Source: Acidobacteriota bacterium
GTDB lineage: Bacteria; Acidobacteriota; Vicinamibacteria; Vicinamibacterales; CAVVIG01
Direction: 5' to 3'
Length of the DNA: 64,000 bases
NCBI GenBank assembly: GCA_020850715.1
Contig: JADZED010000025.1
Coordinates: 1 to 64,000 of the forward strand
This document shows, one piece after another, positions 1-64,000 of the stretch (positions are counted from its first letter, which is position 1; the number at the start of each line of letters is the position of its first letter). A program made the translations under genes and the position numbers. The notes below the pieces were generated by a model. It was not told the origin of the DNA. It was given only the letters and a program-made list of their open reading frames with translations, and searched no databases.

Positions 1-408
<408 letters not shown>

Positions 409-604
409 AAGGCGTCGGCGCACAGCCGATCCGGCGATCGCCGGATCAGACCTGCACGCGCAACCGTTAACGCGAGCGATGTTGATTGAATGGCTCTGCG
501 TTGTTCATCCGTTCGTCATGGAAGTGGTTCATCGCCAGTCGCCTTCGCACGGATGCGACTCCGGTCGACCGCTTGCGCGATGCCACCCGCTGACTCTCAT
601 TGTC

Positions 605-634
605 TCCGCCGTCGCGCTGACGCGCTCCGGCGGA
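605..634 (-). repeat. Hairpin repeat copy 2 in the rrn leader
   Basis: A 30-bp unit identical to the one at 651-680, offset by 46 bases. Its ends TCCGCCG and CGGCGGA are complementary and an inner GCGC/GCGC pair continues the stem, so each unit can fold into a hairpin of 7 bp, a 2x2 internal loop and 4 bp. It lies between boxA and the 16S 5' end. It might be an RNase III or antitermination structure; no function can be read from sequence alone. Confidence 0.8.
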
Positions 635-650
635 TGACAGGGTCTGTGCG

Positions 651-680
651 TCCGCCGTCGCGCTGACGCGCTCCGGCGGA
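651..680 (-). repeat. Hairpin repeat copy 1 in the rrn leader
   Basis: First transcribed copy of the same 30-bp imperfect palindrome found at 605-634, separated from it by 16 bases and starting 16 bases downstream of boxA. The two copies are identical over all 30 bases while the spacer is not repeated. This suggests a recent duplication or selection on both units. Confidence 0.8.
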
Positions 681-696
681 CAAGTGCTTGCACGCA

Positions 697-716
697 CTAT
701 CCAGTTTTCAAAGAAC
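697..716 (-). promoter_or_regulatory. boxA-like antitermination element of the rrn operon
   Basis: The minus strand reads GTTCTTTGAAAACTGGATAG. This matches the boxA core found in rRNA leaders of many bacteria (TTCTTTGAAAAC in Bacillus type leaders), which is recognised by NusB-S10 for antitermination. It sits about 72 nt downstream of the predicted start site and before the hairpin repeats, the expected order. Confidence 0.75.
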
Positions 717-794
717 CGACCCCCGTGCGCCCAGGGCGCCCGGCCCCCTCGAACGGTATCGGCTCATCGAAGCCGTCCTCAGGGGAACCTTCCA

Positions 795-823
795 AGGTTA
801 CTAGACAACCAACTTGCTGTCAA
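795..823 (-). promoter_or_regulatory. Predicted rrn promoter
   Basis: On the minus strand a perfect -35 TTGACA (823-818) is followed after 17 bases by TAACCT (800-795) as -10, placing the start near 788. The boxA and hairpin elements lie downstream in the right order. The -10 is a weak match (3/6), so the -35 carries most of the call. Confidence 0.65.
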
Positions 824-988
824 GACCCCATCAGCGCCCGAGACCCAGGGTGCGGATCCTGCCGCAGATGGAGAATGGAAGACGTCCGAGCTGAATGCTA
901 CCGGCGGGCAGGATTTCGGCGACCGAACGTCCGGAGAGTATCGCGTACGCCACCCCCGGCGTCAAGCCACCCGGCCGCGCCGCCGACC

Positions 989-2266
989 TCATCCGACAAT
1001 CTTCACCAGATGCTGCCGCCGCGCGCCCCGCCGCAGCACGAACAGGCGGCCGCCGATCGCGCTCTCCCGCGTCAGCCGCGCCTGCGGATCGCCCATCCGG
1101 CGGTTGTTCACGTAGACCCCGCCCGATTCGATCAGCCGCCGCGCCTCTCCGCGCGACGACGCGAGCTGCGCGCGCGCGATCAGCTCCAGAAGCCCGATGC
1201 CCTCGCCGGCCACGGCCGCCGAAGGGAGCTCGGTCGACGGCACGTCATCGAAGACGGCCAGCACCTCGTCGACGCTCAGCCGCGCGATGTCTTCGCCGAA
1301 CAGCAGCGAGGAGGCATGCTCGGCCCGCGCGGCCTGCTCGGCGCCGTGCACCGCGGCCGTCACCTCGCGCGCGAGCACCCGCTGCGCCTCGCGCCGCTCC
1401 GGCGCCTCGACCGTCGATCGCGCGAGCGTCTCGATCGCGGAACGCTCGAGGAACGTGAAGTACTTCAGGTACGTGGCGGCATCGCGATCGTCGGCGTTCA
1501 GCCAGAACTGGTAGAACCTGAACGGCGAGGTGCGGCCGGCATCGAGCCAGATCGTGCCGGCCTCGGTCTTGCCGAACTTCACGCCGGAGGCGGTCGTCAC
1601 CAGCGGCATCACGAGCCCGTGCGCACGCTGCGCCCTCAGCCGGCGAATCAGATCGATCCCGGCGGTGATATTGCCCCACTGATCGCTGCCGCCGAGTTGC
1701 AGCGTGCAGCCGTAGCGATCGAACAGTTCCAGGAAGTCGCGCGCCTGCAGCAGCAGGTAGCTGAACTCGGTGAACGAGATCCCCTCCTCGCTCGCGAGGC
1801 GGCGGCTGACCGACTCCTTCTGCAGGAGATAGTTGACCGTGAAATACTTGCCCGTATCGCGGAGGAACCCGAGCAGATCCAGCCCCGCCAGCCACTCGGC
1901 GTTGTTCACGACGCGGGCCGGATTGCCCGCCCGCTCGAAATCGAGGAAGCGCCCGAGCTGCCCGCGGATGCCCGCGAGGTTGGCCTCGATCTGTTCGGGA
2001 GCGAGCAGCAGCCGCTCCTGCGACTTGCCGCTCGGATCGCCGATCATGCCGGTGCCGCCGCCCACGATCGCGATCGGCAGATGGCCGAAGCGCTGCAGCC
2101 GGGCGAGTGCCATCACCGGCAGGAGCGAGCCGACGTGCAGACTCGACGCCGTCGGATCGAATCCGATGTAGGCGCTCACGCGGGGGCGCGCCAGCAGTTC
2201 CGCCAGCCCGTCGGTGCCGTCGTAGATCATCCCCCGCCACGCGAACTCCTCGTACACGCTGCTCAT
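989..2266 (-). CDS. tyrS: Tyrosine--tRNA ligase
   Basis: TyrRS (425 aa) charges tRNA-Tyr with tyrosine in the cytoplasm. The class I signature appears as HVGS at residues 44-47 within an IGFDPTA...HVGS block, and the second signature appears as KFGKT at 230-234. The tyrosine-binding stretch GGSDQWGNITAGIDLIRR is intact. The C-terminus carries an S4-like RNA-binding segment (SRGEARRLIESGGVYVNNRR). Length is normal for the family. A predicted extended -10 lies at 2293-2301, giving a leader of about 20 nt. The gene is divergent from the metallophosphoesterase gene and points toward the rrn operon. Confidence 0.97.
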   Translation of the reverse strand: MSSVYEEFAWRGMIYDGTDGLAELLARPRVSAYIGFDPTASSLHVGSLLPVMALARLQRFGHLPIAIVGGGTGMIGDPSGKSQERLLLAPEQIEANLAGIRGQLGRFLDFERAGNPARVVNNAEWLAGLDLLGFLRDTGKYFTVNYLLQKESVSRRLASEEGISFTEFSYLLLQARDFLELFDRYGCTLQLGGSDQWGNITAGIDLIRRLRAQRAHGLVMPLVTTASGVKFGKTEAGTIWLDAGRTSPFRFYQFWLNADDRDAATYLKYFTFLERSAIETLARSTVEAPERREAQRVLAREVTAAVHGAEQAARAEHASSLLFGEDIARLSVDEVLAVFDDVPSTELPSAAVAGEGIGLLELIARAQLASSRGEARRLIESGGVYVNNRRMGDPQARLTRESAIGGRLFVLRRGARRQHLVKIVG

Positions 2267-2292
2267 CGTCGGCTCGTGTTCGGCAACGGGTT

Positions 2293-2301
2293 ACTATACC
2301 A
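2293..2301 (-). promoter_or_regulatory. Extended -10 element before tyrS
   Basis: The minus strand reads TGGTATAGT, an extended -10 (TGnTATnnT) 26 bases upstream of the tyrS ATG. There is no convincing -35 hexamer. It overlaps the start region of the divergent metallophosphoesterase gene. Confidence 0.45.
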
Positions 2302-2305
2302 GTCG

Positions 2306-3157
2306 ATGGCGGCTCTTCACGGTCGAGCGACGATCGGCCGGCGCACGCTGCTGAAAGCGCTGCTGACCGGCGGCATCGGCGCCGCAACCGGCGTCGGATC
2401 GTACGGTTACCTGTACGAGCGCCACCACCTCGAGATCACCCGCGCGGACGTGGCGGTGGCCGGCATCCCCCGGGAACTGTCGGGCCTGCGCATCGGCCTC
2501 ATCACCGACATCCACCGGAGCGCATGGGTGTCCGACGACGACGTGCGGCACGCGGCGGCCATGCTGATGGGGGAGCGGCCCGACCTGATCGTCCTCGGTG
2601 GCGACTACGTCACGCGCGCCGACCGACGGTACATGACGCCGGCGGCCGAGGCGTTCCGGACGCTCTCGGCTCCGCACGGCGTCTTCGCCATCCTCGGCAA
2701 TCATGACGACGATCGGGCGATGCCTGCGGCCCTCTCGAAGATCGGCGCGCAGGTGCTGCGCGACGCCCGCACGCGGCTGATGATCAGCGGGGTCCCGCTC
2801 GAGCTCGCGGGCATCCGCTTCTGGACCAGGCGGAGCGCGGACATCGAGGACGTCGTCCGCGGTGCCAGCGGGACCGTCGTCCTGCTCGCGCACGATCCGC
2901 GGCGCCTCAGCGAGGCGGCCGGCCTCGGCATTCCGCTCGTCCTCTCGGGCCACACGCACGGCGGGCAGGTGGTGCTGCCGCTGGCCGGCGCCCTCGCCGC
3001 CCAGAAGTTCCCGGTCGTAGCCGGCGTGGGGCGCCGGTTGGGCACGACGATCTTCGTGAGCCGGGGCGTCGGGACGGTTTACGTGCCGCTGCGGGTGAAT
3101 TGTCCGCCCGAAGTCGCGGTGCTGACGCTTGGCCTGGACGGTCCGGTCAACGTCTGA
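2306..3157 (+). CDS. Metallophosphoesterase, YkuE/calcineurin-like, with Tat-type signal
   Basis: A 283-aa phosphoesterase. The five metal-binding motifs of the calcineurin-like fold are all visible: the DIH of LITDIHRS, GGDY, GNHD, the His of LLAHDP and SGHTHGGQV. The N-terminus GRRTLLKALLTGG followed by a hydrophobic stretch resembles a twin-arginine signal, so export or membrane anchoring is likely. Family members include YkuE/YaeI-type enzymes acting on phosphodiesters of lipids or related substrates; the substrate here is unknown. The ATG at 2306 was chosen because the frame open upstream overlaps tyrS antisense and is an artefact. The stop lies only 11 bases from the convergent purN stop. 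Confidence 0.88.
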   Translation: MAALHGRATIGRRTLLKALLTGGIGAATGVGSYGYLYERHHLEITRADVAVAGIPRELSGLRIGLITDIHRSAWVSDDDVRHAAAMLMGERPDLIVLGGDYVTRADRRYMTPAAEAFRTLSAPHGVFAILGNHDDDRAMPAALSKIGAQVLRDARTRLMISGVPLELAGIRFWTRRSADIEDVVRGASGTVVLLAHDPRRLSEAAGLGIPLVLSGHTHGGQVVLPLAGALAAQKFPVVAGVGRRLGTTIFVSRGVGTVYVPLRVNCPPEVAVLTLGLDGPVNV

Positions 3158-3168
3158 GACGCACCGGA

Positions 3169-3804
3169 TCACGCACCGGCGTCCGCCTTGACGACCCGCC
3201 GCCCGCGCACCGTCCAGCCGCCGCCGAGGATGAACGCGATCGCCTCGGGATAGATCCGATGCTCCTGCACGAGGATGCGCGCGGCAAGGCTCTCGGCCGT
3301 GTCATCGTCGTGCACCGGCACCGCCGCCTGCGCCACGATCGGTCCGGCGTCCAGTCCGGCATCGACGAGATGCACGGTGGCTCCCGTCACGCAAACGCCG
3401 TGCGCCAGCGCCTGGCGCTGCGCCTCGAGCCCCGGAAACGACGGCAGCAGCGACGGATGGATGTTGAGGATCCGCTCCGGATACGCCTCGAGCAGGGGCC
3501 GGCCGACCAGGCGCATGTAGCCGGCGAGGCACACGAGCTCGACGCCGGCCGCACGCAGCCGATCGACGATGGCCGCGTCGCAGGCATCGCGGTGCGGATG
3601 GTCGGCGGCGGCGATCACCGCCGATGGGATGCCGGCCGCGCGCGCACGCGCCAGCCCCGGAGCGGAAGCGCGGCTGGAGATCACGATGCCGATGGTCGCC
3701 TCCAGCGTGCCCGCACCGATCGCGTCGATGATCGCCTGCAGGTTGGAGCCCCTGCCGGAGATCAGCACGCCGAGCCGGCGCGCCGGAAACGCGGGGGAAG
3801 TCAT
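3169..3804 (-). CDS. purN: Phosphoribosylglycinamide formyltransferase
   Basis: PurN (211 aa) transfers formyl from 10-formyl-THF to GAR, the third step of purine synthesis. The N-terminal LISGRGSNLQAI loop, the catalytic region with NIHPSLLPSFPG (catalytic Asn and His) and the downstream GATVHLVDAGLDAGPI block are intact. The start ATG overlaps the purM stop by four bases (ATGA), so the two genes are translationally coupled. It is the last gene of the minus-strand purine operon. Confidence 0.96.
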   Translation of the reverse strand: MTSPAFPARRLGVLISGRGSNLQAIIDAIGAGTLEATIGIVISSRASAPGLARARAAGIPSAVIAAADHPHRDACDAAIVDRLRAAGVELVCLAGYMRLVGRPLLEAYPERILNIHPSLLPSFPGLEAQRQALAHGVCVTGATVHLVDAGLDAGPIVAQAAVPVHDDDTAESLAARILVQEHRIYPEAIAFILGGGWTVRGRRVVKADAGA

Positions 3805-4841
3805 CGCGCCGCCCGCGGGAGGTAGCGCACCGTCCTTCCACCCGCCACGACACGCCCGAGAAGGAAGGCGCCTTGCTCGCCGGAGGCGGCAAGCAGATCG
3901 AGCGCCCGGCGCGCGTCCCCGGCCGCGCAGACAACGACGAGCCCCACGCCCATGTTGAACGCCCGGAACATCTCGTCCGGCGCAATCGAGCCCCGCGCCT
4001 CGATCAGGCGGAAGAGCGGCGGAATGCTCCAGGCCAGCAGGTCGATCTCGGCGGCGCAACCGTCGGGCAGCGTGCGCGGGAGATTTTCCGTGATGCCTCC
4101 GCCCGTGATGTGCGCCAGCCCCTTCACGAGACGCCGATCGAGGAGCGCGCTGACGGGTCTCAGATACGATCGGTGCGTGGCGAGCAGGGCGTCGGCGATC
4201 GTCGTGCCGAGCTCCGCCGGCGCGCTGCCGGGCTGCAGCCCCGCGATCTCGAACAGCACGCGGCGGGCGAGCGAATACCCGTTGGTGTGCAGGCCCGAAG
4301 AGGGAAGGCCGATCAGCACGTCGTCGGGCGCCACGGTCCGGCCGGTGACGAGCGCGGCCTTCTCCGCGATCCCGACGATGAAGCCCGCGAGATCGTACTC
4401 GCCGTCCGCATAAAAGCCGGGCATCTCGGCGGTCTCGCCGCCGATCAGGGCGCAGCCGTTCTCGCGGCAGGCAGCGGCCATGCCGCCGACGACCTCCTCG
4501 GCAATCGACGGCCTGAGGCGGCCGGTCGCCAGGTAGTCGAGGAAGAACAGGGGCGTCGCGCCCTGGACGAGGATGTCGTTCACGCAGTGGTTGACGAGGT
4601 CGGCGCCGACCGTGCCATGACGCCCGGTCATGAACGCCAGCTTGAGTTTCGTACCGACGCCGTCGGCGCTCGACACGAGCACCGGCTCGCGATAGCGCGT
4701 GCGATCCAGCTCGAACAATCCGCCGAACGAACCGATGTCGGAGAGTACGCCGGCGGTGAAGGTGCCGCGGGCGAGCGCGCGAATGCGGCGGACCGCTTCG
4801 TTGCCGGCGTCGATGTCGACGCCGGATTTCCGATAGTCCAT
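3801..4841 (-). CDS. purM: Phosphoribosylformylglycinamidine cyclo-ligase
   Basis: PurM (346 aa) is AIR synthetase, converting FGAM to AIR with ATP. The start MDYRKSGVDIDAGNEAVRRI is typical. The DGVGTK motif, the GGETAEMPG loop and GLPSSGLHTNGYSLAR are all present. Its ATG shares one base with the stop of the upstream HEAT-repeat gene (TGATG), and its stop overlaps purN by four bases. Confidence 0.97.
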   Translation of the reverse strand: MDYRKSGVDIDAGNEAVRRIRALARGTFTAGVLSDIGSFGGLFELDRTRYREPVLVSSADGVGTKLKLAFMTGRHGTVGADLVNHCVNDILVQGATPLFFLDYLATGRLRPSIAEEVVGGMAAACRENGCALIGGETAEMPGFYADGEYDLAGFIVGIAEKAALVTGRTVAPDDVLIGLPSSGLHTNGYSLARRVLFEIAGLQPGSAPAELGTTIADALLATHRSYLRPVSALLDRRLVKGLAHITGGGITENLPRTLPDGCAAEIDLLAWSIPPLFRLIEARGSIAPDEMFRAFNMGVGLVVVCAAGDARRALDLLAASGEQGAFLLGRVVAGGRTVRYLPRAAR

Positions 4842-6067
4842 CAGAAGTCCAGCACCCCGATGAGGGTTTGCATCAGCGCGCGCCGGGGCGATCCGTCCGG
4901 GGCGTCCCAGTAGGCGCGCCGCACCGCCGCGAAGAACCGCTCCTTCTCGAAGTCCTCCTCGAGCATGTCGAAGCCCTCGGCGAGCAGATCGATCGCGAGG
5001 TCCCGATCGGGACGCTGCTCGAGCAAGGCGAGCGCGAGCGGCGTATTCCGGAGCGCGACGGTCGCCAGCGCCAGCGCCACCGGGGCCCTGGTCGGATCGC
5101 GCGACGGGATGCCGATCCGGAACAGCGCGTCTGCCGCTTCGCGGTGGTCCGCGGCGGCGAGGGCGCCGAGCGCCGTCGCCGCCGATCGCAGCAGCGCCTG
5201 GTACCCGGAATTGGCGTCCGCGAACTCGAGCGCGTCGACCAGATAGCCCTGATGAGGCCCGCAGTTCACGCCGAGCAGGCAGATGGCTCCGGCAATGGTG
5301 GGCTGTGCGGCACGCGGCGCCGTCTTCTGCAGCCCGGCAAGAATCTCGAGCGCCCGCGGGTCCCCGATCTTGCCGAGCGCGAGGACCGCGTCGTCCTGGA
5401 GCGGGCCGTCCAGCGCCGCCACGGCGGCAATGTCGTCGTAGGCATACGCCGCCCGATAGTCGCCGAGCGCTTCGATCACCACGCTGCGGAAGAAGTCCTC
5501 GCCGCGGGCGATCTGGGGCACCAGCGCCGCGCGGGCCGCGGCGTTCGACCCGGCGAGCGAGGCCAGAGCGCGCACGAGGGCCGGCCGCACGAATTCCCCC
5601 TGTTCGCGGTCGAGCGCGGCGACGAGCTCGGGCGCGAGCGCCGCGTCGGGATGATGCTCGAAGTAGCTGAACGCCACGGTCCGCAGCCGATCGTTCGGGC
5701 TCTTCAGCGATTCCCGCATCGCATCGATCGTTCGCGGATCGTTGAAGCCGGTGAGGAGCACGAGCGCGCGATAGCGGACGTACCCGTCGGCGTGCCCGTC
5801 GACCGCGGCCAGCAGCGCCGGGACGACGGCTGCGGGCGCCGCGCGCCGGAGCGTTCGCGATGCCTCGGTTCGCGTCTGGTAGTCGAGCTCGCCAAGCCGG
5901 TCGATGGCGCGCTGGATCTGCTCGCCGCCGGGGGTCTGCGGCCCGGCCGGTTCGAGCGAAGCGGTCTGGCCGGCGCCCTGACGGGCCGCCAGCACCAGGC
6001 ACGCGAGGAGGAGGAAGGGGGTGCGGCCTGGCTGCCGGCGCCGCGTCGATCGCATGTGCGCACTCAT
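4841..6067 (-). CDS. Exported HEAT-repeat protein within the purine operon
   Basis: A 408-aa protein that I recognise only by its fold. After a charged N-terminus it has a hydrophobic stretch (RTPFLLLACLVLAARQGAGQ) that looks like a Sec signal. The rest is a series of alpha-helical HEAT/PBS-lyase-like repeats with recurrent blocks such as VVPALLAAVDGHADGYVRYR and DAVLALGKIGDPRALEILAG, an arrangement typical of protein-protein scaffolds. It begins 10 bases after the purF stop and its TGATG overlap couples it to purM. An ATG at 6055 is an alternative start. Why an exported scaffold sits between purF and purM is unknown. Confidence 0.85.
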   Translation of the reverse strand: MSAHMRSTRRRQPGRTPFLLLACLVLAARQGAGQTASLEPAGPQTPGGEQIQRAIDRLGELDYQTRTEASRTLRRAAPAAVVPALLAAVDGHADGYVRYRALVLLTGFNDPRTIDAMRESLKSPNDRLRTVAFSYFEHHPDAALAPELVAALDREQGEFVRPALVRALASLAGSNAAARAALVPQIARGEDFFRSVVIEALGDYRAAYAYDDIAAVAALDGPLQDDAVLALGKIGDPRALEILAGLQKTAPRAAQPTIAGAICLLGVNCGPHQGYLVDALEFADANSGYQALLRSAATALGALAAADHREAADALFRIGIPSRDPTRAPVALALATVALRNTPLALALLEQRPDRDLAIDLLAEGFDMLEEDFEKERFFAAVRRAYWDAPDGSPRRALMQTLIGVLDF

Positions 6068-6077
6068 GCTCGAACGG

Positions 6078-7498
6078 CTACTTCGCGATCGCCGCGTTGT
6101 CGAGCTTGAGGGCGAGCTGGAGGTACTTGCTCTCGTCACGAGGAACGGGCACCGGGTACACACCGGTGTAGCACGAGCTGCAGTACGAGGATCGATCGGG
6201 GCCGACGGCGGTCATCAGCCCCTCGAGGCTGAGGTAGGCCAGGCTGTCGGCCTCCAGGAACTCGCGGATCTCCTCGACCGAGTGCGTCGCCGCGATCAGC
6301 TCGCTCTTGCGGGGCGTGTCGACGCCGTAGAAGCAGGGCGAGATCGTCGGCGGGCAGCTAATCCGCACGTGCACCTCGCGCGCTCCCGCCGCCCGCACCA
6401 TGCGCACGATCTTCCGGCTCGTGGTGCCGCGCACGATCGAGTCGTCCACCAGCACGACGCGCTTGCCGTCGAGAATGCTCCGGACCGGATTCAGCTTCAC
6501 CTTCACGCCGAAGTGTCGGATCGACGCCTGCGGCTGGATGAACGTGCGCCCGACGTAGTGATTGCGGATGAGCCCCATCCGCAGCGGCACGCCGGATCGC
6601 TCGGCATACCCCATCGCCGCGCAGACCCCCGAGTCCGGGACCGGCACGACCACGTCGGCGCCGACCGGCTTCTCGGTGGCGAGGATCCGGCCGAGATCGG
6701 TGCGGACCTCGTTGACGCTCCGCCCGAACACGTAGCTGTCGGGCCGCGCGAAGTAGACGTGCTCGAACACGCAGTGGGCCAGCGGCGCGGGCGGAAACGG
6801 CTTGATCGACCGGAGGCCGTCCCTGCCGACGACCAGGATCTCGCCCGGCTCCACGTCGCGCACGTAGGTGGCGCCGATCAGATCCATGGCGCACGTCTCG
6901 GATGCGACGACGTGCGCGTCGTCGAGGCGGCCGAGCGCGAGCGGCCGGAAACCGTGCGGGTCGCGGACGGCGATCAGCCGGTCTCCCGTCAGCATCACGA
7001 GCGAGAAGGCGCCCTGCACCTGGGACACCGATTCGACGATGGCCTCTTCGACGGTCGCGGCGCGGGATCGGGCATACAGGTGCAGGATGACTTCGGTGTC
7101 GCTGCTCGACTGGAAGATCGACCCCTGCCGGACCAGATCGTCCCGAATCTCCCGCGCATTGACGATATTGCCGTTGTGGCAGACGGCGATCTGGCCGTGG
7201 GCGCAATCGATGAGGATTGGCTGCGCGTTCAGCAGCTTGCTCTCGCCGGCGGTCGAATAGCGCACGTGGCCGATCGCGATCCGGCCCGGGAGCGACGCGA
7301 GCGCGTCGCCGTCGAAGATGTCGGCGACGTAGCCCATGTCGCGCGAGATCCGGATGCGCGCGTCGTCGGACGCCGCGATGCCGGCGCTCTCCTGGCCGCG
7401 ATGCTGCAGCGCGTACAGGCCGAGGTAGGTCAGGTTGGCGGCTTCGGGATGTCCGAAGATGCCGAAGACGCCGCACTCGTCCTTGAACTTGTCCAACA

Positions 7499-7499
<1 letters not shown>
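6078..7499 (-). CDS. purF: Amidophosphoribosyltransferase
   Basis: PurF (473 aa) makes 5-phosphoribosylamine from PRPP and glutamine, the committed step of purine synthesis. The N-terminal glutaminase nucleophile is Cys9 ([17 protein letters not shown]), implying removal of a short propeptide. The PRPP-binding block [16 protein letters not shown] is intact. Cysteines near the C-terminus ([11 protein letters not shown]) match the Bacillus-type enzyme that carries a 4Fe-4S cluster. The start overlaps the purL stop by one base (TGATG). Confidence 0.97.
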
Positions 7500-9742
<2,243 letters not shown>

Positions 9743-9750
9743 GTCCCTGG

Positions 9751-10482
9751 CTACGGCGCGCCGACCGAGGGCTGCAGCGCGCGGCGGCCGGCGCTGCGAA
9801 ACCAGTCGATGATCGACTCGAAGATCACGCGGCCGTCCTCGCCGCGGAGCAACGGCTCGCAGGCGCGCTCGGGATGCGGCATCATGCCGACCACGTTGCC
9901 CGACGCGCTGCAGACGCTGGCGATGGCGTTCACCGATCCGTTCGGGTTCGCGGCATCGGCGAGCCGGCCCGCCGCGTCGGTGTAGCGCAGCACGACCTGC
10001 CGGTTGCGCTCGATCGCCGCCAGCGCATCCGGCGGGGCGAAGTAGTTGCCCTCGCCGTGGCCGATCGGAATCCGCAGCACCTGCCCCTGGCGCGCCGCGC
10101 GCGTGAACGGCGTATCGGTCCGCTCGACGCGCAGGTGCACGTGCTCGCACCGGTACTTCAAGCCGCGATTGCGCAGCATCGCCCCGGGCAGGAGGCCCGC
10201 CTCGAGCAGGATCTGGAAGCCGTTGCAGATCCCGAGCACCGGGCCGCCCCGCGCCGCGAACTCGCGGACCGGCCCCATCACCGGCGAGAAGGGCGCCATC
10301 GCGCCGGTCCGCAGGTAGTCGCCGTGCGCGAATCCGCCCGGCAGGACGACGACGTCGGCGCCCTTGAGGTCGGCGTCCTTGTGCCACAGGTAGTCGGCAT
10401 CCTGGCCGAACAGGTCGCGCGCGGCATGCAGCGCATCCTCTTCGCAGTTGCTGCCCGGAAAGACGACGATCCCGAAGCGCAT
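9751..10482 (-). CDS. purQ: Phosphoribosylformylglycinamidine synthase subunit PurQ
   Basis: PurQ (243 aa) is the class I glutaminase subunit that supplies ammonia to PurL. The nucleophile Cys sits in [11 protein letters not shown] and the catalytic His/Glu pair is in GMMPHPERA. The N-terminal [18 protein letters not shown] is typical. The ATG overlaps the purS stop by one base (TGATG). Confidence 0.97.
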
Positions 10483-10696
10483 CAGTCCGCCACCTCGATC
10501 CGATAGCTCTCGATGACCGGATTCGCCAGCAGCCTGTCGGCCACATCCGCGGCCAGTGCCCTCGCCTGCGCCGCCTCGGTCGTCGCCAGATCGAGCTCGA
10601 AGTACTTCCCCTGCCGGACCTCTTCGACGCCTGCATAGCCGAGCGCATGGAGCGCCTCGGCAATCGTCCGCCCCTGCGGATCGAAGACCGACGGCT

Positions 10697-10724
<28 letters not shown>
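10482..10724 (-). CDS. purS: Phosphoribosylformylglycinamidine synthase subunit PurS
   Basis: PurS (80 aa) is the small structural subunit that bridges PurL and PurQ. The start [18 protein letters not shown] and the conserved [11 protein letters not shown] block are typical and the length is normal. The start lies inside the end of purB (28-base overlap), an arrangement that suggests coupling. Confidence 0.95.
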
Positions 10725-12013
<1,289 letters not shown>

Positions 12014-13285
12014 CTAGCCGAGGCCGAGGCGATCGCGCGGAATCACGAGCCCGTTCACGTGTCCCAGCACGGTCGCCGACAGCGCCTGATCCTTGAACAA
12101 GTCGACCGCCACGCGCTGCACGTCGCCGGGACTCACCTGGTCGATGCCCTGCAGCGTCTCGTCGAGCCCGACCTGCCGGTCGAAGTAGATCTCCTGCCGC
12201 GCCAGGTGCGACATGCGGTTCGCCGTGTTCTCGAGGCTCAGCATGAGGCTCCCCTTCAGGTGATCCTTGGCCCGCTGGAGCTCGGCGTCCGGCACGGCCG
12301 CCTGCTTCACCCCGCGCAGCTCCTCGACGACGAGATCGACCACCTCGCCGACCGCCTCGTTCGCGCAGCCGGCATAGATGGTGAACGACCCGGCATCGCG
12401 ATACGCGCTCAGCCCGCTGAACACGGCGTAGGCGAGCCCCCGCTTCTCGCGCACGTTCTGGAACAGCCGCGAGCTCATCGAGCCCCCGAGCAGGGTGTTC
12501 AGGACGTAGCTCGCATAGCGATCGCCGTGGTCCTGGCGATAGCTGCTCGCGCCGAGGCAGATGTGGCTCTGCTCCAGCTCCTTGCTGCGGACCAGGATCT
12601 TCGGCACCACCGTCGGCGGATGCTCCGCCACCCGCTCGCCGGCGCGCGGCACCGACCCGAACTTCTCTTCGACGAGCTCGCGGACGCGGGCGTGCGACAG
12701 GTTGCCGACGGCCGACACGATCAGATTCTCCGACGTGTACGCCGCCTGGAAGTACTCCCGCAGCAGTTCGGGCGTGAACGACTCGACGGTCTCCTTCGTC
12801 CCCAGAATGGGCCGGCCGAGCGGATGGTCTTCCCAGAACCCCTGCGTGAAGATCTCGTGGACGAGGTCGTCGGGCGTGTCCTCGACCATCTTGATCTCTT
12901 CGAGCACCACCCGCTTCTCCCGCTCGATGTCTTCGGCGCCGAAGGCCGGATTGCGCACGATGTCCGCGAGGATGTCGATCGCCAGCGGCAGGTGCTCGTC
13001 GAGCACCTTGATGTAGTAGCTCGCGTACTCCTTGGCCGTGAACGCGTCGAGCTGCCCGCCAATCGAGTCGATCGCCTGGGCGATGTCCTCGGCGCTGCGC
13101 GACGAGGTGCCCTTGAAGAGCATGTGCTCGACGAAGTGCGCAATCCCGCCGCGCGGCGCGCTTTCGTGGCGGGAACCTCGCGTCAGCCACACCCCGATGC
13201 TGATCGAGCGGACCTGCGTCATCTGCTCGGTGAGGAGACGGAGGCCGTTGTCGAGAACGTCTCGGACGATGGGTGAATTCGCCAC
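12014..13285 (-). CDS. M16 family zinc peptidase (PqqL/MPP-beta type)
   Basis: A 423-aa M16 metallopeptidase. The inverted zinc motif HFVEH lies at residues 50-54 and the distal glutamate region is present (VVLEEIKMVEDTPDD). The two-domain M16B layout has the SFTIYAGCANEAVGE region and a C-terminal inactive domain. Proteins of this kind resemble processing peptidases and often act on short or unfolded peptides; the substrate is unknown. The GTG at 13285 fits the conserved start (NSPIVRDVLDNGLRLLTE); TTG codons at 13294 and 13342 are alternatives. It is the first gene of the purine operon. Confidence 0.9.
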   Translation of the reverse strand: MANSPIVRDVLDNGLRLLTEQMTQVRSISIGVWLTRGSRHESAPRGGIAHFVEHMLFKGTSSRSAEDIAQAIDSIGGQLDAFTAKEYASYYIKVLDEHLPLAIDILADIVRNPAFGAEDIEREKRVVLEEIKMVEDTPDDLVHEIFTQGFWEDHPLGRPILGTKETVESFTPELLREYFQAAYTSENLIVSAVGNLSHARVRELVEEKFGSVPRAGERVAEHPPTVVPKILVRSKELEQSHICLGASSYRQDHGDRYASYVLNTLLGGSMSSRLFQNVREKRGLAYAVFSGLSAYRDAGSFTIYAGCANEAVGEVVDLVVEELRGVKQAAVPDAELQRAKDHLKGSLMLSLENTANRMSHLARQEIYFDRQVGLDETLQGIDQVSPGDVQRVAVDLFKDQALSATVLGHVNGLVIPRDRLGLG

Positions 13286-13377
13286 TGTGCTCAAATGCGC
13301 AGCAGAATGTGGTCCGGAACAGGGCTGGCCGGCATGCCGCAAAGCGTTGACTTAAAAGGAATTACCAGCCCACGCGC

Positions 13378-13407
13378 ATCATAGCATGGCAGCGCCCGTT
13401 CCTTCAA
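13378..13407 (-). promoter_or_regulatory. Predicted promoter of the M16-pur operon
   Basis: On the minus strand TTGAAG (-35, 13407-13402), an 18-base spacer and TATGAT (-10, 13383-13378), preceded by TGC to form an extended -10. The start site would be near 13371, leaving a leader of about 85 nt. No purine riboswitch is recognisable in it. Confidence 0.5.
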
Positions 13408-13439
13408 GCCGCCTTCGCCCGGGCCCAGCCGCCAAAGCC

Positions 13440-13448
13440 TGCTACGAT
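13440..13448 (+). promoter_or_regulatory. Extended -10 element before rlmN
   Basis: TGCTACGAT forms an extended -10 that lies 39 bases upstream of the GTG chosen for rlmN. No clear -35 hexamer is visible at 16-18 bases. The element supports a start downstream of it rather than at the ATG at 13386. Confidence 0.35.
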
Positions 13449-13487
13449 GGGGAGTCCGGCAAGTTCTTGGCATACAGCGAGATACCC

Positions 13488-14567
13488 GTGAACGCCGCCG
13501 CCCGCCCCCTTCAGCTCCTCGATCTCGATCGCCGCAGCCTCGAAGGGGCCCTGGCCGCCCGCGGCTACCAGCGCTTCCATGCCGGCCAGATCTTCCAGTG
13601 GGTCTATCGCCGGGCGGTGACGGATCCGGCGGCGATGACCGACCTGCCGCGCGAGCTCAGGCAGACGCTGGCCGCCGAGGCGGTCGTCGCCCTGCCGGCG
13701 CTCGCGTCGCGCGACATCTCGGTCGACGGAACCGAGAAGTTTCTCTTCGAGCTGGACGACCGGCGCCGGATCGAATCGGTCTTCATCCCGGACACGCCGG
13801 CGATGACCTTCTGCATCTCGACGCAGGTCGGATGCGCCATGGCGTGCGCATTCTGCCTGACCGGCCGGATGGGCCTCGTGCGGCAGCTCACCGCCGGCGA
13901 GATCGTCGGCCAGGTGCTCGCCCTCGCGCGGCACGTCGATCTGGCCGGCAAGCCGTTCAATGTCGTCTTCATGGGGATGGGCGAGCCGCTGCACAACTAC
14001 GACGAGACGATGACGGCCCTGCGGATTCTGACCGACGCGCACGGCTTCGCGATCGGTCCCCGGCGCATCACGCTGTCCACGGTCGGGCTGCCGCCGGCGA
14101 TCGAACGGCTCGGGCGGGAGCCAATCATGCCGAACATCGCCGTCTCGCTGCACGCGCCGACCGACGCGCTTCGCGCCGAGCTGGTGCCGATTGCCCGCAA
14201 GTACGGCATCGCCGACATCATCGCCGTCTGCAAGCGGCTGCCGCTGAGGAAGCGGAGCCGGATCACGTTCGAGTACGTGCTGCTGGCCGGCGTCAACGAT
14301 CGACTGCAGGATGCCCGCCGCCTGGCGCGCCTCCTCGGCGGGCTGAAATCGAAAGTGAACCTGATTCCGCTCAACGAGGCGCCGGGCATCCCGTTCCGCC
14401 GGCCGAGCGACGAAGCCATCGATGCCTTCGCGCGCACGCTGGCCGACCACGGAGCCGTGGTCTCGGTCCGCAAGAGCCGCGGCCGCGACATCCGCGCCGC
14501 GTGCGGTCAGCTCATCGTCGAGGGATCGCGGAAATCAGCCGCCCAACGGCTCGCCGTCCGTATGTGA
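13488..14567 (+). CDS. rlmN: 23S rRNA (adenine2503-C2)/tRNA methyltransferase RlmN
   Basis: RlmN is a radical SAM enzyme that methylates A2503 of 23S rRNA and A37 of some tRNAs. From the GTG at 13488 it has 359 aa, with the radical SAM CxxxCxxC at Cys116, Cys120 and Cys123 (CAMACAFCLTG). Other conserved blocks are NVVFMGMGEPLHNYD, SLHAPTDALRAELVPI and the C-terminal RGRDIRAACGQL with the catalytic Cys. The frame is open up to an ATG at 13386, but that would overlap the opposing promoter. The 3' end overlaps the convergent mtaB-like gene by 33 bases. Confidence 0.95.
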   Translation: MNAAARPLQLLDLDRRSLEGALAARGYQRFHAGQIFQWVYRRAVTDPAAMTDLPRELRQTLAAEAVVALPALASRDISVDGTEKFLFELDDRRRIESVFIPDTPAMTFCISTQVGCAMACAFCLTGRMGLVRQLTAGEIVGQVLALARHVDLAGKPFNVVFMGMGEPLHNYDETMTALRILTDAHGFAIGPRRITLSTVGLPPAIERLGREPIMPNIAVSLHAPTDALRAELVPIARKYGIADIIAVCKRLPLRKRSRITFEYVLLAGVNDRLQDARRLARLLGGLKSKVNLIPLNEAPGIPFRRPSDEAIDAFARTLADHGAVVSVRKSRGRDIRAACGQLIVEGSRKSAAQRLAVRM

Positions 14568-15744
14568 GACGATCCGGACCGGCACCCACTGGTTCCGCCG
14601 GCGGCCCGATGGAACCCGCAGCTTCAGATAGTTGTCGGTGACGACGGCGGCGCCATCGTCGACCGTCAGCGCCCGGCGGATGGCGCCGAGCTGGGCGTCG
14701 CGGAAGGCCAGATTCAGGCGCCGGCCGGCCTCGCGCGTCCGGCTGGCCCGCTCGCGCACGACGGCGCCCGGCACCCTGCCCGGCAGCGCGGAAGCGGCGG
14801 TGCCCGGCCGATCCGAATACGGAAAGACGTGCAGGTGCGTGAGCGGCGAGCGGTCGAGATACCCGATGAGCTCGTCGAACTCCGCGTCGGTCTCGCCCGG
14901 GAAGCCGACGATCACGTCGGCGCCAATCGCCGCCGAGGGCATCTTCGCCCGGACCTCTGCCGCCAGCGCGGCATACTGCGCAGCCGTGTAGGGCCGCCGC
15001 ATCCGCGCGAGGACGGCATCGCTGGCGTGCTGCAGCGGCAGATGGAAGTGCGGTGCGAACGAGGTCGATTCGGCGACCAGCCGAACGAGCGCCGGCGGGC
15101 AGTCCATCGGCTCGAGCGACGAGAGGCGAAACAGCACGCCCCGGCCGTCGAGCGCCCGGAGGAGATCGACGAGCTGGCGGCGCGGCTCGGCGTCGCGCCC
15201 CCAGGATCCGAGGTGCACGCCGGTGAGCACGATCTCCTTGAAGCCGGCCTCGGCCACGCGCTCGACTTCGCGCAGCACCTCGTCGAGCGGCACGCTGCGC
15301 GCCCGGCCGCGCGTCGCCGGAATGATGCAGTACGAGCAGCGCTCGTCGCATCCGGTCTGAACGCGCAGCGTGAAGGCGGTCCGTCCGGCGAGGCCCGGCT
15401 CGAGGGGAGTCCCGCACGGATCGTCGTCCCCGGCGCCGCCGACGATCAGCGGTACCAGCCGCGGCTTGGCGTCGTTGACCACGACCTGCGCGACCGACGG
15501 CAGCGCGGAGACCTCTGCGGGACGCCGCGTGGCATAGCAGCCGGTGACGACGATCCGGGCGGCGGGGTTGAGCCGCGCCACACGGCGAATCGTCTGCCGT
15601 GTGCCCTGGTCGGCGCTCGCCGTGACCGAGCAGCTGTTGACGACGACCAGATCGGCCTGCTCGGCCGGCGCGCAGCGCCTCCTCGAATCCCAGCGAGTCC
15701 GCCTGATTGACGCGGCACCCGAAGGTAATCACCGCGTACTTCAC
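14535..15744 (-). pseudogene. mtaB: tRNA t6A37 methylthiotransferase MtaB-like, frameshifted
   Basis: A MiaB/MtaB-family radical SAM methylthiotransferase split over two frames. The first segment from GTG 15744 encodes VKYAVITFGCRVNQADSLGF with the first cluster Cys. The rest, in another frame, runs from AEQADLVVVNSCSVTASADQ through GCYATRR, the radical SAM CDERCSYC, FHLPLQHASDAVL and a TRAM-like tail. The frame changes near 15663-15669, and about 7-8 residues seem to be missing there compared with the family spacing that I remember. So this is a small deletion with frameshift, or an assembly error in a GC-rich stretch. The start overlaps the purD stop (GTGA), which implies coupling. Confidence 0.85.
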
Positions 15745-17033
15745 GGCGCGCCCGCGTCGAACCCGAACGCCTGCCGGCCGATGTCGCGACGGTACTGCAT
15801 GCCTTCAAACGAGATCCGACCCGCGCCGGCGTAGGCGCGGGCCGCCGCCTCGACAAAGTCGCGCCCCCGCCCGACGACGCTCAGCACGCGGCCGCCGGAG
15901 GTGACCAGCACGCCGTCGCGGATCGCGGTGCCCGCGTGATACACGGCGACGCGCTCGACCGCCTCGGCTGCCTCCACCCCGTGGATCGGCCGGCCCGTGT
16001 GCACCGACTCTGGATAGCCCTGCGAGGCGAGCACCACGCAGACCGCGCGGTCCGGGGCCATGCGGACCGCGCGCTGCGTCAGGGCGCCGGCGGCAGCCGA
16101 CGCGAGCAGCGGAGCCAGAGGTTCGGCAATGAGCGGCAGGATCACCTGGGTCTCCGGATCGCCCAGGCGGGCATTGAATTCGATGACCTTGGGGCCCTGG
16201 GCGGTGAGCATCAGGCCGACGTACAGGAAGCCGCGATACGGCGAGCCTTCGGCCGCCATCCCGCCGATCACCGGCGTGACGATCTCCTGCAGCACGCGCG
16301 CGCCGAGCGCGGCGTCGATCCGCAGGTTGGGTGCGAGCGCGCCCATGCCGCCGGTGTTCGGTCCGCGGTCGTCGTCGAATGCGCGCTTGTAGTCCTGGGC
16401 GGTGCCGAGGACGATCGCCCGGATGCCGTCAGTCAGCACGAAGAAGGAAGCTTCGGGCCCATTCAGGCATTCCTCGATGACGAGCCGCGCCCCGGCCTCG
16501 CCGAAGCGGCGCTCCTGCATGGCCGCCACGGCGGCGCGGTCGGCAGAGACGCCGTCGGCCGCAATCACCACGCCCTTTCCCGCCGCGAGGCCGTCGGCCT
16601 TGAGCACGACGGGAAAGCCGAGCTCGCCTGAGGCGAGGGTCGCGCGCGCGTCGTCGAGGGTCTCGCACGTGCGGAAGCGCGCGGTCGGCACCAGGTGGCG
16701 GGCCATGAACGCCTTGGCGAACGCCTTGCTGGATTCGAGCCGCGCCGCCGCGGCCGACGGTCCGACAATCGGCCGGCCGGCGGCGGCGAAACGGTCGGCC
16801 AGACCCGAGCTCAGCGGCGCCTCAGGACCGACAACGGTGAGATCGATGTGGTGGTGACGAGCCAGGTCGAGCGTGGCGCCCGCGTCGGCCATGTCGAGCG
16901 CCATCGTCGGGACCAGAGCGGCGATGCCCGGATTGCCGGGGGCGCAGCGCACGGCGGACACGCCGGGATCGGCGAGCAGGCGCGCGACGATCGCATGCTC
17001 GCGCGCGCCGCTTCCGATGACCAGAACCCTCAT
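15741..17033 (-). CDS. purD: Phosphoribosylamine--glycine ligase
   Basis: PurD (430 aa) is GAR synthetase, an ATP-grasp enzyme of purine synthesis. Clear features are the N-terminal VLVIGSGAREHAI, the ATP-grasp LKADGLAAGKGV motif, NTGGMGALAPN, and FNARLGDPETQVILPL. It stands apart from the main pur operon and starts only 166 bases from the divergent rpsU. Its stop overlaps the GTG of the mtaB-like gene. Confidence 0.97.
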   Translation of the reverse strand: MRVLVIGSGAREHAIVARLLADPGVSAVRCAPGNPGIAALVPTMALDMADAGATLDLARHHHIDLTVVGPEAPLSSGLADRFAAAGRPIVGPSAAAARLESSKAFAKAFMARHLVPTARFRTCETLDDARATLASGELGFPVVLKADGLAAGKGVVIAADGVSADRAAVAAMQERRFGEAGARLVIEECLNGPEASFFVLTDGIRAIVLGTAQDYKRAFDDDRGPNTGGMGALAPNLRIDAALGARVLQEIVTPVIGGMAAEGSPYRGFLYVGLMLTAQGPKVIEFNARLGDPETQVILPLIAEPLAPLLASAAAGALTQRAVRMAPDRAVCVVLASQGYPESVHTGRPIHGVEAAEAVERVAVYHAGTAIRDGVLVTSGGRVLSVVGRGRDFVEAAARAYAGAGRISFEGMQYRRDIGRQAFGFDAGAP

Positions 17034-17099
17034 TGAGAAAAGGAGTTAGGGCGAACAACGGGGCTGCACGATCCGGGCGCCGGCGCAGGGACTATTTCA

Positions 17100-17128
17100 T
17101 TGACCCGGATGTGGATTGCGCCTAGAAT
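17100..17128 (+). promoter_or_regulatory. Predicted rpsU promoter
   Basis: TTGACC (17100-17105), a 17-base spacer and TAGAAT (17123-17128) form a good sigma70-type promoter. The predicted start near 17135 leaves a leader of about 65 nt before the rpsU GTG. Confidence 0.65.
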
Positions 17129-17199
17129 CCGCGCTTGCCGTGATAGCCTAGCATATTTGACCTTATGTCTTTGCCACCCACGAAGGGGGTGTTGCACGC

Positions 17200-17397
17200 G
17201 TGGCTGAAGTCAAGATTCAAGAGGGCGAGTCGATCGAGAGCGCCCTTCGGCGATTCAAACGGAAGGTACAGCAGGAAGACATCATCAAGGACATCAAGAA
17301 GCACTCCTTCTATCTGAAGCCCGGCGACAAGCGCCGGGCCAAGCAAGCGCTCGCACGCAAGCGGAATCGCAAGAAGCTCCGGCGCGAATCGGAGTAG
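17200..17397 (+). CDS. rpsU: 30S ribosomal protein bS21
   Basis: A 65-aa basic protein with the bS21 pattern: MAEVKIQEGESIESALRRFK, then a central helix and a basic C-terminus RKRNRKKLRRESE. bS21 binds the 30S subunit near the mRNA platform and helps initiation. The start is GTG at 17200, with AAGGGGGTG about 10 bases upstream. It is monocistronic or leads into the zinc-ribbon gene 35 bases downstream. Confidence 0.95.
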   Translation: MAEVKIQEGESIESALRRFKRKVQQEDIIKDIKKHSFYLKPGDKRRAKQALARKRNRKKLRRESE

Positions 17398-17432
17398 ACA
17401 CCGGCGGCCCGGCCCCGACGAGGTAGCGACCG

Positions 17433-17741
17433 ATGGAGTTCCAGGATCGGATTCTCTCGTGCGTCGATTGCGGCACCGAGTTCATCTGGACGGCGGGCGA
17501 ACAACAGTTCTTCGCCGACAAGAACTTCAAGAACGAACCGAAGCGGTGCAAGCACTGCAAGGGGAAGCGGGCGAGCCGTCCAACGGGTCCGGGCGCACCG
17601 CGCGACCGCGTGGAAACGATGACGACCTGCTCGGCCTGCGGGAAGGAGACGACCGTCCCGTTCAAGCCGACGCAGGGCCGTCCCGTGTTCTGCAAGGAGT
17701 GTTTCCAGTCGCGCAAGTTCGCGGGGGCTGGAGGGGCGTAA
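17433..17741 (+). CDS. Small double zinc-ribbon protein
   Basis: A 102-aa protein with two zinc-ribbon halves. The first has CVDC (residues 10-13) and CKHC, around FIWTAGEQQFFADKNFKNEPKRC. The second has CSAC and CKEC with TTVPFKPTQGRPVFC between them. This is the zinc-ribbon/CxxC type found near rpsU in several phyla; no enzymatic role is known to me. The linker is Gly/Pro/Arg-rich. It may act in RNA or ribosome binding, but that is inference from the neighbour only. Confidence 0.85.
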   Translation: MEFQDRILSCVDCGTEFIWTAGEQQFFADKNFKNEPKRCKHCKGKRASRPTGPGAPRDRVETMTTCSACGKETTVPFKPTQGRPVFCKECFQSRKFAGAGGA

Positions 17742-17853
17742 CGGCGCCGCGGCGCCATCGGCCCGCAGCACGCACTTCCGCGGTCCGGGAGCATCACGTC
17801 AGTGCGGAGGGTATGTTAAGCTCACCGCACGATTTCATTACGGAGCGTTTTCC

Positions 17854-18207
17854 ATGCAAATCGAGGAACGTGCGATCGGCGACGTCGTGATACTCGATCT
17901 GAAGGGCAAAGTCACGCTCGGTCAGGGCGACGAGGTCCTGAAGGACAAGGTGCACAGCCTGGTCAACCAGGGCCGGAAGAAGATCGTGCTGAATCTCGCG
18001 GAGGTTCCGTACGTCGACAGCGCGGGCCTGGGCGAGATCGTCAGGACCTACACCACCGTGAGCCGCGCCGGCGGCAGCCTGAAGCTGCTCGGGCTCACCA
18101 AGCGGATCACCGATCTGCTGTCGATCACCAAGCTCCTGACCGTCTTCGAAACCTTCGACTCGGAGCGCGACGCCGTCAACAGTTTCTCGGCCTCGGCCAG
18201 GGTCTGA
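17854..18207 (+). CDS. STAS-domain anti-sigma factor antagonist
   Basis: A 117-aa single STAS domain. The phosphoacceptor serine of the anti-anti-sigma family is Ser56 in VPYVDSAGLGEIV, and the N-terminal LDLKGKVTLGQGDEVLKDKV block matches SpoIIAA/RsbV. Such proteins bind a partner anti-sigma kinase when unphosphorylated. No cognate kinase or sigma factor lies in the window. An ACGGAG ribosome site precedes the ATG. Confidence 0.9.
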   Translation: MQIEERAIGDVVILDLKGKVTLGQGDEVLKDKVHSLVNQGRKKIVLNLAEVPYVDSAGLGEIVRTYTTVSRAGGSLKLLGLTKRITDLLSITKLLTVFETFDSERDAVNSFSASARV

Positions 18208-18223
18208 CATCCGGCCGCGCGTG

Positions 18224-18355
18224 ATGGCGCGCAGCATTTCTTCTGCGGCCGTGCCCGATGCCCTGCTCCGCGAGGCGTCGGCGCGGCCCAATTTCCTGAA
18301 TCTGCTCCTCTCGCCGCGTCCCCGCCAGATCGTTTCCCGTCCTCTGGGACTCTAA
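18224..18355 (+). CDS. Possible small protein (43 aa)
   Basis: A short frame from ATG 18224 to TAA just one base before the ATG of the next gene. It would encode MARSISSAAVPDALLREASA followed by RPNFLNLLLSPRPRQIVSRP and a short tail. It is not low-complexity and its third positions are fairly GC-rich, but there is no clear ribosome site and no recognised family. The region may simply be the leader of the coiled-coil gene. Confidence 0.25.
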   Translation: MARSISSAAVPDALLREASARPNFLNLLLSPRPRQIVSRPLGL

Positions 18356-18356
18356 G

Positions 18357-19427
18357 ATGCCCGATTTCACCGTCCGCTCCGACTCGGTCAACGTCGAGCA
18401 GATCATGGATCAGATCCGCGCGCGCATCCGCGACAAGCGCGGCGTCGACTACACCGAGCAGGAGATCCGCGAGTTGGCCGCGGTCCGGCTCGAGAGGTTC
18501 CTCGATCCGCGCGGCGTCCGATCCGATCTGCTCGAAGAATTCCGCCGATCGCAGCCGCCGCCCTCCCCCGGCGTGCCGCTCTACCCGTTCGAGGAGTCGA
18601 CACTCTTCGACTCGCATCGCGGCATCGTCCGCTTCTTCCGGCGGCTGTTCCAGCCGGTGCTGAAGCTGTTCTTCAACGCCAACGCGCTCGGCTCGTCCTT
18701 GCACGCGCAGACCGCGATCAACCGCCAGACGATCGAGCGGCTCGACGCCATGGACGCGACCTTCCGGCGCAACGGTGATCTCTACTACGAGCTGCTCCAC
18801 AACATGGTCGTCGAGCTCACCCGCATGAGCATCGAAGTGAAGAACGCCAAGATGCGGGTGGAGTCGATCGCCAGCCGCCTCGAGTTCAACGAGCGGCGCG
18901 CGCGCGCGCTGGAGAGCGTCGTCGTCTACAGGCCGGCGGAGGACGGGCGGGCGGCGACGCCGCCGCGGACGGCCGCGGCGGGCGCGCCGGTGCGGGCGCA
19001 AGGCGAACCGCAGGCGGCGCGTCCGTCTTCTCCGCCATCGCAGCCGGGAGGTGCGGCTCAGGCGCCGGCAGGCGGCCAGCCCGCCGAGGGACCCGGGCAG
19101 CGGAGCCGCCGGCGGCGCCGCCGGCGCGGCCGCCGCGGCGGCGCCAGCGCCGCCACGATCATGGGACAGCCGGGGGCGGAGGGCGGCGCGGACACGGATA
19201 CGTCTGGCGACGAAGCGGACGCGGGCACGGCCGCAGGCGATCCCGCACGCCCGCTCGGCGACGCGGCGCCTGCGGCTCGGGATGCAGCCGACGCGCGCGA
19301 CACGCGGCCGGAGCCCTTCGAGCACACGTTCGGGTCGGCCGCGCATCCAGCCGAATCGCCGGCTGCCGAACCGTCTGCCGCGGCTCCTTCCAGACCTGCG
19401 GTCGATCGCCCCGACAACGGCCAGTGA
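18357..19427 (+). CDS. Coiled-coil protein with basic, Pro/Ala-rich tail, upstream of glycosyltransferases
   Basis: A 356-aa protein that I cannot assign. Residues 1-60 (MPDFTVRSDSVNVEQIMDQI, RARIRDKRGVDYTEQEIREL) resemble the N-terminal helical segment that precedes methyltransferase domains in some polysaccharide-cluster proteins. Residues about 85-190 form amphipathic helices with coiled-coil character (AINRQTIERLDAMDATFRRN, MSIEVKNAKMRVESIASRLE). The last 165 residues are low-complexity Ala/Pro/Gly with a run [13 protein letters not shown]. It precedes the first glycosyltransferase by 55 bases in the same orientation, suggesting a role as a scaffold or regulator of that set. Confidence 0.75.
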   Translation: MPDFTVRSDSVNVEQIMDQIRARIRDKRGVDYTEQEIRELAAVRLERFLDPRGVRSDLLEEFRRSQPPPSPGVPLYPFEESTLFDSHRGIVRFFRRLFQPVLKLFFNANALGSSLHAQTAINRQTIERLDAMDATFRRNGDLYYELLHNMVVELTRMSIEVKNAKMRVESIASRLEFNERRARALESVVVYRPAEDGRAATPPRTAAAGAPVRAQGEPQAARPSSPPSQPGGAAQAPAGGQPAEGPGQRSRRRRRRRGRRGGASAATIMGQPGAEGGADTDTSGDEADAGTAAGDPARPLGDAAPAARDAADARDTRPEPFEHTFGSAAHPAESPAAEPSAAAPSRPAVDRPDNGQ

Positions 19428-19482
19428 TCGGCCGGCCAGCGATCGTGCGAGGATCTCACGACCGGCCGGCGCGGGTCGAGCG

Positions 19483-20763
19483 ATGAGGCTCGCAATCGTC
19501 GTCCAGCGATACGGGCTCGCCATCAACGGCGGCGCGGAACTGCACGCGCGATACATCGCGGAACGGCTCGCGCGTCACGCCGAGGTCGAGGTGCTGACGA
19601 CCTGCGCGGCGGACTACGTGACCTGGCGCAACCAGCTGCCCGAAGGGGTCGAGCAGGTCGGCGGCATTCCCGTCCGTCGATTCCGCGTGAAGCACGAGCG
19701 CGATCCGCAGGTCTTCGGCCGCCGGTCGGAGCGGGTGTTCCAGAGCCCCCACTCGATCGGCGAGGAGCTCGACTGGCTGGATGCGGAAGGGCCGACCAGT
19801 CCTGCGCTCATCGAACACCTGGAGCGGCACGCGCGGGAGTTCGACTACTGCCTCCTCTTCAGCTACCGCTACTACCATGCCTACTACGGCGCGCGCGCAG
19901 CCGGCACCCGCGGCATCCTCGTACCGACCGCCGAGCGGGACGAGGCCATCGGCCTGTCGATCTTCCAGCCGCTGTTTCGGGGCGTGCGGGCGCTGATGTA
20001 CAACTCGCCGGAAGAGCGCGCGATGATTCAGGCGGTGTCGGGCAATCAGGATCTGCCAAGCGTCGTGGTCGGCGTCGGGTCGGAGGTTCCCCGCACGGCG
20101 GAGCCGGACCGTTTCCGGCAGAAGTTCGACATCCGCGGCCCCTTCGCGGTGTACGTCGGCCGCGTCGATCGAAACAAGGGCTGCCCGGAGCTGTTCGACT
20201 TCTTCCGGGGCTACTTGAAGGACCCGGCCGGGCGGCTGTCGCTGGTGCTGGTCGGCAATTCGATCCTGCCGATTCCCGAGCACCCGCGCATCCGGCACCT
20301 CGGATTCCTTGACGATGCCGACAAGTTCGACGCGATGGCTGCGGCCGATCTCCTCGTGATGCCGTCGTTCTTCGAGAGCCTCTCGATGGTCGCGCTCGAA
20401 GCGTGGGCCCTGGGCCGGCCGGTCCTCGCCAATGGACGCTGCGACGTCCTGAAGGGGCAGTGCATCCGCAGCAACGCGGGGCTGTACTACGAGACCTACG
20501 AGGAGTTCCATCAGGCGCTGCGGGCGATCGAGCAGAACCGCTGGCTCGCGGAGACGCTCGGGCGCAACGGCCGCCAGTTCTTCCGCGAGCACTACGACTG
20601 GCCGGTCATCGAACGGAAGTATCTCGACATGTTCGCACAGCTCTCGCGCGATCCCGATCCGCGCGTCATCGATCCGCTCCCGGGCTGGCTCGATCGCCGG
20701 CGGCAGAACCTGCCGCCGGCGGAGGCCGTCGCCGCGCAACTGCCATCCGGGGCCTGCCGATGA
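19483..20763 (+). CDS. GT4-type glycosyltransferase, type A
   Basis: A 426-aa GT-B fold glycosyltransferase. The N-terminal Rossmann start LAIVVQRYGLAINGGAELH, the donor-side YVGRVDRNKGCPELFDFF and the EX7E motif ESLSMVALE are typical of GT4. The nucleotide sugar and acceptor are unknown. The frame is open upstream into the coiled-coil gene, but the conserved N-terminus starts at the ATG at 19483. Its stop overlaps the next gene (ATGA). It is paralogous to the fourth gene of the set (23008-24294). Confidence 0.9.
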   Translation: MRLAIVVQRYGLAINGGAELHARYIAERLARHAEVEVLTTCAADYVTWRNQLPEGVEQVGGIPVRRFRVKHERDPQVFGRRSERVFQSPHSIGEELDWLDAEGPTSPALIEHLERHAREFDYCLLFSYRYYHAYYGARAAGTRGILVPTAERDEAIGLSIFQPLFRGVRALMYNSPEERAMIQAVSGNQDLPSVVVGVGSEVPRTAEPDRFRQKFDIRGPFAVYVGRVDRNKGCPELFDFFRGYLKDPAGRLSLVLVGNSILPIPEHPRIRHLGFLDDADKFDAMAAADLLVMPSFFESLSMVALEAWALGRPVLANGRCDVLKGQCIRSNAGLYYETYEEFHQALRAIEQNRWLAETLGRNGRQFFREHYDWPVIERKYLDMFAQLSRDPDPRVIDPLPGWLDRRRQNLPPAEAVAAQLPSGACR

Positions 20764-21950
20764 ACACGGTCCATCAGGTGCTGGCCACGCTCGGCTACGG
20801 CGACGCCATCGGCCACGAGGTCCTCGGGATTCAGCGCGTCCTGCGAAACGCCGGCTACCTATCGGAGATCTTCGTCGAGACCGCGGATCGCCGGCTCGAG
20901 GCGCTGACCCGCGACTACCGCGAGTTGGTCGACGCGAGCCACCCCGACCATCTGCTGCTGCACCACTTCTCCCTCGGGTCGCGCGCGTCGAGGACCGCGT
21001 TCGCGCTGCCCGACCGGATGGCGCTCATCTACCACAACATCACGCCCGCGGAATACTTCGTCGGCGTGCACCGGACGCTGGCGCGGCAGTGCTTCCGGGG
21101 GCGGCGCGAGCTTCAGGCCTACGCCGGCCGATGCGATCTGGCGCTCGGCGACTCGGAGTTCAACCGGCAGGATCTCGAGCAGCTCGGGTTCCCGCGCACC
21201 GGCGTCCTCCCGGTAGTGCCCGACTTCTCCCACCTGGACGGGCGCGCCAACCGGCTGCTCGCGTCGGAGTTCGACGACGACTGGACGAACATCCTGTTTG
21301 TCGGCCGGGTCATCGCAAACAAGAAGATCGAGGATCTGATCCGCTTCTTCCACGTCTACCAGACGAAGTTCAATCCACGCTCCCGGCTGCTGATCGTCGG
21401 CGCCCACAGCGGATTCGAGCGCTATCTCGCCTCGCTGCACCACCTCGTCGCGTCCAGGGACGTCGGCCACGTGCACTTCGTCGGACACGTGTCGGACGAG
21501 GAGCTGGTCGCCTTCTACGAGATCGCCGATCTGTTCCTGTGCGCCAGCGAACACGAGGGCTTCTGCGTGCCGCTGGTGGAGGCCTTCCACATGGAGGTGC
21601 CGGTGCTCGCCTATGCGGCGGCCGCCGTGCCCGCGACGATGGATGGTGCGGGCGTCCTGTATACGGAGAAGGATCCGCTGCACGTGGCCCTGCTGATGGA
21701 CACGATGCTGTCGGACCGTGCGCTCCAGGACGCGATCGTCGAGGCCCAACGTGCGGCGGTCGCGCGCCTGCGGGCGAAGGACTTCGCCGGCACGCTGCTG
21801 GGGCTCGTCCGCCGGATCCTCGCCGCCCCGCGCGCCCCGCGGGCACGGGTGGCGTTCGACTTCTGGCAGCAGTTCGATGCCGCGCAGGAGCTGGAGGAGC
21901 TGCGCCTCTACCGGCCGGCGATCTTCAAAGCGCTCCCCGAGCCGCGATGA
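20760..21950 (+). CDS. GT4-type glycosyltransferase, type B
   Basis: A 396-aa glycosyltransferase. The N-terminal half differs from type A and has the hallmark VLATLGYGDAIGHEVLGIQR, LLLHHFSLGSRASR and IYHNITPAEYF. The C-terminal half has LFVGRVIANKKIEDLI and the EX7E motif EGFCVPLVE. It overlaps the genes on both sides by ATGA, so all four are translationally coupled. It is closely related to the next gene. Substrates are not predictable from sequence. Confidence 0.9.
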   Translation: MNTVHQVLATLGYGDAIGHEVLGIQRVLRNAGYLSEIFVETADRRLEALTRDYRELVDASHPDHLLLHHFSLGSRASRTAFALPDRMALIYHNITPAEYFVGVHRTLARQCFRGRRELQAYAGRCDLALGDSEFNRQDLEQLGFPRTGVLPVVPDFSHLDGRANRLLASEFDDDWTNILFVGRVIANKKIEDLIRFFHVYQTKFNPRSRLLIVGAHSGFERYLASLHHLVASRDVGHVHFVGHVSDEELVAFYEIADLFLCASEHEGFCVPLVEAFHMEVPVLAYAAAAVPATMDGAGVLYTEKDPLHVALLMDTMLSDRALQDAIVEAQRAAVARLRAKDFAGTLLGLVRRILAAPRAPRARVAFDFWQQFDAAQELEELRLYRPAIFKALPEPR

Positions 21951-23011
21951 TCGTCAACCAGTGGGTGCCGGCGGCGCACCGCGGCGATGCGATCGGCGAC
22001 AGCGCGCGCCGCGTGCGCGGCCTCCTGCGCGAGATGGGCCACCTCTCGGAGATCTACGCGCTCACCATCGACGATGATCTCCGGGACGACGTGCGGCCGT
22101 TCGGCGATCCGGCCGCCGCGCGCGGCGACCTCACGATCTTCCATTACGCGCTGCCGTCGCCGATGACCGCCGCGTTCGCCGCGCTCCCGCGCGGGCGGAT
22201 CCTCCAGTACCACAACGTGACCCCGGCGGCGTTCTTCGCCCTCTACGATCCCGCCCTCTTCCGACTGGCCTCGCTGGGCCGCCAGGAGCTCGGCACGCTG
22301 GTCGGGCGCGTCGACCTGGCGCTGGGCGATTCGGCGTACAACCGCGCCGAGCTGGATGCGCTCGGGTTCGAGCCGACCGGCGTGTTCCCGATCGCCGTCG
22401 ACACCTCCCGCATCACTGCCCCGGTCTCGCGCCCCGCGCTCGACGAGATCCTGGACGACGGCCTCGTGAACTTCCTGTTCGTGGGGCGGATCGCGCCGAA
22501 CAAGCGGATCGAGGACCACATACGGCTGGCGGAGGTCTACAAGCGCTACGTCGACGCCTACTACCGCTTCATCTTCGTCGGGCGCCACGACGTGGTGCCG
22601 AAGTATCATGCGATGATTCGCGCGCTCATGTCCGAGTACCGCCTGCTCGACGACCGGTTCATCTTCACGGGACACGTCTCCGACGAGGAGCTCGCCGTCT
22701 ACTACCGGCACGCCGCAGTCTATGTGTCGCTCAGCGAGCACGAAGGGTTCTGCGTGCCGCTGGTCGAAGCCATGGCGGCCGACGTGCCGATTCTCGCCTA
22801 CGGCGCGGCCGCCGTGCCCGACACGCTGGGAGGCGCCGGCGTGCAGTTCGCACCGAAGGATCTCGAGATCGCCGCGGAGCTCCTCGGCACGCTCGCCTTC
22901 GACGACGCGGTCCGGGCGGACGTGATTGCCGGCCAGCGCCGGCGGCTCGCGGCGTTCGGCGACGACCGCATCCGGACCGAGCTCTCGGCCCTCCTCCGGC
23001 AGATCTCGTGA
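21947..23011 (+). CDS. GT4-type glycosyltransferase, type B'
   Basis: A 354-aa paralogue of the preceding gene. Matching blocks are NQWVPAAHRGDAIGDSARR, ILQYHNVTPAAFF, LFVGRIAPNKRIEDHI, FTGHVSDEELAVYYRHA and the EX7E motif EGFCVPLVE. It is about 40 residues shorter, mainly at the C-terminus. The start overlaps the previous stop (ATGA) and its stop overlaps the next GTG. Confidence 0.9.
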   Translation: MIVNQWVPAAHRGDAIGDSARRVRGLLREMGHLSEIYALTIDDDLRDDVRPFGDPAAARGDLTIFHYALPSPMTAAFAALPRGRILQYHNVTPAAFFALYDPALFRLASLGRQELGTLVGRVDLALGDSAYNRAELDALGFEPTGVFPIAVDTSRITAPVSRPALDEILDDGLVNFLFVGRIAPNKRIEDHIRLAEVYKRYVDAYYRFIFVGRHDVVPKYHAMIRALMSEYRLLDDRFIFTGHVSDEELAVYYRHAAVYVSLSEHEGFCVPLVEAMAADVPILAYGAAAVPDTLGGAGVQFAPKDLEIAAELLGTLAFDDAVRADVIAGQRRRLAAFGDDRIRTELSALLRQIS

Positions 23012-24294
23012 AGCTCGCGTTCATCGTCCAGCGCTACGGCACCGAGGTCCTCGGCGGTTCGGAGCACCTGTGCCGCCTGATCGCCGAACGGCTGGCGGCG
23101 CAGCACGATGTCGACGTCCTGACGACGTGCGCCCGCGACTACGTGAGCTGGACGAACGAGCTGCCCGAAGGGGCCGACCGGATTCGCGGGGTCACCGTCC
23201 GGCGCTTTCCGAACGCGCGGACCCGCGACATCCAGGCCTTCGACCGGCTGTCCGAGTGGATCTTCCGCTCGCCGCACACGCATCGTGACGAGATGGAGTG
23301 GCTCGAGCAGCAGGGTCCCTGGTGCCCCGCGCTCATCGACTATCTCGGGCGCCACCACCAGCAGTACGACGTCCTGATCTTCTTCACCTATCTGTACGCG
23401 CCCACGGTGCTCGGCCTCGAGGTGGCGCCCTCGCGCAGCGTGCTGGTGAGCACGGCGCACGACGAACCGGCGATCCAGCTCGACCTCTTCCGGCGGGTGT
23501 TCAGCCGCCCGGCGGCGATCTGCTATCTGACCCACAGCGAGCGCAGCTTCGTCCAGCAGCGCTTTGAGGAGCGTCCGCCGATCGAGGAGGTCACCGGCGC
23601 CGGCATCGACTTCCCGCAGCAGCAGCCGTATCCGAGGATGCCCGCGCCCGACGGGGACGATGCGGTGGAGGACGGCGTCCAGGCGGGGGACGCCGGCGAC
23701 GCACCGGCGTGGCGCGAGCAGCCCGGCCATCTGACGGCGCGCGGCGCGGTGTTCCGGCGGCGCCATCGGCTGTACGGCCCCATCGCGCTCTACGGTGGCC
23801 GGATCGATCCGGGGAAGGGCTGCGAGGAGCTGATCGAGTACTTCAGCGCCTACGTGAAGGAGGGAGGCGACGCCACGCTTGCGCTGATGGGCGTCAAGAT
23901 GATGGCGCTGCCCGAGGAGCCGTTCATCCGGTTCGCCGGGCTGCTGTCGGACCGCGAACGCCTGCAGGCGCTCGAAGCGGCCACGGTCGTCATCGTCCCC
24001 TCGCCCTACGAGAGCCTGTCGCTGCTGGCGCTCGAGGCGCTCTCGGTGGGCACGCCCGTGCTCGTCAACGCGCGCAGCGCCGTGCTGGTCGAGCACTGCG
24101 TGCGCAGCGATGGCGGCCTGTACTACGCCGATCGCGACGAGTTCGTGGAGTGCCTGACGCTGCTGGTCGCCGACGAGCGCCTGCGGCGCGCGCTCGGCCG
24201 GAACGGCCGCGAGTACATCCGGCGTCATTACCGCTGGGACGTCGTGCTCGCGAAGTACGAGCGGATCTTCTCGAAGGTCCGCGCCGGGCGGTAG
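23008..24294 (+). CDS. GT4-type glycosyltransferase, type A'
   Basis: A 428-aa paralogue of the first glycosyltransferase, with LAFIVQRYGTEVLGGSEHLC, VLTTCARDYVSWTNELPEGA, ALYGGRIDPGKGCEELIEYF and the EX7E motif ESLSLLALE. It carries an extra charged insert (about residues 205-255) relative to the first gene. The GTG start overlaps the previous stop (GTGA). It ends 3 bases before the convergent response-regulator gene. Confidence 0.9.
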   Translation: MKLAFIVQRYGTEVLGGSEHLCRLIAERLAAQHDVDVLTTCARDYVSWTNELPEGADRIRGVTVRRFPNARTRDIQAFDRLSEWIFRSPHTHRDEMEWLEQQGPWCPALIDYLGRHHQQYDVLIFFTYLYAPTVLGLEVAPSRSVLVSTAHDEPAIQLDLFRRVFSRPAAICYLTHSERSFVQQRFEERPPIEEVTGAGIDFPQQQPYPRMPAPDGDDAVEDGVQAGDAGDAPAWREQPGHLTARGAVFRRRHRLYGPIALYGGRIDPGKGCEELIEYFSAYVKEGGDATLALMGVKMMALPEEPFIRFAGLLSDRERLQALEAATVVIVPSPYESLSLLALEALSVGTPVLVNARSAVLVEHCVRSDGGLYYADRDEFVECLTLLVADERLRRALGRNGREYIRRHYRWDVVLAKYERIFSKVRAGR

Positions 24295-24297
24295 GGC

Positions 24298-25782
24298 CTA
24301 CTTGTCGTCGAAGGCAGCCGGCGTGAGCGGGCCCGCGATGCCGGCCGGCTGACGCCGATCCGCGCCGGCCGCGCTGCCGCCCGACGGGCGCTTCCGGCGC
24401 GGCCGGATCTCGTAGCGCTTGATCATCTCGTTCAGCGTGGTCGGCTTGATGTGCAGGAGCTCGGCGGCCCGCTTCTGCACGCCGCCGGCGGCTTCGAGCG
24501 TCGACTCGATGAGCCGCTTCTCGAAGTCGGTGATCACGTCCCGGAAGGAGATCCCTTCCGGCGGCACGACGAAGGACGGCACCTGGAAGTCCGGCGCCTT
24601 GCGCACGTGATCGGGAATCAGGTCGGCGCCGATGGCGGGACCCGGCGTCAGCACGACGGCGCGCTCGATCACGTTCTCGAGCTCGCGGACGTTGCCGGGC
24701 CAGTCGTAGTCGGTCAGCAGGTCGAGCGCGTCGGGCGCCAGCTCGAGGCCGCGCTTGCGGTTCTCGTCGCCGTACTTCGAGAGAAAGTGCTGCGCGAGCA
24801 GCGGGATATCGTCCTTCCGATCCCGCAGCGGCGGCAGCTGGATCGAGATCACGTGCAGGCGATAGAAGAGATCCTCGCGGAAGCTTCCCTCCTCCATCAT
24901 CTGGCGCAGGTCGACGTTGGTCGCCGCGATGATGCGGACGTCGACCTTGATCGTCTCCATGCCGCCCAGGCGCATGAAGTCGCGCTCCTGGATCACCCGC
25001 AGCAGCTTGGCCTGCGTCTCCAGCGGCACGTTGCCGATCTCGTCGAAGAAGATGCTGCCCTTGTCGGCCAGATCGAACATCCCCTTCTTCGGGTAGACCG
25101 CGCCGGTGAAGGCGCCCTTCACGTGCCCGAACAGCGTCGACTCGAGCAGATCGGGCGGCAGGTTGCCGGAGTTGACCGTCACGAACGATCGCTCGGACCG
25201 CGAGGAGTTCGCGTGAATCGCGCGCGCGACGAGCTCCTTGCCCGTGCCGCTCTCGCCCTGGATGAGGATCGTCGAGCGGCTCGGCGCCGCCTGGATGATC
25301 AGGTCGAAGACCTGGCGCATCTTGGGGCTGCGCCCGATGATGTTGGCGAACTTGTGGTAGCGCTCCTGGATGCTCTGCCGGAGGCTGCGGTTCTCGGTGA
25401 GGAGGCGCCGCCGCTCCATGGCGTTGCGGACGACGACGAGGACCTCGTCGTTCTTGAACGGCTTGGTGACGTAGTCGAACGCCCCGGTCTTCATGGCGGC
25501 GATCGCGCTCTCGACCGACGCGAAGGCGGTGAGGATGATGACGTTCAGGTCTTCGTCGATCCGCTTCAGCTCGTCGAGCGTCGCGATGCCGTCCAGCCCG
25601 GGCATCATGATGTCGACAATCGCGGCGTCGAACGGGAGCGCCCGCGCCAGCTCGAGCCCTTCCGCGCCGGAGGAAGCGAGCCGCACGTCGTAGCCCTCGC
25701 GCGTCAGCAGGGTCTCGAGGATCTCCCGCATGATCTCCTCGTCGTCGATGACGAGAATCGCGCCGCTTCGGGATGCTGCCAT
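24298..25782 (-). CDS. Sigma-54-dependent response regulator, NtrC family
   Basis: A 494-aa NtrC-type regulator. Domains: receiver with phosphoacceptor Asp57 (IVDIMMPG) and Lys107; AAA+ with Walker A GESGTGKE at 176-183, the sigma-54 contact loop GAFTGA at 223-228 and FFDEIGNVP; and a C-terminal Fis-type helix-turn-helix (LLHIKPTTLNEMIKRYEI). The basic tail after it is unusual. It follows the histidine kinase gene by 11 bases and is its likely partner. Target promoters with -24/-12 elements were not identified here. Confidence 0.95.
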   Translation of the reverse strand: MAASRSGAILVIDDEEIMREILETLLTREGYDVRLASSGAEGLELARALPFDAAIVDIMMPGLDGIATLDELKRIDEDLNVIILTAFASVESAIAAMKTGAFDYVTKPFKNDEVLVVVRNAMERRRLLTENRSLRQSIQERYHKFANIIGRSPKMRQVFDLIIQAAPSRSTILIQGESGTGKELVARAIHANSSRSERSFVTVNSGNLPPDLLESTLFGHVKGAFTGAVYPKKGMFDLADKGSIFFDEIGNVPLETQAKLLRVIQERDFMRLGGMETIKVDVRIIAATNVDLRQMMEEGSFREDLFYRLHVISIQLPPLRDRKDDIPLLAQHFLSKYGDENRKRGLELAPDALDLLTDYDWPGNVRELENVIERAVVLTPGPAIGADLIPDHVRKAPDFQVPSFVVPPEGISFRDVITDFEKRLIESTLEAAGGVQKRAAELLHIKPTTLNEMIKRYEIRPRRKRPSGGSAAGADRRQPAGIAGPLTPAAFDDK

Positions 25783-25793
25783 GCCGCGGCCGC

Positions 25794-28724
25794 CTACTGC
25801 GCCGCCCGCGACGGGCGCCCGGCCGCCTGCGCCTGCGGGAAGGTCAGCGTGAAGGTCGTGCCCTGCCCGACGGCGGAATCGCACTGGACGACGCCGTCGT
25901 GCTCGCGCACGATGCCGTAGGCGATCGACAGGCCAAGGCCGGTGCCGCGGCCGATCGGCTTGGTGGTGAAGAACGGATCGTAGATGCGCGACAGCTGATC
26001 GGGGGGGATGCCCGAGCCGGTGTCGGCGATTTCGGCGACGGCCGCCGCCTGATCGGCCCGCGTCGCCACCGTCAGCCATCCGCCGACCGGCATCGCATCG
26101 CGGGCGTTCAGGAACAGGTTGAGGAACACCTGCTGGAGCTGGTGCTCGATGCCGAGCACGAACACCGGTCCGGCCGACAGCTCGCGCCGCACCCTGATCT
26201 TGCCGGCGGCGAACTGGTGCTCGAGCAGCGAGAAGACGTCGGTCACGACCGCGTTCAGGTCGACCAGCGCGCGCCCGTGGTTCGACGAGCCCGGGCGCGA
26301 GAGATTCAGCAGCCCGCTCACGATCTTGGCCGCCCGGAACGTCTGGCGCTCGATCTTCTCGAGGAGGGCCGTCCGGGGATCGCCCGGCTCAGCCCCTTCG
26401 AGCAGCATCTGCGTGTAGCTCGAGATTCCGGTCAGCGGCGTGTTCACCTCATGGGCGACGCCCGCCGCCAGCAGGCCGATCGACGCCATCTTCTCCGAGA
26501 TCTGCAGCTGCTCCTCCAGGCGGACGCGGCCCGTGATGTCCTCGAGCAGCAGGATCGTGCCGGCCACGGCGCCCGCCTCCTCCGACGCCTGCAGCGGCGC
26601 CTCGGTGGCGTTCACGAGCAGCGCCGCGTCCTCGGCGGTGGCGGCGGGCCGCCGGCTCGCGAGCGGAACCCGATAGAGCGTGGCGCCGCCGGGATGTGCC
26701 TCGCGTGCGGCGCGGAGGGCCTCGACGACCGGTTCGTCGAAGACGTCCGCCAGCTGCCGCCCGACCGCGTCGGCGCGCGCCACGCCGTAGAGCTCCTCGA
26801 GCGCGCGGTTCCAGCGGACGATCCGCTCGGCCTCGTCGAAGACGACCAGGCCGTTGTCGAGCGATTCGAGGATGTTGTCGTTGAACTCGCGCATGCGGCC
26901 GAGCTCGTCGGCCTTGAGGCGCAGCTGCCGGTACAACCGGCCGTTCTCGATCGCCGTCGCGACCTGGCCTGCGACGGCAGTCAGCAGCGCGAGGTCCTCG
27001 CTGTTGAACGGCTCGGCATTGTCCTTGCGGCCCAGCGCCAGCACCGCGATCGCGCTGCCTTCGAACACGCACGGGATCAGATAGTAGATGCCGGCGTCGC
27101 GCCAGAACTCGACCTCCTCGGCGAGGAACCGGGCGCCGGCCAGCGGGTCGTCGAGCGCGACGGTGTGCCCGGCGTGCAGGCGCGGCGCCAGCGACGAGGC
27201 GTGCGACAGCCGCGGCCGCGCGCCGGAGAAGCCGTAGTCGCCGATGGCCGCGAAATCGCCCGTGCGCTCGTCGACGAGCATCAGTGCGAGCCGGTCGAGC
27301 ACCAGCGTCTCGACGATGCGCGTGACGAGACGCTGGCTGAGCCGCTCGACGTCGAGGTCGCTGTTCAGATCGCGCGCGAAGGCCACCAGCGCCCGCCGAT
27401 AGTCGTAGCGATCGCGGTAGAAGAGACGATCGAGCGCATTCTGCAGCGCCTCCTTCACCGGCTGCGCGAGCAGCACCACGACGGAGGTGGCCAGCAGGGC
27501 GACGATCCAGTTGCGGTCGTCGCCGATCGGAAACAGATGGCCGGCCAGCCTCAGCATTGCAACGTAGAACACCGCCGCCGCGCCGAAGAACGCCGTGTAC
27601 GCGAGCCCGCGCTTGACAATGACTTCCACGTCGCGGAGCCGGTAGCGCACGATCGCCGACGCGAAGGTGAGCGGCACCAGGCCCAGCGGGATCGCCGTGA
27701 GCTGCAGCGTGACCGGCGGGTCGATGCCGAGCGCCCACGGCAGCGCATAGCCGGCCGCGAACGGGCCGGCGCCGAGGGCGGTGCCCCAGGCGATCCAGCG
27801 CAACTGGCGGCGCCCGGTGAGCGAGGCGATCTGGCCGCAGGCGCGCCCGAGCACGACCACGGCCGCGGCCGCACACACGCCCAGATACAGGTGCTCGCCG
27901 CGGTTCAGGATCTCGATGGCGCGCGAGAACAGCGGACCGTCGGACGCGCCGCGCGCGACGGCGAACACGCGCCCGGCGCCGAGCGCGGCCGCCGGCGCGT
28001 ACATCGCGGCCAGCGCCGGCAAGCCGACCGAGAAGGGCCTCTGAGGCGGCGCCTGGGCGTCGCGGGCCGGGAACACCAGCGTGAAGTGCAGCAGCAGCGG
28101 CGGCAGCAGCGCCCAGGCAATCGTGTCGCCCCAGTAGAAGATCCAGTCGAGCCGGTCGAAGGCGCCGTTGAACGAGAAGGTGAAGACGCCGAAGAACGCG
28201 ACGCAGAGCCAGAAGAAGTGCAGCGTGGCCTGATCCTTCGGCCGCCGCAGGCGGACCGACGCGCCGACCAGCAGCGTGAAGAGGCCGACCGCGGCGAGCA
28301 CGAAGTACATCGAGCTGCCGCCGGGCGCGGTGGCGAGCGCGACCTGAAACGCGCGCTGCGCGTCGAGGCGCAGGATCGAATAGGTCAGCAGCGTGCCCCC
28401 GGCCGCGCGGTACTGGTACTGGACCACATCGGCCGGCGTCCGCACCGGGGCGCCATTGACCGCGATCAGGAGGTCGCCTTTCGCCAGGCCGGCGCGCGAG
28501 GCCGGCGAACCGGCCGCGACTTCGACCGCCGTCACCCCTTCGCCGCGGGCGCCCCACAGCACGCCGTCCTCGACCTCGTTCCGGTGCCCCCACGACGCGA
28601 TGTTCGTCACGCCGAGCCCCAGGAGCACGACGACCACCGCCAGGGCGAACGCCGAGCGTCCCCACGCGAGCCAGTCGCGGGCCGAGACGGGAGCAGCGAT
28701 GAACGGCGATGCGAGGTCGGCCAT
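25794..28724 (-). CDS. Membrane histidine kinase with PDZ, GAF and PAS domains
   Basis: A 976-aa sensor kinase. After a first membrane segment (AFALAVVVVLLGLGV) comes a PDZ-like domain (about 60-125; GSPASRAGLAKGDLLIAVNG), then seven or so membrane segments (about 140-405), a GAF domain (about 440-605), a PAS domain (about 615-735), and HisKA/HATPase. The H-box is His758 in HEVNTPLTG; the N-box is NLFLNARDAM near 873, with DTGSGIPPDQL and GTGLGLSIAYGIV. The PDZ suggests sensing of envelope protein termini. The gene sits between a TonB-like barrel gene and the sigma-54 regulator. Confidence 0.93.
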   Translation of the reverse strand: MADLASPFIAAPVSARDWLAWGRSAFALAVVVVLLGLGVTNIASWGHRNEVEDGVLWGARGEGVTAVEVAAGSPASRAGLAKGDLLIAVNGAPVRTPADVVQYQYRAAGGTLLTYSILRLDAQRAFQVALATAPGGSSMYFVLAAVGLFTLLVGASVRLRRPKDQATLHFFWLCVAFFGVFTFSFNGAFDRLDWIFYWGDTIAWALLPPLLLHFTLVFPARDAQAPPQRPFSVGLPALAAMYAPAAALGAGRVFAVARGASDGPLFSRAIEILNRGEHLYLGVCAAAAVVVLGRACGQIASLTGRRQLRWIAWGTALGAGPFAAGYALPWALGIDPPVTLQLTAIPLGLVPLTFASAIVRYRLRDVEVIVKRGLAYTAFFGAAAVFYVAMLRLAGHLFPIGDDRNWIVALLATSVVVLLAQPVKEALQNALDRLFYRDRYDYRRALVAFARDLNSDLDVERLSQRLVTRIVETLVLDRLALMLVDERTGDFAAIGDYGFSGARPRLSHASSLAPRLHAGHTVALDDPLAGARFLAEEVEFWRDAGIYYLIPCVFEGSAIAVLALGRKDNAEPFNSEDLALLTAVAGQVATAIENGRLYRQLRLKADELGRMREFNDNILESLDNGLVVFDEAERIVRWNRALEELYGVARADAVGRQLADVFDEPVVEALRAAREAHPGGATLYRVPLASRRPAATAEDAALLVNATEAPLQASEEAGAVAGTILLLEDITGRVRLEEQLQISEKMASIGLLAAGVAHEVNTPLTGISSYTQMLLEGAEPGDPRTALLEKIERQTFRAAKIVSGLLNLSRPGSSNHGRALVDLNAVVTDVFSLLEHQFAAGKIRVRRELSAGPVFVLGIEHQLQQVFLNLFLNARDAMPVGGWLTVATRADQAAAVAEIADTGSGIPPDQLSRIYDPFFTTKPIGRGTGLGLSIAYGIVREHDGVVQCDSAVGQGTTFTLTFPQAQAAGRPSRAAQ

Positions 28725-28742
28725 TGATCCCGGATGCGATCG

Positions 28743-30656
28743 CTAGAAGTGCAGCGTGAGCCCGCCGACGATCCGCTTCGGCGGCCGCACCACGAGCAGT
28801 TCGTCGTAGACCGACTGGTCGTCCGCCATCTCGCGGAAGAAGTTCCTGACCGCCACGAGCATCTCCCACCTGGCGGAGCTGAAGTCCATGAACGGCAGCG
28901 ACTGCCGTACCTGCACGTCGAACCGCGTGTCGAACCTGCGCTCGCCGGCCGCGGCGTCGGCCGGCGCGTGCGCGAACCCGTTGCTCACGCGGTACAGCAG
29001 CAGCACCCTGGTCGAGGTCTCCGGCACGTCGGCTTCGATCGCCGTGGAGATCCGATGGATGCGCGTCGCCTCGGCCGGCACCGAGGGCTCGACCACGATC
29101 AGGTACGAGAGGTCGGCCTCCGGCGTCCACCGGGCGCGGATCTGCGCGTACTCGACAGAGGCATGAACGCGGCCGGCCAGCTCGGTACGCAGGCCGGTGG
29201 CCCACCCGACCGCGTCCGCAGATCCGTCGGCGCCCACGAAGTAGTGCCCGAGCGACGACACCGGCCGCCCGGGAACGGCCGCGCCGAAAACCGTCACGAG
29301 CTGCCCGGCGACCTGCTGGGCGAAGGCGCGCACCACGAAGGTCGAGCGGCCGAGGTCGCGCTCGACCTCCGCCTGCGCATGGGTCGTGCGTTCCGATCTG
29401 AGCGGCCCGCCGAGCAGCGGCGAGAACGTCCGCTGCGTGGGCTGCCACAGGCCCTCGCCGGCGGGGGGCACGAACTCCTCGGCCCCCGGGGCGGTGGCGC
29501 GCCGCGATACCAGCGTGTTGATCCGCAGCGCCCGGGCAGGCGTCCACGCCACCGCGAACCGCGGGCTCAGGACGTTGCGGTTCGTGAGGTAGTCGTAGCG
29601 GCCGTAACGCGCGCCGTAGGTCAGCGCGAGCGCCGGAGAGAGGGCGACCGTCTCGAACGCATAGAGGACGCCGGCATTGCGGCCGCCGTCGACCTCGTGG
29701 AAAGCGCCGGGGTTGCCGGCGTTGTACCGTTGCGCGCTGTACGACAGCCCGATCTCGCGGAGCCGGCGCGCCGGCGCGCGCGTCGCATAGGCGCCGGCGA
29801 CGATCCATGACGAGACGTCGCCCTGCGTGAGCGCGCCCCGCACGCTCCAGTCGGCCTGCCCGCCCGCAGGCGCGCCGACCGAGACATCGGCGATGCTGCG
29901 CGCGAAGCTGTCGAGCGTGAACAGCTGAGCCGGCGTCTCGAACGATCCGGCCGTGAGGAGATTGAACTGGCCGGAAAACGGCATGTCAGCGAAGAAGCTC
30001 GTCGCGCGCCGCACAGGCGTGGCAATCAGCCGCGCCGCGGACCCGAGGTCGGATGGGCCACCGTCGGCGAGCACGGCCTCCGGCATCGAGACCTCCTGCA
30101 GCACGCCGCGGCGGGCGTGCCGCAGCCGCCAGGCCATCTCGTCGCGGTCGCCGTCTGGCCGCGGCGATGAGGCGTCCGGGGCCGGAGCCGGCGCCGCCGC
30201 GCCGGCCTCCGTGTCGCCCTCAGCCGCGTGCGGAATCTGCAGGCCCAGGCCCGCCTCGAGGATCGGATGCGCCATGGGCGTGCGGTTCAGCGCGATGGTC
30301 GAACTGGCCCGCACACCGGCGGCGACTTCGACGATCTCGCCGCGTCCGGCGGCAAAGCCGCTGCGGTGCGCCCGCAGCACGTACACGCCCGGTTCGAGCG
30401 CGGCCAGCACGAAGCGGCCGTCCCGGCCGGTGAGCGCAAAAGCGGCGGAGGCGCCGACCGCCGACACCATCACGCCTGGCAGCGGCGCGCCCCGTCCATC
30501 CCGCACGATGCCGTCAATCGACCCCGACGGCGCGACGGCGGGCGCCGCCGCGGCCGTCCCGGCCGTCCGCGCCTGCGCGCCGGCAGGGATCGCCCAGAGC
30601 AGACCCAGACAGCCGAACAACGCCGCCGCGACGACCGATTTCGTGGTGTCGTGCAT
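28743..30656 (-). CDS. TonB-dependent receptor-like outer-membrane barrel with carboxypeptidase regulatory-like domain
   Basis: A 637-aa exported protein with a Sec signal (SVVAAALFGCLGLLWAIPAG...AQA). Residues about 45-115 form a carboxypeptidase-regulatory-like beta domain (GIVRDGRGAPLPGVMVSAVG, GRFVLAALEPGVYVLRA). The rest has alternating aromatic/polar strands that look like a beta barrel (ALTYGARYGRYDYLTNRNVL). I cannot see a normal plug domain, and the protein is shorter than most TonB receptors. The ATG at 30656 is preceded by GGGGA; an ATG at 30692 directly after the upstream TAG lacks a ribosome site. Confidence 0.8.
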   Translation of the reverse strand: MHDTTKSVVAAALFGCLGLLWAIPAGAQARTAGTAAAAPAVAPSGSIDGIVRDGRGAPLPGVMVSAVGASAAFALTGRDGRFVLAALEPGVYVLRAHRSGFAAGRGEIVEVAAGVRASSTIALNRTPMAHPILEAGLGLQIPHAAEGDTEAGAAAPAPAPDASSPRPDGDRDEMAWRLRHARRGVLQEVSMPEAVLADGGPSDLGSAARLIATPVRRATSFFADMPFSGQFNLLTAGSFETPAQLFTLDSFARSIADVSVGAPAGGQADWSVRGALTQGDVSSWIVAGAYATRAPARRLREIGLSYSAQRYNAGNPGAFHEVDGGRNAGVLYAFETVALSPALALTYGARYGRYDYLTNRNVLSPRFAVAWTPARALRINTLVSRRATAPGAEEFVPPAGEGLWQPTQRTFSPLLGGPLRSERTTHAQAEVERDLGRSTFVVRAFAQQVAGQLVTVFGAAVPGRPVSSLGHYFVGADGSADAVGWATGLRTELAGRVHASVEYAQIRARWTPEADLSYLIVVEPSVPAEATRIHRISTAIEADVPETSTRVLLLYRVSNGFAHAPADAAAGERRFDTRFDVQVRQSLPFMDFSSARWEMLVAVRNFFREMADDQSVYDELLVVRPPKRIVGGLTLHF

Positions 30657-30692
30657 ATGCCCGTTCCCCGGCGTCTGCCGTGAAGTCCGCAT

Positions 30693-31706
30693 CTACGACG
30701 GGCCGACGCGGAAGCTCAGGTCGCGCGTCAGCGCCTTGTTCGCGATCCTGTCGGTCACCTTGATCTCCAGCCGGTAGTTCCCCTCGGGAAAGCTCGAGAG
30801 CTTCACGGCCTGACCCGTCTGAAGCTGGTGCCCGGCGGCGAAGCTGAACGTCGATTCCATCGTCCCGGCTTTCAGGTTCAGCGGCGGCGTCCGGTTGAAG
30901 AAGGTCTCAGGCCCGGCCGGATCCTTCCTGAAGAAGCTGAATTCCACGACCACGTCCGGCAGTTGCGCGGCATCGGTGGCCGCGTTGTAGATCTGCATGA
31001 AGGTGGACAGTTCGGAGCCGCGGGTGAAGGTGCTGCGGTACGACGGCACGATCTCGATGCTGCCGAGCGCGTACGGATGATCGGCCTTCTGCTCCCTCGA
31101 CAGCGGCGCCGTCACCGCCTCGATCCGATCCACGACGATGAGCGAGCTCGTGCTCAGCGCGTCGTTCCAGAAGTCGGGGACGACCACTTCGCGCGCGAGC
31201 ACGGCGGTCTTCGGCGCCGGCGTGCGGCGCGCGGCGGCGGCTTCCCGGGCCAGCACGTACACGTCGTAGGTCCCCGCCGGCACGGTGAACGAACGGCTGA
31301 TCGGCACCGGCGCGTCGCCGGTCACGACGGCCGACGAGAGGTCCTCGTAGGGGAAGGATCCCTTCCGCGCGCGCCCGGCCGCCTGGCCGGAGGCCCCGCC
31401 GCCCCGGGCCACGACGCGCCAGTACAACGTGACGGCGCCGCCCGGCACTTTCGTCGGGTCTACCGTGACCGTGAACGGCACGTAACTCTGCCGGTCCTGC
31501 GCCTTCAGATAGTCTTCGCGCAGCCACGCCAGGCCAAGCTCGTTTGGCGTCTCGTGTCCACCGGCGACCCGGTCGACCAGCGACAGCATCGCTTTCAGTT
31601 CCCGGGTGCGCGCCTCGCCGTCCTGCCCGGCGCCCTGCGCGCGCAGGCCGGCACCGGCCGCCAGCAGGGCGATCAGGCAGACGAGGGTGCGGCGAAGGGG
31701 TGTCAC
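30693..31706 (-). CDS. Secreted protein of unknown function
   Basis: A 337-aa protein with a Sec signal (RRTLVCLIALLAAGAGLRAQ). The mature part is beta-rich with no catalytic motif that I recognise. Its C-terminal half (YALGSIEIVPSYRSTFTRGS, LSTFMQIYNAATD, FPEGNYRLEIKVTDR) resembles the C-terminal domain of acidobacterial VWA and GWxTD-type proteins, where it looks like an extracellular beta-sandwich. It heads the group with the barrel, kinase and regulator genes and has a good promoter upstream. Confidence 0.8.
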   Translation of the reverse strand: MTPLRRTLVCLIALLAAGAGLRAQGAGQDGEARTRELKAMLSLVDRVAGGHETPNELGLAWLREDYLKAQDRQSYVPFTVTVDPTKVPGGAVTLYWRVVARGGGASGQAAGRARKGSFPYEDLSSAVVTGDAPVPISRSFTVPAGTYDVYVLAREAAAARRTPAPKTAVLAREVVVPDFWNDALSTSSLIVVDRIEAVTAPLSREQKADHPYALGSIEIVPSYRSTFTRGSELSTFMQIYNAATDAAQLPDVVVEFSFFRKDPAGPETFFNRTPPLNLKAGTMESTFSFAAGHQLQTGQAVKLSSFPEGNYRLEIKVTDRIANKALTRDLSFRVGPS

Positions 31707-31747
31707 TGCGAAGGGGCCTCCAGCACGAGCGGAGCGACGAACAAGTC

Positions 31748-31776
31748 ATCATAGGCGCCGCCTCAGGTCAAGTCAA
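31748..31776 (-). promoter_or_regulatory. Predicted promoter of the secreted-protein/kinase gene group
   Basis: On the minus strand TTGACT (31776-31771), a 17-base spacer and TATGAT (31753-31748). The start would be near 31742, about 35 nt before the ATG at 31706. Confidence 0.65.
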
Positions 31777-31795
31777 ACTGTTCCAGCGTCAGCAC

Positions 31796-31823
31796 TTCAC
31801 GCCGAAAAACCCTGTGCTATCAT
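31796..31823 (+). promoter_or_regulatory. Predicted promoter of the cyclase-glgC-eno-gpmA operon
   Basis: TTCACG (31796-31801), a 16-base spacer and TATCAT (31818-31823), with TGC directly before it forming an extended -10. The predicted start near 31830 leaves about 16 nt before the ATG at 31846. It is divergent from the promoter at 31748-31776. Confidence 0.55.
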
Positions 31824-31845
31824 CGAAATCCGCCCGGCGGAAGCC

Positions 31846-32472
31846 ATGACGTTCATCGACGTGTCCGTACCGCTCGACGCCGATCTCCCCACCTACCCGG
31901 GCAACACCCCGTACAGCCTCGAGGCCGTCAAGCGCCTCGCCGACGGCGGCAGCGCGAACGTGTCGACGCTGCGCTGCAGCGCCCACACCGGCACGCACGT
32001 GGACGCGCCCAGGCACGTCTTCGACGGCGGCGCGGGCGTCGAGGCGCTGCCGCTCGACGTGCTGTGCGGACCGGCGAGGGTGATCGAACTGACGACGCGC
32101 GGCGCCGTCGAGGCCGCGGACTTCGCGCCGCACGATCTGGCCGGCGAGACGCGGGTGCTGCTCAAGACGTCGAACTCGGGCTTGTGGGGGTCGCCCGACT
32201 TCGATCGCGGGTACGTGGGCCTCGGCGATTCGGGCGCCCGCCACCTGCGCGATCGCGGCGTGAAGCTGGTCGGCGTCGATTATCTCTCGGTCGAGCCGTT
32301 CGGGACGCCGGGGGCCCCCGCCCATCGCGTGCTGCTCGGCGCCGGCATCGTCGTGGTCGAGGGGCTGGATCTGCGGCAGGTGGAGCCCGGCGCCTACGAG
32401 ATGTTCTGTCTGCCGCTGCGCATGACCGGCGCCGACGGCGCGCCGGCGCGCGTCGTGCTGCGGCGGCGCTGA
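31846..32472 (+). CDS. Cyclase family protein (kynurenine formamidase-like)
   Basis: A 208-aa metal-dependent hydrolase of the cyclase/KynB family. The signature HTGTHVDAPRH is at residues 47-57 (His47, His51, Asp53 as metal ligands), and the fold continues with GVDYLSVEP and VVVEGLDLRQVEPGAYEMFC. The family includes arylformamidases and isatin hydrolases, so the substrate is open. The ATG at 31846 matches the conserved start FIDVSVPLDADLPTYPGN. It lies 6 bases before glgC, so it is in one transcript with glycogen/glycolysis genes. Confidence 0.88.
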   Translation: MTFIDVSVPLDADLPTYPGNTPYSLEAVKRLADGGSANVSTLRCSAHTGTHVDAPRHVFDGGAGVEALPLDVLCGPARVIELTTRGAVEAADFAPHDLAGETRVLLKTSNSGLWGSPDFDRGYVGLGDSGARHLRDRGVKLVGVDYLSVEPFGTPGAPAHRVLLGAGIVVVEGLDLRQVEPGAYEMFCLPLRMTGADGAPARVVLRRR

Positions 32473-32478
32473 GGGTCG

Positions 32479-35808
<3,330 letters not shown>

Positions 35809-35811
35809 AAA

Positions 35812-35841
35812 GGGCCGGCGCACCCTGCGGCGCGCCGGCCC
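35812..35841 (-). terminator. Intrinsic terminator after the 35865-36167 gene
   Basis: A perfect 10-bp inverted repeat (GGGCCGGCGC at 35812-35821 and GCGCCGGCCC at 35832-35841) with a 10-base loop. Read on the minus strand it is followed by TTTTCATT, the expected U-tract. It may also stop transcripts from gpmA, whose stop lies 3 bases before it, but there is no T-tract on the plus strand. Confidence 0.75.
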
Positions 35842-35864
35842 GGTCGATGATTCGGCGATAGCGG

Positions 35865-36167
35865 CTATTCGACCGGCTCGGCTGTCTCGTCCGCCGCGAT
35901 GCGCAGCGACCGCAGGAACCGGCGGTCGTTGGCCGAGACCTCGAAGTTCCGCCGCGGTTGTACGATCCGCGCCGGCGCGGCCACCTTGGTGAGCGCCGCC
36001 GACTGCGAGCGGCTCACGAAGCCGACCACGGCTTCGAGCGAAACCTTCATCTCGAACCCGGCCGCGCGTGCTTTCTCGCGACAGGCTTCGACCTGCGGAC
36101 TCTCGGCAACCGCAGCGGCAATGGCGTCGGCCAGCTCTCGCGCAAACCGGTTCACGACGTCGTCCAT
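35865..36167 (-). CDS. Small protein of unknown function with its own promoter and terminator
   Basis: A 100-aa protein that I do not recognise. It is mostly helical and acidic at the N-terminus (MDDVVNRFARELADAIAAAV) with a basic middle (RSQSAALTKVAAPARIVQPR) and the C-terminus RFLRSLRIAADETAEPVE. The ATG has GGGAGG seven bases upstream. A strong promoter at 36297-36325 and an intrinsic terminator at 35812-35841 show it to be a monocistronic unit with a leader of about 120 nt. It could be a regulator or nucleoid-type protein, but nothing proves it. Confidence 0.75.
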   Translation of the reverse strand: MDDVVNRFARELADAIAAAVAESPQVEACREKARAAGFEMKVSLEAVVGFVSRSQSAALTKVAAPARIVQPRRNFEVSANDRRFLRSLRIAADETAEPVE

Positions 36168-36296
36168 CCTGATGCCTCCCTACGCCGCCGGGCCGGGTTC
36201 CGGGGGCGCTTCCCGATCCGGATTTGCCTACACCAAGACGATGTACAGGGATCGGGCGCCTGTGCTTCGCGTGTCGAGTTGAGTGGTAACAGGCTC

Positions 36297-36325
36297 AGTT
36301 TACGGAGAAGCCTCCGATCTGTCAA
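36297..36325 (-). promoter_or_regulatory. Strong predicted promoter of the 35865-36167 gene
   Basis: On the minus strand a perfect TTGACA (36325-36320), a 17-base spacer and TAAACT (36302-36297). The start near 36290 leaves a leader of about 120 nt, long compared with most units here. Confidence 0.7.
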
Positions 36326-36366
36326 GCATTTACGGGGACCGCCAAGTCGTCCCCCGCGTCGGCGCT

Positions 36367-38355
36367 TCAGCGCGCAGCGGGCGCGCGCGGGCGGTACAGG
36401 GTGAGAGGGGGATCCTCGCCGAGCTTTTCGAGATCGAGCGCCTCGACGATCGGGCGCAGCGCCGGGGCGCCACGCGCCGCGTCGAGCACGATGTAGGCGA
36501 CCGAGGTTCGCGCGATGAACGCGGGCCAGGCGGCGCGAAGGCGGGCCATCTCGTCGCCGGTGAGCGGCTGCCCTTCGCTGGCGCGAATCATTGCGCGCAG
36601 CACCGGCGCCCGCAGGCTCTCGCGCACGCGGCGCTCCGAGACGCGCGAGAGATAGCCGCCGAGAATCGGCTTGCCGTGCGCCGTCTGATAGTACTGCGTG
36701 CGCGCGGTGAAATTGCCGACGGTCATCGTGCCGTCGCGGACGCCGAACGGCAGCTCGAGCACCCGCGCGCCGGGGCGCGGATCGTTCTGGACGATCCGGT
36801 AGATCGACGGAATCCGCGCCGAGAACAGCGGCCGCGGCGCCGGAAACAGTTCGAATACCAGCAACGCGCCCAAGCCGGCGACGATCCACCGTCGCGCGTG
36901 CGGCCATCGCCGTGCGAGAGCGGCCGCCGACGAGGCGAACAGCGCCGCGACGCCGACCATCGCGAAGATGAGGAAGCGCGCCGGCGAGCGCGCCAGGCCG
37001 ACGACCGGCAAGTACCGCAGGAACGCCCACGGGCCGGGCACGTAGGTCTGCAGACCGGCAATCCGGATGAACGGGCCGAGCGCCAGCAGGCCGAACCCGG
37101 CGGCGATCGACAGCGGCAGCAGGGGCGGCCGCCAGCCGGCGCGCCAGGCGGCGATCATCGCCGCGAGCGCAACCAGCGAAATCGAGCCGACGCTCTCGAT
37201 GTAGCCGTCGCGCGAGAGCCCGTCGAGCCAGGCGGCGAGCCCGGCCGGCGCGAGCGGATGGTTCGGGTTCGGCACCACGAGCGCGGCGAGGTCGAGCCCG
37301 GGCGGGCTGCTGCGCCAGAAGATCGGCGGGCTCACCATCTGGCCGTCGAGCACCCGCACGCCGAACGCGTACAGGAGAGGCGACATGAGGATGGCGGCCA
37401 CGACGCCGGCGCCCGCCAGCAGGCCTGCGCCCATCCGCAAGCGGTCGATCGAGACCGCGCGCAGCCCCCGTCGGCTCGAGAGCAGCAGGCGCAAGGCGAC
37501 GAGCGCGGTGAGGACCAGGACGGGCGTGTACAAGGTGCGCATGCGGACGGTCTGTCCGAGCAGCGCAAACTCCCAGCCGCCGCCGATCGCGAGCGCTGCG
37601 ATGAGGCCGGCCAGGCCGATTGCGCTCACGTCGAGAAAGCGCCGCGCCGCGATCAGCCAGCGCGAGGGCTCGGAACGACGGCCCGAGACCTGCACCGCCG
37701 AACAGGTCAGACAGGCCACGGCCAGCATCAGGCAGTACACGCCGAAATACACGTCGCAGGCGGTCGCCCAGGCGACGGTCGCGCCGATCGCCGCCGCGTC
37801 GCGGATGGGGCGGCCCCGGCCGGCGCCGAGCAGCACGAGGACCATGACCGGCAGCGGCGCGGCGGCGACCAGGCTGAAGTGCCCCTGGCTTCGCGCGATC
37901 AGCGTCGGACACCACGCGAAGAGCAGACCGGCCAGCCACGACACGGCCGCGTCGCCCGTCAGGCGCTCGGCGAGCAGGAACATCGCGAACGCCGTCATCA
38001 CCGTCAGGCCCAGGTAGATCAGGTTGAACGTCGCAACGATCCCGAGGGTCCCCACAAACGGCAGCGCGATGATGTTCGCAAAGGCGGTGTAGTTGTGGAG
38101 GCTGAGATTGGCCGGCCCCGTCGCGCCGAAGATCGTGCTCGTGAAGTACGGAAGTCCGTGGCGGTCGAGCAGCTCGTGGTGAAACACCCAGAGGTTCCAG
38201 ACGTACACGCCCGTATCGCCGTCGAGCGGGCCGGTCACCTGGGTGCGCAGATGCAGCGCGAGCGGCCACGAGAAGACGATCGCCACGAGCAGGTACGCGA
38301 ACGGCGCGGCGATCAGGGCGGTCGGTCGGCGGGTTCCAGCGGCTGGTGCCAACAC
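36367..38355 (-). CDS. Polytopic membrane protein, GT-C glycosyltransferase-like
   Basis: A membrane protein of about 662 aa with roughly 10-12 membrane segments (for example [58 protein letters not shown]) followed by a soluble C-terminal domain (about 520-662). The layout, with acidic residues in the first periplasmic loop ([15 protein letters not shown]), resembles GT-C glycosyltransferases or the YfhO family, but I cannot name the substrate. The GTG at 38355 was chosen just before the first membrane segment; the frame stays open to an ATG at 38478 that would nearly touch the divergent mutase gene. Confidence 0.75.
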
Positions 38356-38478
38356 GGGATCCAGGACCAAGGGATGCAGTGGCGTGACGCTACCCGGGAC
38401 GCGTCCTGCCGTCAACAGCTTTTCGCGCGGCGCGCCGCCCGGCGCCGCCGGCTCTGCCCCGGCGCCGTCGCCCCGCAT

Positions 38479-38484
38479 TACAAT
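38479..38484 (+). promoter_or_regulatory. -10 element placing the mutase mRNA start at its GTG
   Basis: TACAAT (5 of 6 to consensus) ends 7 bases before the GTG at 38492, so transcription would begin at or next to the start codon. The -35 is weak. No cobalamin riboswitch is visible. Confidence 0.35.
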
Positions 38485-38491
38485 CGTCGGC

Positions 38492-40039
38492 GTGACCGCC
38501 CGCGTGCCCGAGGATCTCGCCGGCTGGGAGCCGGACGCGGCGCTCGGCTATCCCGGCGAGTTTCCCTTCACACGCGGCATCCAGCCGACGATGTACCGCG
38601 GCCGGCTGTGGACGATGCGCCAGTACGCCGGCTTCGGCGGCGCGGCGGAGTCCAACGCGCGCTATCGATACCTGCTGTCGCAGGGCGTGAGCGGCCTGAG
38701 CGTGGCCTTCGATCTGCCGACCCAGATGGGCTACGACTCGGACCATCGGCTGGCCGCGGGCGAGGTCGGCCGGGTCGGCGTGGCGATCGATTCGCTCGAG
38801 GACATGGCGGCGCTGTTCGACGGGATTCCCCTCGAGCGCGTGTCCACGTCGATGACGATCAACGCGACGGCCGCCGTGCTGCTCGCGCTGTATGTCGCCG
38901 TCGCGCGGCGGCGGGGCGTGGCGCCGCGGGCGCTGTCGGGCACGGTGCAGAACGACATCCTCAAGGAGTACGTCGCGCGCGGCACCTATGTCTATCCGCC
39001 GCGCCATTCGCTGCGGATCGTCACCGACATCGTCGCCTACTGCGAGCGCGAGCTCCCCTCGTGGAACAGCATCTCGATCAGCGGGTACCACATCCGCGAG
39101 GCGGGCGCGACGGCGGCGCAGGAGGTGGCGTTCACCTTCGCGAACGCCGTCGCCTACGTGCAGGCGGCCATCGCGGCCGGGCTCGACGTGGACGCGTTCG
39201 CCCGGCGGATCTCGTTCTTCTTCAGCGCGCACAACGACCTGCTCGAGGAGATCGCGAAGTTCCGGGCGGCGCGGCGCCTCTGGGCGCGGATCATGCGCGA
39301 TCGGTTCGGCGCGGCGACGCCGCGCGCGCAGCAGCTCCGCTTCCACGCGCAGACCGCCGGCAGCACGCTCACCGCGCAGCAGCCCGACAACAACATCGTC
39401 CGCGTCGCCCTGCAGGCGCTGGCGGCGGTGCTCGGGGGGGCCCAGTCGCTGCACTGCAACGGGCGCGACGAGGCGCTGGCGCTGCCGACCGAGGAATCGG
39501 CGCGCATCGCGCTGCGCACGCAGCAGATCATCGCCGAGGAGACCGGCGTGGCCAACACGGTCGATCCGACCGGCGGCGCCTGGGCCGTCGAAGATCTGAC
39601 CAACGGGATCGAACGGGAGGCCGCGGCGCTGATGGAACGCATCGAGGAGTCCGGAGGCACGCTCGCCGCGATCGAATCCGGGCTGGTCCAGCGCTGGATC
39701 CAGGAGTCGGCCTACCGGACGCAGCTCGCGATCGACAGCGGCGAGGCGATCGTTGTCGGCGTCAACAGGTACGCCGACGGCGGGCTGGTGGAGCCGGCGC
39801 TGTTCGGCGTGGACCCCGAGGTCGAGCGGCGCCAGATCGAACGCGTGCAGGCCGTTCGTGCGAGCCGGAGCCGCGCCGCGTGGGCGGCCTCGCTCGACGC
39901 GATCGGCCGGACGGCCCGCGGCGGCGGCAACCTGATGCCGCCCATTCTCCAGGCCGTCGAGGCATTGGCCACCGTGGGCGAGATCGCCGATGCGATGCGC
40001 GCGGCGTTCGGCGAGTATCAGGAGGCGGCAGACCTCTGA
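38492..40039 (+). CDS. Methylmalonyl-CoA mutase large (catalytic) subunit, without B12-binding domain
   Basis: A 515-aa acyl-CoA mutase TIM-barrel subunit. [17 protein letters not shown] contains Tyr45, the equivalent of the substrate-contacting Tyr of methylmalonyl-CoA mutase; as I recall, 2-hydroxyisobutyryl-CoA mutase has Ile there, so the mutase call is favoured. [36 protein letters not shown] and [20 protein letters not shown] are intact. The C-terminal cobalamin-binding domain (DxHxxG) is absent, so a separate small subunit must exist outside the window. The stop overlaps the next ATG (TGATG), tying it to an ABC ATPase gene. Confidence 0.9.
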
Positions 40040-41046
40040 TGGCCGGGGCGCCTCTGCTCTCGGTCGAGCGCCTGACAACGGTCTTCGACACCGCATCGGG
40101 TCCCGTCACCGCCGTCGACGAGGTGAGCTTCGAGATCCGCCCTGGCGAGACGCTCGGCCTGGTCGGCGAATCGGGCTGCGGAAAATCGGTGACGGCGCTC
40201 TCGATCATGCGCCTGGTCGTGGCGCCAGGGCGAATCACCGGCGGACGGCTCCTGTACCGCGGACGCGATCTCGGCGCCCTGCCGGAAGCCGACATGCGCA
40301 GGGTGCGAGGCGCCGAGATCGCCATGATCTTTCAGGAGCCGATGACGGCGCTGAACCCGGTGTTCACCATCGGCGATCAGCTCGCCGAGACGCTCGCCGT
40401 GCACGGCCGCGCGTCGGGCCGCGGGGCACGTGCGGCGGCGATCGATCTGCTCGACGCGGTCCGGATTCCGGATCCGCGGCTGCGGGTGGACGACTATCCG
40501 CACCAACTGTCGGGCGGTATGCGGCAGCGCGTGCTGATCGCGCTGGCGCTGGCCTGCCGGCCGGCGCTCATCGTCGCCGACGAGCCGACCACCGCGCTCG
40601 ACGTCACCATTCAGGCCGGGATTCTGGCGCTGCTGCGCGAGATGAAGGCGGCGTTCGGCCTCTCGCTGCTGCTCATCACGCACGACCTGGGCGTTGCCGC
40701 CGGCATCTGCGATCGCGTGGCCGTGATGTACGCGGGGCGCATCGTCGAGGAGGGACCGGTGCGGGCGATCTTCCGCCGGCCGCAGCATCCCTATACGCGC
40801 GCGCTCCTGGCGTCGATGCCCGGCGTCCCGGGCCAGCGCCTGACGGCAATCGACGGCAGCGTGCCGGCGCCCGGCGCGCTGCCGGCCGGCTGCGCCTTCG
40901 GCCCGCGCTGCCGGGATCGATTCGACCGCTGCGCGACGACCCCGCCCCCCGACTATGCCGTCGGTCCGGAACAGCGCGCGAAGTGCTACCTCCACGCGCC
41001 CGCCGCAACCGGCGTCCCTGGCCCGCCCACCCATGGCCCTCGTTGA
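40039..41046 (+). CDS. Oligopeptide/dipeptide-type ABC transporter ATP-binding protein (OppD/DppD-like)
   Basis: A 335-aa ABC ATPase. Walker [10 protein letters not shown]-loop [10 protein letters not shown], signature LSGGMRQRV, Walker [14 protein letters not shown] and the H-loop THD are clear. The C-terminal oligopeptide-transporter extension with [12 protein letters not shown] and [14 protein letters not shown] is present, so it belongs to the OppD/DppD group. No permease or binding protein is nearby. It is coupled to the mutase gene upstream and overlaps the next ATPase by 14 bases. Confidence 0.93.
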
Positions 41047-41911
41047 AGTCTCGCACCTGGTGAAGCGCTTCCGGCGCGGCGGCGGACTGCTGCGCAGGCC
41101 GTCGACAATCACGGCCGTCGACGACGTCAGCTTCGCGATCGACGAGGGGGAGACGTTCGGACTGGTGGGCGAATCGGGCTGCGGCAAGACCACGACCGGG
41201 CGCTGCATCCTGCGGCTCGTCGAGCCGACGTCGGGGGCCGTGCGGTTCCGCGGCGAAGACGTGCTGGCCTACTCCCCCAAGCGGATGCGGGCGGCGCGAA
41301 GACAGATGCAGATCGTCTTCCAGGATCCGTACGGGTCGCTCAATCCGCGGATGACGGCCCGGCAGATCGTGGAAGAACCGCTGATCATCCATCGGATGGG
41401 CGCCCGCGCGGCCCGGCGCGAGCGGGTCGCGGGTCTCTTCGGCCTCGTCGGGCTCGATCCCGCGCATCTCGAGCGGCACCCGCACCAGTTCAGCGGCGGC
41501 CAGCGCCAGCGCATCGGCCTCGCGCGCGCACTGGCGCTCAACCCGTCGTTTCTCGTGCTCGACGAGCCGGTGTCGGCGCTGGACGTGTCGGTGCAGGCCC
41601 AGGTCGTGAACCTGCTGATGGATCTCCAGCGGCAGTTGACGCTCACGTATCTGTTCATCGCGCACGATCTGCGGCTGGTCGAGCACGTCTGCAGCAGGGT
41701 CGCGGTGATGTACCTGGGCCGGATCGTGGAGGTCGGCCCGACCGGTGCGATCTTCGCGGCGCCGCGGCATCCTTACACGCGCGCGCTGCTCTCGGCAGTG
41801 CCGATTCCCGACCCCGACGCACGACGGGCGCGGATCGTGCTCGATCCCGCGGCCGTGAGCAGGGAGGCCTCGTTGAAGGAGATCGCCGCCGGCCACTGGG
41901 CGGAGGTCTAG
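41033..41911 (+). CDS. Oligopeptide/dipeptide-type ABC transporter ATP-binding protein (OppF/DppF-like)
   Basis: A 292-aa ABC ATPase with Walker [10 protein letters not shown]-loop [14 protein letters not shown], signature FSGGQRQRI, Walker [13 protein letters not shown] and [12 protein letters not shown]. The C-terminus ends in a short [17 protein letters not shown] tail and lacks the Cys-rich oligopeptide extension of its partner. The ATG at 41033 matches the start [12 protein letters not shown]; the frame is open further upstream within oppD. Together with the preceding gene it forms the ATPase pair of a peptide-type importer. Confidence 0.92.
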
Positions 41912-42566
41912 CGCGATCGTCCGGCGCCAGTTGCCAGTCCCAACCTTCAGAGCCAATCGTCAGATCGGCCTCCGGCATGGGCGGTGCGCCTGGCGCGTGG
42001 AGGTGGCGAAATCCCTCGAAGCCGTTCCTTCGACCGCGACCCGCGTCTCTGCGGAACCTCGCCTCGTCCTCGTCCGCACGTGGCGGCGCGCTCATCGCAG
42101 AGCGGTTCGCGCCGTCGACGGACCGTCATCCCGCGCAATATCCGTATCGAGCGCGAGACTCGGACCTGTCTCGTGGTCGCGGAACACCGGCGTCACGTGC
42201 CCGCGCCAAACAGGTCGCCCCGGAGGCCTGTTCGAGGAGGCGGCCGGAACGGCGCCCGGCTCGATCCGCCACCTCGAAGCCGAGGGCGGGAACATCGCCG
42301 GTCGCGGAACACGGGTTCGTGGCTGGCGATCGGGATCAGAACGGCACGCGGGCCCTCGCGAGCGCCATCTGCGCGCCGACCGCTTCAATGGGCCGCGCGC
42401 ACCGCGGGCCGTCCGCGGACGGCGAGGTTGTCGTCCACCACGACATCGCCTCGCCGGGCTGCGCCAGCACGCGCGCCCACGTACACCTCTCGGCGACTTC
42501 GGCACCGGACGCGACGAGACCGGCGACCGAGCGTGACGACTGGCGGCCTGCGACTGACGGCGTCCG
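41912..42566. other. 655-base stretch without a convincing gene
   Basis: Both strands have open frames, but they are Arg-rich, lack ribosome sites and known motifs, and contradict one another. A 13-base direct repeat (GGTCGCGGAACAC) occurs at 42175-42187 and 42300-42312. The stretch lies downstream of both the OppF-like gene and the opposing MacB/LolD-type ATPase. A decayed permease or other remnant is possible but I cannot show it. Confidence 0.5.
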
Positions 42567-43253
<687 letters not shown>

Positions 43254-43327
43254 GGCAGCATGTGAACAGACGGATGGAGGATCACCCCGGTTCCCCCGGC
43301 GGATCCCCGCGGGGGCGGACAGGACGA

Positions 43328-44164
43328 TTATGCCCCGGCCCGGAGCCTGGCGAGCAGCGTCCTGGCGATCGCCGGCGCGTCGGCCGGCAGGTGCGCATCC
43401 CAGTTGCGGGCATCCATCGGAATGAGCACCACCTTGCCGGCCGCCCGCTTGCGGCGCTGCGCCGTGATGGCCGCGGCGAGCTGCTGCGGTGGCGCGACCT
43501 CGGAGGCCATCAGGAAGACGCACACTTCCTCGTTCGGCGTGCCCCACCTCGCCGCCTGAGCCCACGCATCAGCCACCGAGGTTTCATCGACCGCGCTCAC
43601 GAATCGCCCGAGCAGCCGCGGATTCTTCGCGCGCGCGAAGAGCTTCGACTTCGGCACGAACGCGAGGTCGAATCCCGCTGCCGCCGCTTCTTCGTAGCCC
43701 TCGCCCGACCCTGCGATTGCCTGGCGGAAGCGGTCGACGGTTGCCTTGCGCACGAACCGATCGCGCGTGGCGCGTTCGTGGCGGAACTGCTGCCCGCCTC
43801 CGGAGCGCTCGGCGGCGGAGGGCTGCGCCTCGGCCGCCACGGGCGGCACGGCGGTCTCGGCGGCTGCGGCGGCCGCCGTGCGCGCCGGCGACGATTCGAC
43901 CGGCGGCGTGGCGGCCGCGTCTGCAGCGGGCGCGCCGGACGCGGCGCGAGCCGCATCATGGGCCGCGCGCTGCCCGGCATCGGACAGGATCCGATACGCC
44001 TCGGTCAGCTCGGCTGCGCGATCGGCGGCCATCGCCTGGAACTCGGGGCCGAGGTGCTGGACCTTGTCGGGATGATAGCGGGCGATCTGCGCGCGAAACG
44101 CCCGCTTGATGTCTTCGGCTGGGGCGCCCGGAGGCAGGCCCAGCAGCCCGTAGTAGTCCTTCAG
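43328..44164 (-). CDS. J-domain protein, apparently starting at CTG
   Basis: A 278-aa protein. Residues 1-60 are a J domain with HPD at 31-33 ([29 protein letters not shown]). An Ala/Pro-rich linker (about 70-120) leads to a C-terminal domain (about 125-278) with [20 protein letters not shown] and [16 protein letters not shown], which I do not recognise. No ATG, GTG or TTG exists between the GspE stop and the J domain. CTG at 44164 has GGAG six bases upstream and yields M-K-D-Y-Y. The first in-frame ATG (44032) would remove most of the J domain. The alternative is read-through of the GspE TAG, as both genes share a frame. Confidence 0.85.
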
Positions 44165-44173
44165 CGCCGTCTC

Positions 44174-46183
44174 CTATTTCTTGAATTCGGCGACGTTGGC
44201 CGCCGGGAGTTCGCGGCGTCCCTGCGCCGCCTCGCGCTCTTTCAGCCGTCTGGCCGCGCGGCGCTCCTCGGTGCTGCGCGCGCAGTACGGACAGAAGTTC
44301 CACCCCGGCTGCAGCGCGCGGCCGCAATGCGGACAGCCGCCGTTCAGCCGCTTGCCGCACTGAGGGCACGCGATGAAGTCGACGCCGACTGCCGCCCCGC
44401 AGCCGGCGCACAGCGTCCGCATCTCGCGGACCTCGGTGACGACGCGCAGCAGCTCTTCGGGGGTGGTGACGCCGCTCTTGACCTTCGCCAGCCCGTCTTC
44501 GCCGAGCGTGACCATCCCGGCGGCGATCGCCGCCTCGCCGAGCTGATCCTCGGAGGCGCGCGCGGAAATGAGGCGGCGCAGCCGATCGTCGACGCGCATC
44601 ACCTCGTAGATGCCGATCCGGCCGCGGTAGCCGGTGTGATTGCACTGGTCGCAGCCGACCGACTTGTAGAACGGGATCGTGGCGGCGTCGGCATCCGGGA
44701 TGTTCAGCGCGCGCAGCGTGTCGGGCGGCGGGGTGTACTGCCGCCGGCACTGCGCGCAGAGCCGGCGCACCAGCCGTTGCGCGACGACGCCGACCAGCGC
44801 CGAGGCAATCACGTAGGGCTCGGTGCCGATGTCCATCAACCGGGTGCACACCGACGGAGCGTCGTCGGTGTGCAGCGTCGACAGCACCAGGTGGCCGGTC
44901 TGCGCCGCCTGCATCGCGATCTTCGCCGTCTCGGCGTCGCGAATCTCGCCGAGGAGGATGACGTCGGGATCCTGCCGCAGGATCGAGCGGAGCGCGCTGG
45001 CGAACGTCAGCTTGATCTTCTCGTTGATCTGGGTCTGGTTCACGCCGGCGATTTGATACTCGATCGGGTCCTCGATCGTGATGATGTTGGTCCGCTCGGA
45101 CTGCACCGCCCGCAGCGCCGCGCTCAGCGTGGTCGTCTTGCCGCTCCCCGTCGGGCCGACCACCAGGATCATCCCGTGCTGGTGCCGCAGGAAGCCGCGC
45201 AGCTCCTCGAGCGCGATCGCCGACATGCCGATCTCCTCGAGCGCCGGCACGCCCTTGCGGTGATCGAGGACGCGCATCACCACCTTCTCGCCAAACAGCG
45301 TGCGCAGCGTCGAGACGCGGAAGTCGACCTCGGTGCCATCGTCGGCCGATGCGCGCAGGCGGCCGTCCTGCGGCAGCCGCTTCTCGGCGATGTCCATGCC
45401 CGCCATGATCTTCAAACGGGCAATCAGCCCCTCGTGGACCCATCTGGGCAGATCCATGACCTCCTTGAGGAGGCCGTCGAGACGATGGCGGATGAGGACG
45501 CCCTTCTCCATCGGTTCGACGTGGATGTCGCTCGCCTTGCTCTTGATCGCGCTCCGAACCACGAGGTCGACGAGATCGATGATCGGCGCCGCCTCGCTGC
45601 GCTCCTGCAGGCCGGCCGCCGGCTCGAACACGTCGTCTTCGGACCGGCGCGCGATCGCCGTCTCCCGGTGCGCGGCGGCACCCGCGGCGCCGCGGCCCGG
45701 CCGCGGGGAATCGCCGAGCGCCAGCTCCGCGGTCCCTGGAGCGAGCCGCATCAACTGCTTGTCGGGATAGCCGAACTGGATCGCGTCCACGATGTCGCCG
45801 CGGGTGGCGACCACCTGCTTGATCCGATACCCCGTCTGGAATTCGAGATCCTGCACGAGGCTGAAGAGCAGCGGATCGGACATCGCGACCGTCAGCAGGT
45901 TCTTTTCGAGCCGCACCGCCACGCAGACCCGCTTGCTGGCAACCTCTTTCGGAATCAGCACCACGGCCGACGGCTCGGGTGGGTTCTCGGCGAGATTGAT
46001 GTACGGGAAGCCGAGCTGAAACGCGAGCGCCTTCGCGATCTGCTTCTCGGTCGCAAGGTTCATGCGCACGAGCACCACGCCGACACGCTCGCCGGTCCGC
46101 CGGTGCTCGATCAACGCCGCCTTGAGATCGTCTTCGGTGATGAGGCCTGCCTGAATCAGGCACTCGCCGATCTTCTTGCGCAC
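44174..46183 (-). CDS. GspE/PilB-family ATPase with C-terminal double zinc ribbon
   Basis: A 669-aa assembly ATPase for type II secretion or type IV pili. It has an N-terminal MshEN/GspE_N domain (IGECLIQAGLITEDDLKAAL), Walker A GPTGSGKT at 343-350, Walker B DPDVILLGEIRD near 405-417, His box THLVLSTLHTDD-like TGHLVLSTLHTDDA, and the usual tetracysteine zinc site (CAQC...CDQC). A further module at about 597-645 with CAGC, CPQC, CPHC and CPYC forms a double zinc ribbon not normal for the family. The start is GTG at 46183. The gene lies between the PilM/T2SSB fusion and the J-domain gene. Confidence 0.93.
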   Translation of the reverse strand: MRKKIGECLIQAGLITEDDLKAALIEHRRTGERVGVVLVRMNLATEKQIAKALAFQLGFPYINLAENPPEPSAVVLIPKEVASKRVCVAVRLEKNLLTVAMSDPLLFSLVQDLEFQTGYRIKQVVATRGDIVDAIQFGYPDKQLMRLAPGTAELALGDSPRPGRGAAGAAAHRETAIARRSEDDVFEPAAGLQERSEAAPIIDLVDLVVRSAIKSKASDIHVEPMEKGVLIRHRLDGLLKEVMDLPRWVHEGLIARLKIMAGMDIAEKRLPQDGRLRASADDGTEVDFRVSTLRTLFGEKVVMRVLDHRKGVPALEEIGMSAIALEELRGFLRHQHGMILVVGPTGSGKTTTLSAALRAVQSERTNIITIEDPIEYQIAGVNQTQINEKIKLTFASALRSILRQDPDVILLGEIRDAETAKIAMQAAQTGHLVLSTLHTDDAPSVCTRLMDIGTEPYVIASALVGVVAQRLVRRLCAQCRRQYTPPPDTLRALNIPDADAATIPFYKSVGCDQCNHTGYRGRIGIYEVMRVDDRLRRLISARASEDQLGEAAIAAGMVTLGEDGLAKVKSGVTTPEELLRVVTEVREMRTLCAGCGAAVGVDFIACPQCGKRLNGGCPHCGRALQPGWNFCPYCARSTEERRAARRLKEREAAQGRRELPAANVAEFKK

Positions 46184-46316
46184 CCTTGGTCTGCTCCCGA
46201 GGTTCTCTACGCTACTGTGGAGATCCGCAAAGATCGAGTCGAAATTCTGTGCAGCCTTCCACCCCTACTAATTGGGGGCCATGCTCCGTCGCCCACCACA
46301 GGACGGCAGGGCCTGG

Positions 46317-47876
46317 TCACGGCTTCCCAACCCGCAGCGATAGCCGACGCAATCTGCCGTCCCCGTCGCGCATCGTGACGGTCGTCTGCCCGATCTCGAC
46401 GACGGTCTGGCCGCCAATGTCGTCGCCCGCTTCGACGATCTGTCCGTCGATCATCGCGAGCTTGCGATCGGGGCTGAAGAGAATCGAGCCGAGCGTGGCG
46501 GCCGGCATCGCCGAGGGCGGGTTGGTCCGCGCTGCCGCACGCGCGGGCGGCGCGGCGATCGTCCGAACGACCGGCCTGTCCCCCGGCGCCGGCGCAGGCG
46601 GCGCCGCGACGGACCGTTCGCGGCGGATCAGGGGCGGCGCGGCCGCGGCGGTCGGCTGCGGTTCCGGCCCGCTGCCGCTCGTCCCCGGCGGGCGTTCGAG
46701 CGCCGGTGCCGGTCCGATCGTCGTCGTCCCCCTGGCAGCGGCCGCTGGCGCGATCGTCGCGCCGGCCATCGGCGCCGTCCCGCCGCGCCTCTGCGCCGGC
46801 GCGCGATCCGCGGACGCGCGCCCGATCGACTCCGGCCGCAGCCATGGCGACTGGCGCGCCGTCCAGCCGATGGCCATGCCGAACCCGACGCCGGCGGCCA
46901 CGGCGGCGGCGGCGAACCTGGCAGCGGCGATCCGGCGCTGCCGCTCGCGCAGCAGATTCAGCGGCGCGCGCCAGTCGGCGGCGGCCGCCCAGGCGAGCCG
47001 CAGCTCGATGCCGCGTTCGCGAAAGTCGCGCGACGCCTCGGACTCCTCGCCTGCGTCGACGCCGCTCATCGAGTCGAGCGGCTCGATCTCGACCTCCAGC
47101 TGCTCCATCATCAGCATCGACATGCTGCGCAGCTCGGGCAGCGTGCCGCAGAGGCACACCACGCCGACCGAAGCCGGCTCCAGGCCGGCCGTCGAGAACA
47201 GCTCGCGCAGGTCGGCGGCGAGCCGGGCCGCCACCTTGGCGCGCGGCACGCGCTCGCCGAACGGTTCGTTCTCGTGGACGTAGCCTCGCGGCAGCTCGCG
47301 GGCGCCCACCAGGACGTGGCCGCGCACGAGCGCCATGCAGGTCGCCTGCTCCTCGAGCGACACGTAGGCTTCGATGCCCGGGAGCGCGCCGCGACCCCGC
47401 CGCAGGCGTGCCACCGATGCGAGCGCCGCGCCGGGTGCGACGACCGAGCGCACGCGGATGCCGGCGAGCGTCAGCGGCCGCAGGGCCTCGGCGAGGTCCG
47501 CGCGCGACGCCAGTGCCGCCAGCACCGGACGGCGCGCGTCGTTCAACCGGGGGCCGGCCGGTGCGATGTCGACCAGCATGCCGCGCGTCTCGATGCCGGC
47601 CGAGCGCAGCGACTGCACGGCTTCGCGGCGCATGGCGTCGCAGGGCCCGGCGTCGACGATCGCCTGCCGATGATCGCCGCGCAGGCCCCACGCGACGACC
47701 GCGGCCTCCCGCCCGCGCAACTGCGCCAGCCGCCGGCGCGTCTCGCCGCTGCCGGCCGGGGACACCGACGTCGCGCGGATGCGCGTCCCGGCGCCGGCGT
47801 CGCGGCCCGCCGGCGCCTCGATTTCGACGATGCGACACTCGCCCGGCGCGAGCTCGATTCCGATGCGCGTGCCCAT
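46317..47876 (-). CDS. PilM-like protein fused to a GspB-type (T2SSB) C-terminal domain
   Basis: A 519-aa protein. Residues 1-310 look like a divergent actin-like PilM/GspL domain (MGTRIGIELAPGECRIVEIE, VSLEEQATCMALVRGHVLVG). One membrane segment follows (about 325-345, FAAAAVAAGVGFGMAIGW). An Ala/Pro-rich linker leads to a C-terminal domain (about 455-519) with LGSILFSPDRKLAMIDGQIV and GDDIGGQTVVEIGQTTVTM, which matches the T2SSB/GspC-type homology region. It is followed by gspE after 133 bases. The GspB assignment is from pattern memory; a PilN-like middle part cannot be excluded. Confidence 0.75.
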   Translation of the reverse strand: MGTRIGIELAPGECRIVEIEAPAGRDAGAGTRIRATSVSPAGSGETRRRLAQLRGREAAVVAWGLRGDHRQAIVDAGPCDAMRREAVQSLRSAGIETRGMLVDIAPAGPRLNDARRPVLAALASRADLAEALRPLTLAGIRVRSVVAPGAALASVARLRRGRGALPGIEAYVSLEEQATCMALVRGHVLVGARELPRGYVHENEPFGERVPRAKVAARLAADLRELFSTAGLEPASVGVVCLCGTLPELRSMSMLMMEQLEVEIEPLDSMSGVDAGEESEASRDFRERGIELRLAWAAAADWRAPLNLLRERQRRIAAARFAAAAVAAGVGFGMAIGWTARQSPWLRPESIGRASADRAPAQRRGGTAPMAGATIAPAAAARGTTTIGPAPALERPPGTSGSGPEPQPTAAAAPPLIRRERSVAAPPAPAPGDRPVVRTIAAPPARAAARTNPPSAMPAATLGSILFSPDRKLAMIDGQIVEAGDDIGGQTVVEIGQTTVTMRDGDGRLRRLSLRVGKP

Positions 47877-47996
47877 GCTCCCGGCTCATGTTTCGGCTCG
47901 AGCGCCGATCTGCCGTAGTTCTGCCCGTGGCCGGCCGCGCCTGCACGCCGCTGCACGGCCCGGCGGCGCTTGCATCGCCGCCGCCCTTGAGGGACC

Positions 47997-49037
47997 ATGG
48001 CAGCCTTGTCCGCTCACCGCAAGGACGGCATCTTCGGCGACGAAGACGGCGGGCGCATGCAGGACGACCTGCGGGCGCGGATCTCCGCGCTCGTGCTCGA
48101 GCGCGCGCCGCTGCTGGTCGGCGACACGATCGCGATCTTCCGCTTCAGCGGCGCCGAGCCGCTCGATCAGGAGTTCTGCACGCGCCTGGGGGAAATCGTC
48201 GTGCAGCTGCTCGCCTCGTCGATCCGCGACGGCGAGGTGGACCCGCGCAGCGGTTTTGTCGTCGACCTGCACCACCGGACGATGGAGCGCGGCCTCGCCG
48301 CCGGACCGCTGTTCGCGCTCGCCTACCTCGCGGAGCGCACGATCGTCGACGAGCTCGCGCTGAGCGATCGCTTCGGCGCCACCAGCGAGTCGTGGCCGCT
48401 GGTGGCGCAGCTCGTGCGCCGCGCCTCCTTCGATCTGCTCGCGGCCTACACCGAGCGCGTGCGCCTGGAGCCGACCTCCGCCGCGATCGTCGATCGGCTG
48501 ACGACGCTGCACACGCGGCCCATGCTCGACGCGGTCCTGGCCAAGCAGCTGGAGCGCGCGGGTCGCTACGGGTTCGAGATCTCGCTGATCCTCTTCGACG
48601 TCGATCGCCTGTCGGCGATCAACAGGCAGCACGGCTACGGCGTCGGCGATCGGATTCTCGAGCGGCTCGGAATCCTGATCCGCACCTACTTCCGCCAGCA
48701 CGACTGGGTGGCGCGCTATTCGGAGGACGTGATCGCGGTGCTGCTGATCGGCCCCGACGCCGAGCACGCGCACGAGCTGGCCGAGCGCGTCCGCGCCACC
48801 GTTGCCGACCGGCTCGGCTTCACCGATCACCGCGACGACACGGGGGTGGCCGTGACGGTCACCGCGGCCGTGATCAACGTGCGGGTCTCAGTCGGCGACG
48901 CCGTCGATCCCGAGCGGCTGCTCGCCGACGCCGAAGCGGCCGTCGAGCGGGGCAAGCGGGCGGGGCGCAATCGCGTCGAGCGGGTCGACGGCTACCCGAT
49001 CACCCGTACTCTTCCTCATAGTTCGCCTTCAGCCTAG
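47997..49037 (+). CDS. GGDEF-domain protein with degenerate active site
   Basis: A 346-aa protein. Residues 1-165 are a helical sensor-like region without a recognised family. Residues 168-330 form a GGDEF fold: [40 protein letters not shown] and [14 protein letters not shown]. The signature is SEDVI at 242-246 in place of GGDEF, so diguanylate cyclase activity is unlikely; it may be a c-di-GMP or protein-binding module. A GAGGGA ribosome site precedes the ATG. The last 38 bases overlap the convergent acs gene. Confidence 0.88.
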
Positions 49038-50961
49038 CGACGACGGCGGGATCGGCGAGCGTCGTCGTGTCGCCGAGCGCCTTGCCTTCGGCGATGTCGC
49101 GCAGCAGGCGGCGCATGATCTTGCCGGACCGGGTCTTCGGCAGATCGGCCGTGAAGAGGATGTCGTCGGGCCGCGCGATCGCGCCGATCTTCCTCACGAC
49201 GTGCTCCTTCAGAGCGTCTGCCAGCGCCGGGGTCATGCCGATGCCTTCCTTGAGCGTCACGAAAGCGGCAATCGCCTGCCCCTTGATCTCGTGCGCCTTG
49301 CCGACGACCGCCGCTTCGGCGACGCCTGCGTGGTCCACCAGCGCGCTCTCGACCTCCATGGTGCCGAGCCGGTGTCCGGCCACGTTGATCACGTCGTCGA
49401 CGCGGCCCAGGAGCCAGAAGTCCCCGTCGGCGTCGCGCTTGGCGCCGTCGCCCGTCACGTACACGCCGGGGCCCCACGTGCTCCAGTACTGGCGCAGGAA
49501 GCGGTCGGGATCGCCGTAGATGCCGCGCAGCATCGAGGGCCACGGCCGCGTGAGCGCGAGCAGGCCGCCGCCGACCTGGACGGCGTCGCCGCGCTGGTTG
49601 CGGATCTCGGCCGAGATGCCGGGGAACGGACGCGTCGCCGAGCCCGGCTTCAGGGTCGTCACCCCAGGCAGCGGTGCGATCATGATGGCGCCGGTCTCGG
49701 TCTGCCACCACGTGTCGAGCACCGGACAGCGATCGCCGCCGATGTGATGGTGGTACCACATCCAGGCCTCGGGGTTGATCGGCTCGCCGACCGAGCCGAG
49801 GAGGCGGAGCGTCGAGAGGTCGTGGCGGGCCGGCCATTCGGCGCCCCACCGCATGAAGGCGCGGATGGCCGTGGGCGCGGTGTAGAGAATGGTGACGCCG
49901 TGCCGCTCGATGATCGACCAGAAGCGATCCTTCGCCGGCCAGTCGGGCGCCCCTTCGTACATCACGCAAGTGGCGCCGTTGGCGAGCGGACCGTAGACGA
50001 CGTAGCTGTGGCCGGTCACCCAGCCGATGTCGGCCGTGCACCAGTAGACGTCCTCGTCGCGCAGGTCGAACACCAGCTTGGTCGTCGCGGAGGTGCCGAC
50101 GAGGTACCCGCCCGTCGTGTGCACGATCCCCTTCGGCTTCCCGGTCGTGCCCGAGGTGTAGAGGATGTAGAGCATGTCCTCGGCGTCCATCGGCTCGGGT
50201 GCGCAGGCGCCCGGCGCGTCTGCCATCAGCTCGTGGTACCAGCGATCGCGGCCGGGCGACATCGCCACCGGCGCCGCCGCGCCGATGCGCTGCACCACGA
50301 TCACGTGCTCGATCGAGGGGGCGCCTGCCACCGCCTCGTCGGCGACCTGCTTGAGGGGCACGACGTGGCCGCGCCGGTATCCGCCGTCGGCGGTGACGAG
50401 CAGGCGGCAGGTCGAATCGTTGATCCGATCGCGCAGGGACTCGGCGCTGAAGCCGCCGAACACGACGTTGTGCACGGCGCCGATCCGCGCGCAGGCCAGC
50501 ATCGCGACGGCCAGCTCGGGCACCAGCGGCAGGTAGATGGCGACCCGGTCGCCCTTGCGGACGCCCAGCGCCTTCAGGACGTTCGCAAAGGCGGAGACCT
50601 CCCGATACAGGTCGAAATAGGTCAGCGTGCGCCGATCCCCCGGTTCCCCTTCCCAGACGATCGCCGCCTTGTTGCGCCGCGCGCCGCGGAGGTGGCGATC
50701 GAGGCAGTTGACGCTGGCGTTGAGCCGCCCGCCGACGAACCACTTCGCGTGGGGCGGCTGCCAGTCGAGAATCGCGTCCCAGGGGCGCGACCATTCGAGC
50801 TCGGCGGCCATGCGCGCCCAGAACGCCTGGGGGTCGCGCGCCGCGTCCTCGTAGATTGCCTCGTCGCGGACGTGCGCCTGCGCCCGGATGGCCGGAGAGG
50901 GAGGGAACCGCCTGGTCTCGCGCAGCAGATCGTCGATGTCGCCGGAATTCCGTTCAGCCAT
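49000..50961 (-). CDS. acs: Acetyl-CoA synthetase
   Basis: Acs (653 aa) activates acetate to acetyl-CoA via acetyl-AMP. The family blocks [58 protein letters not shown] and [19 protein letters not shown] are intact, and the regulatory lysine motif [14 protein letters not shown] lies near the C-terminus. It is convergent with the GGDEF gene and 66 bases downstream of the DUF5916 gene in the same orientation. Confidence 0.97.
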
Positions 50962-51027
50962 GGCGGAACAGAATAGCGTACGGGCGCGCAGGCGGGCGGT
51001 CCCGCCCGCGCGTCCGGGAGGGAGGTC

Positions 51028-53268
51028 TCAGAAGCTGAACATCTGCGTGAACTTGACGATCAGGCCGCGTCCGGCGGTCATCGTCGGATCGGTCGTGAAA
51101 CGCTGCTCGTTGTAGACGACATAGAGATCGCTGAGCGGGTGGTGGATGAGGTTGAACCTGACGTTGGCGTTGAACAGATCCTGGTCGACGTCGTACTGCA
51201 GCAGCGCGTCCAGGTACATGTTGTTGCTGAACGAGTAGTTCGTCCGGCTCGTCCAGATCGCCGTCACGAAGTCGATGTCCGGCGCGTCGAGGCTCGCCGA
51301 CGTGCGCTGGATGCCGAGCGAGGTGCGGAAGCGGTAGCTCGGCTTCAGCGTGGCGGTGAGGGTGACCGAGCGCTGCGTCCCGGTCCACAACTGGCCGAGC
51401 CCCCAGTTGACCGAGCCCGACAGCAGCCGCGACGCGTCGCTGCGGACGATGCCCCGGAACTCGGTCCACCTGTAGACGCCCGGCGCGATCGGCGGATCGC
51501 CCCGATGGATGCGGAACGGCCGATCCAGCGTGTCGCCGGAGCTCTGCAGCGAGATGTCGACGAACGAGCCGTTGTTGGCGGTCATCGCGAACGCCGTGTG
51601 GAAGTTCCTCGCGATGTAGCGGCCCGCAAAATCGGTGTAGTAGTTCCAGTTGATGTGCGGTTGAATCTCGCGGATGCCGTGGCGCTGCAGGACCTGCGGC
51701 CGCGGCCGCAGCCCCATGTCCGCGATGTACTTGCGGATGCCCAACCGCCGGTAATAGCCCATCTCGTCGTTGAAGTTCTTGCCGATCTGCACGTAGGTGA
51801 GGCCGCTGTAGGCCTGCCGCCGCTCGAAGAGCGACGACGCCCGGAACGACGACTTGTCGCGTATGATCCCCGGCGTGAAGGTGTCGAAGTACTGGGTGCT
51901 GAAATCGACGCCCCAGAGCCGGACGTTGGCGTCGAGGCCGTAGACGCGGTTGTAGTCCGACGAGACGTCGCTGTTCTGGCGGGCCATCAGGATGCCGCCG
52001 ACAAACGCGGTGTTGTTCCGCATCGCCTTGCGGATGCGCGCGATCGTGTAGTTGTTGTTCGGCGTCGTCGCCGTATCCCGCGTCTGGACCGTCATCAGGC
52101 CGACGTTCAGGCCGCCGGCCGCGCCGGAAAGGCGCGCGCCCCCGAGAATCGGGATCGGCTCGCCGTCGGGCGTCAGGCCGATCCGGCGGCTGAAGAAGTA
52201 ATAGAGATCGGTATCGAGCCGCGGCGCCGTCGAGGTCGAGCCGCTCACGACCGAGCGCGAGGCGTCGCCGACGTAGAAGACGCCCGAGTTCTCGAGGAAG
52301 AAGTCGCGCTTCTCCGGATAGAAGATGCTGAACTGCGTGAGGTTGACCTGCTGCTCGTCGGCCTCGGCCTGCGCGAAGTCGGGATTCACCGTGGCGTCGA
52401 GCGTGAGCGACGGCGTGACGCCGAACTTCGCGTCGACGCCGAGGTCGGCGTCGCCGTCGAACGAGGCGCCGCCGGTGGGCCGGACGTTGCGGCCCAGGAC
52501 GTAGGGCTTGATGCGGATGTTGCGGCTGCTCGCGCCGGCGACGACCCCCTGGAGCGTGCCGGCGAGCGACACCCGGGCAATGCGGAACTGGCGCGGCACG
52601 AACGACCAGTAGGTCACCTCGTTCACGCGCCGGATGCGCCGGCTGAAGTTGATGCCCCAGACCTGCTGGACGCCCTCGTTGAAGCGCAGCGACTTGAACG
52701 GGATCGCCATCTCCACGGTCCAGCCGTCGGCGAGCCGCTGCGTCCGGACGTTCCAGACGGCGTCCCAGCTCGTGTTGACCTCGCGTCCTTCGTTGGTAAT
52801 CTGCTCGTCCGCGCGGGCGCCTTCCGGGTTGGTGGAGAAGATGTACCCGTTGGTGCGATCGCCGAAGGTGTCGATCACCACCTGGAACGCATCCTGATCG
52901 CCCCACTCGAAGTCTTCGCGGATGTCGCTGATGATGACGCCGTCCATGTCGGAGTCGCGGCAGAAGGCGCCGATATAGAGATTGTCCGCATCGAAGGCCA
53001 CCCGCACTTCGGTGGGCTGGGTCGCCGGCTGCGCCTCGGCCGGCTCGCTCTGCACGAATCCAGACGCCGGCACCGCCCGCTGCCACACCTCGTCGTCCAG
53101 ACTGCCGTCGAGCCTGACGGGCTGCGTTGCCTCGACGGCGGTGATGACGGGGCGGTCTTCAGATCCCTGCGACGCCGCGCGCGCGGCCGACGGGGCCTGG
53201 GCAGCCGCACCCGACGCCTGGACGAGTGCGGCGGCGATACCGGCGATCACGCCATTCCTTCGGAACAT
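51028..53268 (-). CDS. DUF5916 outer-membrane protein with CBM9-like domain
   Basis: A 746-aa exported protein with a Sec signal (GVIAGIAAALVQASGAAAQA). Residues about 45-225 form a carbohydrate-binding family 9-like domain (VRLDGSLDDEVWQRA, NLYIGAFCRDSD, GWTVEMAIPFKSLRF). The rest is DUF5916, with FYPEKRDFFLENSGVF and repeated aromatic beta-strands typical of an outer-membrane barrel. Ligand and role are unknown. AGGGAG precedes the ATG and a consensus -10 lies upstream. Confidence 0.9.
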   Translation of the reverse strand: MFRRNGVIAGIAAALVQASGAAAQAPSAARAASQGSEDRPVITAVEATQPVRLDGSLDDEVWQRAVPASGFVQSEPAEAQPATQPTEVRVAFDADNLYIGAFCRDSDMDGVIISDIREDFEWGDQDAFQVVIDTFGDRTNGYIFSTNPEGARADEQITNEGREVNTSWDAVWNVRTQRLADGWTVEMAIPFKSLRFNEGVQQVWGINFSRRIRRVNEVTYWSFVPRQFRIARVSLAGTLQGVVAGASSRNIRIKPYVLGRNVRPTGGASFDGDADLGVDAKFGVTPSLTLDATVNPDFAQAEADEQQVNLTQFSIFYPEKRDFFLENSGVFYVGDASRSVVSGSTSTAPRLDTDLYYFFSRRIGLTPDGEPIPILGGARLSGAAGGLNVGLMTVQTRDTATTPNNNYTIARIRKAMRNNTAFVGGILMARQNSDVSSDYNRVYGLDANVRLWGVDFSTQYFDTFTPGIIRDKSSFRASSLFERRQAYSGLTYVQIGKNFNDEMGYYRRLGIRKYIADMGLRPRPQVLQRHGIREIQPHINWNYYTDFAGRYIARNFHTAFAMTANNGSFVDISLQSSGDTLDRPFRIHRGDPPIAPGVYRWTEFRGIVRSDASRLLSGSVNWGLGQLWTGTQRSVTLTATLKPSYRFRTSLGIQRTSASLDAPDIDFVTAIWTSRTNYSFSNNMYLDALLQYDVDQDLFNANVRFNLIHHPLSDLYVVYNEQRFTTDPTMTAGRGLIVKFTQMFSF

Positions 53269-53299
53269 GCGTTTCTCCCTAGTCTGATTGAATTGGCGG

Positions 53300-53328
53300 A
53301 TTATAGCCGCAGCACCGACGCCGGGCGA
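53300..53328 (-). promoter_or_regulatory. Predicted promoter of the DUF5916 gene
   Basis: The minus strand has a perfect -10 TATAAT (53305-53300) with a weak -35 TCGCCC 17 bases upstream. The start near 53293 gives a leader of about 25 nt with an AGGGAG ribosome site. Confidence 0.55.
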
Positions 53329-53416
53329 GCCAATTCCGCGAGGAACAGGGCTGATCTGCCCGCCGCAACCGGGCTTCACCGATGGCGGGAGGTTTCCCTT
53401 CCGGACGAGTGCGTGT

Positions 53417-54751
53417 TCAGGCGCCGAGCGCGGACAGACGGGCGCGCACCTGAGCGGCCAGCTCGCCGTGAGCGACCGATCCGAAGCGCAGGAATGCGCG
53501 GTAGTGCTCGATCGCGGTCGCCGCATCGCCGCCTTCGTCGGCGACCACGGCGAGGTTGTAGTGCGAGCCGGCGTTGCGCGGATCGATCTGCACGGCGCGC
53601 TGCAGGAGGTCGCGGGCCTCGGCCGCGCGTCCGGCCGCGCGCTGCACCAGCGCCAGGTTGACGAGCGCCTCCACGTCGCGCGGGTCCTGCCGGAGCGCGA
53701 CCCTCAGCTCGGCCGCCGCCTGCGTCAGGTTGCCGGCGCGCAGCAGCGCGATGCCGAGATTGTTGTGGGCTTTCGCGTACTGCGGGTCGATCGCAATCGC
53801 CCGCTCGAACTGGGCCATCGCCTCGCCGTCCTGCCCGTGATCGGCGTAGAGCAGCCCGAGATTGTTGTGCACCTCGGCGCGCGCCTCGTCCTGGTCGAGC
53901 AGCGTCCGGTACTCGGCGAGCGCGCGGTCGAAATCGCCGATCCGCTGATAGTAGATCGCCAGCCCGAAGTGATCGGGCGGCGGCGGCATCGGCGCGGCCG
54001 GCGGCAGCGGCACCGGCGGGGCGGGCGGGGCGCCGCGCGCGCCGGACTCCGGGGCCGAACGCGCGGGCGCCGCGGCAGCCCCCCGCGGCGGCCCGTCGCC
54101 TGCCGAAACAGACGGCGCGGCAGGCCGTGATGGCGCCGCAACGGGTGCCGGCTCGGGCTCTGGCGATGTGTGCGGCGGCGTCTGGCTCGCGGTCGGCGCC
54201 GGCACGGGCGAGGTCCGCCCGCCGGGCGGCAGCGCCGGCGACGTCCGGGCCGGCGGCTGAACCTGCGGCTGCGCCGACGAGGTCGGCCCGGCCGGAGGAG
54301 CCGGGGACGGCGGCGCAGGCGCCGATGGCGATGGCAGGACGCCGGGCGACGGCGCGGCCGGCGGCGCTGCGACAGGCGATGGCGAGGCGGCCGGCGGCGT
54401 CGATGCGCCCGGCGGCGCCGGTACGGCGGGCGCAGGCGACGGCGGCGGGGCGGCGGCCCGCGGCGACGACGCCGCGGTCGGCCTGCCATCCGGCGGTGTG
54501 CGGCCGGCGATCTGCGCGGGCGGCGGCGGCGCCAGCAGCAGAATCAAGGCCGACAGCGCGACGAAGCCGAGCGCGATGGCGCCGGCGCCATAGAGCAGGA
54601 GCGTCCTCGGCGGCCGGTGCCCGCGCGAGCCGCGCGGGCCGTAGCCGAGCGTCGCCAGCACGGCCTCGCTCCGCGAGGTCGTGGCCCGATCGTCTCGATC
54701 GTGCTCGGTGCGCCGCGACTTCCGGCGCAGCGCGTCCAGAATCAAGCTCAC
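53417..54751 (-). CDS. TPR protein with GspB-type N-terminus
   Basis: A 444-aa protein. The GTG start at 54751 gives SLILDALRRKSRR, the cytoplasmic signature known at the N-terminus of GspB/ExeB proteins. A membrane segment follows (about 52-72, LLLYGAGAIALGFVALSALI), then a 180-residue Pro/Ala-rich linker and four to five TPR units (about 265-440; AEVHNNLGLLYADHGQDGEA, AKAHNNLGIALLRAGNLTQA). The usual T2SSB domain is absent; TPRs replace it. The start follows the ExeA stop by one base. The TPR part is likely periplasmic and may bind secretin or cell-wall partners. Confidence 0.85.
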   Translation of the reverse strand: MSLILDALRRKSRRTEHDRDDRATTSRSEAVLATLGYGPRGSRGHRPPRTLLLYGAGAIALGFVALSALILLLAPPPPAQIAGRTPPDGRPTAASSPRAAAPPPSPAPAVPAPPGASTPPAASPSPVAAPPAAPSPGVLPSPSAPAPPSPAPPAGPTSSAQPQVQPPARTSPALPPGGRTSPVPAPTASQTPPHTSPEPEPAPVAAPSRPAAPSVSAGDGPPRGAAAAPARSAPESGARGAPPAPPVPLPPAAPMPPPPDHFGLAIYYQRIGDFDRALAEYRTLLDQDEARAEVHNNLGLLYADHGQDGEAMAQFERAIAIDPQYAKAHNNLGIALLRAGNLTQAAAELRVALRQDPRDVEALVNLALVQRAAGRAAEARDLLQRAVQIDPRNAGSHYNLAVVADEGGDAATAIEHYRAFLRFGSVAHGELAAQVRARLSALGA

Positions 54752-54752
54752 G

Positions 54753-56159
54753 TCAAATGCCCGATCGCCGTGCGGCTTCCGCGGCCGCCCGGGCGGGCGC
54801 GGCCGCGGCGCCGGTCGCATCGGCCGCCGTCAGGACCCGCGCTTCGCTGGACGGACTCGCGCCCCGGAGGCGCTGCGCATCGCGCGAAGCGGCGTCGGGA
54901 TCAGTGTACGCACCGGCAAGCACGCGCTGCCAGCGGCCGTCCGCGCCGAGGTCGACCTCGGCCACGTAGGGCGCGAAGCCGGACGCTTCCAGCCACTGCG
55001 TGAGCAGCCGTACCTGGTCGTGCGATTCGGGCGCGGCGACCGGATAGGAGCCGACCAGAATCGTGAGCGCGGCGCCTGGCGGAAGCGACGGGGCGCCGCC
55101 CGCCGGCATCGCCGGCAGGTGCGAGGACGGCAAGGCCGCCGCGTCCGGGTGCGCGAGCGGCGGCGCGGGCGGCGGCGCAATCCGGAGCTCGGCGGCGCTG
55201 GCCGCGTAGCGCTGATAGAGCCACGCGGTCGCCGCGGCACCCGAGATCGATGCCGCCAGCACCACGGCAGCGGCGGTCAGCAGGGCGGCGCGCCGCTTCA
55301 CCCAGGCGATCGGGCGGGGCGAGGGCGGCTGCAGATCCAGGCTCTCCGCCGCGTGCTGCACCATCTCGGGCGCCACCCTGGTCGCGCGGACCGAGTAGGC
55401 GGACAGCAGCGCGCGGTCGCACAGCAGATTGATCAGCCGCGGGATGCCGCCCGACAGGCGATGGACGCGCGCGACCGCTTTCGGCGCAAAGGTCACCGCG
55501 GAGGAACCACCCGCAATCGTCAGCCGGTGTGCGATGTAGCGGGCGACCGTCTCCGCATCGAGCGGCTCGAGCTCGTAGCGGATGGACACGCGCTGGTCGA
55601 GCTGCCGCAGTTCGGCGGAGCGCAGCAGCGTCTTCAGGTTCAACTGGCCCACGAGGATGATCTGCAGCAGCTTTTCCTTGTCGGTCTCCAGGTTCGACAG
55701 GATCCGAATCTGCTCCAGCACCTGCAGCGGCAGGTTCTGCGCCTCGTCGATGATCAGCACGGCGCTCGCCTTCAGCGGGATCAGGCCGAGCAGGAAGTCG
55801 TACAGCACGTCGATCAGCTCCTGCTTGCTGACGCCTGCCAGCGCGCCCGCCTTCATCTCGTCGCGCGAGATCACGCCGAAGTCGAGGAGAATCCGCTTCA
55901 GCAGATCCTCCTCGGACAGGAACGGGTTCAGCACCAGCGCCGTGAACGTCGTCCGATCGATCTGTTCCAGCAGCGCGCGGCAGAGCGTCGTCTTGCCGGT
56001 CCCGATGTCGCCGGTCACGACGACGAAGCCCTCGCGGCGCCGGATCGCGTACTGCAGCAGATCGAAGGCGTTGCCGTGCGATTCGCTCCGATAGAGATAT
56101 TTCGGGTCCGGCGTCAGGCTGAACGGCTTCTCGGCGAACCCGTAGTAGGTCTCGTACAT
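54753..56159 (-). CDS. ExeA-like AAA+ ATPase with C-terminal SPOR-like domain
   Basis: A 468-aa protein. The N-terminal ATPase (about 1-275) begins MYETYYGFAEKPFSLTPDP, with Walker A GDIGTGKT and Walker B VLIIDEAQNL; this matches ExeA/GspA. One membrane segment follows (about 290-310), a Pro/Ala linker and a C-terminal SPOR-like domain (about 370-445; VGSYPVAAPESHDQVRLLTQ, RVLAGAYTDPDAASRDAQRL) rather than the usual peptidoglycan-binding domain. ExeA with ExeB helps insert the secretin into the outer membrane. It lies directly before the GspB-type TPR gene. Confidence 0.9.
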   Translation of the reverse strand: MYETYYGFAEKPFSLTPDPKYLYRSESHGNAFDLLQYAIRRREGFVVVTGDIGTGKTTLCRALLEQIDRTTFTALVLNPFLSEEDLLKRILLDFGVISRDEMKAGALAGVSKQELIDVLYDFLLGLIPLKASAVLIIDEAQNLPLQVLEQIRILSNLETDKEKLLQIILVGQLNLKTLLRSAELRQLDQRVSIRYELEPLDAETVARYIAHRLTIAGGSSAVTFAPKAVARVHRLSGGIPRLINLLCDRALLSAYSVRATRVAPEMVQHAAESLDLQPPSPRPIAWVKRRAALLTAAAVVLAASISGAAATAWLYQRYAASAAELRIAPPPAPPLAHPDAAALPSSHLPAMPAGGAPSLPPGAALTILVGSYPVAAPESHDQVRLLTQWLEASGFAPYVAEVDLGADGRWQRVLAGAYTDPDAASRDAQRLRGASPSSEARVLTAADATGAAAAPARAAAEAARRSGI

Positions 56160-56171
56160 ATCTGGATGCCG

Positions 56172-57452
56172 CTATCGGGTGCCCGCCGGCGGCAGTACCG
56201 TCGGCGTGAGCAGAATCAGCAGCTCGACGTGGCGCCGCGTGGTCACCGTGGAACGGCCGAACCAGCCGCCGGTGCGGCCGGTCACCCTCCGTTCGGTCGA
56301 CTCGCGCTCGTGCCCGAACCCCGACAACACGATCGTCTCGCCGCTGGACACCCGCGCCAGCGTGTCCGCCTCGCGCGTCGCCGTCGTCGTCCCTCCGCCG
56401 CCCCCCGGCGACTGCACGGTGACGATCGGGCTGACGCTCAGCATCACCACTCCGCCGGGCGCGATCTGCGGCGTCACGCTCAATGTCACGCTCCCGACCG
56501 CCGACCGCGGCGCCTCGCCGCTCGCGCCGCCCGCGCGGGCGAGCGGCGGCGAGGAAACGCGAACAATCGCCGGCTCGTTGTTCACGGCGGTCAGCCTCGG
56601 CGAGGCCAGCACCGACACGTCTCCCTGCTCGGCGAGCGCCGACATGAAGCCCTCGACGTCCGAGACGCGCAGGCCGGCCGCCGTGCGCCGGCCGGCCTCC
56701 GGCGCGGCCATCGCCTGCGTCAGCGCGCGCCAGTCCAGCGCCTGCGCCGCTTCGTCCTTCAGCGCGATCTCGAGCACCCGCGCGTCGATCCGGACCTCGC
56801 GGAACACGCGGTCGTTCACCGCGTCGAGGTAGACGCCGACGCGCTCGAGCCGCTCGGGGAGATCGGTGACCTGCAGAAGCCCGGCCTGGCGATCGAGGCT
56901 GAAGGCGCCCTGATCGGAGAGGAGCGTCTGGACGCCGCGTTCCAGATCGCCGAACAGGTCGCCGCGCGTGGCGGTCTCCACGATCGCCTGGCTGCCGGCG
57001 CCGTCGGCCGCCGCGAGACCGACGCGGGAGGCGGCCGTGCGCACCGAGGCGATGTAGTTGACGTCGTAGAGCCGGGTCTCGGGTGCGAGGCGGGATACGC
57101 GGACGAAGGTGCCGTCGACCCGGTAGCCCAGGCCCAGCGGCGGCAGAATCAGGTCGAGCGCCTGCCGCACCGTCACGTTCTTCAGCTCGCCGATGAACGA
57201 TCCGCCAATCCCGGGATCCGGCACGATGCTGAGCGTCGTCCCGCGCACGATGAGCAGCAGCAGGTCGCCGATCGGCAGCGGCTGCGCAAACGCCAGGCTG
57301 AACGTGCGGTTGTCGAGGTCGGCGGCGGGCAGCCGCTCGTCGAGCTGGGTCAGCGGCAGCGTGGGCATCGGCGCCTGCGGCGCCGCCGAGGGCGCGGCGG
57401 CCGCCGTCAGGCCCAGCACGATCGCGAAGACGACCCGAGACGCCCACTCCAC
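56172..57452 (-). CDS. Secretin (PilQ/MshL/GspD-like), short form
   Basis: A 426-aa exported protein with a signal (VVFAIVLGLTAAAAPSAA). Residues about 45-125 form an STN-like domain (ADLDNRTFSLAFAQPLPIGD, VTVRQALDLILPPLGLGYRV). Residues about 170-420 form the secretin barrel domain: VGVYLDAVNDRVFREVRIDA, SVLASPRLTAVNNEPAIVRV, SGETIVLSGFGHERESTERR and VELLILLTPTVL. It is shorter than most MshL or GspD proteins, with fewer N domains. The start is GTG at 57452 with only a weak ribosome site. It precedes exeA by 12 bases. Confidence 0.9.
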   Translation of the reverse strand: MEWASRVVFAIVLGLTAAAAPSAAPQAPMPTLPLTQLDERLPAADLDNRTFSLAFAQPLPIGDLLLLIVRGTTLSIVPDPGIGGSFIGELKNVTVRQALDLILPPLGLGYRVDGTFVRVSRLAPETRLYDVNYIASVRTAASRVGLAAADGAGSQAIVETATRGDLFGDLERGVQTLLSDQGAFSLDRQAGLLQVTDLPERLERVGVYLDAVNDRVFREVRIDARVLEIALKDEAAQALDWRALTQAMAAPEAGRRTAAGLRVSDVEGFMSALAEQGDVSVLASPRLTAVNNEPAIVRVSSPPLARAGGASGEAPRSAVGSVTLSVTPQIAPGGVVMLSVSPIVTVQSPGGGGGTTTATREADTLARVSSGETIVLSGFGHERESTERRVTGRTGGWFGRSTVTTRRHVELLILLTPTVLPPAGTR

Positions 57453-57650
57453 GTCCCAGAATTTCGGATCGTGGCGGCGCTTGCGATAGCGGGCGCACGC
57501 GCGTGCAGCGGCGCGAAGCAGAGGGCCTCAGTGCGCAGGCGCCTCGATCGGGCCGGCCGGCAGGCGCCCCTCGGAGCGCGCGGCGCCCGGCGGGGCTGTT
57601 CGCGGACGGGACCCGGCGCTTGGCGCTACCGATTCAGCCGGGACCGTCGG

Positions 57651-58964
<1,314 letters not shown>

Positions 58965-58972
58965 GAACGCAA

Positions 58973-58981
58973 ACTATAGCA
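58973..58981 (-). promoter_or_regulatory. Extended -10 element before ino1
   Basis: The minus strand reads TGCTATAGT, an extended -10, ending 8 bases before the GTG at 58964. A leader of zero to a few bases would result. Confidence 0.45.
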
Positions 58982-59043
58982 GCTTTCGACGATCGGCTTA
59001 CGCGCCGCGCGCTCCTGCGGTAAGCTGGAACCGGGCGCGTACG

Positions 59044-59619
59044 ATGTTGAATCCTCTCGGCCGGGGCGACAATCCGCACGCGCTCGTGGTCGGCATGAGC
59101 GGCGTGAAGATGGGCGAGCGCGTGCTCTTCGTCGGCTGCGGCCACGGCGAACGGCTCGCGGCGATCGCCGCCAAGTCGGGCCTCTCGGGCCGCGCGCTCG
59201 CGATCCTGCCCGATCAGGCCTCGGCCGACGCCATGGCCAGAGGGGCCGCGCACGAGGGCGTGCTCGTCGAGATCGAGCAGGCGCCGCCGACGCGGCTGCC
59301 GGTCGAGGACGGCGCCTTCGACGTGGCGATCGTCGACGACACCAGCGGCGTGCTCGGCACGCTGCGCGCCGAAGACCGGGTCGCCGCGATTCGCGAACTG
59401 CTCCGGGTGCTCAGGGGCGGCGGCCGCGTGCTGGTGATGGGCGCCTCGCCGCGCGGCGGCCTCGGCGCGCTCTTCGCCCGCTCGGAGGGGGGACCGCCCT
59501 TTGCCTCCTCGGGCGAGGCGAACCGGGCGCTGCAGGCCGACGGGTTCGCCTCGGTGCGCACGCTCGCCCGGCGCCAGGGGCTGGTGTTCGTGGAAGGTCT
59601 GAAGTCCCGTACGCGATAG
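59044..59619 (+). CDS. Class I SAM-dependent methyltransferase-like protein
   Basis: A 191-aa protein of the methyltransferase fold. Motif I is VLFVGCGHGERLAAIAAKSG, and the order of strands continues with FDVAIVDDTSGVLG (motif II region) and ELLRVLRGGGRVLVMG (motif III). No substrate motif is visible. The frame is open farther upstream across the ino1 promoter region; the ATG at 59044 starts the compact domain. It is divergent from ino1. Confidence 0.8.
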   Translation: MLNPLGRGDNPHALVVGMSGVKMGERVLFVGCGHGERLAAIAAKSGLSGRALAILPDQASADAMARGAAHEGVLVEIEQAPPTRLPVEDGAFDVAIVDDTSGVLGTLRAEDRVAAIRELLRVLRGGGRVLVMGASPRGGLGALFARSEGGPPFASSGEANRALQADGFASVRTLARRQGLVFVEGLKSRTR

Positions 59620-59751
59620 ACCCCCACGCAGGCCAGCGCTGTCTCACCGCGAGCACACCCCGGCCGTGCGCCGGCGCGCGAGGCCCGGGTGCGACGCAGC
59701 GAAACGGCCCGGCGCCGGGGAGGCAGGGTTCTTGCCTGGAGCGAGGACGCC

Positions 59752-60969
59752 ATGACCAAGGGCCCGTCCACGCCGAACGAGGGCCAGAGCGCGGGAAGCG
59801 GCGCCCGGATCGCCGGACGCGGCACGCCAGATCGTCGGGAACGTTCGATCGCCGAGCGACGCCGCCAGCCGGGATGCGCCGGCGCGGCGCTCCGCGGTCG
59901 GCGCGGGCCGGCCGCCAGGCCGTGCCCGATACTGCTCGTCGCGTGCGCGCTCGCCGCCCTGGCGGCCGCCGTCCACGGACAGACACCGGCGCAGCAGGCC
60001 GGAGACCAGGATCCGTTCCGGTTCAGGAGCGGGGTCGATCTGGTCAGCGTGACCGCCACGGTCTCGGATCTCGCCGGACACTTCGTCTCGAATCTCGCCA
60101 AAGACGACTTCGTCGTGTACGAGGACGATCGCCCGGTGGAGGTGACGTCCTTCAGCGCGGACCGGGTGCCGGTCAGCCTCGGCATCGCCGTCGACACCAG
60201 CGGCAGCATGGCTGGCGAGAAGATGCAGGCGGCGCGCGGCGCGCTCGAGCGGTTCCTCACGATGCTGCTCGATCGCGGAGACGAGATGTTCCTGTACCGC
60301 TTCAGTGAGACGCCCGAGCTCGTGCAGCCCTGGTCCGACGATCGCGACGCGCTGGCGCGCGCGCTCGGCCGGCTGCACCCGAGCGGCGGCACCGCGATGT
60401 ACGACGCCGTCGCCGAGGCGGTGCCGATGGTCGGCGGCGGACGGAACCGCAAGAAGGCGCTGCTCATCGTCTCCGACGGGCGCGACACGTCGAGCGTCTC
60501 GAGCGTGATGGCCGTCAAGGGGCTGATCCGCGAGAGCGAGGCGCTGGTCTACGCGGTCGGCGTCGACTGCAGCGCCGGCGCGGGAAGACCTCGCGCGCCG
60601 ATCGTCCGGCCGCAGCGTCTGCCGGGGCCTCGGCCGTTTCCGCTGCCGCCCGGCGGCCGCCCGCCGTGGGGGCGTCCGCAGCCGCCGCCCCGCATGCCCG
60701 ATCCCGGCTGGATGCGCCCGTGCAGCGATCCGGTCGACGCGGAGGCATTGCGCGATCTGACCGACGACAGCGGCGGCCGCACCGAGATCGTCCGCGACGC
60801 GCGCGACCTCGCGCCGGCGACCGAGGGGATCGCCGACGAGCTGACCAGACAGTACTCTCTGGGCTACCCGGCTCCGGCGCGGAAGGACGGCCGCTGGCAC
60901 ACGATTCGAGTGGAGGTCCGCAACCCCGGGTACCGCGTCCGCGCGCGGCGCGGCTATTTCGCGAACTGA
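59752..60969 (+). CDS. VWA-domain protein, exported (VWFA-related, acidobacterial type)
   Basis: A 405-aa protein. A charged N-region precedes a hydrophobic segment at about 58-75 (CPILLVACALAALAAAVHGQ), probably a signal or anchor. The von Willebrand A domain has the MIDAS motif DTSGS at 148-152, SGGTAMYDAV and LLIVSDGRDTSS. A Pro-rich insert (about 285-325) interrupts the fold before TEGIADELTRQYSLGY. The C-terminal part resembles the VWFA-related domain common in Acidobacteria. The ATG at 59752 has GAGGA upstream; the long n-region is odd. Confidence 0.88.
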   Translation: MTKGPSTPNEGQSAGSGARIAGRGTPDRRERSIAERRRQPGCAGAALRGRRGPAARPCPILLVACALAALAAAVHGQTPAQQAGDQDPFRFRSGVDLVSVTATVSDLAGHFVSNLAKDDFVVYEDDRPVEVTSFSADRVPVSLGIAVDTSGSMAGEKMQAARGALERFLTMLLDRGDEMFLYRFSETPELVQPWSDDRDALARALGRLHPSGGTAMYDAVAEAVPMVGGGRNRKKALLIVSDGRDTSSVSSVMAVKGLIRESEALVYAVGVDCSAGAGRPRAPIVRPQRLPGPRPFPLPPGGRPPWGRPQPPPRMPDPGWMRPCSDPVDAEALRDLTDDSGGRTEIVRDARDLAPATEGIADELTRQYSLGYPAPARKDGRWHTIRVEVRNPGYRVRARRGYFAN

Positions 60970-61057
60970 AGATCCCGGACGCCGAACCCCGCGCCCGGAG
61001 CGCCGTCCCTCGCACCGAACGGACCCGGCGCGAGGGACCCGCCGCGTCGAACCCGCT

Positions 61058-61063
61058 TAGAAT
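61058..61063 (+). promoter_or_regulatory. -10 element directly before the ZIP transporter start
   Basis: TAGAAT ends 5 bases before the GTG at 61069, which would place the transcript start at the start codon. No good -35 is seen. Confidence 0.35.
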
Positions 61064-61068
61064 ATCGC

Positions 61069-61815
61069 GTGCCTCTTCTCGCGACCGCGCTCGGGCTCAG
61101 TCTGTTCGGCAGCTTCGGCGGGCTGCTGGTCGCATCGTCGCTCCTGCTGTTCGAAGACGGGTCGCGCGCGCGGATCGTGCCATGGCTCGTGAGCTATGCC
61201 GTCGGCGCGCTGCTGGGCGTCTCGCTGCTCGCGCTGCTGCCGGAGGCGCTCGATTCGCTCAGCGCATCCCGCGTGCTCGGCACCCTGCTGGCGGGCATCC
61301 TCACCTTCTTCGTGCTCGAGAAGCTCGTGCTCCTGCGGCACTGCCACACCGATGCCTGCCACGTGCACAGCTCGACGGCGCCGCTGGTGATCGTCGGCGA
61401 CGCGTTTCACAACTTCATGGACGGCGCGATCATCTGCGCCGCCGTGCTGAGCTCGGTCCCGCTCGGCGTGAACACGGCGATTGCCGTCGCGGCGCACGAG
61501 ATTCCGCAGGAAGTCGGCGACGTGGCGATACTGCTGGCGGCGGGCTACAGCCGCCGGCGCGCGTTCATGCTCAACATCGTCTCGGGCGCGTCGGGGCTCG
61601 TCGGCGCGCTGCTCGCCTTCGTCGCCGTGTCGATCGTGCCCCAGGTGAGGCCCTACGTCCTCGCGTTCTCGTCGGCCAGCCTGATCTACATCGCGATGTC
61701 CGATCTCATTCCCGATCTGCACCGCGGGCAGGTCGACCGGAACGCCGTGCGGCAGGTGCTGCTGATCGCGACCGGCGTCGCGACGATTGTCGTCTTCGAG
61801 CGTCTGGTCGGATGA
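61069..61815 (+). CDS. ZIP-family metal transporter
   Basis: A 248-aa inner-membrane transporter with about eight membrane segments. The metal-site motifs of transmembrane helices 4 and 5 are intact: HNFMDGAII and HEIPQEVGD. A His-rich loop (CHTDACHVH) lies between helices 3 and 4. ZIP proteins take up divalent metals such as Zn2+, Fe2+ or Mn2+ into the cytoplasm; the metal cannot be told. The start is GTG at 61069. Confidence 0.93.
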   Translation: MPLLATALGLSLFGSFGGLLVASSLLLFEDGSRARIVPWLVSYAVGALLGVSLLALLPEALDSLSASRVLGTLLAGILTFFVLEKLVLLRHCHTDACHVHSSTAPLVIVGDAFHNFMDGAIICAAVLSSVPLGVNTAIAVAAHEIPQEVGDVAILLAAGYSRRRAFMLNIVSGASGLVGALLAFVAVSIVPQVRPYVLAFSSASLIYIAMSDLIPDLHRGQVDRNAVRQVLLIATGVATIVVFERLVG

Positions 61816-61842
61816 ACCGCGGCGGGTGAACCTCTCGCACCC

Positions 61843-62205
61843 TCACTCCAGCGGATGTTCCGCGATCAGGTACTCGGCGACCGGGCGGCCGCCGACGAGG
61901 TGCTCCTGGATGATGCGTTCGAGGACCGGCGGATCGCACTGCCGGTACCAGACGCCTTCGGGGTAGACGAGCGCGATCGGCCCGCCTTCGCAGATCCGCA
62001 GGCAGTTCGCCTTGGTCCGGAGCACGCCGCCCTGTTCGGAGAGCCCGAGCGCCTTCAGCCGCTGCTTGAGATACTCCCATGCTTCGAGGCCCCGCGCCCG
62101 CTCGCAGCACTTCGGCGTCGTCTGGTCGCAGCAGAGGAAGATGTGGCGCCGCGCCGCGCCGACGCCAATGCCCCGCGCGGCCGCCCGCTGCGAGTCCAGC
62201 GTCAT
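61843..62205 (-). CDS. Thioredoxin-like 2Fe-2S ferredoxin
   Basis: A 120-aa (2Fe-2S) ferredoxin-like protein. Cysteines in [16 protein letters not shown] and [20 protein letters not shown] match the CxxxxxxxxC plus CxxxC arrangement of the NuoE/Shethna-like fold. It is likely an electron-transfer protein; partner unknown. The ATG at 62205 was chosen because the frame upstream overlaps apaG's promoter. It is divergent from apaG. Confidence 0.85.
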
Positions 62206-62255
62206 GCGCCGGCCCCGCCGCGGCGCAGCCCATGTGGTCGCCGGCGGTCGAGGGC

Positions 62256-62264
62256 TGCTATCAT
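62256..62264 (+). promoter_or_regulatory. Extended -10 element before apaG
   Basis: TGCTATCAT, an extended -10, lies 14 bases upstream of the apaG ATG. The same nine bases occur before the cyclase gene at 31815-31823. No clear -35 is seen. Confidence 0.45.
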
Positions 62265-62278
62265 AGGACCCGGCCCTC

Positions 62279-62698
62279 ATGCAGGACGCCAAACATCAGC
62301 AGCTCCACGCCAGCACCTCCGAGGCCGTCACGAACAACATTCGCGTCGAGGTCGAATCGCAGTACGCGCCCGAGCGGTCGCAGCCGTTCCAGAGCGAATG
62401 GTTCTTCTACTACACCATCCGGATCACGAACGAGGGCGGCGAGACGGTGCAGCTGATCAGCCGGCACGGGATCATCACCGACGCCACCGCGCACGTCGAG
62501 GAAGTCCGCGGCCCCGGGGTGATCGGCGAACAGCCGGTCCTCGCACCGGGCGAATCCTTCCAGTACACGTCGGGCTGTCACCTGCGCACCTCGTCGGGCG
62601 TCATGCGCGGCAGCTATCAGATGGTGTCCGAGGGCGGGAGCCATTTCGACATCGCGATCGCCCCCTTCGCCCTGCACGAACCCTACACCGTGCACTGA
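62279..62698 (+). CDS. apaG: ApaG-domain protein
   Basis: A 139-aa ApaG protein. [36 protein letters not shown], the [20 protein letters not shown] loop and [17 protein letters not shown] are typical. ApaG has a fibronectin-type beta fold with a phosphate-binding GxGxxG-like loop; its molecular role is unclear, although it is linked to Co2+ resistance in enterics. It is convergent with ispG. Confidence 0.95.
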
Positions 62699-62738
62699 AG
62701 CTCGCGCGGACGGCCCGCCCGGAGAGCGCCGGCGCCGC

Positions 62739-63965
62739 TCACCGCAGCGGGTAGTGCGCGGCGACGTAGTCCTCGACGAGGTCCTGAAATGCCGCCGCCA
62801 GTTCGTCGTGGGTGCCGCGCAGCGTCAGCGCGTGGCGCCCGTCGATGAATACCGGACAGTTCGGCGCCTCGCCGGTCCCCGGCAGGCTGATGCCGATGCT
62901 GGCCGCCTTCGACTCGCCCGGTCCGTTCACCACGCAGCCCATCACCGCGAGCGTCATCGTCTCGACCCCGTCGCGCGCCGCCTTCCACTCCGGCATCTTC
63001 TCGCGCACGTAGCCCTGGATCCGCTCCGCCAGCTCCTGAAACGTGGTGCTCGTCGTCCTGCCGCAGCCCGGGCAGGCGGTGACGCTCGGCGCGAACGACC
63101 GCAGTCCGAGCGACTGGAGCAGTTCGCACGCGGCGTAGACCTCCTCGCGCCGGTCGCCGCCCGGACGCGGCGTGAGCGACACGCGGATGGTGTCGCCGAT
63201 GCCCTCGTGCAGGAGGACGCCCATGGCCGCCGACGACCACACGAGCCCCTTGACGCCCATGCCGGCCTCGGTGAGCCCCAGATGCAGCGGCTGCTCGGTC
63301 TGCCGCGCGAGCGCGCGGTACACGTCGACGAGGTCGCGCGGCCGCGACGTCTTGCAGGAAATGACGATCTGATCGCGGCCGAGCCCGCTGTCGAGCGCGA
63401 GCGACGTCGATTCGAGGGCCGAGATCACCATGCACTCGTTGATGATCTCGTCCGACGTCCGGCCGCGTCCGCGATCGGCGTTCTCCTGCATGCGCTCGAC
63501 GACCAGCGCCTGGTTCAACGAGCCGGCGTTGACGCCGATCCGCACCGGCCTGCCCTGGTCGCGCGCCACCTTGCAGATCGTGGCGAACTGCGCGTCGCGC
63601 CGGCGGCCGGTGCCCACGTTGCCCGGGTTGATGCGGTACTTGTCGAGCGCGCGGGCGCACTCGGGAAACCCGGTCAGCAGCAGGTGGCCGTTGTAGTGGA
63701 AGTCGCCGATGAGCGGCGCGCGGCATCCCTGGTCGAGCATCCGCTGCTTGATCTCGGGGACGGCCGCGGCCGCCTCGGGCACGTTCACCGTGACGCGCAC
63801 CAGCTCCGCACCCGCCTCGGCCAGCTCGACGCACTGCTGTGCCGTCGCGCGCGCATCGGCCGTGTCGGTGATCGTCATCGACTGCACGGCAACCGGCGCG
63901 CCGCCGCCTATCTGAAGATGTCCGACCTTGACGCCTACCGTCCGATGGAGCTTCAGCGTTGGCAT
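62739..63965 (-). CDS. ispG: (E)-4-hydroxy-3-methylbut-2-enyl-diphosphate synthase
   Basis: IspG/GcpE (408 aa) makes HMBPP from MEcPP in the MEP isoprenoid pathway. The 4Fe-4S ligands Cys298, Cys301 (CPGCGRTTS) and Cys344 with Glu351 ([11 protein letters not shown]) are present, and the TIM-barrel part has [27 protein letters not shown] and [12 protein letters not shown] -10-like TATCAT ends 9 bases before the ATG. The gene is complete. Confidence 0.97.
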
Positions 63966-63974
63966 CGAATTCCC

Positions 63975-63980
63975 ATGATA
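63975..63980 (-). promoter_or_regulatory. -10-like element before ispG
   Basis: The minus strand reads TATCAT 9 bases upstream of the ispG ATG. The -35 position would lie at or beyond the window edge, so it cannot be judged. Confidence 0.3.
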
Positions 63981-64000
63981 GCCTGACCTTCATGAAAGCC

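Follow-up and report, generated by a model that had tools for sequence, protein, structure and literature searches.

Directly upstream of a PDZ-bearing sensor kinase, Acidobacteriota genomes usually encode either an outer-membrane barrel protein or, in its place, a very small protein. The element retained is a short tryptophan (Trp) motif, because the small proteins end in the motif that barrel proteins carry internally; the barrel is dispensable. This suggests that the short motif stretch, not the end of the barrel, is what the kinase reads. Our leading interpretation, which we hold at about even strength, is that a receptor kinase of ComP architecture works with an NtrC-type regulator, and that its cognate element is the Trp motif supplied by the upstream gene. 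More tentatively, the genes may represent an Acidobacteriota-wide peptide-receptor pair. A ComP-like PDZ kinase would then read a Trp peptide on a tiny anchored protein or at the base of a pore, a pheromone-type receptor having turned into a sensor of outer-membrane channels.

A tight row of four genes

The window is the whole stretch of DNA analysed, 64,000 nucleotides in length. Four minus-strand genes form a tight row in it, running from 31706 to 24298. In order, they encode a secreted protein, the barrel protein, the PDZ kinase and a sigma-54-type response regulator. The gaps are 36 nt (secreted protein to barrel), 18 nt (barrel to kinase) and 11 nt (kinase to regulator). The first is counted from the conserved barrel ATG at 30656; a longer barrel frame begins at 30692. 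Positions 25794-30656 cover the kinase together with the barrel, counted from that conserved ATG; the regulator and secreted protein also belong to the row. The original prediction put a barrel and a secreted protein directly upstream of a PDZ kinase. This was confirmed from the frames and Pfam (kinase, 28724-25794; barrel, 30656-28743; secreted protein, 31706-30693). The flanks at 19051-24294 (glycosyltransferases) and 32479-35808 for the most part keep their arrangement relative to the kinase row throughout the order. The latter holds ADP-glucose pyrophosphorylase-like, enolase and phosphoglycerate mutase genes, these three names being given by eye from sequence.

The secreted protein (30693-31706, minus strand) has a signal peptide, judged by eye, and matches no Pfam family over the cut-off. 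A longer relative (L268:3944-5611) has a GWxTD domain on its N-terminal side, which may hint at the family. The secreted protein was not found in the L135-L137, L144 and L152-L154 loci. These belong to family f10 of the order, which lacks it here; barrel and kinase are kept, and so is the regulator wherever the contig extends far enough. The secreted protein was also considered as a required partner of the Trp motif. This was rejected, because many loci that retain both motif and kinase showed no such protein.

The barrel protein (28743-30656, minus strand) has Pfam matches to CarboxypepD_reg and to part of the TonB_dep_Rec barrel. In its AlphaFold model (mean pLDDT 75.4) a CarboxypepD_reg-like periplasmic domain (residues 57-137 of the 649-residue frame; 30282-30524, minus strand) is followed by a disordered linker and then by the barrel (residues 240-649; 28746-29975, minus strand), which ends in GLTLHF. 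The best conserved part of the linker is the 12-residue Trp motif WRLRHARRGVLQ, found from alignments (residues 188-199; 30096-30131, minus strand). A low-confidence helix is modelled at residues 182-192, just before and into the motif. The modelled barrel has about 18 strands. With TonB-dependent receptors it shares the Pfam TonB barrel part; unlike those 22-strand plugged proteins, it has no plug in the model and no plug family match by Pfam. The best solved-structure matches of the barrel model are OpdQ (Z 17.8) and AlgE (Z 17.6). It is like the OprD/AlgE pores in its barrel and unlike them in having the CarboxypepD domain and Trp motif in front.

The kinase (25794-28724, minus strand) is built of helix 1, a PDZ domain, helices 2-10, and GAF, PAS, HisKA and HATPase_c domains. 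Pfam assigns the PDZ domain to PDZ_6/PDZ_2 and finds no protease domain in the kinase, such as the trypsin-like domain of a DegS-type sensor. Ten membrane helices are consistent with the peaks of the hydropathy plot and with AlphaFold modelling of residues 15-455 (mean pLDDT 80.9); the model contains the first helix, the PDZ domain and about nine further helices. One helix, around residues 308-330, gives a weak hydropathy signal, and helix borders were set by hand. Helices 1 and 2 are connected by the PDZ loop (residues 45-137). The next loop, VRLRRPKD, which follows helix 2, has four K/R in eight residues and is cytoplasmic by the positive-inside rule. Thus, the PDZ domain (residues 46-135; 28320-28589, minus strand; PDZ_6 9e-11) faces the periplasm, in/out labels being assigned by alternation. 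Loop charge and alternation therefore agree with the earlier placement of the PDZ domain outside the cytoplasm. Both ends of the kinase are cytoplasmic in this arrangement of about ten helices, which fits the modelled helices and the hydropathy with loop charges.

In a profile search of the PDB, the PDZ domain matched DegP (5e-19), DegS (2e-09) and also RseP-type PDZ domains. Structural comparison of its model gave Z of about 13 to HtrA and CtpB PDZ domains. In the same genome, 32 other whole-kinase matches all start at residue 423 or later. No other listed protein there matches the full sensor part, and one weaker second N-terminal match was counted. The modelled helices of residues 138-424 resemble seven-helix/GPCR-like receptors (Z 13-15). 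This likeness was set aside, since helical bundles can be expected to give values of roughly this size, as the tool itself cautions.

The regulator (24298-25782, minus strand) has, by Pfam, a receiver, a sigma-54 AAA+ activation domain and a Fis-type HTH; GAFTGA was read in the translation. A script placed it directly downstream of the kinase in 68 of 77 loci. For six of the nine misses the regulator is visible on reading, with an over-long frame. Among the 77 loci checked, L276-L278 have no regulator beside the kinase. In these three, where barrel and kinase are kept, the partner of the kinase may be encoded elsewhere. The proposal that the system uses sigma-54 stands only at the level of the regulator. 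The activation domain and the presence of rpoN in the genome favour it, but no -24/-12 promoter was found before the operon. When upstream regions were scored with the -24/-12 consensus, the best site reached p<0.05 in 1 of 38, with p=0.61 at this locus. A genome scan for TGGCACN5TTGC gave 8 sites and 2 for the reversed control (1 and 0 for a stricter form); these are counts of sites, from which no regulon is claimed.

Linkage in the order and the phylum

In 100 related genomes, the kinase N-terminus was matched in 99, the barrel in 95 and the secreted protein in 89, a few of the weakest matches being only PDZ- or CarboxypepD-sized. A profile of the kinase N-terminus found a match in 198 of 199 genomes drawn from the phylum. 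Roughly three quarters of these, by reading of the table, have E values under 1e-40; those with the poorest scores may be other PDZ proteins. In 57 of 61 order loci (our own included) the kinase is directly preceded by the barrel, and in the other 4 by a small protein, hereafter a mini. The 80 phylum loci, picked from the stronger matches of the profile listing, have a barrel (54), a mini (8) or neither (18; two of these are contig ends, which leaves 16 with upstream DNA). In all, 111 of 141 loci have the barrel directly upstream, meaning a frame that ends within 520 nt of the extrapolated kinase start, with two more taken by eye. The linkage expected of relatives was thus recovered. It is old and far beyond chance.

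The 16 phylum loci with neither barrel nor mini called upstream include all nine f23 loci fetched. Among the matches listed, thirteen f23 genomes, one f72 genome and one f48 genome have only CarboxypepD-sized matches to the barrel profile, and none of these families is among the 29 genomes with a match to the mini profile. At loci of this type the kinase must rely on another element or on a gene far from it. A joint loss of PDZ domain and motif protein was considered and rejected; f23 keeps the PDZ domain without barrel or mini upstream. Families f22 and f33, in which the match begins at columns 78-80, had been taken as PDZ-less. This was wrong, since a PDZ domain with an insertion is present and barrels lie upstream.

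Order loci are largely collinear: glycosyltransferases flank the row on one side, and on the other lies enolase, accompanied in most loci by sugar-nucleotide genes. The barrel could be an exporter or porin, the row controlling a polysaccharide or envelope programme together with the adjacent glycosyltransferases, and the motif a minor structural element. The likeness of the barrel model to AlgE and OprD-type pores fits such a role, as do the family-4-type glycosyltransferases and sugar-nucleotide genes that flank the row across the order. However, in the phylum loci inspected the row has other genes at its sides, while barrel or mini and kinase stay together, and the barrel can be absent when the motif cannot. 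We regard this explanation as very unlikely.

The Trp motif in barrel and mini proteins

Mini proteins replace the barrel directly before the kinase, on the same strand, in 31 loci, 4 in the order and 27 elsewhere. All 31 stop exactly 11 residues after the Trp (W-x-x-R-x4-x-[IV]-L-x-stop). Barrel proteins carry this element internally, in the stretch that joins the periplasmic domain to the barrel. Its general form, W-x-[ILV]-R-x(3-5)-[RK]-x-[IV]-[LF]-x, is short and basic. In 34 sequences W188 and L198 are invariant, and R189, R191, H192 and R195 are present at 90% or more.

The order minis come from four genomes of one family, in which the barrel is absent here and the mini sits between secreted protein and kinase. 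A barrel search of these genomes gave no match in three and a single weak match in the fourth (G066, E 4e-5). The proteins are 102-125 residues long, look secreted and end in ELAW(W/R)LRHxRRSVL(R/K). Between two genera the tail is identical at 13 of 17 positions and the body at 31 of 85. In other families of the phylum this position is taken by a different small protein, with ends such as WAIRSGERHILN. A profile of eight phylum minis found a match in 29 of 396 genomes: 27 minis, of which 8 had been seen before the search, and two barrel proteins. The 27 fall in five further families, making six with that of the order, so the independent number is below 31. Mini frames are 85-134 residues long, with the exception of L381 (an open frame of 579), and their signal or anchor segments were judged by eye. 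The bodies of the order minis are unlike those of the others; the end point is the same.

The two barrel proteins align with much of the 87-position mini profile, L390 over positions 24-87 (E 1.8e-13) and L391 over positions 6-87 (E 2.9e-5), before continuing into the barrel. Hence, the mini and the N-terminus of the barrel protein look homologous. A gapless matrix was also built from 56 order motifs, order minis included where they fitted. Seven phylum minis were scored with it; in all 7 the top-scoring site coincided with the C-terminus to the residue, and 6 of them reached p<0.05 in comparison with shuffled sequences. Of 50 phylum barrels, only 20 gave a motif hit at p<0.05 with this matrix; longer-spaced variants can be made out by eye in most of the remaining 30.

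The most conserved part of the PDZ domain is the DGVLW loop (28554-28568, minus strand). Its D, G and W are kept in 100, 111 and 107, respectively, of the 111 barrel loci. The DGVxW form is kept in 12 of 12 mini loci and in 15 of 18 loci with neither gene, so the conservation of the loop is independent of the motif gene. DGVLW stands at the start of the PDZ domain, where, judging from the model, the peptide-end loop of HtrA-type PDZ domains would be expected to lie. Profile matches to HtrA-type domains begin after it, and a DegS-type loop is not recognisable by sequence.

These counts bear on the suggestion that the PDZ domain reads the barrel C-terminus, as in DegS. The suggestion is not supported: 31 loci keep the kinase with a mini replacing the barrel, and f41 barrels carry a residue after the terminal F. 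In a broader form, the kinase would be a DegS-like envelope-stress sensor whose PDZ domain binds the exposed C-terminal F of misfolded outer-membrane proteins, the neighbouring barrel being one client. Loss of one barrel would then leave the sensing of other barrels possible. Consistent with this, the PDZ domain is HtrA/DegS-like in sequence and model, and F ends 102 of 109 scored barrels (55 of 55 in the order, 47 of 54 in the phylum). Such conservation is not specific, because a C-terminal F is general for outer-membrane proteins and GLTLHF is a normal outer-membrane terminus. Moreover, all five barrels found in f41 extend one residue past the F; the other two exceptions (L327 and L333) look like broken or gap-containing frames. 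The persistence of PDZ domain and DGVxW loop in 12 of 12 mini loci, and the lack of a recognisable DegS-type loop, also count against a DegS-like sensor, which we consider distinctly unlikely.

Type II secretion genes are a further neighbour. Of 8 phylum mini loci, 6 (L262, L269, L270, L282, L295 and L304) have GspF/GspE next to the mini-kinase row, and GspF and/or GspE occur at 16 of the 27 minis with 1.5-kb flanks. They were found beside the row in none of the barrel loci searched. The motif might thus serve another partner, be it a barrel plug, the assembly machinery or a secretion apparatus, of which type II secretion could be the real one. The kinase would sense otherwise, via its membrane helices, and the gene order would reflect co-regulation. 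The position of the motif in the model, where a plug would be, is in line with this, as are the kinases of f23 and others that have no motif gene. Conversely, the register of motif and stop is fixed in loci with and without adjacent secretion genes, and no neighbour other than the kinase both faces the periplasm and is shared by barrels and minis. On balance, another partner is rather unlikely.

A kinase that may read the motif, and its known counterparts

We return to the kinase as the proposed reader of the Trp motif. The motif is common to both versions of the upstream gene, and the kinase is their one shared periplasm-facing neighbour; we infer that the motif is the kinase's cognate element. 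The upstream gene would supply it in one of two forms, either within a barrel protein, on the periplasmic linker that leads into a plug-less, roughly 18-stranded pore, or, in lineages without the barrel here, at the extreme C-terminal end of a tiny protein that is anchored or secreted. The motif would dock on the PDZ domain, or the outer face of the kinase, and so set the balance of kinase and phosphatase, whether by activation or by inhibition. The anatomy, the linkage and the constant register of motif and stop codon are observed; the kinase as partner, its PDZ domain as docking site, the direction of the effect and the regulon are inferred. In the barrel form, the state or assembly of the pore may expose or hide the motif, and the kinase would report on the outer membrane. 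With the motif at the pore mouth, it could report pore occupancy, assembly or damage. The mini form would present the motif without a barrel. Mean net charge is +4.2 over 67 motifs and -4.1 over 137 PDZ domains, a match in charge drawn without a control set. The last residue of the motif is N, D, R, K, H or Y, which counts against this reading, as PDZ ligands usually end in a hydrophobic residue. Also against it are the loci that have the kinase but neither gene upstream, most of which keep the PDZ loop, the 30 phylum barrels that fall short with the gapless matrix, and the secretion genes beside many minis.

The mini loci amount to a natural deletion series, which reduces the stretch of interest in an outer-membrane protein of 650 residues to about 12. 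The signal of the kinase, and peptide binding by ComP-type PDZ sensors generally, become directly testable with one synthetic peptide.

Several known systems share parts of this arrangement. In NtrC-family pairs such as AtoS/AtoC and ZraS/ZraR, the likeness is in the regulator and catalytic core, which score well. The present pair falls below the curated cut-off of every NCBIfam model listed, and its sensor part is unrelated. DegS and AlgW are alike in having an HtrA-type PDZ domain that faces the periplasm beside an outer-membrane protein. Unlike them, our protein is a kinase and not a protease, the neighbouring F-ending barrel is dispensable and the loop is DGVxW.

In Bacillus, comX lies before comP, and the ComX ligand carries a Trp near its C-terminus. 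ComP has its own kinase core and is paired with ComA. The present row is like ComQXPA in that a candidate ligand gene adjoins the kinase gene and the candidate ligand has a Trp near its C-terminus. It differs in its Gram-negative envelope and in a candidate ligand that is anchored or built into an outer-membrane barrel. No ComQ-type prenyl transferase was found among the few neighbours scanned with Pfam. A search of plasmids for ComP-like relatives gave PDZ-sized matches only, and no ComP structure was among the matches listed in the structure searches. The likeness to ComP described here is one of architecture.

The receptor type itself is already known; searches of open-access literature gave no paper that names a ligand for ComP-type PDZ kinases of Acidobacteria. 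A 2019 survey counts such kinases in Acidobacteria, with 8 proteins in 6 organisms (PMC6411480). For ComP of B. amyloliquefaciens, a 2022 modelling paper describes ten helices, places a PDZ domain in the first outer loop and proposes ComX as the ligand of this domain (PMC9620489). The present kinase is alike in its ten-helix sensor, with the PDZ domain in the first outer loop and a cytoplasmic kinase part. It is unlike ComP in joining that sensor to GAF, PAS and HisKA domains and a sigma-54 regulator, rather than to the ComP core and ComA.

Follow-up and report, generated by a model that had tools for sequence, protein, structure and literature searches.

The gene neighbourhood

The DNA analysed here is a stretch of 64,000 nucleotides (the window) from a MAG of 3.6 Mb, in 82 contigs, which is 93.6% complete with 1.56% contamination and is the only genome of its genus that was compared. 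Three genes on the minus strand are of interest, encoding a PilB/GspE-like ATPase, a J-domain protein (the J protein) and an ABC transporter ATPase. Their coordinates, and those of the features at the junction between the first two, are listed in Table 1.

Table 1. Features of the locus, with positions numbered along the window
Feature	Position	Strand	Evidence or remark
LolD/MacB-type ABC transporter ATPase gene, third in the neighbourhood	42567..43253	-	Walker A motif follows J in 44/45 loci
Gene for the J-domain protein, counted from CTG (278 codons + stop)	43328..44164	-	Orthologue in 54/162 genomes of the host order
C-terminal alpha/beta domain, residues 125-276	43337..43792	-	AlphaFold2 model, mostly pLDDT above 90
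J domain (DnaJ, PF00226) with HPD, residues 3-70 from CTG	43955..44158	-	Pfam E 1.1e-13; model and fold search
CTG, putative initiation codon of the J gene	44162..44164	-	Aligned codon also CTG in L120, L124, L125, L128
ACG codon	44168..44170	-	Slot of the family GTG, ancestral start lost (or the homologous codon may be GAG 44173-44171)
Shine-Dalgarno AGGAG	44171..44175	-	Spacer to CTG 6 nt; duplex energy -7.3 kcal/mol, ranking first among the 52 orthologues
TAG stop of the PilB/GspE-like gene	44174..44176	-	Final two bases also in AGGAG
PilB/GspE-like ATPase gene, GTG start 46183	44174..46183	-	17 family members have orthologues, at 76-88% identity

The ATPase combines an N-terminal MshEN c-di-GMP-type domain and a T2SSE ATPase domain with a double zinc ribbon at the C terminus; its tail is VAEFKK. 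The first two domains are shared with the secretion ATPases PilB, GspE and MshE; the zinc ribbon, and the pairing with a J protein and an ABC ATPase, set it apart. A first reading made from the sequence alone (the sequence-only reading) had called it GspE. That label proves too narrow, since the protein scores below the curated NCBIfam cut-offs for both PilB (577.2 against 675.65) and GspE (552.2 against 630.25), and we therefore use PilB/GspE-like ATPase. Just ahead of it on the same strand is an open reading frame (46317-47876) that matches GspC weakly at its C terminus and has no Pfam family; a GGDEF gene is close by on the plus strand (47997-49037).

The three genes keep the arrangement PilB/GspE-like ATPase, J, ABC ATPase throughout the host order, an acidobacterial one that is probably Vicinamibacterales. 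Within the window's family, exactly 17 genomes have the ATPase orthologue; these same genomes have the J gene, directly downstream, and the remaining 10 of the 27 have neither. The sequence-only reading had described a J domain fused or coupled to a secretion ATPase: the adjacency is indeed fixed (17/17 family members), but no real fusion was found. Long open frames upstream of J in two genomes (G024 and G002) looked at first like natural fusions, and turned out to be out-of-frame readings of GC-rich DNA and not GspE. No J orthologues were found elsewhere in the class outside the host order, and no full-length relatives outside the order in a sample of the phylum. The locus defines a conserved trio, consisting of an orphan PilB/GspE-like ATPase, a J protein and an ABC ATPase, of which targeted literature searching found no description.

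The J protein

In the J protein, a linker rich in Pro and Ala joins the J domain to an alpha/beta domain at the C terminus. The HPD motif (H31, P32, D33) is invariant in 48 J sequences, and together with the J domain is the feature held in common with DnaJ, CbpA, DjlA and HscB. Unlike these proteins it has no recognised G/F, zinc or CTD substrate domains, and has its own C-terminal domain instead. It scores below every NCBIfam equivalog cut-off.

The C-terminal domain has no match in Pfam. Its model bears a weak fold resemblance to NucC and AF2093, which have PD-(D/E)XK-like endonuclease folds. No E-x-K signature was seen at the expected strand, nor any obvious catalytic motif. Because the fold matches are weak and this signature is missing, we do not propose a nuclease role.

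Judged only from the unchanging HPD and the constant pairing of the genes, the J protein would probably be a specialised Hsp40 recruiting DnaK to this ATPase or to its client. A dedicated co-chaperone for one or the other would be the simplest reading.

The junction between the ATPase and J genes

The minus strand from 44190 to 44150, read directly from the window, is CCGAATTCAAGAAATAGGAGACGGCGCTGAAGGACTACTAC. After the TAG, the codons are GAG ACG GCG CTG AAG GAC TAC TAC, leading straight into the J domain. The sequence-only reading had noted that there is no ATG, GTG or TTG between the stop and the J domain, and that a GGAG lies six bases before the CTG at 44164. Both observations hold. The scan of the J-domain frame found no canonical start before an ATG at codon 45 (44032), located after the HPD; and the GGAG (44174-44171) is separated by the 6-nt spacer ACGGCG (44170-44165) from the CTG (44164-44162). 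A predicted RNA hairpin at the junction has the Shine-Dalgarno in its loop, with a z-score of only -1.2. No repeats were found.

Across the single TAG, the ATPase and J genes share a frame, as had also been noted. This is true of the window and of several family members, and is what first makes partial read-through of the TAG, giving a GspE-J fusion, worth considering. The frame relation is however not conserved in orthologues. Frames 0, 1 and 2 and the stops TAG, TAA and TGA all occur at this junction, so that a fusion cannot be a conserved product, and in many orthologues, including all four of the others that have CTG, the J gene is out of frame with the upstream gene. The search for a natural fusion among orthologues was negative, and a strong Shine-Dalgarno beyond the stop would be purposeless. 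Read-through, which the sequence-only reading had offered as one of two options, is consequently extremely unlikely.

Start codons across orthologues

Start codons were compared in 52 non-redundant J loci, with the CTG of the window as the reference codon. A canonical start is present at the aligned codon or within two codons of it in 47/52. In the remaining five, which lack one, the aligned codon is always CTG; these are the window and L120, L124, L125 and L128, four species from the distant genus g47. In the g47 species the CTG overlaps the TGA of the upstream gene as CTGA, and there is no ATG, GTG or TTG before codon 8. Overall usage is 10 ATG, 30 GTG, 7 TTG and 5 CTG. The upstream gene served as the control, and all 42 of its orthologues have canonical starts (8 ATG, 27 GTG, 7 TTG), which implies that the missing J starts are not general assembly noise. 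We also considered whether poor start codons keep J weaker than the upstream gene; this idea was dropped, because start usage is alike in both.

In most members of the window's family the junction reads TAG-GTG-GCG-CTC/CTG-AAG, which puts the start two codons ahead of the CTG of the window. Family members use GTG (10) or TTG at that position, or TTG or GTG at the CTG codon itself. The sequence-only reading had named a conserved absence of ATG, GTG and TTG in relatives as something that would support CTG initiation, and within the family this is not what is seen. Orthologues of other families mostly start at the CTG slot itself, in many cases overlapping the upstream stop (TTGA, GTGA, TAGTG); the CTGA of g47 parallels the TTGA and GTGA of other genera.

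The GTG slot is seen in L005, L006, L007, L009, L012, L136 and L147, with TAG-GTG-GCG-CTS-AAG. In L006 the junction is TAG GTG GCG CTG AAG GAC TAC TAC, and the CTG of the window therefore corresponds to the ancestral Leu-3 codon and was not newly placed, which counts against CTG as the start. Since the closest relatives use the GTG two codons upstream, it is the window that has lost a start codon.

Putative CTG starts are absent from the rest of the window's family and present in the four g47 species. In a maximum-likelihood tree the g47 rows fall in one supported clade and the window in another (its family clade has support 100/99), and CTG thus arose at least twice; the tree fixes the position of the window to the level of its family clade.

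Given that every other family member is canonical, whether two codons upstream or at the slot, it might be argued that the window carries a MAG consensus error or a minority allele, and that the true sequence has a canonical start such as a GTG after the TAG, with nothing unusual here. The genome is the sole one of its genus, fragmented and slightly contaminated, and one base would be enough: several different single-base changes at the junction would restore a canonical start. Against this, compared with its relatives the junction has both substitutions and an insertion of 3 nt, the strongest Shine-Dalgarno of the set is placed exactly for the CTG, which a random error would not create, and the control starts are uniformly canonical. 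Four independent g47 genomes have CTG at the same codon. This last point in particular indicates that the CTG start is probably real and not a sequencing slip, and we regard an error or minority allele as unlikely.

Evidence for a probable CTG start

At the proper spacing, the Shine-Dalgarno of the window's CTG ranks first of the 52. Those of the g47 CTG rows (AAGGG at 6 nt, -4.9 kcal/mol) rank third to sixth, and the median for canonical starts is -0.7. The difference between CTG and canonical starts has a Mann-Whitney p of 4e-4, a value that ignores shared ancestry and reflects effectively two events. Only about 1.4% of the CTGs in the window have a Shine-Dalgarno of -7 or better.

The ACG at 44170 has also to be weighed as a start, because it aligns with the GTG of the family members. 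The AGGAG abuts it with no spacer, the duplex energy at proper spacing is only -0.7, and no orthologue uses ACG, which makes initiation there very unlikely.

The portion of the J gene upstream of the first ATG is under purifying selection: for codons 2-44, pN/pS is 0.08-0.23 among the CTG species and 0.29-0.38 between the window and its relatives. This bears directly on the suggestion that translation starts at the ATG at 44032, giving a protein without HPD, or that the gene is being lost. No other canonical start lies within the first 45 codons, and two family genomes do have a damaged J gene. The Shine-Dalgarno of that ATG is weak (-2.5), however, and the HPD is invariant. The divergence of J relative to GspE gives a ratio of 2.75 for the window, within the family range of 2.68-3.16, so the gene is not decaying, and recent decay was rejected on these grounds. 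A downstream start or gene loss is accordingly quite improbable. The two damaged copies are a deletion that removes the J-domain core (L131, genome G034) and an internal stop or frameshift (L065/L121, genome G030); they could be real losses or assembly errors.

On the comparative evidence, the best fit is that the CTG is the start of the J gene, coupled to termination of the upstream gene, and we consider this likely. CTG as initiator was the other option raised by the sequence-only reading, and it gains support from its recurrence in four g47 species and from a well-spaced Shine-Dalgarno in both lineages. On balance we also favour the wider proposal that CTG is a natural and evolutionarily recurrent start of the J gene in the host order, in g47 as a CTGA stop-start, permitted by re-initiation together with a strong Shine-Dalgarno.

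In g47 the last codon of the upstream gene is CCC or TCC, although CCG and TCG are preferred. We do not claim selection for the C of CTGA, as L123 and L130, relatives whose start lies elsewhere, have the same C before TGA.

Proposed mechanism and comparison with known systems

We hypothesise that the J protein is made separately, with fMet initiation at the CTG at 44164. Ribosomes terminating at the TAG would be held by the overlapping AGGAG and begin again at the CTG, 9 nt further on, and the strong and well-placed Shine-Dalgarno would compensate for the weak codon. In the lineage of the window, the ancestral GTG immediately after the TAG may have become ACG or GAG, the substitution and the 3-nt insertion also creating the AGGAG. 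Genus g47 would have reached the same solution independently, with its CTG overlapping the TGA of the upstream gene.

To our knowledge, CTG starts have rarely been documented in bacteria, and annotation pipelines do not usually accept them. What our literature search on such starts turned up was limited to single genes and overlapping ORFs. Complexes on CUG have a lower stability in vitro than those with AUG, GUG or UUG, and in E. coli CUG initiates inefficiently (PMC11497404). Because the complexes are weak, the yield of J would be expected to be low. In S. aureus, conserved non-canonical starts have extended Shine-Dalgarnos and give about 10-30% of the AUG yield (PMC13009471). The ccpN (AUA), cvfC1 (AUU) and infC (AUA) genes of S. 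aureus/B. subtilis (PMC13009471) resemble the J gene in combining a weak codon with a strong Shine-Dalgarno and in being conserved across species. They differ in that their starts are AUA or AUU and were shown by Ribo-Ret and reporters, whereas the putative J start is CUG, would be coupled to an upstream stop, and is supported by comparative evidence.

The occurrence of CTG at the same codon in two lineages, with compensating Shine-Dalgarnos in both, offers a clean natural test of how strict re-initiation is about the start codon. If the proposal is true, gene callers limited to ATG, GTG and TTG will remove the J domain from this protein, and other genes with such coupling may carry the same kind of annotation error.

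Re-initiation is favoured by overlaps and by gaps of short length, and in E. coli it drops sharply as the distance grows (PMC10666635). The termination-reinitiation pairs described there share with the J locus the NTGA overlaps or very short gaps between functionally linked genes; the candidate J start differs in being CTG in five genomes and not ATG, GTG or TTG, and the coupling here is putative. Junctions in the window's family vary between an overlap of 4 nt and a gap of some 30 nt, the majority lying within 10 nt, and -4/-1 overlaps occur in f2, g47, L015 and L070. Some members of f12 have gaps of 50-117 nt, so short spacing is not universal. One locus (L127, genome G079) has about 100 nt of short AAGTAAA-type repeats between the upstream stop and the GTG of J.
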